DNA from: a virus | Strand: one strand, 5' to 3' | DNA: 36,052 bases | Virus record (IMG/VR): IMGVR_UViG_3300038701_000915 | Span: 1-36,052 of that record | Part shown: positions 1-36,052 of the stretch, piece after piece | Layout of the letters: every line of letters starts with the position of its first letter | Numbering within the stretch: position 1 is the stretch's first letter | Notes under the pieces: generated by a model | The model's input: the letters and a program-made list of their open reading frames with translations, nothing else | Database searches by the model: none | Told to the model about the DNA's origin: nothing | Program-made: the position numbers and the translations under genes

Positions 1-1
1 G

Positions 2-28
2 GATCTTGTCAATCGTTGGTGATAAGGT
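2..28. repeat. 27-bp end repeat, left copy
   Basis: These 27 bases recur exactly at 36023-36049 in the same orientation; the bases on either side differ. They contain TTGTCAATCG; read on the minus strand this gives a TTGACA box. The repeat could mark the join of a circular or permuted genome, a short terminal repeat, or an assembly overlap. No integrase is present, so an att site is less likely. Confidence 0.85.
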
Positions 29-33
29 GGTGG

Positions 34-156
34 TAACGTGACCTTACGTTAATAACAAACTGACTAGTCGACTGGTAGCTCCAGAAGATGAAAAGGGGGA
101 CTACGACTCCCCCGTCAACTTTTAAAGTCGTAACACATTAACCTTGTCGTAGGAGG
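34..156 (+). promoter_or_regulatory. Structured leader of the replication operon
   Basis: This gene-free stretch before the gene at 164 holds a chain of inverted repeats: TAACGT/ACGTTA (34-39 with 46-51), CTGG/CCAG (72-75 with 81-84), and GGGGGA/TCCCCC (95-100 with 108-113). The seven-base loop of the last hairpin, CTACGAC (101-107), is perfectly complementary to GTCGTAG at 146-152, whose last two bases start the ribosome site AGGAGG (151-156). It can also pair with GTCGTA at 127-132. Control of translation by a pseudoknot is my inference. I found no convincing sigma-70 promoter in 1-163. Confidence 0.4.
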
Positions 157-163
157 AATCAAA

Positions 164-829
164 ATGACAAAATATTTGCGTGTAAAAAATTGGGAGCAAT
201 TCCAACACTATAAAGACCGCAATCCACCATGGATTAAATTACATCGTGACCTTTTAAGAGATTACGAGTTTCTATGCTTGCAAGATGCTAGCAAGTTGCA
301 ACTAATGCTTATTTGGTTATTAGCAAGCCAATTAGATAATAAGATTCCTGCTGATGAAGATTTTCTTAAAAATCAACTTGGTGTTAAGGGTAAGTTAGAC
401 CTTAAAGAGTTGATAAATAAGGGTTATTTGGTTGATGATAGCAATGCGCTAGCAGACTGCAAGCAAAGTGCTATGCTAGAGGCAGAGACAGAGGCAGAGA
501 CAGAGGCAGAGACAGAGGCAGAGGTAGAGAAAAAACCTAAGCCTAAAATTTCACTCGAAGAGCTTTCTCTTTCACACATCCAAACTTGGTTAGATAAAAA
601 ACGTAAAGATGGCTACTATAAAAACATAGATGAAGTTGCTTTGCTTGAATACTTTAAGAATTGGGCAGCTGGTGCTAAGCCTAAGAAAGATTATGTTGCA
701 ACATTTAGAAACTCGTTTGCTTGGCAAGGTATAGAAAAGAAATGTCCTGCTAAGAAAGGCGATATGCAAGGACGTATAACACCCGAAGAGTATAAAAAAC
801 AAATGGAGGCAGTATTATGCAACTTATAA
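164..829 (+). CDS. Replisome-organizer-like DNA replication protein
   Basis: The 221-residue protein opens with a segment typical of phage replication initiators (start MTKYLRVKNWEQFQHYKDR, then WIKLHRDLL and a helical stretch to about residue 95), which folds as a winged helix in this family. Residues 106-121 are an acidic EAET repeat linker from a 12-bp tandem DNA repeat. The C-terminal part (about 130-200, with YFKNWAAG and ATFRNSF) resembles helicase-loader or primosome C-domains. The start has a strong AGGAGG eight bases upstream. The next gene, a DnaB-like helicase, overlaps its end by 13 bases, so the likely role is origin melting and helicase loading. The N-terminal family is fairly clear; the loader role is inferred from order. 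Confidence 0.72.
   Translation: MTKYLRVKNWEQFQHYKDRNPPWIKLHRDLLRDYEFLCLQDASKLQLMLIWLLASQLDNKIPADEDFLKNQLGVKGKLDLKELINKGYLVDDSNALADCKQSAMLEAETEAETEAETEAEVEKKPKPKISLEELSLSHIQTWLDKKRKDGYYKNIDEVALLEYFKNWAAGAKPKKDYVATFRNSFAWQGIEKKCPAKKGDMQGRITPEEYKKQMEAVLCNL
479..526 (+). repeat. 12-bp tandem repeat inside the replication gene
   Basis: Three perfect copies of GAGGCAGAGACA (479-514) are followed by a fourth copy with two changes (515-526). Each unit encodes Glu-Ala-Glu-Thr, so gain or loss of copies keeps frame and changes the length of the acidic linker between the two domains. Confidence 0.9.
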
Positions 830-2055
830 ACCACGAAGCAGAAATTATGGTGTTAAGTACTTTTTTGTATAAAAATGAGATGTTTTATAAATTCATGGAT
901 ACTTGCACAGAAGATATTTTTACAACAACATTTAACAAGATGATATTTAAGGAGATGTCAAAAGGAATATTGGAGCGTGGCAAGGTGACAAAAATTGAAT
1001 TAGTACATATGTGCGCCGATGAAGATGAAAAGGAGTTATTGGCTTTAATGGCAGAGCCCACGATTGCTATTTTAAATCTAAAACATAATATTGCTATTTT
1101 GTGTGAATTAGCAAGGAAACGAAAGATTAAAGAGCTTGCAGAGAAGTTAGTTGTGGTAAGTGAAGACGATAGTCTAACGGTTGTTAGTAAAGCAACAGCG
1201 GAGTTAAATGAGATATTTTTTGCTGATAACATTGATACGACAATAACGTTTGAGCAAGAGGGTTTAAATTTATACGACATGATGGATAATCCAGAGCCGG
1301 AGTATACAGCAGATTGTGGATTAAATATTATCAACGCAGGAACAGATGGTGGGTTTCAAAAGGGGCGTGTATATGCATTTCTTGCACCAGCAAAGGCGGG
1401 GAAAACTTTACTAGCAACTACTATATCAAATGGCTTGGTGGACAGACAGCATAAGCATTTATTTGTTTGTGCAGAGATGTCAAGTCGAGAAATAGCAATG
1501 AGGATGTACGGGCAGCGTATGAATGTACCTGCTAAAGTGTTCTACAATAAAAATAGAAATGAGCACTTAAAACAACGTTTAGTTGATGAGCATAAAAAGG
1601 TGAAGCAGCAATTAATATTTGAAAATGATCCGGGTATTGAGTTTGATAGATTACAAGCATTGATAGAAAAGCATGTTTACCAAAATAAGATTGAGGGCTT
1701 TGTTCTTGATTATTATCAGTTGGTAAGTGGGCAGCAGCGCAATGAAAATGAAGCGCAGCATTTAGAAAAGGTGGCTAACTGGATGCATAAAACGTGCAAG
1801 AAACTAAATATTTGGTGCGTTCTGTTAGTTCAAGCCAACGATGATGGTAAGATATTAGGCTCTCGTGGTTTATCAAGGGCGTGTGATCAGATGTATAGTA
1901 TTGAGAGGGAGAGGGACGACAACGGCGATCCTATAGGCAATAATGCATGGTTAAAGATGAAAATATCACGCTACACACCACTAATTCACTTGGGTGATAA
2001 GAATAATCCAAGTTTATATATTCACAATAACGGAACACATTTTGAGGAGATTTAA
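817..2055 (+). CDS. DnaB-type replicative helicase
   Basis: The 412-residue protein has an N-terminal DnaB-like helical domain (about 1-115) and a RecA-like ATPase domain (about 160-400). Walker A is APAKAGKT at 190-197, the conserved acidic motif CAEMSSREIAMR follows near 218-229, Walker B is GFVLDYY at 294-300, and LVQAN plus GSRGLSRACDQ (about 337-358) match the sensor and DNA-loop region of DnaB helicases. It unwinds the fork 5' to 3' as a hexamer in the host cytoplasm. It is slightly shorter than bacterial DnaB. Coupling to the upstream organizer gene by a 13-base overlap supports joint expression. No phage primase is visible, so host DnaG would be needed. A real start at 817 is supported by ATGGAGGCAG six to eight bases ahead. 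Confidence 0.93.
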   Translation: MQLINHEAEIMVLSTFLYKNEMFYKFMDTCTEDIFTTTFNKMIFKEMSKGILERGKVTKIELVHMCADEDEKELLALMAEPTIAILNLKHNIAILCELARKRKIKELAEKLVVVSEDDSLTVVSKATAELNEIFFADNIDTTITFEQEGLNLYDMMDNPEPEYTADCGLNIINAGTDGGFQKGRVYAFLAPAKAGKTLLATTISNGLVDRQHKHLFVCAEMSSREIAMRMYGQRMNVPAKVFYNKNRNEHLKQRLVDEHKKVKQQLIFENDPGIEFDRLQALIEKHVYQNKIEGFVLDYYQLVSGQQRNENEAQHLEKVANWMHKTCKKLNIWCVLLVQANDDGKILGSRGLSRACDQMYSIERERDDNGDPIGNNAWLKMKISRYTPLIHLGDKNNPSLYIHNNGTHFEEI

Positions 2056-2057
2056 TT

Positions 2058-2243
2058 ATGACAACAATTACGATAGAGAAAGGTATAGATAACCTTTGTA
2101 TGGAAATGCAAGAAAGAAGAATAGTTGAGTTGCACGATACTATAAAAGAAAAAAATGAAAGTATAACGAGGTTGATTAGAACTATAGAGCAACAAAATGA
2201 ACACATAGCCGAGCTTGAAGATAAACTTGGCTTAATTGATTAA
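2058..2243 (+). CDS. Small coiled-coil protein
   Basis: The 61-residue product is almost wholly helical and charged, with heptad-like spacing from about residue 15 to 58 (LHDTIKEKNESITRLIRTIE), typical of a coiled coil. It starts two bases after the helicase stop, with GAGGAG just upstream. It belongs to the replication operon, but I recognise no family. A helicase partner is only a positional guess. Confidence 0.65.
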   Translation: MTTITIEKGIDNLCMEMQERRIVELHDTIKEKNESITRLIRTIEQQNEHIAELEDKLGLID

Positions 2244-2261
2244 ATAACATAGGAATATAAC

Positions 2262-2729
2262 ATGTATAGAAACCAAAAAAGAACAGTAGAGGATGCGTTA
2301 GTATCAGAATTATATTTAGAAACAATAAGACAATGGGAGGGGAAATATAAAAATAGCGAATCATTTAAAAAGGCTAGGAAGCTACTAGAAGAAGATTTAA
2401 ACTATTTGATAGGTAGGGATACAAAGATAGCAAAATCGCTCTCTAGGGTGGTTAAAATCGCTTTTAATCACTTTGCAGATAATAAATTCGATACAAGAAA
2501 ATGTTTTATAACTATTTCTAATATGGGTGCAGCATTAAATGATAATGAATTAGTTGAGTTGCCAAGTGGTGTTGTAGAGGTAATACAAGACACAAATGCA
2601 ATAGTAGAAAAGGCGTATAAAGACCCTGACGCCGAATTAACACAAGAGGATATCGTGAAGATTTACCGCTCGGCAGAGAAGCATGCAACAAAGCTAATAG
2701 CTAAATTACAAAAAGAAGGATATTTTTAA
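2262..2729 (+). CDS. Unknown protein of the replication operon
   Basis: The 155-residue soluble, mainly helical protein has no motif I recognise and no membrane segment or signal peptide. ATAGGAATATAACATG gives a modest ribosome site. It ends ten bases before the first early promoter of the next block (2740), so it is likely the last gene of the replication transcript. Replication or host-takeover roles are both possible. Confidence 0.65.
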   Translation: MYRNQKRTVEDALVSELYLETIRQWEGKYKNSESFKKARKLLEEDLNYLIGRDTKIAKSLSRVVKIAFNHFADNKFDTRKCFITISNMGAALNDNELVELPSGVVEVIQDTNAIVEKAYKDPDAELTQEDIVKIYRSAEKHATKLIAKLQKEGYF

Positions 2730-2739
2730 AAATAACCCC

Positions 2740-2784
2740 TTGACACTATAAAATACAGGTAGTAAAGTAGGGGTACACAACGAA
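2740..2784 (+). promoter_or_regulatory. Early promoter with shared downstream block, copy 1
   Basis: TTGACA (2740-2745), a 17-base spacer and TAAAGT (2763-2768) form a sigma-70 type promoter. The -10 box and the next bases (TAAAGTAGGGGTACACAAC) recur almost exactly at two minus-strand sites (near 30141 and 35045). Conservation beyond the -10 box suggests an operator or phage-specific leader signal shared by early operons. Confidence 0.75.
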
Positions 2785-2800
2785 AACAGGAGTATAGACG

Positions 2801-3184
2801 ATGCCTTATATAAACAAATCAAGTATAACCGCGGCAATGAAAGCTTATAACTTAAGTTATCACTATGTGGCTAAGATGTGCGAACTAACATATTCAGAGT
2901 TTCACGGTATAATGTACCATAAGAGCAATAGAGTTTATAAAAAGAATTATGATGCTTTGTGCAAGTTCTTTGAGTTTAACGAGTTTGGTGGTGTTGTTAA
3001 AATTCCTCATATAGAAAGATTAGAGCAGATAAAAGCAGAGCGTAAGTTAGCAATTGTTGAGCAGATAAAAGCTAATGAAAGACGTAGATTAATTAAGTTA
3101 TTTATCACCTATAGCTTAATGTTTATGGGGCTTTGTGCTATAATAGCGTTTGGATATAATGATTTATTGGAGTGGTTAAAATGA
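2801..3184 (+). CDS. HTH-like protein with C-terminal membrane anchor
   Basis: Residues 1-60 look like a lambda-repressor-type helix-turn-helix (ITAAMKAYNLSYHYVAKMCE, then a second helix and a basic turn). Residues 68-95 are a charged helix, and about 98-118 form one hydrophobic segment (FITYSLMFMGLCAIIAFGY). This predicts a DNA-binding domain tethered to the inner membrane, in a 127-residue protein. It is the first gene after the early promoter at 2740, with AGGAG ten bases before the start. The HTH call is by pattern only. An alternative is a membrane protein whose N-terminus binds another partner. Confidence 0.55.
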   Translation: MPYINKSSITAAMKAYNLSYHYVAKMCELTYSEFHGIMYHKSNRVYKKNYDALCKFFEFNEFGGVVKIPHIERLEQIKAERKLAIVEQIKANERRRLIKLFITYSLMFMGLCAIIAFGYNDLLEWLK

Positions 3185-3366
3185 TAGTTATAAAAAGTGA
3201 AAGCGATGTTTGCATGAAATTATTAGATAGTAATATAGATTTATATAGTTATACATGTATTACAACGCTGCAAGAGTTTATATTAGGTAGTATTGGTTTT
3301 ATGTTTATGGCTTCATTTCTTGTAATAATGATTCTAGGTTTAGTTAAGATTGCGGGGAGGTTGTAA
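3181..3366 (+). CDS. Small single-span membrane protein
   Basis: The 61-residue product has one strong hydrophobic segment at about 34-56 (FILGSIGFMFMASFLVIMIL). Its ATG overlaps the upstream stop as ATGA, and GGAG lies eight bases ahead; an upstream GTG at 3172 is possible but has a worse site. No family is recognised. It sits next to another membrane-anchored early protein, so the two may act together at the envelope. Confidence 0.6.
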   Translation: MIVIKSESDVCMKLLDSNIDLYSYTCITTLQEFILGSIGFMFMASFLVIMILGLVKIAGRL

Positions 3367-3572
3367 TGGATAAACAATACATGATACGCATAATAGAAAA
3401 GGCTGTATGTGAAGAGCTGAAGGCGTGTAAAGAGGAAATGTTACAAAAAGCTGTTAAAGAGTTTGAGCAGGAGTTGCGTAAAAAGTTCGTTGATGCCTCT
3501 ATTAATATTACTGATTATTTTGAAATAGACAAGCAACAAGAAACTCTAGTGATAAGGTTAAAAAATGGATAA
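3366..3572 (+). CDS. Small charged helical protein
   Basis: The 68-residue cytoplasmic protein is rich in Glu and Lys with long helices and no known motif. Its ATG follows GGGGAGG and shares the A of the preceding stop (TAATG). Its end overlaps the start of the microprotein at 3565. Function unknown. Confidence 0.6.
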   Translation: MDKQYMIRIIEKAVCEELKACKEEMLQKAVKEFEQELRKKFVDASINITDYFEIDKQQETLVIRLKNG

Positions 3573-3669
3573 ATGCGACAAGTGCAAAAAGAAAGCAAAG
3601 GTATACTACAAGATTAACCAATATAAACTTTGTGCTAAGTGTTTAGATAGGGAGAATGAAAATGAATAG
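3565..3669 (+). CDS. 34-residue zinc-ribbon-like microprotein
   Basis: Starting MDKCDKCKKKAKVYYK, this tiny product has CDKC near the N-terminus and CAKC about 20 residues later, the CxxC...CxxC spacing of a minimal zinc ribbon. It overlaps the upstream gene by eight bases and the next start (3662) by eight bases, in a fully coupled chain. Conserved cysteine spacing in so short a frame argues that it is real. Nucleic-acid or RNA-polymerase binding is usual for such folds, but unproven here. Confidence 0.55.
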   Translation: MDKCDKCKKKAKVYYKINQYKLCAKCLDRENENE

Positions 3670-3928
3670 AAATGAGATAATAGAGACAGCGCAGAAGTTA
3701 ATCAACGGTGCTAGAGCAGATGAATACGGTGATGCTAAAGAGTCGTTTGCAGATATTGCCACTATGTGGAGTATTGTCTTAAACCATAAGGTGGAGAGTA
3801 AAGATGTTGCTATGTGTATGGCAGCGTTAAAGATATGTAGGTTTGTTAATAGCCCTAAAGGTCACAAAGACAGCTTGATTGATATGTGTGGTTATGCAGC
3901 ATTAGCAGGGGAGATGATAGATGACTGA
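3662..3928 (+). CDS. DUF6378-like phage protein
   Basis: The 88-residue protein has the pattern of a small family common in phage early regions: an N-terminal helix with AQKLINGARADEYGDAKESF, then a central MWSIVL, and KICRFVNSPKGHKDSLIDMC toward the end. I recall this as DUF6378, function unknown. The second ATG (3662) is chosen over 3656 because GGGAG is seven bases ahead. It is in the overlapping early cluster. Confidence 0.65.
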   Translation: MNRNEIIETAQKLINGARADEYGDAKESFADIATMWSIVLNHKVESKDVAMCMAALKICRFVNSPKGHKDSLIDMCGYAALAGEMIDD

Positions 3929-3977
3929 TTACCCACTTGGCAAGATAGATGTACCAATTAAGGTAAGGAGGAAGTGA
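3921..3977 (+). CDS. Possible 18-residue linking peptide
   Basis: A short frame (MTDYPLGKIDVPIKVRRK) starts inside the end of the DUF6378-like gene and ends in TGATG coupling to the next gene. The ribosome site of that next gene, AAGGAGGAAG, lies inside it. It may simply serve translational coupling. Confidence 0.3.
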   Translation: MTDYPLGKIDVPIKVRRK

Positions 3978-4210
3978 TGAAAATAGAAACTAAATACGAT
4001 ATAGGGCAAGAGGTTTGGTATATCTGTCCTGTGAAGCCAGTAAATGCTATTCCTATACAAGGTCAGATTCGTGCTGTGGATATAACTAAAACAGATGATG
4101 AACACTTTGAAGACTATTACGTACATGGGCTTGCTAGTTCTATTGATTGGGATAGAATTTACCCCACTAAGGAAGCATGTGAACAAGCTATAAAGGAGAT
4201 GGAAGAATGA
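3974..4210 (+). CDS. Unknown small protein, beta-rich
   Basis: The 78-residue protein starts MKIETKYDIGQEVWYI, a common opening of small phage proteins with an SH3-like barrel (GxEVWY...IxGxIRAVDI), and ends in an acidic helix. The strong AAGGAGGAAG site lies eight bases before the start. The next gene overlaps its stop as ATGA and has a similar KYxxGDKV opening, so the two may be related folds. Function unknown. Confidence 0.65.
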   Translation: MMKIETKYDIGQEVWYICPVKPVNAIPIQGQIRAVDITKTDDEHFEDYYVHGLASSIDWDRIYPTKEACEQAIKEMEE

Positions 4211-4374
4211 GAATAGGTTTAAAATATGAAAAAGGAGATAAAGTAGCTATCCCATTAACTAAAGGTTATAAGATTAAAACAGTAAAAAGAGTAGAGGATG
4301 GTTTTTTATTTTTTGAAGAAGGTGGAAAAAGTATCAGCTTCGATAAAGTAAGGTATATAAAGGAGATGGAGTAA
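4207..4374 (+). CDS. Small SH3-like protein
   Basis: The 55-residue product begins MRIGLKYEKGDKVAIPLT and continues with short strands, like a tiny barrel. Its start is coupled to the upstream stop (ATGA), and its stop overlaps the next start (TAATG). GGAGATGGAAGA ahead provides a ribosome site. No assigned function. Confidence 0.6.
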   Translation: MRIGLKYEKGDKVAIPLTKGYKIKTVKRVEDGFLFFEEGGKSISFDKVRYIKEME

Positions 4375-5204
4375 TGTTACCAACAAGTATGCCGAGTGAA
4401 TCATGGGTAAGTATAGCAATGAAAAAAGAGGATAAAATGACAGATAAAAAATACTACTGCCAGAATGGTGATCTAATAGAGGTGGGGAAGTATTACAAAT
4501 GGAGTGACCTTCGTGTGAAAGTTATTGGCATAGACACAGACAGGGGATTTCCTGTAGCTGTTGTAGATGGAGAATATTGGGGCATGGCTTTAAATGAGAT
4601 GCAATCCCTATGGCAAGAACCAGAAGAAGAGGCTAAAGATAAACTTACAGCTAGAGAGTTTAATCAAGGGTTAGATAGGTTGATTTTTGCAGGTGGTGAG
4701 CCAATACCTAATCCCCGTGATAAGGAGATAGAAGAGCTTAAAGCCAAAACAGCTACATTAAACGAAATGATGCAATCTAATCTTATAATTATACGAGAGC
4801 GCGAAAAAGAAATAGCAGAGCTTAAAGAAAAGCTTGCAGAGTATGAAAGCAGAAGGTGCGAGCCTGCAATTTTACCAGATGAAGATGGTTGGATAGAACA
4901 TACTACAGGTAAACAACCAGTTGCTGATGATGTGATGGTTGATGTGAGGTTTAGGGATGGTGGCGAAATTGCTACTTTGACTGCTGAAGAGTGGGTTTGG
5001 GAGCAAGGTTTAGACAGTTCTGCCCAAATAACACACTACCGCATAGTAGAAGATAAGCAAGAGAGTGAAGAGAGTTTTAAAGAGTTTTTTGACAAAGATT
5101 GTTTAGACCTTGATTCTTGTTTGTATAAAACAAGCGCAATTGATGAAAAAATTAACTTTTTGGTTGCTAACATAAGTGAATATCTACAAAAGAAAGGTAT
5201 CTAA
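4374..5204 (+). CDS. Early protein with coiled coil and DUF551-like end
   Basis: The 276-residue protein has an N-terminal domain of about 20-80, a basic/acidic helical stretch at about 118-160 (IEELKAKTATLNEMMQ, IAELKEKLAEYESR), a short domain at 165-225 (DGWIEHTTGKQPVADDVMVD...ITHYRIVE) and an acidic tail. The third part resembles the phage DUF551/'Lar-like' WIxxxxxxPxxxxxVLV pattern, often found C-terminal in accessory proteins, though weakly. Starts at 4374 (coupled) or 4437 (with GAGG ahead) are both possible. Function unknown. Confidence 0.6.
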   Translation: MLPTSMPSESWVSIAMKKEDKMTDKKYYCQNGDLIEVGKYYKWSDLRVKVIGIDTDRGFPVAVVDGEYWGMALNEMQSLWQEPEEEAKDKLTAREFNQGLDRLIFAGGEPIPNPRDKEIEELKAKTATLNEMMQSNLIIIREREKEIAELKEKLAEYESRRCEPAILPDEDGWIEHTTGKQPVADDVMVDVRFRDGGEIATLTAEEWVWEQGLDSSAQITHYRIVEDKQESEESFKEFFDKDCLDLDSCLYKTSAIDEKINFLVANISEYLQKKGI

Positions 5205-5416
5205 TGACAGCACAAGTAATAACTAAATACAAATCTATGTTCCAAGAGATGATAAAAGAGAATCAAGAACATAGTGAAGATTATGAGGTTATAGACCTTA
5301 CTACTCTAGACATAGAGGGCTTGAAAGACCTTAAAACTATATATCAAGGTTATGGCTTCTTAGGTGATGTTATAGATGTTATAGATGAAAGAATAAAGGA
5401 GTTAGAAGAAAGTTAA
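5204..5416 (+). CDS. Unknown small early protein
   Basis: The 70-residue acidic, helical protein is coupled to the upstream stop (TAATG) and is the last gene before the promoter at 5436. I recognise no motif. It is probably co-transcribed from 2740. Confidence 0.6.
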   Translation: MTAQVITKYKSMFQEMIKENQEHSEDYEVIDLTTLDIEGLKDLKTIYQGYGFLGDVIDVIDERIKELEES

Positions 5417-5435
5417 AATAAATATTATTTAACCC

Positions 5436-5464
5436 TTGACACTAGGGCAAGCACAGTATATACT
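5436..5464 (+). promoter_or_regulatory. Sigma-70 type promoter of second early block
   Basis: TTGACA (5436-5441), a 17-base spacer and TATACT (5459-5464) are near consensus. The bases around the -35 (CCCTTGACACTA) match those of the promoter at 2740, but the conserved block downstream of that promoter's -10 is absent. CCCT and AGGG flank the -35 as a short inverted repeat. Confidence 0.75.
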
Positions 5465-5514
5465 TAACTCAAGGCGGGCAATTAAGCAAGCTAACATAAG
5501 CAGGGTATAAGACA

Positions 5515-5757
5515 ATGACAACTATAACAAAAACACAAGCAGTAGAACAAGCAAAAGAAATATCAAAGAATTTTCGCTCTTTAGTTAAAGATTTAGGTAT
5601 AAAAGCAACAGTAAAAACAAAGCCAATGGCGAACTGTGTTGTAATATCAATAGATGCAAAGAAGGCGTCAGAAAATTCTATTAAAAAATTGCAAGAGTTA
5701 CGTCAAGAAACTAAGCAATATTGGTTAAATATAAATATATACAATTGGGGAGTATAA
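5515..5757 (+). CDS. Unknown small protein
   Basis: The 80-residue protein is lysine-rich, with an alpha/beta pattern (QAKEISKNFRSLVKDLGIK, then CVVISIDAK and an amphipathic helix). It is the first gene after the promoter at 5436, with no strong ribosome site (GTATAAGACAATG). No family recognised. Confidence 0.55.
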   Translation: MTTITKTQAVEQAKEISKNFRSLVKDLGIKATVKTKPMANCVVISIDAKKASENSIKKLQELRQETKQYWLNINIYNWGV

Positions 5758-5758
5758 G

Positions 5759-5923
5759 GTGGTAGATAATAATAAGATTCAAGAGGTGCTTGAGTGGCTT
5801 GATGTTTCTGTAAGTGATGATAGGAGATTACTATCTCGCACCTTTTATGCTTGGCAATGCGAAGAAGTAGCGAGCTTAATAAATAAGTTGGTGCAGGAGC
5901 GAAACAATGACTTGGCAAGATAA
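5759..5923 (+). CDS. 54-residue protein with GTG start
   Basis: The frame starts at GTG two bases after the preceding stop, with GGGGAG six bases ahead. It reads VDNNKIQEVLEWLDVS and continues as a helical, charged protein without a known motif. Its end overlaps the HTH gene at 5907 by 17 bases, supporting expression as a coupled pair. Confidence 0.55.
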   Translation: MVDNNKIQEVLEWLDVSVSDDRRLLSRTFYAWQCEEVASLINKLVQERNNDLAR

Positions 5924-6083
5924 ATGCTACAAACTATGGGGTGAAACATGGAAAGCTCAACTATCTAAGATGGCTGGGCTTAACCCTCGAACAGTAAGAC
6001 GTTATGCAGCAGGTGAAGCAAAGATACGTCAAGAGCTTGTTGATAAGATAAATAAAACCTATAACATTTGGAGAGAAGAATGA
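5907..6083 (+). CDS. Small Cro-like HTH regulator
   Basis: The 58-residue protein begins MTWQDKCYKLWGETWK. Residues 17-48 fit an XRE/Cro-like helix-turn-helix (AQLSKMAGLNPRTVRRYAAG): alanine in the first helix, glycine at the turn, and an RTVRRY recognition helix. AGGAG lies seven bases ahead. It is the last early gene before the terminase promoter at 6260, where a 15-bp imperfect palindrome (6305-6319) could be its operator. A role in the early-late switch is inferred from position. Confidence 0.65.
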   Translation: MTWQDKCYKLWGETWKAQLSKMAGLNPRTVRRYAAGEAKIRQELVDKINKTYNIWREE

Positions 6084-6112
6084 CACACGAACTAAAAGCA
6101 GTAATAAAAGAA

Positions 6113-6259
6113 TAACCCCTTTATGACCTCCAAAGGTTGATAGTGGGCAACCTATATTCCCTAGTGTTTGCACAGTAAGAGTTATTAAGGGGATGTTAAA
6201 AGCTTCGGGCTTAACATATATTCAGACTTACTAAGACACTAACCCACTAAAAGGATATA
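6113..6259 (+). other. Gene-free structured region before the terminase promoter
   Basis: No convincing gene lies here (an 11-codon frame at 6080-6115 may be chance). It has a hairpin AGGTTG/CAACCT (6134-6139 with 6148-6153), a longer-range pair CCCCTT/AAGGGG (6115-6120 with 6187-6192) and a local AAGC/GCTT hairpin near 6200-6215. It may be the end of the early transcript; no clear T-tract is seen. Confidence 0.4.
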
Positions 6260-6288
6260 TTGCAACTTTAGATTAAATAGTCTATAAT
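6260..6288 (+). promoter_or_regulatory. Promoter of terminase genes
   Basis: TTGCAA (6260-6265), 17 bases and a perfect TATAAT (6283-6288) lie about 75 bases before the small terminase gene. This is the only good promoter between early genes and the packaging module. Confidence 0.7.
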
Positions 6289-6304
6289 GTGAAATGTAGT
6301 ATTT

Positions 6305-6319
6305 GTTATACAGTGTAAC
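6305..6319. promoter_or_regulatory. Possible operator palindrome
   Basis: GTTATACAGTGTAAC is an inverted repeat of GTTAYAC around a central A, with one mismatched pair. It lies about 10-24 bases after the expected start of transcription from the 6260 promoter, a usual place for a repressor site. The nearby 58-residue HTH protein is a candidate binder. Confidence 0.4.
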
Positions 6320-6364
6320 GATAGAAAAACAATCAATAATAATCGATTGCAAGGAGTTCACAAA

Positions 6365-6661
6365 ATGGCTGGTAAAGGTGGAAGGATTGAAGGCGCAGGA
6401 CGCAAGAAGGGAATCCCTAATAAATCAACTACTATGGCACGAGAGGCCATAGCTAAATTTGTTAATAAAAATACAGGTAGATTAGAGGGTTGGCTCGATA
6501 GAGTTGCAGAGGATGACCCTAAAGGTGCTATTGAATGTGTATCTAAGATTATGGAATACCATATGCCTAAGATAAACCGCATAGAGCATACGGGAGAAGA
6601 AGGTGGAGCTATTGACCATAGTGTTAAAGTAACCTTTGAAGCACCGTCTAAAGATGATTAA
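6365..6661 (+). CDS. Terminase small subunit
   Basis: The 98-residue protein opens with GRIEGAGRKKGIPNKSTT, a basic Gly-Arg pattern found at the start of many phage small terminases, followed by helical DNA-binding and assembly segments (about 20-75) and an acidic end. It recognises the packaging site and hands DNA to the large subunit. AAGGAG is eight bases before ATG 6365. It overlaps the large subunit gene by eight bases, which supports the call. Confidence 0.8.
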   Translation: MAGKGGRIEGAGRKKGIPNKSTTMAREAIAKFVNKNTGRLEGWLDRVAEDDPKGAIECVSKIMEYHMPKINRIEHTGEEGGAIDHSVKVTFEAPSKDD

Positions 6662-7946
6662 CATAACAATCCCAGATGTATTTAAAGAATTATTCCAACC
6701 GAAGAGGTATAAGTGTTTCTACGGTGGTCGTGGTGGTGCTAAGTCACACGCCTTTGCTCGTGCTTTAATTGTCATGGGTATGCAGAAGAAGATGCGTATT
6801 GTCTGTGCAAGGGAGATACAGAAGAACATCAAAGCATCTGTTCATACTCTTATTGCTGATATTATCAGAACGCATGAGCTAACTTATTTCTACGAGATAC
6901 AAGAAGCTGTCATTAAAGGCAAGAATGGCACAGAGATAATGTTTAGTGGCCTTAAGCACAACTCAACAGGTATTAAATCTTTAGAGGGTTCTGATGTTTG
7001 GTGGGTAGAAGAGGCTGAGAATGTAAGTGCTAGTAGTTGGGAGATATTAATTCCAACTGTTCGTAAAGAGGGTTCAGAAATATGGGTATCGTTTAACACG
7101 AAGAATATATCTGATCCAACATATCAAAACTTTGTAGCTCGTCAAAGTGATGACATCTTGTGCAAGAAAGTATCATGGCGTGATAATCCATACTTCCCTG
7201 AGGTGTTGAATAAAGAAAGATTACGCTTAGAGAAAGAAGACCCAGAAGCCTATGCGCATATATGGGAAGGCGAGCCAGACACAAGAAAGTCAGGTGTTGT
7301 ATACGCTAAGGAGATGGCTAAGGCAAGAGAAGAGGGGCGTATATGTTCTGTGCCTTATGATCCAGCGTTTGAGGTGTTCACCGCATGGGATTTAGGTTAT
7401 GGCAAAGGCAATGCAACGTCTATATGGTTCTTGCAGTTTGTTGGCCGTGAACTTAGATGGCTAGAATACTATGAGGCTGAGGGAGAGTTTATCCCGCACT
7501 TTGCTGAGGTGATCAAGAGTCGTCCTTATAACTATATGGCGCAAGGGCATTACTTGCCACATGATGGCGCAGCAGCTAACGTAAGGGGTGCATCAGTTCC
7601 ACAGCAGTTGTCACAGTTAGGAATCCAAACAACAGTACTTCCAAGAGCGTCTAATGAATTGCAGATAGCGGCAGAGCGTGAGTCATTGAGCGCTATACTT
7701 GCTTATTCAGTATTTGATGAAAAGAAAACCAAGGATGGTGTGTTTGCATTAGAGACGTATCACTTTAAGTGGGATGAGGAGAGAGGGAAGTTTAGTAACA
7801 AGCCTTATCATGACTGGAGTAGTAACCCAGCGGATGCAGCAAGATATGCAGCGGTGGCAGTATCTAAAGTGAAGAATCAGTTGATTAAACCAAAAGAGCT
7901 AGACCATGTTTATAACAGGGGTAGGAAGACCTCGTGGATGGGTTAA
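6654..7946 (+). CDS. Terminase large subunit
   Basis: The 430-residue packaging ATPase/nuclease has Walker A GGRGGAKS at 24-31, Walker B VWWVEEAE at 115-122, and coupling motif-like SFNTK near 150. The C-terminal RNase H-like nuclease begins at about 235 (TAWDLGYGKGNATSIW gives the first acidic residue), with HDGAAA further on. It resembles the Terminase_3/PBSX-type family. ATG 6654 inside the end of the small subunit gene is chosen over an upstream TTG (6636). It pumps DNA through the portal and cuts concatemers; P22-type phages usually do so by headful, which would fit a permuted genome. Confidence 0.93.
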   Translation: MINITIPDVFKELFQPKRYKCFYGGRGGAKSHAFARALIVMGMQKKMRIVCAREIQKNIKASVHTLIADIIRTHELTYFYEIQEAVIKGKNGTEIMFSGLKHNSTGIKSLEGSDVWWVEEAENVSASSWEILIPTVRKEGSEIWVSFNTKNISDPTYQNFVARQSDDILCKKVSWRDNPYFPEVLNKERLRLEKEDPEAYAHIWEGEPDTRKSGVVYAKEMAKAREEGRICSVPYDPAFEVFTAWDLGYGKGNATSIWFLQFVGRELRWLEYYEAEGEFIPHFAEVIKSRPYNYMAQGHYLPHDGAAANVRGASVPQQLSQLGIQTTVLPRASNELQIAAERESLSAILAYSVFDEKKTKDGVFALETYHFKWDEERGKFSNKPYHDWSSNPADAARYAAVAVSKVKNQLIKPKELDHVYNRGRKTSWMG

Positions 7947-7950
7947 GTAA

Positions 7951-7979
7951 TTGACAGTTTAAGTTATTATTAGTACAAT
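7951..7979 (+). promoter_or_regulatory. Promoter before portal gene
   Basis: TTGACA (7951-7956), 17 bases and TACAAT (7974-7979) lie between the terminase and portal genes. A second possible pair, TTGACA at 8020-8025 with TAGGAT at 8044-8049 (18-base spacer), would start transcription at or next to the portal GTG. The first pair is the better match. Confidence 0.65.
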
Positions 7980-8056
7980 AGAATTGCATAGGTGCAGAAC
8001 CATGCCAATTAAGCGTCTTTTGACAGCTGTTATTTTCTTAAAGTAGGATAGACAAA

Positions 8057-10117
8057 GTGTCTGATTTAGTTGATAACATTAAGCAAGAATTTGAGAAAGA
8101 CCAAGAATATTGGCAACCTATATACGACAAAGCAAGAGAGGATTTATACTTCCTATCTGATAAGCCAGATGCGCAATGGTCGCAAGATGATTTAAAGGCT
8201 AGAGAAAGAAGTGGCCGTCCATCATTAACTATTGACCAATTGGGTCAGCATGTTAACCAAGTGGTGAATGATATTAGAAAGAACACGCCGTCAATCGAAG
8301 TTATACCAGATACAGATGGGGATATCGAAACGGCTGAGATCCAGCAAGATTTAATTAGAGATATATTATATAATTCAGATGCAGATACATGCTTTGATAC
8401 AGCTGCTGCTTATAGCGTTAAGTCATCTATCGGCTTTATACGCGTTGATACATCGTATGTGAATAACACAGACTTTAATCAAGAGTTAAAAGTGTATTCT
8501 GTTGTTGATCCCCTTACATGTTACTTAGACAGAGACTCCACTAGCCTTACTGGTGAAGATGCAAAGCGTGCGTATATCTTAGAGTGTATTAGTGAGGATG
8601 ATTTTAAAACTACATACCCTAATAAAGAGCCTGTAAGTTTCACTAATGATGCTTATATACAGGGAGATAAAGGTGATATCATTATTGCTGAGTATTTTTC
8701 TATCGAGATTAAAAAGAAGACAATCGGCGTTACAACTGTTGAGTCAATCAATGAGATGGGTGAGGTTGTTAGTGAGCAGGTTATCGAAGAAGTTCAAGAG
8801 GGTGTTGAGTATAGCTCGAAGCGTGAAGTCGAAGAGAAAAGAGTAAAGCGTTGTAAAGTTTCTGGTGCTGACGTCTTAGAAGAAACAGAGTTTGTTGGTG
8901 AGAATATTCCTTTAGTGCCTGTATATGGTAATCAGCAATGGGTTAATGGTAAGCGTGAGATATATAGCTTAATCCGCAAATCTAAAGATGCGCAGAAGAT
9001 GTTTAACTTCTGGAAGTCATTAGAGACTGAGTTGTTACAGAAGCAACCAAGAGCTAACTTTATGGCAGCTGCTGGTCAAACAGAAGAGTTTGCAGATGAT
9101 TGGAGTGATCCAGATCAAACGCCAGTACTGCGTTATAAGCCAACAGATATAGCTGGCAACCCAGTTAATCCCCCACAAAGAATAGAGCCACCAGTTATTC
9201 CAACGGGTGTTGTTAATGCCTCTCGTGCTGCTGTAGATGATATTAAAGCGACAATTGGCATGTATGCTGCATCTTTAGGCCAAGCCTCTAATGAGGTTAG
9301 TGGCATTGCTATTCAACGCAGGAATGAAGAAGGTGACACAGCTACTTATCACTTTAGTGATAACTTGAGTAAGTCTATATCTCGTGTTGGCAAGATCCTT
9401 AAAGACGCATTACCTAAAGTATACGATACGCCACGTTATGTAAGTATTATAGATAAAGAGGGTAACTCTAAGTCTGTTGGTATTAATGGTGCTATAGCTA
9501 AAGATCAGAAACGCCCTTACTACTTAGATCAAGGAAGTTACAAAACGAAAGTTATCACGGGTGCGTCATACACTACACAACGTCAAGAGGCTGCTGAGTT
9601 CTTTAATGGAGTTGTAAGTAGCAATCCTGAGCTTATGCCTGTTATTGGTGATCTAGTGATGAAGTATCAAGATTTTGCAGGTGCTGATGCTATTGCCGCT
9701 CGTATGGAAAAATACGTTGATCCTAGATACTTAGAGAGTGAAGAGGAAGAAATAGATCCAGAGAAAGTGCAGATGCAACAAGTGATCGAAGAAGGCCAAA
9801 AACTTATAGAAGAGTTGCAAGCGCAAGTCGAAGATTTATCTGATGAGGTTCGTGATAAGCAAGGCGAGCTTATTATTAAGGCTAAGTCAACAGAGAATAC
9901 TAAGCAGTATAATGAAGAGAAGAACGACATTGACATGCTTAAAGTCCAATCCGACAACTTAAACAAAGAAAGAGAGTTTGAGTTTAAGATGGCAGCTTTA
10001 AAACTTAAGGAAGAAGAACTTAGGATGAAGGCTGCACAACAAAAGTCCGAGGTGGACGTAGAATTAACACAATATAACGACAATCCAGAAAGGGTTGAAG
10101 TTACAACTGAAACATAA
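8057..10117 (+). CDS. Portal protein, P22-like
   Basis: The 686-residue protein matches the long P22-type portal family: N-terminal YDKAREDLYFLSD...QWSQDDLKARERSGRPSLTID, the FIRVDTSY region, and GIAIQRRNEEGDTATYHF in the core near residue 420. From about 565 to 670 a charged coiled coil follows, corresponding to the barrel of P22 gp1. It forms the dodecameric DNA channel. The start is GTG at 8057 with AGGA ahead; the protein begins MSDLVDNIKQEF. It is followed by scaffold and coat genes in the classical order. Confidence 0.93.
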   Translation: MSDLVDNIKQEFEKDQEYWQPIYDKAREDLYFLSDKPDAQWSQDDLKARERSGRPSLTIDQLGQHVNQVVNDIRKNTPSIEVIPDTDGDIETAEIQQDLIRDILYNSDADTCFDTAAAYSVKSSIGFIRVDTSYVNNTDFNQELKVYSVVDPLTCYLDRDSTSLTGEDAKRAYILECISEDDFKTTYPNKEPVSFTNDAYIQGDKGDIIIAEYFSIEIKKKTIGVTTVESINEMGEVVSEQVIEEVQEGVEYSSKREVEEKRVKRCKVSGADVLEETEFVGENIPLVPVYGNQQWVNGKREIYSLIRKSKDAQKMFNFWKSLETELLQKQPRANFMAAAGQTEEFADDWSDPDQTPVLRYKPTDIAGNPVNPPQRIEPPVIPTGVVNASRAAVDDIKATIGMYAASLGQASNEVSGIAIQRRNEEGDTATYHFSDNLSKSISRVGKILKDALPKVYDTPRYVSIIDKEGNSKSVGINGAIAKDQKRPYYLDQGSYKTKVITGASYTTQRQEAAEFFNGVVSSNPELMPVIGDLVMKYQDFAGADAIAARMEKYVDPRYLESEEEEIDPEKVQMQQVIEEGQKLIEELQAQVEDLSDEVRDKQGELIIKAKSTENTKQYNEEKNDIDMLKVQSDNLNKEREFEFKMAALKLKEEELRMKAAQQKSEVDVELTQYNDNPERVEVTTET

Positions 10118-10131
10118 AGGAGAATTACACT

Positions 10132-11007
10132 ATGCAAGAAAATCAGGCTACAGAAAACAACGAGGTTATCGTTGATCAGCCGATTGAGGAAAACCTTCAA
10201 GAAGCTGTAGAGACTAAAGAAGAAGAAATAACTACAGAGGAAGAAATTGCAGAAACGGAAGCTCCAGAAAATAACGAGCTTGATTCGGATGGCGACGGCG
10301 AAGATGAAAACGATCCGTTCCCGAAGAAGGCCACGAGGGCGTTGGAAAGACGCAACAAAAAGATAAATAAATTAAGAGCCGAGAAAGCTGAGCTAGAACA
10401 AAAGCTTGCTTCATACGCTAATAACCCACCGCCACAAGAGCAGCAAATCGACAACCAATCTATTCCTGATGGACTAAAAGAGCCTCAGGAAGATGATTTT
10501 GAAGATTATGCGGAATACTTGAAGGCAGTAGGTAAGTTTGAAGTTGAGCGTGAATACGCTACTAAAGAGGCGCAAGCCCAACAGCAGCGAGAAGTAGAAA
10601 GCCAGCAACAATGGGTTCGACAGCGTGCAGAGCAGATTGATGCAAGAGCCGCTGAGGTTGTTAAAACTATACCAGAGCTTGAAGGGTTGTATCGAGAGAA
10701 TCAAGACATCATCGAAGGTTATAGTAACACAACTAAAATGGCGTTCTTAGAGGCAGACGCACCAGAGATGGCTTTTTACGCCCTTGCACAAGAGGGCAGA
10801 CTTGAAGAGCTTGATGGTATGACTCCGACTAAGATTGCTAGGGAGATTGCACTTGCTGAGATTAGGGGGCAAAAACTATCTAAGTCTAGACCACAATCAA
10901 AAGCACCTGCTCCTATAAAGAAAGCTAAAGGCACAGGCACAAGACGTAAAACTCTTGATGATATGTCTCCAAGCGAATTATTAAACCACTTAAAAAATAA
11001 CAAATAA
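10132..11007 (+). CDS. Capsid scaffolding protein
   Basis: The 291-residue protein is very acidic in the first 60 residues, then basic and coiled-coil (RALERRNKKINKLRAEKAEL), with a Gln/Pro linker and a basic C-terminal end (about 245-291, KSRPQSKAPAPIKKAKGTGT). This composition and its place between portal and coat fit a P22-type scaffold, which shapes the procapsid and binds coat through its basic C-terminal helix-turn-helix. AAGGAG lies ten bases ahead. Confidence 0.85.
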   Translation: MQENQATENNEVIVDQPIEENLQEAVETKEEEITTEEEIAETEAPENNELDSDGDGEDENDPFPKKATRALERRNKKINKLRAEKAELEQKLASYANNPPPQEQQIDNQSIPDGLKEPQEDDFEDYAEYLKAVGKFEVEREYATKEAQAQQQREVESQQQWVRQRAEQIDARAAEVVKTIPELEGLYRENQDIIEGYSNTTKMAFLEADAPEMAFYALAQEGRLEELDGMTPTKIAREIALAEIRGQKLSKSRPQSKAPAPIKKAKGTGTRRKTLDDMSPSELLNHLKNNK

Positions 11008-11018
11008 GGAATAAAAAA

Positions 11019-12266
11019 ATGGCTAACGTTTTTAATAATGTAAATGATGTCGGTACGGTATTGTCTAAATTGGCTGCTGGTTACCTACAAGATAACGTGC
11101 AATTCTGCAAAACTATTGATAAAGAGCCTGAAGAGTCTTTTGGTTCGGTTAATGGTTATAAAGTTGGTGATACAATTAATGTAAATATCCCTGCTCGTTT
11201 CACTCCAACAACTTCTTTAGATATCACTTCATCTCAACAAGATGTAGTAGAAGAAAAGAAATCTTTATCTTTAGACACTACTCGTACAGTTGCAGTTAAT
11301 GCTGATTCACTTGAAATGAGAAACGACATCTCTGAATCTGAACTACTTGCTAAAGGTGAGCGTATTCTTAAGCCTGCAATGATTGCTCTAGCGCATGATA
11401 TTGAAGCTGATATTATCTCTAAAGCAACTGATGCTATCTACAATACTGTTGGTACTGCTGGTTCTACAACGTTTGATACTGCGCAAATGCTTGCTGCTAA
11501 AGATGAGCTTGCTCGTAACCTTTGCCCTATGGGTGATAGAAAAGCATTGCTTAAATCTGCGGCTATGAGTTCAGCTGTAAATGCTCGCAAGGGCTTGTTC
11601 CAATCTTCAGAAGAGATTGCTAAGCAATACAAGCAAGGTTACATGGGTACTGCTGATGGTTTCGATTTCCTAGAGAACGAAATGCTTGCTACACACACAA
11701 ACGGTAATGATGTATCTTTCGAAGTTAGCACTACAGTTTCTGTTGAAGGCCAAGCAACTCTAGTTGTTGAAGGTTTGACTACTACTACTGGTACAGTAAC
11801 TAAAGGAACTACATTCACAATCGATACAGTGAATATGGTTCACCCACAAACTAAACAAGACACAGGTGTTTTGCAAAAGTTTGTTGTAACTGCTGATGCT
11901 ACTGCTGATGGTTCTGGTATTGCTACACTTAGCATTTCTCCAGCTATCTACACTTCAGCTTCTAATGGCTTGCAAAACGTAACTGCATTCCCAGCTGATG
12001 GTGATACTTGTAACGTGTTGACTGGTGCGGCTTCAACTGGATATACTCAAAACTTAGTATACCACCCGAACGCATTTAGATTCATCTCTAGTAAGTTGTT
12101 CCAACCGAAGAATACTGAGATGTCTGGTGTTGCTACAGAAGATGGTATAACGGTTAATATGGTTAGTGACTTTGACATTAATACTCGTAAAGAAATCTTA
12201 CGTTTCGACGTATTGTATGGTTTCTCTGCGATTCGTCCAGAGTGGGCTTGCCGTATTACTTCATAG
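11019..12266 (+). CDS. Major capsid protein, P22 coat family
   Basis: The 415-residue protein has the P22 gp5-like start (NVFNNVNDVGTVLSKLAAGY), the central VNIPARFTPTTSLDITSSQQ strand region, and an inserted domain (about 225-345, with repeated Thr/Val strands) before the C-terminal SAIRPEWACRITS. HK97-fold coat proteins of this group have a similar extra domain. Its codons look more uniform and favoured than in neighbouring genes, as expected for the most abundant protein. It builds the shell together with the upstream scaffold. Confidence 0.92.
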   Translation: MANVFNNVNDVGTVLSKLAAGYLQDNVQFCKTIDKEPEESFGSVNGYKVGDTINVNIPARFTPTTSLDITSSQQDVVEEKKSLSLDTTRTVAVNADSLEMRNDISESELLAKGERILKPAMIALAHDIEADIISKATDAIYNTVGTAGSTTFDTAQMLAAKDELARNLCPMGDRKALLKSAAMSSAVNARKGLFQSSEEIAKQYKQGYMGTADGFDFLENEMLATHTNGNDVSFEVSTTVSVEGQATLVVEGLTTTTGTVTKGTTFTIDTVNMVHPQTKQDTGVLQKFVVTADATADGSGIATLSISPAIYTSASNGLQNVTAFPADGDTCNVLTGAASTGYTQNLVYHPNAFRFISSKLFQPKNTEMSGVATEDGITVNMVSDFDINTRKEILRFDVLYGFSAIRPEWACRITS

Positions 12267-12277
12267 TTTTACAAGGT

Positions 12278-12303
12278 GGGTGGCTTTCGGGTCACCCATT
12301 TCT
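12278..12303 (+). terminator. Hairpin after the coat gene
   Basis: GGGTGGC (12278-12284) pairs with GTCACCC (12291-12297) including one G-T pair, around the loop TTTCGG, and is followed by ATTTCT. It resembles a partial terminator or an mRNA-stabilising hairpin that lowers expression downstream of the coat gene. The T-tract is poor, so readthrough is expected. Confidence 0.55.
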
Positions 12304-12320
12304 AATAAGGAAAAGAGATT

Positions 12321-12458
12321 ATGTCTATTAAATTAACTAAAGGCGATGCTACTAAGATTTTATCTAAAGATAGCGGATTAATTGAAAAACTACTTAAAGA
12401 AGGTTGGTCTAAAGTAGTAGAGAAGAAAAAACCAGCTGCTAAGAAAAAAGCTGATTAA
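12321..12458 (+). CDS. Small basic structural-module protein
   Basis: This 45-residue product begins MSIKLTKGDATKILSKDSG and ends in a Lys/Ala-rich tail (KKPAAKKKAD). ATG 12321 follows AAGGAAAAGAG. It sits between coat and head-completion genes. Its role is unknown; a head-associated DNA-binding or decoration peptide is possible. Confidence 0.65.
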   Translation: MSIKLTKGDATKILSKDSGLIEKLLKEGWSKVVEKKKPAAKKKAD

Positions 12459-12469
12459 CGAGGTGCAAC

Positions 12470-13165
12470 ATGACTACTGTTTTAGATATAGTAACCGACG
12501 CTATGCAAGAATCAGGTGTATTAACAAAGAGTGAGACACCAACTAACGATGAGGCGCAGACGGGCTTAAGAATGCTTAATAGGCTTGTAGGTTCATGGTC
12601 TAACAGTAGTGTTGTACAGTTCGAAAGAGTAACTGAAAGCTTCCCATTGACTGATGGTGTTACAAGTTACACAATAGGTTCTGGTGGTGATTTTGACACG
12701 GTAAGACCTACTAATATAGTTCAGGCGCACGTTAGACAAGGTAACACAGATTATAACTTACAGATAGTATCGGATAAGATCTACCAATCTGTTGTATATA
12801 AGTCTGTTGGCGGCCTACCAGAAATATTAAATTTTACAAATGAATATCCATTAGCAACGATTAACATATATACTGCACCAAGTGGCACATATACGTTATT
12901 CTTGACTAGTGAAAAACCTTTAACGAGTTATGCGTCAACAGCCGCTACAGTAGATTTACCTAGTGGCTGGATTGATGCTTTGATTTATGCTCTAGCCGTT
13001 AGATTAGCACGTGTGTATGGACAACCTACAGATCCAGCATTACAAGCGTTAGCAAGAGAGTCTAAAGCTATGATTTCATTAAACTCATTAAAGAACAATC
13101 CTTTACAATCACAAGTTCCATCAAGAGCTTCATTTAATAATATATATAGCGGTTATTATTCATGA
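12470..13165 (+). CDS. Head-completion protein, P22 gp4-like
   Basis: The 231-residue protein begins with the helical pattern of the P22 tail-accessory family (VLDIVTDAMQESGVL, then DEAQTGLRMLNRLVGSWS) and has a beta-rich middle and helical C-terminal (WIDALIYALAVRLARVYG). In P22, gp4 binds the portal after packaging and starts closure of the head. It overlaps the gp10-like gene by four bases, matching the P22 order 4-10. Confidence 0.8.
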   Translation: MTTVLDIVTDAMQESGVLTKSETPTNDEAQTGLRMLNRLVGSWSNSSVVQFERVTESFPLTDGVTSYTIGSGGDFDTVRPTNIVQAHVRQGNTDYNLQIVSDKIYQSVVYKSVGGLPEILNFTNEYPLATINIYTAPSGTYTLFLTSEKPLTSYASTAATVDLPSGWIDALIYALAVRLARVYGQPTDPALQALARESKAMISLNSLKNNPLQSQVPSRASFNNIYSGYYS

Positions 13166-14589
13166 GAATAGACTTAGTTGGTGATAGCTATCAAGCGTGG
13201 AGTTTGCCATTTAACTCAGAGAGAACTGTTAACTTGTTTCCAGTATTTAACCGTGATGGCAGAGATGTGGCGGCATTATATGGCACAGCGGGTTTAGAGT
13301 TGTTTACTACCATTGGTGTAGGTGCTGTGCGTGGTGGGTTTAAATCTCGCAAGAATGGGCGTGTATTCTTTGTTAGTAGTAATGTAGTATATGAGGTAGA
13401 GGCTGGTGGGACTAGCTTTGTGAGAGGCTCGTTAAATCAAAGCTCTGGTAATATAACGATATCTGAGAATGAAACACAAATGGCTATCTGTGATGGTGAG
13501 TCTGTGTATATATTTACATACAGCTCTAATGACTTTGCAGAAGTAACTGATCCAGACCTTCCGAGTGTTGGAACAATCACAACAATGGATAATTATTTTG
13601 TAGTTAATGAAAATGGCACAGGTAAGTTCTATATAAGTGACATCGGGGATGGCACAAACTGGAATGCACTAGACTTTAAGAGTGCAGAAACATCACCTGA
13701 TCAGATCTTGCGCGTCTTTAATGCTGTTGGACAGTTATGGTGTTTTGGTGAGGCAACTACAGAGTTGTTTTCTAATACTGGTGCGAGTGACTTTCCTTTT
13801 GAAAAGGTGTCTAGTGGTGACTTTGAGGTTGGTGTATTAGCTCCTTATTCAGTTGAGACTGTTGGTAAGTCCATATATTGGTTGGGGCAGGATAAGTTTG
13901 GTCGGGGTACTGTATATGAGACAACGAGTATTAATCCAAAAGCCATTTCAACACCAGCAATAGACCTATTAATACAAGAGGCTGCAAATCCAGAAGATAT
14001 AGTTTCATGGGTGTATCAAGAGAAAGGCTTTACATTCTATGTATTAACTGGTGGTGGTTTAAAAACATCTTTAGTATATAATATAACTAATGGGTTATGG
14101 CATGAAAGAGCTTATACGAACCCTGAAGGTGATTTTGAACAACATAGAGGTCAATGTTGCGTGTTTGCTTTTGGTAAACAGTTAGTGGGTGATAGAGAAA
14201 ACGGTAATATTTATGTGATGGACATGGATATATACTCCGACAACGGTGAAGATATAGTGAGAGAGCGTATATATAAGCACTTGTTTAATGAAGGTGATAG
14301 ATTGCGTTACAATAGCCTAGAAATAGGTGTAGAAAGTGGCGTGGGGCTACAGAATGGTCAGGGTTCTAATCCAAAGATAGCTTTAAGTTTATCTAAGGAT
14401 AGTGGTAGAAGTTACGGCACACCTTATGTAGAAGAGTTAGGTAAAGCTGGTAACTACTTTGAGACTGTAAGGTTTAGAAGGTTAGGTGTTGCTGAAGAGA
14501 TGACGTTTAAAATTAGAATATCTGATCAGATTAAAGTTGCTTTGTTTGGTAGTTACTTAAAAGATTTAGGTGGAGAAAGAAGTAGATGA
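13162..14589 (+). CDS. Packaged-DNA stabilisation protein, P22 gp10-like
   Basis: The 475-residue beta-rich protein starts MRIDLVGDSYQAWSLPFNSE and continues RTVNLFPVF, typical of gp10-like hub proteins, with propeller-type repeats (IYWLGQDKFGRGTVYE, LWHERAYT, GNIYVMDMDIYSDNGE). In P22, gp10 forms the tail hub after gp4. Length agrees with the family (about 470). The next start overlaps its stop. Confidence 0.87.
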   Translation: MRIDLVGDSYQAWSLPFNSERTVNLFPVFNRDGRDVAALYGTAGLELFTTIGVGAVRGGFKSRKNGRVFFVSSNVVYEVEAGGTSFVRGSLNQSSGNITISENETQMAICDGESVYIFTYSSNDFAEVTDPDLPSVGTITTMDNYFVVNENGTGKFYISDIGDGTNWNALDFKSAETSPDQILRVFNAVGQLWCFGEATTELFSNTGASDFPFEKVSSGDFEVGVLAPYSVETVGKSIYWLGQDKFGRGTVYETTSINPKAISTPAIDLLIQEAANPEDIVSWVYQEKGFTFYVLTGGGLKTSLVYNITNGLWHERAYTNPEGDFEQHRGQCCVFAFGKQLVGDRENGNIYVMDMDIYSDNGEDIVRERIYKHLFNEGDRLRYNSLEIGVESGVGLQNGQGSNPKIALSLSKDSGRSYGTPYVEELGKAGNYFETVRFRRLGVAEEMTFKIRISDQIKVALFGSYLKDLGGERSR

Positions 14590-15014
14590 GTTTAGATGCG
14601 CCTCCAATTATTAACCCATTGAGCGACCAAAATGGTAATATAGAATTACCTTGGTTAGAGTTTTTCAACCAAACATATAATGGCGATGCTGGTGATGCGT
14701 GGACTCCTAACTTTGTAGACTTAACCACTAGTGGCACGCCAGAGATATCAGGGCGTTATTATAGATTGTCTCGATATATCTTGTACTTTAATATCTTAGT
14801 TAATCCTGACACTAACACTAGTGCTGTTGCGGGAACAACTTATGTTGATAATTTACCAATAGAGCCATTTAATAATGGTGTGTGTATGTCGTTGTCTAAT
14901 AATTTAGGTGGTGCATTAGGTATGGTAAACGCGAGTAATAATAGAATATATGTACCAACATGGACAAATGTAACAACGCCTGTGAATGTAATAGGCATAG
15001 TAGAGGCTAGATGA
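14586..15014 (+). CDS. Tail-associated structural protein
   Basis: The 142-residue protein begins SLDAPPIINPLSDQNGNIEL and continues PWLEFFNQ, a start seen in short virion proteins, followed by beta-rich, Asn/Thr-rich sequence (from about 45). It lies where P22 has the tail needle (gp26) but lacks a long coiled coil, so it is not a classical needle. A plug or tail-tip head domain is an inference. Both ends overlap neighbours by four bases. Confidence 0.6.
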   Translation: MSLDAPPIINPLSDQNGNIELPWLEFFNQTYNGDAGDAWTPNFVDLTTSGTPEISGRYYRLSRYILYFNILVNPDTNTSAVAGTTYVDNLPIEPFNNGVCMSLSNNLGGALGMVNASNNRIYVPTWTNVTTPVNVIGIVEAR

Positions 15015-15454
15015 TTAAATACACTTTATATCCTGTAAATGAGATTATAAACCTTTTAAAGAGGTATGAGAAAAAGCATTACAACGATATAAAAGACAAA
15101 AGCATGTATCCTGATATTAGTATGAATTGGGAGATATACGAAGAGTTGGGGCAAGAAGGTTTATGTTATGCCGTTCTTGCAATGGATGATGGAGAGATAG
15201 TTGGTTATAGTGCGTATACTTTAACTACGGATTTGAATAGAAATAGTATAGTACAAGCAGCGTGTGTTGCAATGTATATAGAGAAGAAATACAGAGGCCG
15301 TATGGCGGTTGATTTTATTAATAAATGTGATAGAATACTTATAGAGAAAGATGTCAAGCAAGTCCTGCATACATACAGTGACGTAAGAATAGGAAAACTC
15401 CTAGAAAAAGCTGGCTATAGACCTAAAAGCATCACATGGTGTAAAAGTTTATAG
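15011..15454 (+). CDS. GNAT-family acetyltransferase
   Basis: The 147-residue protein shows a GNAT pattern: EIVGYSAYTL strand (about 57-66), VQAACVAMYIEKKYRGRMAV with the acetyl-CoA binding turn KKYRGRM (about 91-97), then IEKDVKQVLHTY and a C-terminal RIGKLLEKAGYRP strand-helix. Such enzymes transfer acetyl from acetyl-CoA to an amine. In phages of this type a GNAT gene often sits inside the virion block, target unknown. It overlaps the upstream stop as ATGA. Confidence 0.8.
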   Translation: MIKYTLYPVNEIINLLKRYEKKHYNDIKDKSMYPDISMNWEIYEELGQEGLCYAVLAMDDGEIVGYSAYTLTTDLNRNSIVQAACVAMYIEKKYRGRMAVDFINKCDRILIEKDVKQVLHTYSDVRIGKLLEKAGYRPKSITWCKSL

Positions 15455-15464
15455 GAGAATTAAG

Positions 15465-16148
15465 ATGGGTAGTAGTCCATTAACAGCGGTAGTAGAGGGT
15501 GCAACAGGCCTTATAGGTGCTAATAAGCAAAAAAAAGCAATTGAGCGTGCAAGGCGAGAGCAAGCAGCGGCAGCAGCAGCAGCACAAGAGCGATTAGCTC
15601 CATATCAAGAGCAAGGTGAGTATGCTACTCAACAAATCCGAGAAGGTTTAGATACAGGCACGTTAGGTGGTAGCTTTACTCCTGATGAGTATTTAGAGTC
15701 ACCTGATTATCAGTTCCAACTAGAGCAAGGACAAGAGGCTTTAGATAGACAACAAGCGGCTCGTGGCAACTTATACTCAGGACAAGCTTTAAAAGAAGCT
15801 AATCGCTTTTCACAAGGTTTGGCTAGTCAAGGTTATCAAGATGCGTATAACAGATGGTTGCAAACTCAGCAAAATAGATATAATCAATTATCTGGTCAGC
15901 AAAACATTGGTTATGGCGCAGCAGGTGGTCAAAATGTTATCGGTCTTAATGAAGGTAACAACATGGCTCAAGCTACTATGGCAAGACGTGCGGCGCAAGA
16001 TGCAGGCACAGCTCAAGCTGTAGGTGCAGGACTTAATTTAATAAATAGTGGTCAACAAGGCTTACAACAACTAGCAACAGGTGGATTTGGTGGCTTTGGT
16101 AGCTCTTTAGGTGGAACGACAGGATCTACGGGTGTAGTGGGGTATTAA
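15465..16148 (+). CDS. Internal virion/ejection protein, gp7-like
   Basis: The 227-residue protein is Ala/Gln/Gly-rich with the signature FTPDEYLESPDYQFQLEQGQ followed by RQQAARGNLYSG (about 67-105) typical of small DNA-transfer proteins next to gp20/gp16-like genes. Residues 20-45 are a helical Ala-rich stretch. A Gly/Ser tail ends the protein. It is likely packed in the head and released with the DNA to cross the envelope. Role from family and order. Confidence 0.78.
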   Translation: MGSSPLTAVVEGATGLIGANKQKKAIERARREQAAAAAAAQERLAPYQEQGEYATQQIREGLDTGTLGGSFTPDEYLESPDYQFQLEQGQEALDRQQAARGNLYSGQALKEANRFSQGLASQGYQDAYNRWLQTQQNRYNQLSGQQNIGYGAAGGQNVIGLNEGNNMAQATMARRAAQDAGTAQAVGAGLNLINSGQQGLQQLATGGFGGFGSSLGGTTGSTGVVGY

Positions 16149-16149
16149 T

Positions 16150-16983
16150 ATGGCTAATATATTTTCTCAACAAGGTTTAGGTAGTATGCTTCAGAATCAA
16201 TTGGATGTATACGACAAGCGCAAAACACAAGCGGTTAACCGTCAATTAGTACAAGCTCAAATAGACGCGCAGAAAGCTAAAGCAGCTCAAATGCGTGATC
16301 CAAGCTATGCGGCTAGTCAACAACCATCTGCGGTGCAAGAGTATCAATTTTACCAAGGGTTAAGTCCAGAAGAGCAGCAGCGTTATTTAAGTGTAAAACG
16401 TAGTACGCCAGAAGAGGCATTAATGCGAAAGGGTGTGCGTATTGACCCAGCTACAGGACAAGCTATTCCGTTAAGTGGTTATGCTGATGTTTTGGGTGGT
16501 ATAGAGGCTGCAAAAGTTGGCGCAACAGGTCAAGCAAAGATTGAGACGGCAAAGGCTGCGGAGCTAAAAGAGCGTGAAGCAATGTTGCCAGAGTTAGAAA
16601 AGACGATAGCCGAGTTAAACGAGTTGGGGAAACAAGCCACATATACGCGTGCTGGCCAATTAAGGGATTTATTCCTTAAAGAAACAGGCCAAGAAGAGAG
16701 TGAAGGGGCATTAGCTCGAACAGCGTATGTAGCTATGGTTGATAACCAAATTCTGCCATTATTACGTCAAACGTTTGGTGCTGCATTTACAGCTGCGGAA
16801 GGTGATAGGCTTAGAAATACATTAGGTGATCCAAATAAATCTCCTAAGGCTAAGAAGTTTGTTCTAGATGCTTTTATTAAGCAGAAGAAGAAAGATATTA
16901 AATCATTAAAGCGTGAATTAGAGTCACAAACCCCTTCTACCGCGAGTGATGATGTAATAAGTTATGAGGAGTTTTTGAAATAA
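16150..16983 (+). CDS. Internal virion/ejection protein, gp20-like position
   Basis: The 277-residue protein begins MANIFSQQGLGSMLQNQLDV and is largely helical and Gln/Ala/Lys-rich, with GATGQAKIETAKAAELKERE in the middle and a C-terminal helix (KKDIKSLKRELES). It shares its last base with the next start (TAATG). It takes the second place in the three-gene ejection module. Sequence alone gives only a general match. Confidence 0.65.
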   Translation: MANIFSQQGLGSMLQNQLDVYDKRKTQAVNRQLVQAQIDAQKAKAAQMRDPSYAASQQPSAVQEYQFYQGLSPEEQQRYLSVKRSTPEEALMRKGVRIDPATGQAIPLSGYADVLGGIEAAKVGATGQAKIETAKAAELKEREAMLPELEKTIAELNELGKQATYTRAGQLRDLFLKETGQEESEGALARTAYVAMVDNQILPLLRQTFGAAFTAAEGDRLRNTLGDPNKSPKAKKFVLDAFIKQKKKDIKSLKRELESQTPSTASDDVISYEEFLK

Positions 16984-18491
16984 TGCCAATTGTTGCAATG
17001 CCTGATGGTCAAAGAGTTAACTTCCCTGATACAATGAGCCGTGAGCAGATTAAGGCGGCTATATTATCTAAATATCCAACTGCTGGACAACCTGAGGAAC
17101 AAGTGGCAACTGGTGAATCTATTATACCTGAGAAGCCTCAAGAAGGTGGTTTTATGGCTGGGCAAAGAGAGCGCGGTGCATATCTAGCTGATATTATCGG
17201 AGCGCAACAGCGAGGTGAGCAAACATTAGGTGAGACTATTGGTCAAGTTGGCGGTAATATTATTGGTACTGCTGGCGATGTAATTGGTGAGGGTGTTAGT
17301 CAAGTTGCTAAGGGTGTATATAATGTGTTACCAGAAGGGGCGCAAGAGTATATAAAAGAAACAGCATCTTCTATTGGTGGTAGTGATGTAGGCCAGTTAG
17401 CTGGTAAAGCTGCACAAGAATATGAGGCGAACTTAAAAGCATTTGAGAAGTCAAACCCACGTTTTGCTAGGAATTTAAAAGCAATTCGTGAAGCTGCAGT
17501 CTTAACCCCATTAGGAACACCTGCTGTTCGTGCGGCGGCTAAAGGTGCGGTTACCCCAGTTGGCAAGGCTGCTACAAGCGTGGCTAAAGGTGTAACGCCA
17601 TCTATTCCAAAGCCTATATACAAAGCAGAGCCAGTAAAAGAGATATCAAGCGGTTTATATAAGCAAGTAGAAGAGGCTGGTGGGTCATTACGTCCAGAGG
17701 CTCGTGATATTCTAATAAACAAAGTTGAGCAATTAGCAGATATTGGTGGCGAGAGATTAACTTCGGGTAAGAGTGTTTTTGAAGATATGCTTGACACATT
17801 ATCTAAGAAGCAAGGGCAACCATTAACTCTAAAAGGCGTTGAAGATTTAGACAAAGAGTTAACTGGACTGATACAAAAAGAACGTACAATTGCTGGTATA
17901 TCTCCAGAAGGCCTTAAACTACAAGACTTGCAGGATGACTTTAGAAATGTGATTAGGAATCCAACAGAAGATCTAGTTATTGGTGGCCGCGAAGGTTTTG
18001 ACGCATTAAAAAGCGCGACGAGTCAATGGGCTGCTGGTAAGAAATTAGAAGAAATAGAAAGTATCTTTGAATACGCTAAAAAGACAGATAACCCTGCTAC
18101 ATCAATTAAAGCCCAATTTAGAACATTATCACGCAATAAAAAGCGCATGGCTGGTTACACTCCAGCAGAGCAGGAATTAATTAAACAAGCTGCAGAATCT
18201 AGTTTATTTGCTGATTTCTTGCGTACTACAGCTGGAAGTCGTTTAATCAGTAGTGTGATGGGAACGGTTGGTGGTGCATTAGGTGGTGGCTTTATGGGTG
18301 CTGCTGTTGGCGGTGGTGCAGGAGCTGCGTTATCAGGTAGTGCAAGAAAAGGTGCGGAGGTATTACAAAAAGGTAGGGTTAAAAAGCTTCAACGTGAGGT
18401 ATCAAAGAGGGTTGAGATCCCACAAGAGATCTATAATCTACCTCCTAAAGAAGCTAAAGAAGCTCTAAAGAGACTTAAAAAGGGCGATTAA
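16983..18491 (+). CDS. Large internal ejection protein, gp16-like position
   Basis: The 502-residue protein opens MPIVAMPDGQRVNFPDTMSR followed by EQIKAAILSKYP, a short domain widespread at the N-terminus of phage internal proteins. Helical segments follow (VGGNIIGTAGDVIGEGVSQV near 85-105), and a Gly/Ala-rich hydrophobic stretch near 420-450 (VGGALGGGFMGAAVGGGAGA) could span or insert in a membrane. The end is basic. This fits a DNA-ejection channel protein. No lytic transglycosylase motif is seen. Confidence 0.7.
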   Translation: MPIVAMPDGQRVNFPDTMSREQIKAAILSKYPTAGQPEEQVATGESIIPEKPQEGGFMAGQRERGAYLADIIGAQQRGEQTLGETIGQVGGNIIGTAGDVIGEGVSQVAKGVYNVLPEGAQEYIKETASSIGGSDVGQLAGKAAQEYEANLKAFEKSNPRFARNLKAIREAAVLTPLGTPAVRAAAKGAVTPVGKAATSVAKGVTPSIPKPIYKAEPVKEISSGLYKQVEEAGGSLRPEARDILINKVEQLADIGGERLTSGKSVFEDMLDTLSKKQGQPLTLKGVEDLDKELTGLIQKERTIAGISPEGLKLQDLQDDFRNVIRNPTEDLVIGGREGFDALKSATSQWAAGKKLEEIESIFEYAKKTDNPATSIKAQFRTLSRNKKRMAGYTPAEQELIKQAAESSLFADFLRTTAGSRLISSVMGTVGGALGGGFMGAAVGGGAGAALSGSARKGAEVLQKGRVKKLQREVSKRVEIPQEIYNLPPKEAKEALKRLKKGD

Positions 18492-18531
18492 TAAATAAGA
18501 CAAAACAGCGTAAAAACTAATAGTTGCTGAG

Positions 18532-18608
18532 TATAATATTATTAATGTAATCGTTGTATTAATTTGATTTAAAATATGTGTCATGTGGTTTATGCTAACA
18601 TGAGACAT
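18532..18608 (+). promoter_or_regulatory. Leader of tail-fibre gene with inverted repeat
   Basis: The intergenic stretch has a perfect TATAAT (18532-18537) but no good -35. ATGTGTCATGT (18576-18586) pairs with ACATGAGACAT (18598-18608) with one mismatch, around an 11-base loop. The arm lengths suggest an operator or an mRNA hairpin close to the fibre gene. Confidence 0.45.
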
Positions 18609-18632
18609 TTATAAAAACAAGGGACAAATAAC

Positions 18633-20510
18633 ATGGCAGTATTAATGACGCCCCCATATCTACAATTTTTTGACGCTAATGGTGATGTTTTGGCTGGTGG
18701 CAAGGTTTATACTTACACAGCAACAGGCACGTTTAGCACAGCAAAAGCGACGTTCACAACAGAAGCAGGAGATGTAGAGCATCCAAACCCTGTTATATTA
18801 GATGCTGCGGGCAGGCCTGCGACTGGTAATGGATCAATTTGGTTGTCTGGAACTTATGACTTTGTCGTTAAAGATGCGAATGATGTAGAGATAGAAAGCA
18901 CACAAAATGTTACAGCTTTTACTGCGCTACCTTCAACTAGTGATGCGTACTTTGAAAGCTTTAGTGGAACAGGGATACAAACAGCGTTTACTACATCTGA
19001 TGATTTAGGCGTTGATGAGAAAGCAATTTATGTGTGGGTTAATAGTGGTTTGCAAGAGTCAGTAACAAATGGTGACTTTGCGACAGATTCAGGTTGGACA
19101 AAAGGAGCGGGTTGGACAATAGGTTCAGGAGTTGCAACAGCTACAGGAGCTATCTCAACAGCTATATCACAAACGTCTATTACAAGTGTTATTGAGGGAC
19201 AAGCATATTCAGTTACATATACAATTACACGTTCAGCGGGTGGATTAATTCCATCGGTTGGCGGTAATAACGGCACGGAGCAAACAGCATCTGGCACTTA
19301 CACAGAGGTTATTATTGCAGGGGCGACACAAGAGTTAGCGTTTACTGGTAATAGTTTTACTGGCACTCTTGATAATGTAAGTATCACGCAAGCAGTATCA
19401 TCTGGTTATGAATTACAAAATCCAAGCTCTTACACAATTGACGGAACAACATTAACATTTGCAACAGCTCCCGCAACGGGAACAAATAATATATATGTTT
19501 CAGCCCCATCGTTATTAGTAGGTGCGGCTTCAAGTGCGGCGGCAGATGCGGCAACAAGCGCAGCAGAGGCATCAGCAAGTGCGAATGAGGCCTCAAGCGC
19601 AGCGGGTTTAATCACAGTAACATCTACAACAAGTGTTGAGATTGGAACTGGTGCAAAAGTGTTTACGGTGGCATCTGGTTTGTCACTTAATGCAGGGCAA
19701 TTTATCTTAGTAGCAAGTGACGCGTCACCACAAGCAAATTATATGTGGGGTTCTATTGCTAGTTACTCAGGAACTACCTTAACAGTTACAGTTGAGGCAA
19801 CAAGTGGCTCAGGCACATTAGCAGATTGGACTATGTACCTAACAGGCGAACGTGGTGAGACAGGAGCTACAGGCTCTATTAGTGATCTATCTGGTGTACC
19901 AGCAGGAACGGTTACCACATCTGATAAATTAATATTTGATGATGTAGATGATTCCAATAATACTAAATCAACAACTGTTGGTGATTTATTAGACTTATCG
20001 TCTAATACATGGGAGTTATTATCTACACAGACAGCTAGTGCTTCTACCTCTATTGATTTTGAGAGTTTAATAGATGGTACATATAGAACTTATGCAGTTA
20101 TTATGTCAAATATAGTGCCAAGTGTAGGTGCGGAGGGACTTCATCTCCGCACAAGCACCAATAACGGCAGCTCATACGACGCTACAAACTATGAGTATCA
20201 TACAGAAAACAGCAGTTTAACATCAGCGTCTTATTCTGGTACAACAGGTGGTGCAGGTGCAGCGCAAATTGTAGTTGCCTCTAGTTTGGGAAGTGCAACG
20301 GCTAATAATGGTGGATATAGTGGGGTTTTATATATGTTTAGTCCAGACGAAGCTGTTTATACTCAATTTAGAAGTATAGGTTTGAACGCAACAAGTGACC
20401 AGTCTGTAAAAGGTGTAAGGTCAGTAGCTGAATCAGTAGATGCAATTAGATTCTTACCTCAAAGTGGAAATTTTACAAGCGGAACATTTAAATTATACGG
20501 TATAAACTAA
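18633..20510 (+). CDS. Tail fibre with inserted carbohydrate-binding-like domain
   Basis: The 625-residue fibre has a conserved N-terminal anchor (1-95: LQFFDANGDVLAGGKVYTYT, ...NPVILDAAGRP...GTYDFVV). A fibre repeat domain (about 104-292) is split: after IYVWVNSGLQE a block of about 112 residues (144-256, NGDFATDSGWTKGAGWTIGS ... TGTLDNVSI) resembling CBM/CenC-type lectin modules is inserted before SYTIDGTTLTFATAPATG. An Ala/Ser coiled stretch (298-325), a short collagen-like GERGETGATG (405-414) and a beta-rich C-terminal domain (455-625) follow. It should attach to the virion through its N-terminus and bind host surface glycans. Confidence 0.85.
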   Translation: MAVLMTPPYLQFFDANGDVLAGGKVYTYTATGTFSTAKATFTTEAGDVEHPNPVILDAAGRPATGNGSIWLSGTYDFVVKDANDVEIESTQNVTAFTALPSTSDAYFESFSGTGIQTAFTTSDDLGVDEKAIYVWVNSGLQESVTNGDFATDSGWTKGAGWTIGSGVATATGAISTAISQTSITSVIEGQAYSVTYTITRSAGGLIPSVGGNNGTEQTASGTYTEVIIAGATQELAFTGNSFTGTLDNVSITQAVSSGYELQNPSSYTIDGTTLTFATAPATGTNNIYVSAPSLLVGAASSAAADAATSAAEASASANEASSAAGLITVTSTTSVEIGTGAKVFTVASGLSLNAGQFILVASDASPQANYMWGSIASYSGTTLTVTVEATSGSGTLADWTMYLTGERGETGATGSISDLSGVPAGTVTTSDKLIFDDVDDSNNTKSTTVGDLLDLSSNTWELLSTQTASASTSIDFESLIDGTYRTYAVIMSNIVPSVGAEGLHLRTSTNNGSSYDATNYEYHTENSSLTSASYSGTTGGAGAAQIVVASSLGSATANNGGYSGVLYMFSPDEAVYTQFRSIGLNATSDQSVKGVRSVAESVDAIRFLPQSGNFTSGTFKLYGIN

Positions 20511-20803
20511 TGAAAAAAGCAATCGATTTAAACGGCAATGAAGTTGAAGTGTCAATTGATACTCCAGTTAAAACAAAGAACGGCGTACATTATTTACTAA
20601 GTGACGCTGATAATCTAGAGCTGGAAGAGCGTGAGACGGCTTATACAAAAGCTTTAGCGGAACGAAAAGCAAATGAATATAAAGCAAAACGCCAAGCTGA
20701 ATATGGCACTATGGCGGAGCAAATGGAATACTTAGTCGAAAACGGATATGATGCGTGGAAAGCTAGGGTCGAAGAAATTAAACTTAAATATCCAAAAGGT
20801 TAA
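20510..20803 (+). CDS. Tail-fibre chaperone-like small protein
   Basis: The 97-residue protein starts in the TAATG of the fibre stop. It has an N-terminal beta part and a C-terminal pattern KRQAEYGTMAEQMEYLVENG, then KYPKG, which is common in small proteins downstream of phage fibres. Related sequences are often called tail-fibre assembly or XkdW-like. A chaperone or minor virion role is inferred. Confidence 0.55.
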   Translation: MKKAIDLNGNEVEVSIDTPVKTKNGVHYLLSDADNLELEERETAYTKALAERKANEYKAKRQAEYGTMAEQMEYLVENGYDAWKARVEEIKLKYPKG

Positions 20804-20805
20804 CA

Positions 20806-22431
20806 ATGTCTGATAATTTATTTGATATACCTATTAATTTCACAGGCCAAAAGGGTGATCGAGGCGAACGTGGCTTGCAAGGTCTAAAAGGTGAGCAAGG
20901 CATCCGTGGTGAAAAAGGAGATAAAGGAGATAAAGGCGACAAGGGTGACGCGGGGCTAGATGGAGAGGACGGCAAAGATGGCCTTAATGGAAAGAATGGT
21001 AAGGATGGTAAAAACGGCAAAGATGGTCGTGACGGCAAAGATGGTGAAAATGGTGACTCAGCATATGAGTTATGGTTAGAGGAGGGAAACGAAGGTGATC
21101 TTGCTGCATTCTTTAAGTCGTTAAAAGGTAAAGATGCTCAATTACCTCAATACTACGGTAATGCTTTGACGGAGTTATTGGAGTTAAATGATACTAATAT
21201 TGTTAATCCACAAAATAATGAAACATTATCTTATAATGCCACGACTCGCAAGTGGGAGAATACCTACCAACCGCAAAGTGTGCGTTATGTAACATCACAA
21301 GAAGATTTCGGTGAATGTATAGATGGGGTTATTGAATTAGAAGATATAAATTATATTGTTGATGCTACTGTGATTCTTACATGTAGATTTAGCATTCCAG
21401 AGGGTGGTATAGTTGCATTTAGTACGTCGCATAAATTTAAGAACTTCCTTGTGTATGCGGGTAGTGATACATTATTTACTGGTAATCCTCAGCGATTAGA
21501 AATAAAAGATCTAGTTATATCGGGCAATGCTAACGCTACATTGTTTAACATAACAGGCGCAGCAGGCGTTAGAACGACTTTATTATGGGATGGTTGTTTG
21601 TTTACATTATTTGGCACGCTAGGAACTGTGACAGACATATTAACTTTTGCAGCTTTTAACCCAGACGTGACAAATATGAATGCGGGATTGACATTTAATA
21701 ACACAACTGGCGAGCCTGACTTTATCTGGACTGGTGGTCGCATAGGAAATGAAACAGATGTTACAGGTGCGTTAACAGCAGTAACCTTAACAGGATTAAC
21801 TGGCTTGGTTAATATTAATGGTGTTCAGGTTCGATTAAATACAAATCAATATGCGTTCAAATTCGACAATAGTTTAAATATTATTGATGATGTGGAAGTG
21901 TCTAATTGCCCTGTAAATATCACAGGCGGAGGTGGGTTAATAGACCCTACAGGTAAACAGTATGATGATGTTGATGTCACGTTGTCAGGTAATGCGAACA
22001 GTCGCAATAGCGCTCATGTTGGTGGGTATGTGTTATCTGCTAACACCACAGAGACTGTAATTAGCACGGCAGATACATATACATCAAGTGGGCTAACTCC
22101 TACTCCAGATGCAACGAATGAGGGCTTTACTGTGTCAGGTAGTGTTGTGACTAGCACGGCAAAGCAGCCAGACACAAAGACTATTCAAGTCACTGGTAAT
22201 ATATCGATGGCGTCAGGCAGTAGTAAGGTTGTGGAAGTGGGGGTATTCCTAAATAATGTACTCCAATATGAGACAATAGTTGCACCAGACCCGACAGGAA
22301 CAAAGACAGGTCTATATGTAATAGCACTATCGCTTTTTATTGAAAAAGATGATACACTAGAGGTGAAATACAAGAATGTTGATGATACAACAAATATAGT
22401 AATAGAAAACGAATCACTAACAATAACATAA
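20806..22431 (+). CDS. Collagen-like tail fibre
   Basis: The 541-residue protein has about 24 uninterrupted Gly-X-Y triplets from residue 11 to 82 (for example GERGLQGLKGEQG), which form a trimeric collagen-like rod. Immediately after comes SAYELWLEEGNEGDLAAFFK with SLKG, the trimerising/capping motif seen in many bacterial and phage collagen-like proteins. Residues about 150-400 are beta-rich and may form a beta-helix or receptor-binding head, with a C-terminal beta domain (410-541). It is likely a side fibre. Confidence 0.82.
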   Translation: MSDNLFDIPINFTGQKGDRGERGLQGLKGEQGIRGEKGDKGDKGDKGDAGLDGEDGKDGLNGKNGKDGKNGKDGRDGKDGENGDSAYELWLEEGNEGDLAAFFKSLKGKDAQLPQYYGNALTELLELNDTNIVNPQNNETLSYNATTRKWENTYQPQSVRYVTSQEDFGECIDGVIELEDINYIVDATVILTCRFSIPEGGIVAFSTSHKFKNFLVYAGSDTLFTGNPQRLEIKDLVISGNANATLFNITGAAGVRTTLLWDGCLFTLFGTLGTVTDILTFAAFNPDVTNMNAGLTFNNTTGEPDFIWTGGRIGNETDVTGALTAVTLTGLTGLVNINGVQVRLNTNQYAFKFDNSLNIIDDVEVSNCPVNITGGGGLIDPTGKQYDDVDVTLSGNANSRNSAHVGGYVLSANTTETVISTADTYTSSGLTPTPDATNEGFTVSGSVVTSTAKQPDTKTIQVTGNISMASGSSKVVEVGVFLNNVLQYETIVAPDPTGTKTGLYVIALSLFIEKDDTLEVKYKNVDDTTNIVIENESLTIT

Positions 22432-22441
22432 GGACAGTACA

Positions 22442-22789
22442 ATGGCACAACAAAAGATTTTAGCAACAACAATAACAATCGCATCTGGTACTGATACAGA
22501 TGTTATTGATTTACAAAATAGAGTTCTAGTAGGCGTTCAACTGCCAGCTAGCGTTGCAAGTACGGCTATGACTATAGATGCAGCTTATAAAAGTGATGCA
22601 ACTTTTGCGCCTATATATGATGGATTAGGCCAATATGGCGCAGTCGGGGATGTTAGTTTTACAGTAGCTGCGAGTAAGTATGTTCTTATTCCACCTACTA
22701 TTACAGCGGGTATATCATTTGTTAAGCTAAGCTTTGGCACATCTGAAACTGCAAAAACTTATACTTATTTCACTAGAGAGATAGATTAA
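22442..22789 (+). CDS. Small beta-rich tail protein
   Basis: The 115-residue protein is all-beta by pattern (ATTITIASGTDTDVIDLQNR, then VLVGVQLPASV, ending TYTYFTREID). It lies between fibre and lectin genes with AAGGACAGTACA ahead of the start. Similar short proteins occur next to tail genes in aquatic phages. A fibre accessory or capsid decoration role is possible. Confidence 0.6.
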   Translation: MAQQKILATTITIASGTDTDVIDLQNRVLVGVQLPASVASTAMTIDAAYKSDATFAPIYDGLGQYGAVGDVSFTVAASKYVLIPPTITAGISFVKLSFGTSETAKTYTYFTREID

Positions 22790-22790
22790 T

Positions 22791-24236
22791 ATGTCTGATT
22801 TACTTTTATTTGATGAGCAGCCTTTTTTACCCACTCGCATCGGAGGCAACAACCTTCAATTATGGCTTGACGCTGCTGATGCTTCAACTATAACAGAGTC
22901 TAGCGGTAGTGTTAGCGCATGGGCGGATAAGTCTGGCAATGGCAACAATGCCACACAAGGTACAGGAAGCGCGCAGCCTACAACTGGTGTTAGAACTTTA
23001 AACGGCAAAAACGCTTTAGAATTTGATGGTGGTGATTACTTAAGTGCTGACTCGTTAAGCTCTATATTTAGCGGTTCAGATAAGCCAACAACTATATTTC
23101 TGGTATGTTCAAGTGTTGATGTTTTAACGCAACAATATGTATTTCTTGCAGGGAACGATGCAAGTGTAACTCCTTTAAATGGTGCTCTATATAATGGTGG
23201 AACTGCCATATTTGGCACAAATAGGAGGGATGATGGTTCTACAATAAAATCAGTAACGAGTGGCACAGTAGTAAATTATACACCTAATGTTTTTGCTATT
23301 GTAAACACAGGAACAAGTGTTGATTTATACTTTGATTCTAGTTTAGTGGTAGATGGTGGTGATTTAGATGTTGCAGCAGCTACGATTGATAATTTTACAA
23401 TAGGAGCGTCTGATAGAGGGGGGATAGTAGGGCAATATTTTAATGGTGTTATGGGTGAGGGTATTATCTACGATAGAGCGTTAAGCACGTCAGAAATTAG
23501 TCAAGTAAACGCATATTTAACCAGTAAATGGTTAGGCTTTAGAACCCCGACTGACATAGCTGGTTTACAAGCATGGTACGACACTACAAGCGACGATTAC
23601 TTAACGCTTGATGGTAGCGCGATAACTCAATTCTTAGATCGTTCTGGTAATGGTAATGATTCAAATGTGCAGGGTACAGCTTCGGCTAGACCAACAAGAA
23701 CTGCTAGTCAGATTAATGGGTTGCAAGCTGCTGTGTTTGATGGTGGTGATGTTTTAGAATTGCCGAGCGCTTTGTATTCAATTTCCAATGATGATAACAC
23801 CATTTTCTTAGTTTCGCAGCAAGCAACTGATTCAGGAAATCAAGAGCGTGTTTATAGTATGACAGAGGGTGGAAGTGGTAGACATTATTTTCAATATGGA
23901 ACGGCAGCAGGAACTGTAAGGTGGGCTTCAAATACTACTGGAGCGCAGACTATAGACACAGGAAACACTAATACGGACTTTAATATTATTAGAGGATTCC
24001 GAGATGGGACAACACAGGGATTGTCTATAAATGGAGCAACTGCAACCACAGATTCGCAAGGGGCAAATGAGCCAGATATAGACGGCGCGGTAATTGGGGC
24101 GCAGACTACAGCATTAGCAAATCCGTTTATAGGCAGTATAGCAGAAATACTAATCTACGACAGAGCATTAACATCTACCGAAATAGACAACATAGAAAAT
24201 TATTTATCAGCAAAATATAATATAGGTTTAGCATAA
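22791..24236 (+). CDS. Tail lectin with two LamG-like domains
   Basis: The 481-residue protein contains two copies of a concanavalin/LamG-like fold: residues about 19-250 (LQLWLDAADASTITE ... WADKSGNGNNATQ ... IYDRALSTSEISQVNAYL) and about 262-480 (LQAWYDTTSDDYLTL ... FLDRSGNGNDSNVQ ... IYDRALTSTEIDNIENYL). The copies have diverged, which points to an old duplication. Such domains bind carbohydrate. The short N-terminus (SDLLLFDEQPFLPTR) may attach it to the tail. With the other two fibres it gives three likely receptor-binding proteins. Confidence 0.82.
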   Translation: MSDLLLFDEQPFLPTRIGGNNLQLWLDAADASTITESSGSVSAWADKSGNGNNATQGTGSAQPTTGVRTLNGKNALEFDGGDYLSADSLSSIFSGSDKPTTIFLVCSSVDVLTQQYVFLAGNDASVTPLNGALYNGGTAIFGTNRRDDGSTIKSVTSGTVVNYTPNVFAIVNTGTSVDLYFDSSLVVDGGDLDVAAATIDNFTIGASDRGGIVGQYFNGVMGEGIIYDRALSTSEISQVNAYLTSKWLGFRTPTDIAGLQAWYDTTSDDYLTLDGSAITQFLDRSGNGNDSNVQGTASARPTRTASQINGLQAAVFDGGDVLELPSALYSISNDDNTIFLVSQQATDSGNQERVYSMTEGGSGRHYFQYGTAAGTVRWASNTTGAQTIDTGNTNTDFNIIRGFRDGTTQGLSINGATATTDSQGANEPDIDGAVIGAQTTALANPFIGSIAEILIYDRALTSTEIDNIENYLSAKYNIGLA

Positions 24237-24487
24237 TGAGAAAGTACTACACAGGAACACAAACAGAAGTTCAAGAAGCTTTAGATAAAATTAACACTAA
24301 CTCTGGATTCCCTAACGAATCAGCTCAAACGTGGGCTAATATACAGCCGACAGCTAATGATGGCGAGTTCTATATAGAAGCTCCTGTCAATGGATATGGT
24401 GGTCTAACTGGTGAACAGATGATGGATGGTGTGACTCTTACATTAGTTGATAGTGTTACGCTACCTGACGTTGAATCAGAACTATAG
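24236..24487 (+). CDS. Small protein at the end of the fibre block
   Basis: The 83-residue protein starts in the stop of the lectin gene (TAATG). It begins MRKYYTGTQTEVQEALDKIN and is mixed alpha/beta, with a Gly-rich turn (VNGYGGLTGEQMMDG). I recognise no family. Virion association is inferred from coupling to the lectin gene. Confidence 0.6.
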   Translation: MRKYYTGTQTEVQEALDKINTNSGFPNESAQTWANIQPTANDGEFYIEAPVNGYGGLTGEQMMDGVTLTLVDSVTLPDVESEL

Positions 24488-24513
24488 ACAAAACATGTTA
24501 TTTATCATATACT
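24485..24513 (+). promoter_or_regulatory. Possible lysis-cassette promoter
   Basis: TAGACA (24485-24490), 17 bases and TATACT (24508-24513) lie in a 56-base gap before the lysis genes. The -35 differs from consensus at one base. Confidence 0.6.
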
Positions 24514-24543
24514 TAGGTTAAGAAACAAAGAAAGGAGTATAAC

Positions 24544-24654
24544 GTGCCAAGAAAAAAACCAAGTAAAGAAACAGTAAAAGTGATTAGAAAAGCTACTGGT
24601 GCTAATAAGCCAAAGCGTGGAACACCTAAAGGAAAGGGTTATAAACGTGCTTAG
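24544..24654 (+). CDS. 36-residue basic protein
   Basis: A GTG start with AAAGGAG ahead reads PRKKPSKETVKVIRKATG and ends in a Lys/Gly/Arg-rich tail. Roughly a third of the residues are basic. Its end overlaps the GTG start of the membrane protein at 24647. A nucleic-acid-binding or lysis-control role cannot be told apart from sequence. Confidence 0.55.
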   Translation: MPRKKPSKETVKVIRKATGANKPKRGTPKGKGYKRA

Positions 24655-24967
24655 TAATATTGTTAATATAATAGCGTTATTGATTATTGTTACATTATCT
24701 GTTATACCTACGATATTCGGGTCGTCTATGGGAGATGACATATTTTACTTAACAGATAGTTTGATTCATCGTGTTATTAACGTTATATATTCTATTCTTC
24801 TTATTGGTTTTGTGTGGATTACTTACGGCTCTAGATTCCTCAAGTTCTTAGTAGTTGTAGCATTTTTTGTAAGTGCAGCATATACAGCGTCTTTTATCTA
24901 TACATTAATACAACAAGCACCACAGCAAGAGTTAAGAAAGGAGTTGATATACCATGACTCCTACTGA
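24647..24967 (+). CDS. Three-span membrane protein, possible holin
   Basis: From GTG 24647 the product is 106 residues with hydrophobic segments at about 5-24, 42-61 and 65-85 (NIVNIIALLIIVTLSV; VIYSILLIGFVWITYG; FLVVVAFFVSAAYTASFIY). GGAAAGGG lies upstream within the preceding gene. Size and topology fit a class I holin or antiholin. It precedes the 1-TM protein and the endopeptidase, as in lysis cassettes. Family not identified. Confidence 0.6.
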   Translation: MLSNIVNIIALLIIVTLSVIPTIFGSSMGDDIFYLTDSLIHRVINVIYSILLIGFVWITYGSRFLKFLVVVAFFVSAAYTASFIYTLIQQAPQQELRKELIYHDSY

Positions 24968-25244
24968 TACAGAGGACTTGATAAAAGCTCTCCAGACCGT
25001 TCTTGATGAAGATGTTAAAGCATCCACAAAAGCTATTACAGCATCAACAAAAGCTGCGTCTGGTATAAAACTTGCTGCATGGTCGTTTACAGGTTTAGCA
25101 GTTGTTATAGGTTTCTTTGCATTGGAAGTAAGGAATGCAACGATAAAGAATAGTGAATTGATTAATACTCTTGATAAGCGTGTTATAGTGTTAGAAAAAG
25201 ATGTAGAAACAATCTTGAGAACCACAGCGTACGAGGATAGATAA
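24954..25244 (+). CDS. Single-span lysis-associated protein
   Basis: The 96-residue protein has a helical N-terminal part (1-38, TEDLIKALQTVLDEDVKAST), one hydrophobic span at about 40-57 (AAWSFTGLAVVIGFFAL) and a C-terminal coiled coil (ELINTLDKRVIVLEKDVETI). This is like small phage proteins placed just before endolysins, with holin-accessory or i-spanin roles. AAGGAG is nine bases ahead. It overlaps the upstream gene by 14 bases. Confidence 0.6.
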   Translation: MTPTDTEDLIKALQTVLDEDVKASTKAITASTKAASGIKLAAWSFTGLAVVIGFFALEVRNATIKNSELINTLDKRVIVLEKDVETILRTTAYEDR

Positions 25245-25615
25245 TGCCGTATTTTGGAAAGAGAAGCATAGATAAGTTAAACACATGTGATGAGCGTCTT
25301 ATTAAGATAATGCACAACGTAATAGAGTTGTATGACTTTAGTATATTATGCGGTCACAGAAACGAACAACATCAAAACGAAGCATATAAGAATGGCACAA
25401 GTAATGCTAAGTGGGGAGAGTCTAAGCATAATAGTAGCCCATCGAAAGCCATTGACATAGCGCCATACCCGATTAACTGGCAAGACACAGAGGCGTTTAC
25501 GTTCTTAGCAACATTAGTATTTGATGAAGCGCAGAAGCAGGGCGTTAAAATAAGATGGGGTGGTCACTTTAAGTCACTAAAGGATATGCCACACTTTGAG
25601 CTTATGGAGGATTAG
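25244..25615 (+). CDS. Endolysin, M15 L-Ala-D-Glu-type peptidase
   Basis: The 123-residue protein is a full-length phage M15 peptidase: GHRNEQHQNEAYKNGTSNAKWG followed by SKHNSSPSKAIDIAPYPI gives zinc ligands H62 and D71, and RWGGHFKSLKDMPHFEL gives H117. These enzymes cleave the stem peptide of peptidoglycan. No signal peptide is seen, so export depends on a holin. It starts in the stop of the preceding gene (TAATG). Confidence 0.92.
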   Translation: MPYFGKRSIDKLNTCDERLIKIMHNVIELYDFSILCGHRNEQHQNEAYKNGTSNAKWGESKHNSSPSKAIDIAPYPINWQDTEAFTFLATLVFDEAQKQGVKIRWGGHFKSLKDMPHFELMED

Positions 25616-25981
25616 ATGATTAAAGATATATTGAATATAGGACTATCTATTCTAGATAAAGTTATCCCTGATGAGACAGAAAGAGCTAAGGCTAAAGCTG
25701 CTTTACTAGAGCAACAACAAAAAGGCGAGCTACAGAATATAGAAGCGTCTATGAAAGTTATTCTAGCAGAAGCACAAGGCGACGGATGGCTACAAAAGAA
25801 TTGGCGTCCAGTTACAATGCTAACCTTTGTTGCGCTAGTGTGTGCTAAGTGGTTAGGCTTTACTGTTGATGGCGTAACAGAGGCTATTGAGATGGAGCTT
25901 ATGAAGCTAATCCAAATCGGTCTAGGTGGATATGTAGTTGGCAGATCAGTTGAGAAAGGCATTAAAGAGTGGAAGAAATAG
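25616..25981 (+). CDS. Holin, 3-TM GTA-type
   Basis: The 121-residue protein has a helical N-terminal part with EAQGDGWLQKNWRPVTMLTF, then hydrophobic segments (about 66-85 and 95-110, LIQIGLGGYVVGRSVEKG). This sequence pattern is characteristic of the holin family first named from gene transfer agents (3-TM). It likely forms the lesion that frees the endopeptidase. It follows the endolysin gene directly. Two membrane proteins upstream may be antiholin or spanin-like. Confidence 0.85.
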   Translation: MIKDILNIGLSILDKVIPDETERAKAKAALLEQQQKGELQNIEASMKVILAEAQGDGWLQKNWRPVTMLTFVALVCAKWLGFTVDGVTEAIEMELMKLIQIGLGGYVVGRSVEKGIKEWKK

Positions 25982-25987
25982 CCTAGA

Positions 25988-26015
25988 TTGACATTTCAAC
26001 CCCATGTTGTATACT
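25988..26015 (+). promoter_or_regulatory. Promoter of secreted protein gene
   Basis: TTGACA (25988-25993), 16 bases and TATACT (26010-26015) lie in a 66-base gap. This gives the last rightward genes their own expression, independent of the late operon. Confidence 0.75.
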
Positions 26016-26047
26016 CCTCGCATTATTAATCTAATGGAGTATTTCCA

Positions 26048-26785
26048 ATGAAAAAACTACTAGCTACAACAGCTATTATTACACTAATGTCAACAAGTGC
26101 CTTTGCTGCTATTAACAGCAACAATGGTAACACAACTAACAACCCTACTGCTAATGGTGGAACTGCTAGCTCTAGTGCCAACGGTGGTGCTGGTGGGAAC
26201 GCTACTCAAGGGCAGATCGGTATCAATAGTTCTAAGAACAAGAATAAAAACTATAATGACAACTATAACAAAGTAGAAGACTCTGGTAACTCTCGCAGTT
26301 ATTCTGGCGTGTCTCGCTCTGGTAACTCTAATCAAGGTCAAGGTCAAGCACAAGATGCTTCATCTGCTAATGACATCTCTATTGGTGGTGATAGTTATGT
26401 AGAGGCTAAGAATGTAGTTAATACTGCATATGCACCTACTGTTATCGCTACATCTGATTGTTTAGGTTCTGTTTCTGGTGGTGGACAAGGTTCTAGCTTC
26501 GGTGCTACTCTTGGCTTTACTACTAACAGCGAGCCTTGTAATGTACGTGCGGACGCTAATACAGTAGCAGCCCTTACTAAGGATGAATATCTAGTTAAAG
26601 CTACTCTTTGCCAATCTGACAGAATAAAAGAAGGTTTTAAAATTACTGGCGAGTATAACAAATACTGTGTAGGTGCTAAAGCTACTGTTAAGACTTCATT
26701 CTTTGGCTTGAACAAAACTTCTGCTTATGAAGAGCGTGACGTTTGTGCGTATCCTACTCCTGCATGTAAAGCGAGCAAAAGATAA
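26048..26785 (+). CDS. Secreted Asn/Gly/Ser-rich protein of unknown role
   Basis: The 245-residue protein has a clear Sec signal (MKKLLATTAIITLMSTSAFA, cleavage after AFA), then a low-complexity Asn/Gly/Ser/Gln region (about 21-105), then a more conserved part with six cysteines (DCLGSVSGGGQGSSFGATLG, EPCNVRADANTVAAL, TLCQSDR, KYCVG, RDVCAYPTPACK), suggesting three disulfides. I recall similar C-terminal patterns in phage and prophage proteins but no function. It has its own promoter and a codon use unlike its neighbours, hinting at high expression. Periplasmic or surface action, such as exclusion, is a guess. Confidence 0.75.
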   Translation: MKKLLATTAIITLMSTSAFAAINSNNGNTTNNPTANGGTASSSANGGAGGNATQGQIGINSSKNKNKNYNDNYNKVEDSGNSRSYSGVSRSGNSNQGQGQAQDASSANDISIGGDSYVEAKNVVNTAYAPTVIATSDCLGSVSGGGQGSSFGATLGFTTNSEPCNVRADANTVAALTKDEYLVKATLCQSDRIKEGFKITGEYNKYCVGAKATVKTSFFGLNKTSAYEERDVCAYPTPACKASKR

Positions 26786-26889
26786 TGTTAAAAAAATGGA
26801 TACAAAAAGTTCCTGTAATGTATAGAGCACTAGTCCTATGGGGGTTAGTTGCTCTTGTCGCATTTATCTTAGGAATTGTACTGGCTTAA
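26785..26889 (+). CDS. 34-residue membrane microprotein
   Basis: The frame begins in the stop of the secreted protein (TAATG) and reads MLKKWIQKVPVMYRALVLWG with a hydrophobic span (about 14-34, LVLWGLVALVAFILGIVLA). Its last 26 bases overlap the end of the minus-strand protease gene. The basic N-terminus favours N-in topology. Possible partner of the secreted protein. Confidence 0.55.
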   Translation: MLKKWIQKVPVMYRALVLWGLVALVAFILGIVLA

Positions 26890-27358
26890 ACACCTTGTCA
26901 TAATATTGATGAGCTTTTATAATATAGCCTATGTTGTTATCCGCAATGTAGGCTGTATTGTTTATAACAACCTCCGTAACGACATGGTTTTCAGTTGGGT
27001 GTCCATTACTTCCAAATACTAGACTAACTTCCACGCCCATTTCTTTGGCTTTATAGAACACGCATATAGCGAAGTCCTCACAATCCCCTTTACCTTTGCT
27101 GAAATATTCATTCGGCGTTGCAAAGTATTCTTCATACGCCCAAACATCTTTATCTTTAGCGTAGGGAAGTAAACAGCCTTTATATGCGCTTTTAAGCCCC
27201 TCTAGTGATGATTCTTTGTTTTTGGATGGTAGTGGTTGAAACTGTTTAACAACCTCCCACGCCTCTATATTCTTTGCGTGATTAACCTTTGGTGCTTCTA
27301 TGTTCGCAACGCATCCTGTTAGTAGGGTTAATATTAATACCTCCAACCAAATCTCCAT
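26864..27358 (-). CDS. Lipoprotein transglutaminase-like cysteine peptidase
   Basis: From ATG 27358 the product is 164 residues, with a short hydrophobic signal and lipobox LTGC (13-16), so it should be a lipoprotein. The rest fits the bacterial transglutaminase-like cysteine proteinase group: GKGDCEDFAICVFYKAKE holds C93, ENHVVTEVVI holds H125 and AYIADNNIG holds D140, a C-H-D triad. The longer frame from 27394 would hide the signal, so the inner start with AGGATAGG ahead is preferred. A role in the envelope, either lysis or exclusion of other phages, is inferred. Confidence 0.8.
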   Translation of the reverse strand: MEIWLEVLILTLLTGCVANIEAPKVNHAKNIEAWEVVKQFQPLPSKNKESSLEGLKSAYKGCLLPYAKDKDVWAYEEYFATPNEYFSKGKGDCEDFAICVFYKAKEMGVEVSLVFGSNGHPTENHVVTEVVINNTAYIADNNIGYIIKAHQYYDKVFKPVQFLR

Positions 27359-27765
27359 TTTGCACCTATCCTCACACCAGCCCACATAAGCCATGCTGTT
27401 AGTTTGTTATCATCTTTTGCTATTATATCCCTAAATATACGATCAGCTACAGACACCATTTCTTTTGGTAGTTTGCCAAGCCCTACAAGTTGCCACAACG
27501 CATCATGTACGAACGCCCCGCGCATCCAAACCTTTCTGTCTGGCAGTAGGTTAACGCCGTTTATAGCATAGCCTTGTTTAAGATTTATATATTGTGTTAG
27601 AATGTCATATTCACTCATTTCAATATACTCACTACTTAATCGTATATAATTATCTCCAGCATCAAGGCCAAAAAACATAAATTGATAACCATCTAAATTG
27701 TGCCTATAGCTTTCTTCTAATTCCCACTTCCATTTAGGGTGGTCTGTCTTGCGGTATTTAATCAT
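27334..27765 (-). CDS. DUF1353-like protein
   Basis: The 143-residue protein contains INGVNLLPDRKVWMRGAFVH followed by DALWQL and a C-terminal helix ending WLMWAGVRIGAKW. This resembles the DUF1353 pattern, in which a pair of small strands is followed by an AxxHDxLY motif. Function of that family is unknown. It overlaps the peptidase gene downstream by 25 bases, and a functional pair is likely. Confidence 0.6.
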   Translation of the reverse strand: MIKYRKTDHPKWKWELEESYRHNLDGYQFMFFGLDAGDNYIRLSSEYIEMSEYDILTQYINLKQGYAINGVNLLPDRKVWMRGAFVHDALWQLVGLGKLPKEMVSVADRIFRDIIAKDDNKLTAWLMWAGVRIGAKWRFGWRY

Positions 27766-28118
27766 TTTATATCCTTTGTTTTATTTAATGCTTGCCTTGC
27801 TACCTCCCAGCACGAACCATTAAAATCACTAGAAGACGACCACATACTGTAATTGCCGTAATGTTCTAAAGCCTCTCTAAGCTCCTTAATAGTATCTAGT
27901 AGCTCTTGCTCTCTTGTTGTTAGTTCGTGATTCATTTGCTTTTCACTTTCTAAATTTTCCTCTAGCTCTTTCAGCCTTTTTTCTGAAAGGGTATAGTCCT
28001 TTTTACTATAATACGATAACTCTTTCCCTTGACAGATTAATAAAGTGTTCATTGAGCTAAACTGTCTTAACAAGCCGTCATAATCTTCTGCTGGTGTGTA
28101 TCTTTTTTCCTCACTCAC
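27762..28118 (-). CDS. Coiled-coil early protein
   Basis: Starting at GTG 28118 (in GTGA with the upstream stop, AGGAG eight bases ahead) the product has 118 residues. Residues 35-85 form a coiled coil (LSEKRLKELEENLESEKQMN, then TTREQELLDTIKELREALEH). The C-terminus holds a short Trp/Ser-rich part. No family recognised. Confidence 0.6.
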   Translation of the reverse strand: MSEEKRYTPAEDYDGLLRQFSSMNTLLICQGKELSYYSKKDYTLSEKRLKELEENLESEKQMNHELTTREQELLDTIKELREALEHYGNYSMWSSSSDFNGSCWEVARQALNKTKDIK

Positions 28119-28408
28119 TTCTTTAACTCCTCTATTGCACAATCAATATAATATCCAAGCTCTTTAGGCTCTGGCATCTCGTTATCACCACCACGTCGCC
28201 ATTTGTTATAGTTGGTTAGGTAATCTGCTATTTCTTGCCTAGATGGGCGTAGGGCTGTTTTAAGGTCTTCAAACTCTTTCGTTTCCATAATAGTTTCAAG
28301 ACCGTCATTAAAACCTTTATCATAATCTCTATGTATACGCCTTTGAAAAACCCCACCATCAATTAACCCTACTAAAGCCTCTGCTTTCTCTCTTATATCG
28401 TTAGTCAT
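28115..28408 (-). CDS. Unknown small early protein
   Basis: The 97-residue protein from ATG 28408 (GGAGGG eight bases ahead) is helical and charged, with RRIHRDYDKGFNDGLETIME in the middle and an acidic end. No known domain. It is coupled at both ends to its neighbours. Confidence 0.6.
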   Translation of the reverse strand: MTNDIREKAEALVGLIDGGVFQRRIHRDYDKGFNDGLETIMETKEFEDLKTALRPSRQEIADYLTNYNKWRRGGDNEMPEPKELGYYIDCAIEELKK

Positions 28409-28724
28409 TATCATTGCCCTCCATAGCTTTGATTGCTGCTTTTGGTGTAAACTGCAAAAGGTACTTAACCTTTGTCATTAGCTTATATGGTCGATTATAA
28501 CTATCAACATCTTCTTTAAACCATGCTAGAATTTCTTTCTCAGTATATACAGCCTCACTATCTCTAGCCTCTATGTGGGAGTTAAGCTCGGCAAGGGCTT
28601 TTTGCACTTTAATAGATGTTTGTGTGATTTCTTTATTCGACGGTTTTATATCATCACTTTGACCATCTAACACATACCACGCTTGATTTAAAGCCTCTTT
28701 AATAGTTTCTAGTTTATCTGTCAT
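28401..28724 (-). CDS. Unknown early protein
   Basis: The 107-residue, mostly helical protein begins MTDKLETIKEALNQAWYVLD and includes SDDIKPSNKEITQTSIKVQK. A large hairpin (28745-28786) lies between its start and the gene upstream, so its translation or transcription may be controlled separately. Confidence 0.6.
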   Translation of the reverse strand: MTDKLETIKEALNQAWYVLDGQSDDIKPSNKEITQTSIKVQKALAELNSHIEARDSEAVYTEKEILAWFKEDVDSYNRPYKLMTKVKYLLQFTPKAAIKAMEGNDND

Positions 28725-28744
28725 AATCTTATCCTCTAATTATC

Positions 28745-28786
28745 GGGGGTGGTGCCATAAATAGGAGAGAAAAAAGGCACACCCCC
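28745..28786. promoter_or_regulatory. Large GC-rich hairpin between early genes
   Basis: GGGGGTGGTGCC (28745-28756) pairs with GGCACACCCCC (28776-28786) over 11 base pairs with one bulged G, around a 19-base loop. On the minus-strand transcript the loop carries CTCTCCT, which resembles the anti-Shine-Dalgarno end of 16S rRNA. No T-tract follows, so it is more like a processing, stability or attenuation element than a simple terminator. Confidence 0.6.
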
Positions 28787-28793
28787 CTAGCCC

Positions 28794-29039
28794 TTAACGG
28801 GATTCTTGTTGTTCAGTAACGGTAAAGCACTGCATTGCTAGATTGTGTGCCCCCCAGCGTTTAACCACAACGCAACGCTTTGTTTTATCGGATTGTGGTG
28901 TAAACTCATATACTTTACCATTTACACCTAACGCTTCTATTTCGTATTCATAATCTAGCACTTGCGCAGACAACTCTTCTGCTTGTGTAATATTTGCGGT
29001 TAATACAATAAATCCAATGACTAATAGTTCCTTTATCAT
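28794..29039 (-). CDS. Small secreted protein
   Basis: From ATG 29039 (AAGGAG six bases ahead) the 81-residue product has a typical signal peptide (MIKELLVIGFIVLTANITQA, cleavage after TQA) and a mature beta-rich domain of about 60 residues with two cysteines (KTKRCVVVKRW ... LAMQCFTV), a likely disulfide. A periplasmic or surface role is expected. Family unknown. Confidence 0.68.
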   Translation of the reverse strand: MIKELLVIGFIVLTANITQAEELSAQVLDYEYEIEALGVNGKVYEFTPQSDKTKRCVVVKRWGAHNLAMQCFTVTEQQESR

Positions 29040-29110
29040 TCCCAACTCCTTATAAAATCTAATTCAATATCACGCCACCTTGACGCTTGTTTAATCCAGT
29101 AGTAGTACAT
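29036..29110 (-). CDS. 24-residue Tyr/Trp-rich peptide
   Basis: AAAGGAG six bases ahead of ATG 29110 drives MYYYWIKQASRWRDIELDFI and four more residues. Its TGA overlaps the ATG of the secreted protein gene. It may mainly couple translation of that gene, but the strong site suggests the peptide is made. Confidence 0.45.
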   Translation of the reverse strand: MYYYWIKQASRWRDIELDFIRSWE

Positions 29111-29124
29111 CACTCACTCCTTTT

Positions 29125-29367
29125 TTAGCCAGAGCCATAGCCGTAGCCAGAGCCAGAGCCATAGCCAGAGCCATCGCCAGAGCCAGAGCCATCGCCATCG
29201 CCATAGCCAGAGCCATAGCCATAGCCAGAGCCATCGCCATCGCCATCGCCATAGCCATAGCCAGAGCCATCGCCATAGCCATAGCCAGAGCCATAGCCAG
29301 AGCCATAGCCAGAGCCATCGCCAGAGCCATCGCCCCTCTTAAAAACTAAATCTCTAATATTGCTCAT
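29125..29367 (-). CDS. Gly-Ser/Tyr/Asp dipeptide-repeat protein
   Basis: After an 11-residue leader (MSNIRDLVFKR) the product is 34 Gly-X dipeptides plus a final Gly, where X is only Ser (13), Tyr (12) or Asp (9). The DNA is a perfect-phase hexamer repeat, GGC followed by TCT, TAT/TAC or GAT. No other residues intrude. It resembles silk-like or glycine-rich phase-separating sequences. It overlaps the upstream gene by 14 bases, with a weak ribosome site. The last Gly is followed at once by TAA. Function unknown. Confidence 0.65.
   Translation of the reverse strand: MSNIRDLVFKRGDGSGDGSGYGSGYGSGYGYGDGSGYGYGDGDGDGSGYGYGSGYGDGDGSGSGDGSGYGSGSGYGYGSG
29128..29334. repeat. Hexanucleotide repeat array
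   Basis: About 34 contiguous hexamers read GCC plus AGA, ATA, ATC or once GTA on the plus strand. Units differ at only two positions. Two other frames are also free of stops (Met-Ala-Leu-Ala type on the minus strand), a by-product of the repeat. Slippage could change length by whole hexamers without loss of frame. Confidence 0.95.
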
Positions 29368-29740
29368 TTGTTTTAGCCCCGCGAATTGATTTTTCCGCCT
29401 TATCTGTGCAGATAGTTAAAGAATAATCTTCTGCAAGAATTTTCTCTACTGGTGCGCCTACTTTAGAATCAGATGAAAGCCCCTCTATGGCTACTCCCTC
29501 GTACCAACTTAAGCTTTTATCAGCAGGCTTATGGTAATACAAGCGTCGTGCATCTTCTAATATTACTCCAGTTTCATCTAGTGCTAAAACTTTACCTGCA
29601 TTTATTCCCTCATTTCGAGATCTTACGATAACATACTTGCCAATATATCGGCTATATAAGCTAGACTCTTGCTTGGTGGTATTTCCAAATAAGCTTGCTA
29701 ACTCTCTAGCTTCACCAATTGTTAAATCATTAATATTCAT
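29354..29740 (-). CDS. DUF6948-like phage protein
   Basis: The 128-residue protein has a short N-terminal helix (DLTIGEARELASLFG) and a beta-rich main part (KYVIVRSRNEGINAGKVLAL, LEDARRLYYHKPADKSLSW, EGLSSDSKVGAP) that matches my memory of DUF6948, a small phage family of unknown function with a DARRLYYW-like motif. It begins a run of minus-strand genes that continues into the hexamer-repeat gene. Confidence 0.62.
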   Translation of the reverse strand: MNINDLTIGEARELASLFGNTTKQESSLYSRYIGKYVIVRSRNEGINAGKVLALDETGVILEDARRLYYHKPADKSLSWYEGVAIEGLSSDSKVGAPVEKILAEDYSLTICTDKAEKSIRGAKTNEQY

Positions 29741-29777
29741 AGTTTTTTCCTTTTATTGTTATTAAAAATTAATTAAA

Positions 29778-30110
29778 TTACTCACTCCAATCTATATCCT
29801 GCCCGTTAAACGTCTGAAAGCTACCATCTTGGTTAAGACCAACAAACTCCCTCGTGTCTAAATCATCTAGCATATAGCTTAATGTGTGGTGGCTATATGT
29901 GGCAAGCTGCTCACCATCATAAGCGTGGTCATCTAACAAGATATAAATATAAGGTTCATTCGGACAAGACGTGTCAAACTCGTTAGTTATTTCTACAATC
30001 GTAAAATCTTCGTTATCATCAAAATATAGTGGCAACTCTTCCAAAGCTGACTCTTTACTTCTAAAAGCAAGCACTACTGTTAAATCTTCTGGGTGATATG
30101 CTATAAACAT
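29778..30110 (-). CDS. Very acidic early protein, candidate DNA mimic
   Basis: The 110-residue protein has 25 Asp/Glu and only three Lys/Arg, a net charge near -22, spread along the whole chain (for example FDDNEDFTIVE and LLDDHAYDGEQ). It is the first gene after an early promoter (30169) and AGGAG. Compact, strongly acidic early phage proteins are often DNA mimics that block restriction or nucleases (Ocr, ArdA-like groups), but I see no match to these families. An ordinary acidic protein with two ArdA-like stretches remains possible. Confidence 0.65.
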   Translation of the reverse strand: MFIAYHPEDLTVVLAFRSKESALEELPLYFDDNEDFTIVEITNEFDTSCPNEPYIYILLDDHAYDGEQLATYSHHTLSYMLDDLDTREFVGLNQDGSFQTFNGQDIDWSE

Positions 30111-30120
30111 TTTAATTACT

Positions 30121-30169
30121 CCTATTCGTTGTGTATCCCCACTTTACCACCTACAAACTATAAGGTCAA
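30121..30169 (-). promoter_or_regulatory. Early promoter with shared downstream block, copy 3
   Basis: On the minus strand TTGACC (30169-30164), 17 bases and TAAAGT (30146-30141) are followed by GGGGATACACAACGAATAGG. The -10 and following bases match the promoters at 2740 and 35073. It drives the acidic protein and the genes to its left. Confidence 0.75.
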
Positions 30170-30185
30170 CAACTATTTTTATAAT

Positions 30186-30848
30186 TTATCCCCATTGTTC
30201 CGCCATAGCCTTAGCTATACCCGGAAATGTTTTACTTCTTAAAATCTTTATCTCTTGAGATGAATAACTTAGTTTTTTACCGTTTTTATCAACAGGATCA
30301 CATATCCATTTAGCCATCTTTTTACCTGTTGGTGATGTGTAGAAATCACCTTTACCTACTATATTTGTAGGTCTTAATTCAGGTAAACCTTTTAACCATA
30401 GACATGTAGATTTTTGAGCCTCATGACCATATTCATAGGGTTGAATTATTTGTGAGGCTTTTAACGGTAAATTATATTTATTTGCGGTATCTGGAAAATG
30501 TTTAGTGATATAATTACCACTCATAATACCGATAGGATTTTCAACAGCTATTTTATCACAATCAGCGTTAATGAATTGCATAAAAAACTCTATTGCTTCT
30601 AGTTGACTTCCATCAGCACGTTTCTTTTCAAAATGTTTAGCACCACTCACTGTTAAATGAGTGCATGGTGGGAAAGCTATAATCATATCCCAATTCTGCC
30701 TTAACAATTCCGTAACGTCTTGTTGTAAATGCCATTCAGGATGACCACCAGAACAAGGCAAAATATCACAACTATATGCTTCGTGACCTAATTTTCTAAA
30801 TTCTTTTGTAACCGCTTGCGATTCTTCACATGCTAATAAAACTCTCAT
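30186..30848 (-). CDS. Phage DNA cytosine methyltransferase-like enzyme
   Basis: The 220-residue protein begins MRVLLACEESQAVTKEFRKL, a Rossmann-like SAM-binding start, with D28 ending the second strand. FPPCTHLTVSG (59-69) has the Pro-Cys catalytic motif with C62, and AVENPIG (101-107) the Glu-Asn motif of C5-methyltransferases. The C-terminal half (TSPTGKKMAKWICDP) may be a small target region. It is shorter than restriction-type enzymes, and no restriction endonuclease partner is seen, so protection of phage DNA or gene control is likely. The call to C5 chemistry rests on these two motifs. Confidence 0.8.
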   Translation of the reverse strand: MRVLLACEESQAVTKEFRKLGHEAYSCDILPCSGGHPEWHLQQDVTELLRQNWDMIIAFPPCTHLTVSGAKHFEKKRADGSQLEAIEFFMQFINADCDKIAVENPIGIMSGNYITKHFPDTANKYNLPLKASQIIQPYEYGHEAQKSTCLWLKGLPELRPTNIVGKGDFYTSPTGKKMAKWICDPVDKNGKKLSYSSQEIKILRSKTFPGIAKAMAEQWG

Positions 30849-30859
30849 AACTCCTCTCT

Positions 30860-31027
30860 CTATATATTTTTACGAACTGGGAATAAAATTATACACTTGT
30901 ATTTCTTGCCCCTAAAGTCCTGCACTATCTGGCTTTGTTGCCGTCTAGCTTCCTCTATACTATCACACGTTAATGTAAAAGGTTGTAGCCTACTATTGTT
31001 GTATAGCAGCATAGAGGAGTATGTCAT
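30860..31027 (-). CDS. 55-residue early protein
   Basis: The frame MTYSSMLLYNNSRLQPFTLT starts in ATGA with the upstream stop (AGGA ahead) and continues with DSIEEARRQQSQIVQDFRGK and KYKCIILFPVRK. Charge pattern and coupling support a real gene. It fills the only gap between the zinc-finger gene and the methyltransferase. Function unknown. Confidence 0.6.
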   Translation of the reverse strand: MTYSSMLLYNNSRLQPFTLTCDSIEEARRQQSQIVQDFRGKKYKCIILFPVRKNI

Positions 31028-31392
31028 ATTGAATCCTGCGGGTGTAAGTGTGAATCATCAGCGTCTTTCTGGTACTTAACTGTTTTCATCTTATCAAGCT
31101 TTTGGTTGCATGGCACACAGTATATCTCATGCGCTTCTTTCATCAAATAAGTTTCACCACATCCACCACATACTTTAGGCTTTGGAGTTGTTAGCTTCAC
31201 AATAGTTCTGCCAATAGTTTGGACAGCCTTTTTAGCCGTAACTAAAGTACCACGCCTTTCTCTACCGACCCTTATATCACGCTCTGACTTCACCTTTGTT
31301 TTACATTTAGTTGAGCAATACTTCTTGTTGTGTCCTTTTCTTTGCGAACTAAACACGTTGTCACACTCTACATAAGCACAAGTTTTATACAC
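31024..31392 (-). CDS. Two-zinc-finger regulator-like protein
   Basis: The 122-residue basic protein starts at GTG 31392, one base after the HTH gene stop. It has an N-terminal finger (C5, C10 and KKYCSTKCK at about 24-32) and a second one (VCGGCGETYL, EIYCVPCNQK near 74-99), linked by a very basic stretch (SERDIRVGRERRGTLVTAKK). It should bind DNA or RNA. Similar zinc-finger proteins accompany HNH genes in phages. No catalytic motif is seen. Confidence 0.68.
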   Translation of the reverse strand: MYKTCAYVECDNVFSSQRKGHNKKYCSTKCKTKVKSERDIRVGRERRGTLVTAKKAVQTIGRTIVKLTTPKPKVCGGCGETYLMKEAHEIYCVPCNQKLDKMKTVKYQKDADDSHLHPQDSI

Positions 31393-31393
31393 C

Positions 31394-31603
31394 TTACACC
31401 CCCTTAAAGAACGTTTTGCTTTTAATCTTCAATACTCTAAGTATATCTGGGCGCACAGTAAATAATGGCATACTCAAGCCAGCCTCCCACTTCTTTATTG
31501 CCTCTGGGGTTCTGTCTAAGTGTCTACCTAAAGCTACCCTTGTCAAGCCAAGCTCTTTGCGCTTTTCTCTTATCTTCATTCCTATAATTTGTTTTCTGTT
31601 CAT
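31394..31603 (-). CDS. XRE-family HTH regulator
   Basis: The 69-residue protein fits the lambda-repressor-like HTH: GMKIREKRKELGLTRVALGR, HLDRTPEAIKKWEAG, then a fourth helix. The E-x-G turn and W in the recognition helix are typical. AAGGAG precedes ATG 31603. Likely controls early or lysis-lysogeny-like decisions; its site is not identified. Confidence 0.8.
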   Translation of the reverse strand: MNRKQIIGMKIREKRKELGLTRVALGRHLDRTPEAIKKWEAGLSMPLFTVRPDILRVLKIKSKTFFKGV

Positions 31604-31605
31604 GT

Positions 31606-31980
31606 TTACTCCTTATTTTCTATATAGTTAATTCTTTCTAATAGTTTTTTGTTTTGTTTCTTTAGTCGTTCAACCTCTTTTGATTCGTCTATAGTGTTTT
31701 TATTGTAATAAGATTCGCCTAACAAAGCCTCTCTTAGATTCTCGAAGCCTTGCTCTCGTTGTTGTTGTGTTGCCCCGCTGTTTCTTTGCCTCTGTATTCG
31801 CTCCCATTCTTGTTGCGCCGCTTGTGCTTCCGCTATTCTTTGTGCTTCTAATTGGTCTATATACGCTCTATAACCCTCATAATCTGGCGTGTTATGCTTT
31901 AATAAAAACTTGAAAATAACAATAATTATAATAAGCATTAACCATAACCACCAAAAAAAAACTATATCATTACTTGGCAT
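31606..31980 (-). CDS. Membrane-anchored coiled-coil protein
   Basis: The 124-residue protein has an N-terminal membrane span (about 6-27, IVFFWWLWLMLIIIIVIFKF), then a Gln/Glu/Arg-rich helix (about 40-70) and a second coiled coil near the end (SKEVERLKKQNKKLLERINY). AAGGAGTAAAC precedes the start, the same leader as the next gene. Cytoplasmic coiled coil anchored to the inner membrane is likely. Function unknown. Confidence 0.65.
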   Translation of the reverse strand: MPSNDIVFFWWLWLMLIIIIVIFKFLLKHNTPDYEGYRAYIDQLEAQRIAEAQAAQQEWERIQRQRNSGATQQQREQGFENLREALLGESYYNKNTIDESKEVERLKKQNKKLLERINYIENKE

Positions 31981-31989
31981 GTTTACTCC

Positions 31990-32751
31990 TTAATTAAACT
32001 CGTTATATCCTTTGTTGTTTACTGGCATTTTAACCTCGTGATTGTGACGCTCTATAAAATGATGGGCTATATTAGTAAAATATTCACTATGTGCATTCTT
32101 ACCCGTCCTTGTGCTTTTACCATCGTTACATAAAACTTTCATCATCTCATGCACTAAAGTTTCATCTAGTCTACGCTCAATCGCATATAATGCTACATCC
32201 TTACCAAAAGCAATAGGATTGTCTTTATAAAAATCCACAAGGTCTTGATATATCACCCCCCATTGAGAGTTATTCTGCTGATTAGAACGCATAGTTGTTT
32301 CTTCTACTGTCACTCTCAAAGCTTTTTTACCACCAAGAAAGAACCGCTTAGCCCACAACCACAAACCAACAAATCCACCCGCACTCTTAAAAACAAAAAC
32401 CTTGCGACTTTCCTCTTTAAGCTCTGGGGGCTTAACCCCATTAATCCACATTGTTAAGTGATGCACAGCCTCATAATCCCACCAATCTTGAGGAGCTAAT
32501 ATACTTGCGCCTTTTTGGTGCTGCATCATATGTTCATCATGCGTCAATGGTATGCCACTATAAGGGGGCTTGGAGGCCACCCCCGAACCATTAGAAACAG
32601 TTCGGTGGTGGGCAGGGTCATTTCTACCGACGCCATCGTGAAACTCGCCATACAAACCAGTCAAAGCAGACGGCATGTACGAAAGCCACTTAAAATATTG
32701 CTCTGTACTCCCTTTTGCCTTTGCTTTTTCTAATAGTTTCTCTGGTATCAT
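31990..32751 (-). CDS. HNH-like and NinB-like fusion protein
   Basis: From ATG 32751 (four bases after the upstream stop) the product has 253 residues. Residues 30-82 (YGEFHDGVGRNDPAHHRTVS, then GIPLTHDEHMMQHQ) match DUF968-type HNH nucleases with H48-H49 and H71/H74/H78. Residues about 145-236 (VTVEETTMRSNQQNNSQWGV ... STRTGKNAHSEYFTNIAHHF) resemble NinB, a lambda-type recombination/ssDNA-binding protein. A linker with one hydrophobic stretch (125-140) joins them. The parts are usually separate genes, so this looks like a fusion acting on recombination intermediates. Confidence 0.68.
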   Translation of the reverse strand: MIPEKLLEKAKAKGSTEQYFKWLSYMPSALTGLYGEFHDGVGRNDPAHHRTVSNGSGVASKPPYSGIPLTHDEHMMQHQKGASILAPQDWWDYEAVHHLTMWINGVKPPELKEESRKVFVFKSAGGFVGLWLWAKRFFLGGKKALRVTVEETTMRSNQQNNSQWGVIYQDLVDFYKDNPIAFGKDVALYAIERRLDETLVHEMMKVLCNDGKSTRTGKNAHSEYFTNIAHHFIERHNHEVKMPVNNKGYNEFN

Positions 32752-32755
32752 TATA

Positions 32756-33256
32756 TTAACCTTTGTCTTTATCTCTCTTAATTTTATTAAGCTCTCTGTG
32801 TCGTATTCCATGACATTTTGTACAAAGCCACATCACCTCTAAAGGTTTGTTATAATCCTCATGGTGGCCATGTGGTACGCAACTAATTTTACACCTCTCA
32901 CAACAATCAGGTCTAATCACTTTACCGTTGGTAATACTTTTAGATATAAGTTGCCTTGCTTTATCTTTGTGCTTATTCTTAGCTCTATATTCCCGTAGTT
33001 TTTTTGCTTTCATAGCTCTATACTCTGGGTCTGTTGCGTATTTAACCTTTTCTCTAAGTAGTTTCTTTTGTTTTCTCTCCTCTGCATTAGGTCTATTTCT
33101 ATCATATTCCCTTACATGGGGTAATTTCGACCTAGACCTAGCATAAGATTTAGCGCACTCCTTACATTTATTTAATAATCCAAACTTCCCACCTTGCTGC
33201 TTGTAAAAAGCATCAAACGGCAAACTATTTTTACATATAGAGCATTCTTTTTTCAT
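32756..33256 (-). CDS. HNH endonuclease with N-terminal zinc finger
   Basis: The 166-residue basic protein has an N-terminal zinc finger (CSICKNSLPFDAF ... KCKECAKSYARSRSK), a long Arg/Lys helix, and a C-terminal HNH-type domain (CCERCK at about 117-122, HGHHEDYNKPLEVMWLCTKC, then HGIRH). The spaced cysteine pairs hold structural zinc. AGAGG lies six bases ahead. A free-standing homing-like nuclease or a packaging/recombination nickase are both possible. Confidence 0.8.
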   Translation of the reverse strand: MKKECSICKNSLPFDAFYKQQGGKFGLLNKCKECAKSYARSRSKLPHVREYDRNRPNAEERKQKKLLREKVKYATDPEYRAMKAKKLREYRAKNKHKDKARQLISKSITNGKVIRPDCCERCKISCVPHGHHEDYNKPLEVMWLCTKCHGIRHRELNKIKRDKDKG

Positions 33257-33328
33257 ACCAACCTCTTTATTTAAAAAGGTTATAATACAGCATAAAATTC
33301 GATACGTCTATAATTAAAATGGATCGGA

Positions 33329-33769
33329 TCAGAAAGGGATGCTATCCGAGTCAACATCTTCTTGCGGTTGATAGCCGTTGCTTTTATCCTCGTTATGCTT
33401 TTGGTAACCGCCTTGTGTATCGCTCTTACTATCCAACATAGTCATACTAGAGCCAAATCCTTGCAATACAACCTCTGTGCTATATCTTTCTACTCCACTT
33501 TGGTCTGTCCATTTGCGAGTCTGTAATGCGCCCTCTATATACAATTGACTACCTTTTTTAATATAAGATTTAATAACTCCAACTAAAGCTGGTGAAAAAA
33601 CAACCACACGATGCCACTCTGTTTTGGTTTTGCGCTCTCCTGTGTTTTTGTCTTTCCAAGATTCGCTTGTGGCAATAGATACATTTGCAATCTCGCGTCC
33701 ATCTTGTGTGCTTCTAATTTCTGGGTCTTGACCCACCCGACCGACTAAAATTACTTTATTTACTGACAT
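33329..33769 (-). CDS. ssb: Single-stranded DNA-binding protein
   Basis: The 146-residue protein is a bacterial-type [23 protein letters not shown], then [22 protein letters not shown] and [15 protein letters not shown] make the OB fold (1-110). A flexible tail ends in DSDSIPF, the tip that binds host repair proteins. It is downstream of the annealase and coats ssDNA during replication and recombination. AAAGGAG precedes the start. Confidence 0.95.
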
Positions 33770-33936
33770 TATTTATTCTCCTTTTTAACTCTTTTCCCAC
33801 CTAACACACTTAACACTCCATACAAACAAATTGCAGAAGATGATTCTTCTTTTAAAGCGTCTAGAAGTGTGTTTATTTTGCTGATACCATTTTGTAGCCT
33901 TTCACTATCGGTTAATGGTTGTTTCTTATTATCCAT
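33769..33936 (-). CDS. 55-residue early protein
   Basis: [20 protein letters not shown] begins a helical chain with two cysteines, ending in a basic KRVKKENK. Its stop shares a base with the SSB start (TAATG), and AGGAG precedes its own start by nine bases. Function unknown; linkage to SSB suggests DNA metabolism. Confidence 0.55.
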
Positions 33937-33938
33937 TC

Positions 33939-34109
33939 TTATATCTCCTGTTCATTAATTAATTCTTTAAGTGTATCCCAATGTAATTTGGGAACTGGTA
34001 ATACATATTGAGACCGTTTCTCGGGGATAGTGATAATTATATATTCATAATCAGCATTACTCGCCCGTTCTATAAAACGAGTAACCCCCGCTTCATCTTT
34101 AACTTTCAA
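33939..34109 (-). CDS. 56-residue protein with TTG start
   Basis: The only usable start in frame is TTG 34109 (GGGGAG eight bases ahead), because a stop lies two codons upstream. The protein reads KVKDEAGVTRFIERASNADY and continues YEYIIITIPEKR with alpha/beta pattern. It overlaps the annealase stop by 11 bases. Function unknown. Confidence 0.5.
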   Translation of the reverse strand: MKVKDEAGVTRFIERASNADYEYIIITIPEKRSQYVLPVPKLHWDTLKELINEQEI

Positions 34110-34713
34110 GTTTTAACTCCCCTGTTATTTTAATAATTTGCTCGTTCAAGTTCTGGTAGTTCTTGCGTATCTTATCAAGACCTTTGCTATTTTCAGTCTG
34201 CAAGGTAAGTAACTCATCTTTTGTTTTAACCTCAACTAACTTCTTGGTATAACCATCTACAAAGTCAGTAGCAGCTTTTTGTTTTTCTTCTGCCGATAAC
34301 TCTGGTGTGGCAACATTAGTCTGATATTTATCATACAAAGCCAAGCCAAATGGATTACCAAACGTCATAAATGCACGCTTCATAGCATCTGTTTCAGCCT
34401 CTTTAGCAGCGCCCTCTATTGCATCAAATAAATCATTAGCAACTTGAGAGCCATGCCCCGTTCCTTCCCGTGTAACATCACCAACAGTAATAACAACTTT
34501 AGCTTCGTAGCCTACTTTAGTTTTGCCGTTATACTCATAGCGAGAAACCTCTTTATTATACTCTGTGCGCCTAGACCACCCATCAAAGTCAAAGATACGA
34601 TTAGCCTCAGCTATAGCGTGCCATCCTTCAATATACGATAAATTAGTACTACCTTTCTTGCGACTCTTAACGTGTTTTGGATCTAGTGTTTTATTCAGTT
34701 CTGTTTTGTTCAT
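34099..34713 (-). CDS. Rad52-family single-strand annealing protein
   Basis: The 204-residue protein has the Rad52/22 core: SYIEGWHAIAEANRIFDFDG, WSRRTEY, VGYEAKVVITVGDVTREGTG, HGSQ...AIEGAAKEAETDAMKRAFMTFGNPFG, closely matching the pattern of human RAD52 ([31 protein letters not shown]). It anneals complementary ssDNA, giving recombination-dependent replication or genome circularisation. The C-terminal helix (about 150-204) may contact SSB. It is in the leftward early operon with SSB and HNH-NinB. Confidence 0.88.
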   Translation of the reverse strand: MNKTELNKTLDPKHVKSRKKGSTNLSYIEGWHAIAEANRIFDFDGWSRRTEYNKEVSRYEYNGKTKVGYEAKVVITVGDVTREGTGHGSQVANDLFDAIEGAAKEAETDAMKRAFMTFGNPFGLALYDKYQTNVATPELSAEEKQKAATDFVDGYTKKLVEVKTKDELLTLQTENSKGLDKIRKNYQNLNEQIIKITGELKLES

Positions 34714-34789
34714 CTTCTTTGTCCTTTTCTATCCAATATTCTTCTTCTGTGTAACATGTAAAATAGTATTCTTCGTCGTTAAATTCCAT
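34691..34789 (-). CDS. 32-residue acidic peptide
   Basis: MEFNDEEYYFTCYTEEEYWI is followed by EKDKEDEQNRTE; about 40% of residues are Asp/Glu. It overlaps the annealase start by 23 bases and follows the membrane peptide by one codon junction (TAGATG), with GGAGTGGGG ahead. A host-targeting inhibitor peptide is possible. Confidence 0.45.
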   Translation of the reverse strand: MEFNDEEYYFTCYTEEEYWIEKDKEDEQNRTE

Positions 34790-34870
34790 CTACCCCACTC
34801 CTATAGCTAATAAAAATAAACCACAAAAAGTTACTACAAATAATGTAGATTCTGTTCTAGTTAGTTTCAT
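34790..34870 (-). CDS. 26-residue membrane peptide
   Basis: MKLTRTESTLFVVTFCGLFL and LAIGVG form one membrane span after a basic N-terminus. It starts inside the end of the preceding frame (14-base overlap) and is directly followed by the acidic peptide. The position in the first early operon suggests early action on the envelope. Confidence 0.45.
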   Translation of the reverse strand: MKLTRTESTLFVVTFCGLFLLAIGVG

Positions 34871-35009
34871 CTTTTTTGCCTCTTTGCAACATTACTAATA
34901 ACGCGTATTTCTCCGCACCTGTTAAATCCATCTTGTTAAGAAAACTCTTTTGAGCATCCTTGTTTTGCTTTTCAACTAGCTTAGTGGTTAGATCTATAAT
35001 ATTTGACAT
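34857..35009 (-). CDS. First gene of leftward early operon
   Basis: The 50-residue protein (MSNIIDLTTKLVEKQNKDAQ, KSFLNKMDLTGAEKYALLVM, LQRGKKDETN) is helical. It follows AAAGGAG and the early promoter at 35073. As the first leftward product it is likely made at once after infection. No family recognised. Confidence 0.55.
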   Translation of the reverse strand: MSNIIDLTTKLVEKQNKDAQKSFLNKMDLTGAEKYALLVMLQRGKKDETN

Positions 35010-35019
35010 TATCTTAACT

Positions 35020-35073
35020 CCTTTAATGTTCGTTGTGTATCCCTACTTTACCACTAACAATATTACCTGTCAA
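35020..35073 (-). promoter_or_regulatory. Early promoter with shared downstream block, copy 2
   Basis: On the minus strand TTGACA (35073-35068), 17 bases and TAAAGT (35050-35045) are followed by AGGGATACACAACGAACA. It matches copies at 2740 and 30169, and drives the recombination operon. Its -35 lies nine bases from the -35 of the opposite promoter at 35082. Confidence 0.8.
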
Positions 35074-35081
35074 CTACCTTT

Positions 35082-35110
35082 TTGCAATTTATTTAAAAAA
35101 CTTATATAAT
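35082..35110 (+). promoter_or_regulatory. Rightward promoter of VRR-NUC gene
   Basis: TTGCAA (35082-35087), 17 bases and a perfect TATAAT (35105-35110). Only six bases separate the -10 box from the ATG at 35117, so the transcript should begin at or near the start codon. It is divergent to the promoter at 35073. Confidence 0.75.
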
Positions 35111-35116
35111 ATTTAT

Positions 35117-35497
35117 ATGGCAAGAAAACAACAGCATGAAAGATTCAAAGTAAGACGACCATGTATAGCATATCTACGCAACATGATACGGCTACGTCAA
35201 TTAAAAAAGTGGGACGCAGTATACTGGGCATCACCGCCAGATCAAGGCGCTTTAACTATGCCACAGAAGATGGCAGCTAAGGCGGATGGTTATGAGGCGG
35301 GAGTCTTTGACCTTACTATAATAGGTGCTAGAAACGATTTAACTAAGGTCTGGTTAGTAGAATTTAAGTATGGCAAGAACACATACACAAAAGAACAAAA
35401 AGACGTTGTAGAGGCTTTTAATAACACTTTAGTAGATACTATACAGGTTAAGTCAATTGATGAGTTTCAAGAGTTTGTCGAAAATAACTTGAAATAA
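35117..35497 (+). CDS. VRR-NUC family nuclease, apparently leaderless mRNA
   Basis: The 126-residue protein (MARKQQHERFKVRRPCIAYL) has a compact VRR-NUC-type PD-(D/E)xK core: SPPDQGALTMPQKMAAKADG, GVFDLTIIG (D65), WLVEFKYGKNTYTKEQKDVV with E82, K84 and Q94. Such enzymes cut branched DNA (Holliday-junction resolvase-like) and suit the Rad52-SSB module. There is no ribosome site: upstream bases are ATATAATATTTAT, and the predicted transcript starts at ATG. A more distant upstream start (35033) would lie before the promoter, so is rejected. Confidence 0.82.
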   Translation: MARKQQHERFKVRRPCIAYLRNMIRLRQLKKWDAVYWASPPDQGALTMPQKMAAKADGYEAGVFDLTIIGARNDLTKVWLVEFKYGKNTYTKEQKDVVEAFNNTLVDTIQVKSIDEFQEFVENNLK

Positions 35498-35516
35498 TGG
35501 CACTTAATGTTATACT
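35489..35516 (+). promoter_or_regulatory. Promoter of candidate structured RNA
   Basis: TTGAAA (35489-35494), 16 bases and TATACT (35511-35516) overlap the end of the nuclease gene and point into a gene-free, hairpin-rich segment. Confidence 0.7.
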
Positions 35517-35522
35517 ATAGTG

Positions 35523-35652
35523 ATCTAAGATACTCCTTAGTCGGCTGGTACTTTACATGCGATTCGTTGTGGTTTCAAAAGCATTGTGCCAGCCATTCAG
35601 CTAATCACAATCTGTGACCAACTCCCCGACATTAGTGTCGGTGACATCTTTT
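35523..35652 (+). ncRNA. Candidate structured small RNA (about 130 nt)
   Basis: No reading frame of note lies here. Four successive hairpins can form: CTAAG/CTTAG (35525-35529 with 35536-35540); GGCTGGTAC/GTGCCAGCC (35543-35551 with 35586-35594, one G-U pair) with inner ATGC/GCAT (35557-35560 with 35581-35584) and a 20-base loop; TCACA/TGTGA (35605-35609 with 35613-35617); CCGACA/TGTCGG (35626-35631 with 35636-35641), then a short TTTT (35649-35652). A good promoter lies just ahead. Not a tRNA (main stem-loop only about 52 bases) and no Cas gene for a tracrRNA. Termination is weak, so the end is uncertain. Confidence 0.5.
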
Positions 35653-35690
35653 AGCTACACACTTATTGCATATACAATTATTTAGCTTAT

Positions 35691-35888
35691 TTATTGCTTC
35701 TCACGCTTTTTTCTCGTCCACCTTTTCACAGTATAGTAATGAGCATCTACGCTTTGAGGGGCGTCACATTCAGCGCAATCTAAAGAGCCGTCACTATATA
35801 TTATAAAGCTGCAATTACCACAATCACACGTCCATATAAAACGCTCTTTTTCGACAACACGCTCCTTTAAATCTATAATTTCTGCCAT
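35691..35888 (-). CDS. Small zinc-ribbon protein
   Basis: The product is 65 residues from ATG 35888 (MAEIIDLKERVVEKERFIWT), or 67 from 35894. It has CDCGNC then CAEC 15 residues later (IYSDGSLDCAECD), a one-knuckle zinc ribbon, and a basic tail (KRWTRKKREKQ). No good ribosome site is seen. It reads toward the RNA locus from the opposite side and may bind nucleic acid or RNA polymerase. Confidence 0.65.
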   Translation of the reverse strand: MAEIIDLKERVVEKERFIWTCDCGNCSFIIYSDGSLDCAECDAPQSVDAHYYTVKRWTRKKREKQ

Positions 35889-35910
35889 ATACATATTTTA
35901 TATTATAGTT

Positions 35911-35998
35911 AAAGAAAACCCATCGGGGTGCGCATATTCAGAGGCGTGAGGGGCATATTGAACGTGAACTGGTACGCATAGTGCGCTTCACACTTGTT
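35911..35998 (-). ncRNA. Candidate minus-strand structured RNA or leader
   Basis: The segment follows a good minus-strand promoter (36033-36005) and ends in ACCC-CGAT-GGGT (35929-35918) with TTTTCTTT, terminator-like. In between, on the plus strand GCGCATAT (35930-35937) pairs with ATAGTGCGC (35978-35986) with one bulge, enclosing a GCGT/ACGC pair. It could be a separate RNA or an attenuated leader of the zinc-ribbon gene. The four-base-pair terminator stem is short. Confidence 0.4.
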
Positions 35999-36004
35999 GT
36001 GCTA

Positions 36005-36033
36005 AGTATAAACTTTTCTCTTGATCTTGTCAA
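36005..36033 (-). promoter_or_regulatory. Minus-strand promoter at right end
   Basis: TTGACA (36033-36028), 17 bases and TATACT (36010-36005), close to consensus. The -35 is within the 27-bp end repeat, so the left copy also has a TTGACA box on the minus strand. Confidence 0.7.
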
Positions 36034-36049
36034 TCGTTGGTGATAAGGT
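36023..36049. repeat. 27-bp end repeat, right copy
   Basis: Exact direct copy of 2-28. It is followed only by CTC, which does not match the bases after the left copy, so the window does not close base-perfectly on itself. Confidence 0.85.
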
Positions 36050-36052
36050 CTC

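Follow-up and report, generated by a model that had tools for sequence, protein, structure and literature searches.

Where antisense RNAs of phages are known to regulate phage genes, most of them control a single gene. The sar RNA of P22 and the OOP RNA of lambda have one main phage target each, and they owe their long complementarity to lying opposite that target. Both are phage-coded antisense RNAs acting on phage mRNAs, and sar blocks the initiation of translation (PMC12197685). Independent trans-acting phage sRNAs are also known: VpdS of phage VP882 and PreS of lambda are both described as Hfq-dependent, with phage and host mRNAs as the targets of VpdS and host dnaN as the target of PreS (PMC12197685). 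In the C4 RNA of phages P1 and P7, one loop lies partly over the ribosome-binding site, while the other pairs upstream and forms the variable part that determines specificity (PMC5320573). ACA motifs upstream of the Shine-Dalgarno (SD) sequence are translation enhancers, and the sRNA GcvB represses yifK and dppA by silencing them (PMC3879156). Because sar, VpdS and PreS are known, trans-acting phage sRNAs are an established kind of regulator; what is new in the RNA predicted here is the variant, in which a single RNA joins an unchanging anti-SD loop to an address loop and serves a set of leaders in three operons. Its pairing would be short, directed at several targets and made between separate loci, unlike that of sar and OOP, and it would act on a regulon with a shared leader, a feature absent from the descriptions of VpdS and PreS in the excerpted part of PMC12197685.

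The window analyzed here, 36,052 nucleotides in length, is the whole of the IMG/VR phage record IMGVR_UViG_3300038701_000915 (G000). Its ends share an identical 27-nt direct repeat (2-28 = 36023-36049), and the genome is therefore probably complete or circularly permuted. Its genes include a P22-like portal, a Terminase_3 large subunit, Rad52, SSB and a DnaB-type helicase; a scan of contigs for the host using the nuclease gene that borders the locus returned a 13-residue match only. From the complementarity and conservation described below, we judge it likely that the locus encodes a trans-acting antisense sRNA of the phage that represses the translation of three early operons. The original prediction had proposed a phage regulatory RNA at this position; this proposal is now well supported, and genes 2801, 30110 and 35009 can be named as its likely targets.

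The locus lies between a nuclease gene and a zinc-ribbon gene, as previously described. The two genes are convergent: a PD-(D/E)XK/VRR-NUC-like nuclease gene on the plus strand (35117-35497), whose match is weak and falls under the Pfam cut-offs, and a Cys-rich zinc-ribbon-like gene on the minus strand (35894-35691), which has no significant family match. The expected TTGAAA-16-TATACT promoter was confirmed at 35489-35516 on the plus strand, with the -35 at 35489-35494, the -10 at 35511-35516, 10 of 12 consensus matches and, in addition, an extended -10 TG. Promoter-like matches are abundant in this region (19 found against 9.4 expected), so that the match taken alone is weak. The promoter is retained at the equivalent place in a second phage, G001 (L002:4373-4400), where it reads TTGAAA-16-TGGTATACT; because the -35 overlaps the last codons of the nuclease gene, the -10 alone counts as independent evidence that the promoter is conserved.

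The predicted small antisense RNA (35523-35652, plus strand) would start 7 nt past the -10, and its 3' end is uncertain. Folding recovered the four hairpins that had been proposed, including the one with nine pairs and an inner four-pair stem. SL1 (35525-35540) has a CUAAG/CUUAG stem and carries ATACTCCT on its loop side (35530-35537), antisense to SD sites. SL2 (35543-35594) has nine outer pairs (35543-35551/35586-35594), an inner AUGC/GCAU stem (35557-35560/35581-35584) and the loop UUCGUUGUG with the seed TTCGTTGTG (35563-35571). A further hairpin is CACA/UGUG, and a 3' hairpin, CCGACA-TTAG-TGTCGG (35626-35641), may be a weak terminator, with no T run directly after it. The stability of the fold (z = -2.64 against shuffles) is only moderately unusual: after correction for base composition, 21 of 1106 windows across the genome equal or exceed it, which places the locus in the top 2%.

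About 130 nt had been described as free of any credible gene, and the comparison with G001 bears this out: no small ORF is conserved, and a 15-codon ATG frame at 35557 has no counterpart there. A search of the locus for tRNA and tmRNA detected neither, as anticipated, and Rfam scans of the locus RNA at gathering and relaxed thresholds gave nothing credible. Two other suggestions about its function fared less well. The idea of a decoy that binds a host protein does not hold for CsrA, the usual candidate: a CsrA/RsmA decoy requires repeated GGA loop motifs, and the plus-strand RNA of G000 contains no GGA. A partnership with a neighboring protein found no support, and the pairing partners of the RNA sit elsewhere in the genome.

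A repeat search of G000 revealed several early-type promoters with a common transcript start, TTGAC(A/C)-N17-TAAAGT-GGGRTACACAACGAA. The 9-mer of the SL2 loop is the perfect antisense of CACAACGAA, and outside the locus the 36-kb genome contains exactly three copies of this element. All three lie in the leaders of TTGACA/C-N17-TAAAGT promoters, with an AGGAGT SD following 1 to 5 nt downstream. In the first target region (2740-2803, plus strand), a TTGACA-17-TAAAGT promoter is followed by the leader element at 2776-2784, the SD AGGAGTAT at 2788-2795 and the start at 2801; the product is weakly HTH-like (Pfam match E 0.1). The second (30108-30169, minus strand) has its promoter from 30169, the leader element at 30133-30125, the SD AGGAGTA at 30123-30117 and the start at 30110, and encodes an acidic protein with no function assigned. 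The third (35007-35073, minus strand) has its promoter from 35073, the leader element at 35037-35029, the SD AAGGAGT at 35023-35017 and the start at 35009; this small gene is the first in the Rad52/SSB direction and lies upstream of both.

In SL1, the loop (AUACUCCU) is the antisense of AGGAGU(AU) and of the SD sites of the three targets. The order of the contacts is correct for antiparallel pairing, since the mRNA presents the leader element and then the SD, and the sRNA presents the anti-SD and then the anti-leader. Across G000 and G001, the SD in each of the six leaders is complementary to SL1 over 7-9 nt. Complementarity of CUCCU to SD sites is partly generic, as a 7-nt match to SL1 is attained by 15 and 12 of 76 start regions. 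The SL1 loop (GAUACUCCUUAG) resembles the 3' tail of 16S rRNA (...GAUCACCUCCUUA). Three start regions without the leader element, at 31980 (minus), 31603 (minus) and 24544 (plus), have SDs (TAAGGAGTA, AAGGAGTAT) that are antisense to SL1 over 9 nt; their genes (membrane-type, Cro/C1-type HTH and a short ORF) are possible secondary targets, judged by this complementarity. A fourth early-type promoter (36033-35990, minus strand) gives a transcript that starts with the related AGCACAACAA. The promoter family as a whole, with either transcript start, offers a means of locating early operons across this phage clade.

To place the locus among relatives, we searched via the nuclease, the zinc ribbon, the exact SL1, Rad52, the portal and two early proteins. 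One other IMG/VR genome holds the sRNA locus, IMGVR_UViG_3300038701_000855 (G001, 39,164 bp); G035, a near-identical fragment of 21 kb, lacks it. A loose pattern search for the promoter and SL1 returned G001 and 18 contigs that lack SL2 and resemble chance, of 35 records searched with a covariance model for the 5' domain, G000 and G001 alone gave matches, and a nucleotide search in phages and plasmids gave nothing or chance matches. G000 and G001 have early, lysis-side and tail-fibre-like genes in common, and most of the structural module of G000 (terminase, portal, capsid) has no detectable match in G001. By its gene content, G001 is a mosaic relative, and the modular mosaicism is strong.

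In G001 the locus has the same two flanking genes. SL1 lies within 19 nt that are identical in the two phages, while the promoter spacer and the remaining RNA diverge. All nine outer pairs of SL2 hold in G001, two of them via G-C/G-U and A-U/G-U changes. The keeping of stems in homologues had been set beforehand as a check on the prediction, and in the single available homologue 14 of the 14 tested pairs are kept, two by one-sided changes; between G000 and G001 the outer stem shows only such one-sided changes, not classic covariation. In the inner stem, a change from U-A to C-G was left uncounted, as it depends on a manual alignment. The 3' part of the G001 RNA is unrelated to that of G000 and forms a GAGGGU/ACCCUC hairpin followed by TTTTTTT, which by eye is a terminator; our simple terminator scanner, limited to loops <= 8, omits it. 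The G001 RNA folds with z = -4.08 and has no Rfam match. These observations bear on the view that the locus is an ordinary spacer between convergent genes, with terminator hairpins and a chance promoter. Convergent genes do often have a hairpin terminator in common, and the fold is only in the top 2% noted above; set against this are the identical 19-nt hairpin, the kept second stem, the conserved -10 and the match of loop and leader in both phages, and we find the spacer explanation highly implausible.

The match of loop and leader has changed in concert between the two phages. The G001 orthologues of the three target genes (27533+, 33208+ and 22420-) again follow TTGACA-N17 promoters, and their leaders carry ACACAACAA where G000 has CACAACGAA. 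The G001 SL2 loop, UGUUGUUGUGUGUU, is perfectly antisense to the three orthologous leaders over 14, 11 and 9 nt. The exchange at the seed core is from G:C to A:U, and in both predicted folds the seed bases fall within the loop. When loops and leaders are swapped between the phages, the runs fall to 6-7 nt, against 9-10 for the matched pairs in G000 and 9-14 in G001; the energies of the swapped, non-cognate pairings are not negligible. Ranked by the length of perfect pairing among 76 start regions in each phage, the three target genes occupy ranks 1-3 in both, the third rank in G001 being tied at 9 nt. Ranking by energy with opening costs places the leaders 1, 2 and 3 in G000 and is weaker in G001 (1, 4 and 7).

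The complementarity of the RNA to these start regions elsewhere in the genome is short and exceeds chance. When SL2 of G000 was shuffled, the observed shortest run was equalled in 2 of 2000 cases; for G001, the observed summed runs were equalled in 0 of 2000, and the minimum-run measure was weaker (39 of 2000). None of the 57-nt genome windows used as pseudo-RNAs reached the observed sums (0/7061 in G000 and 0/7680 in G001). Because the leaders resemble one another, they are not three independent targets and are best counted as one type of target that was matched independently in each of the two phages.

A parallel change of this kind could also arise at the level of DNA, if CACAAC(G/A)A were the site of a phage transcription regulator, found immediately downstream of the +1 in early promoters and, reversed, once in the locus, where the hairpins would be incidental. 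A shift in the specificity of the regulator would alter all sites together; the element spans roughly positions +4 to +14 relative to the promoters, a zone in which operators are often found, and at the fourth early-type promoter (36033, minus) the transcript begins with AGCACAACAA far from any SD. We nevertheless regard this explanation as unlikely: it does not account for the antisense orientation of the copy in the locus, its position in the apical loop of a hairpin that both phages keep or the conserved anti-SD hairpin that precedes it, the site is not palindromic, and the length of the match differs by leader (14, 11 and 9 nt), as pairing predicts. It is more doubtful still that a real RNA from this locus is aimed mainly at host mRNAs, acting like GcvB on ACA-rich enhancers, and that the phage leaders simply share a common enhancer. 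The silencing of ACA enhancers upstream of the SD by a GU-rich sRNA seed is known (PMC3879156) and the G001 loop is GU-rich, but the loop follows the phage leader to the letter, matching CGAA in one phage and CAA in the other, and a host target would impose no such constraint.

For the antisense sRNA that we favor, the mechanism would run as follows. The RNA, probably transcribed from its own promoter, is predicted to fold into two 5' hairpins that are kept in G001. The SL2 loop, which contains GU, would pair with and cover the ACA-rich leader element of the three early-type mRNAs, and the SL1 loop would pair with the adjoining SD, 1-5 nt downstream; the complementarity of both loops to these sites is seen in the sequences. 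Acting together, the two contacts would keep the ribosome from entering, and the first gene of each of the three operons (2801, 30110 and 35009) would be repressed, with lower translation as the expected result. SL1 would thus be the constant contact with the ribosome site and SL2 the variable address, which changed along with the leaders in G001.

The two-loop complementarity (SL1 with the SD, SL2 with the leader) in G000 and G001 resembles that of C4 (RF01695) in its mode of action, not in membership: by analogy the RNA would work like C4, and the C4 covariance model gave no match at E<=10 in either phage, nor did C4 appear in the Rfam scans. RNase P releases C4 from a longer transcript, whereas the sRNA has its own promoter at 35489-35516, which argues against C4-style processing. 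The predicted targets, three dispersed early-type operons, also set it apart from C4. The likeness to GcvB (RF00022) lies in the repression of translation by a GU-rich single strand that pairs with an ACA-rich stretch directly 5' of the SD (PMC3879156); GcvB is a bacterial sRNA, and the phage sRNA differs from it by a second loop on the SD itself. The GcvB covariance model likewise gave no match at E<=10.

In the model proposed here, the sRNA would likely lower early expression as copies of its gene build up, or confer immunity to a second infecting phage. Whether the locus is an RNA-only early-gene switch in the full sense, with a constant anti-SD hairpin, an exchangeable address loop, joint control of every operon with the shared early leader, a C4-like logic that arose independently of C4 and was extended from a single operon to a regulon of three, and coevolution of address and leader, we consider evenly balanced. 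If true, a two-loop RNA that reaches a set of early operons via their common leader would do in compact form, as RNA, what an early-gene repressor does. Its design of a constant part plus an address, with a natural exchange of loop and leader between the two phages, makes the model directly testable by compensatory mutants. It also suggests a way to find such RNAs elsewhere, namely by searching a genome for intergenic hairpins with loops antisense to early leaders that recur in it.

Two further features were noted in the comparison of the two phages. The gene at 29125-29367 (minus strand) encodes GSGYGYGDG-type repeats with a 12/18-nt periodicity, and its counterpart in G001 differs in repeat number. 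Just beyond the stop codon of the zinc-ribbon gene, a non-coding 28-nt stretch outside the sRNA, CACTTATTGCATATACAATTATTTAGCT (35660-35687), is nearly identical in G001, with a blast match of 27/27.
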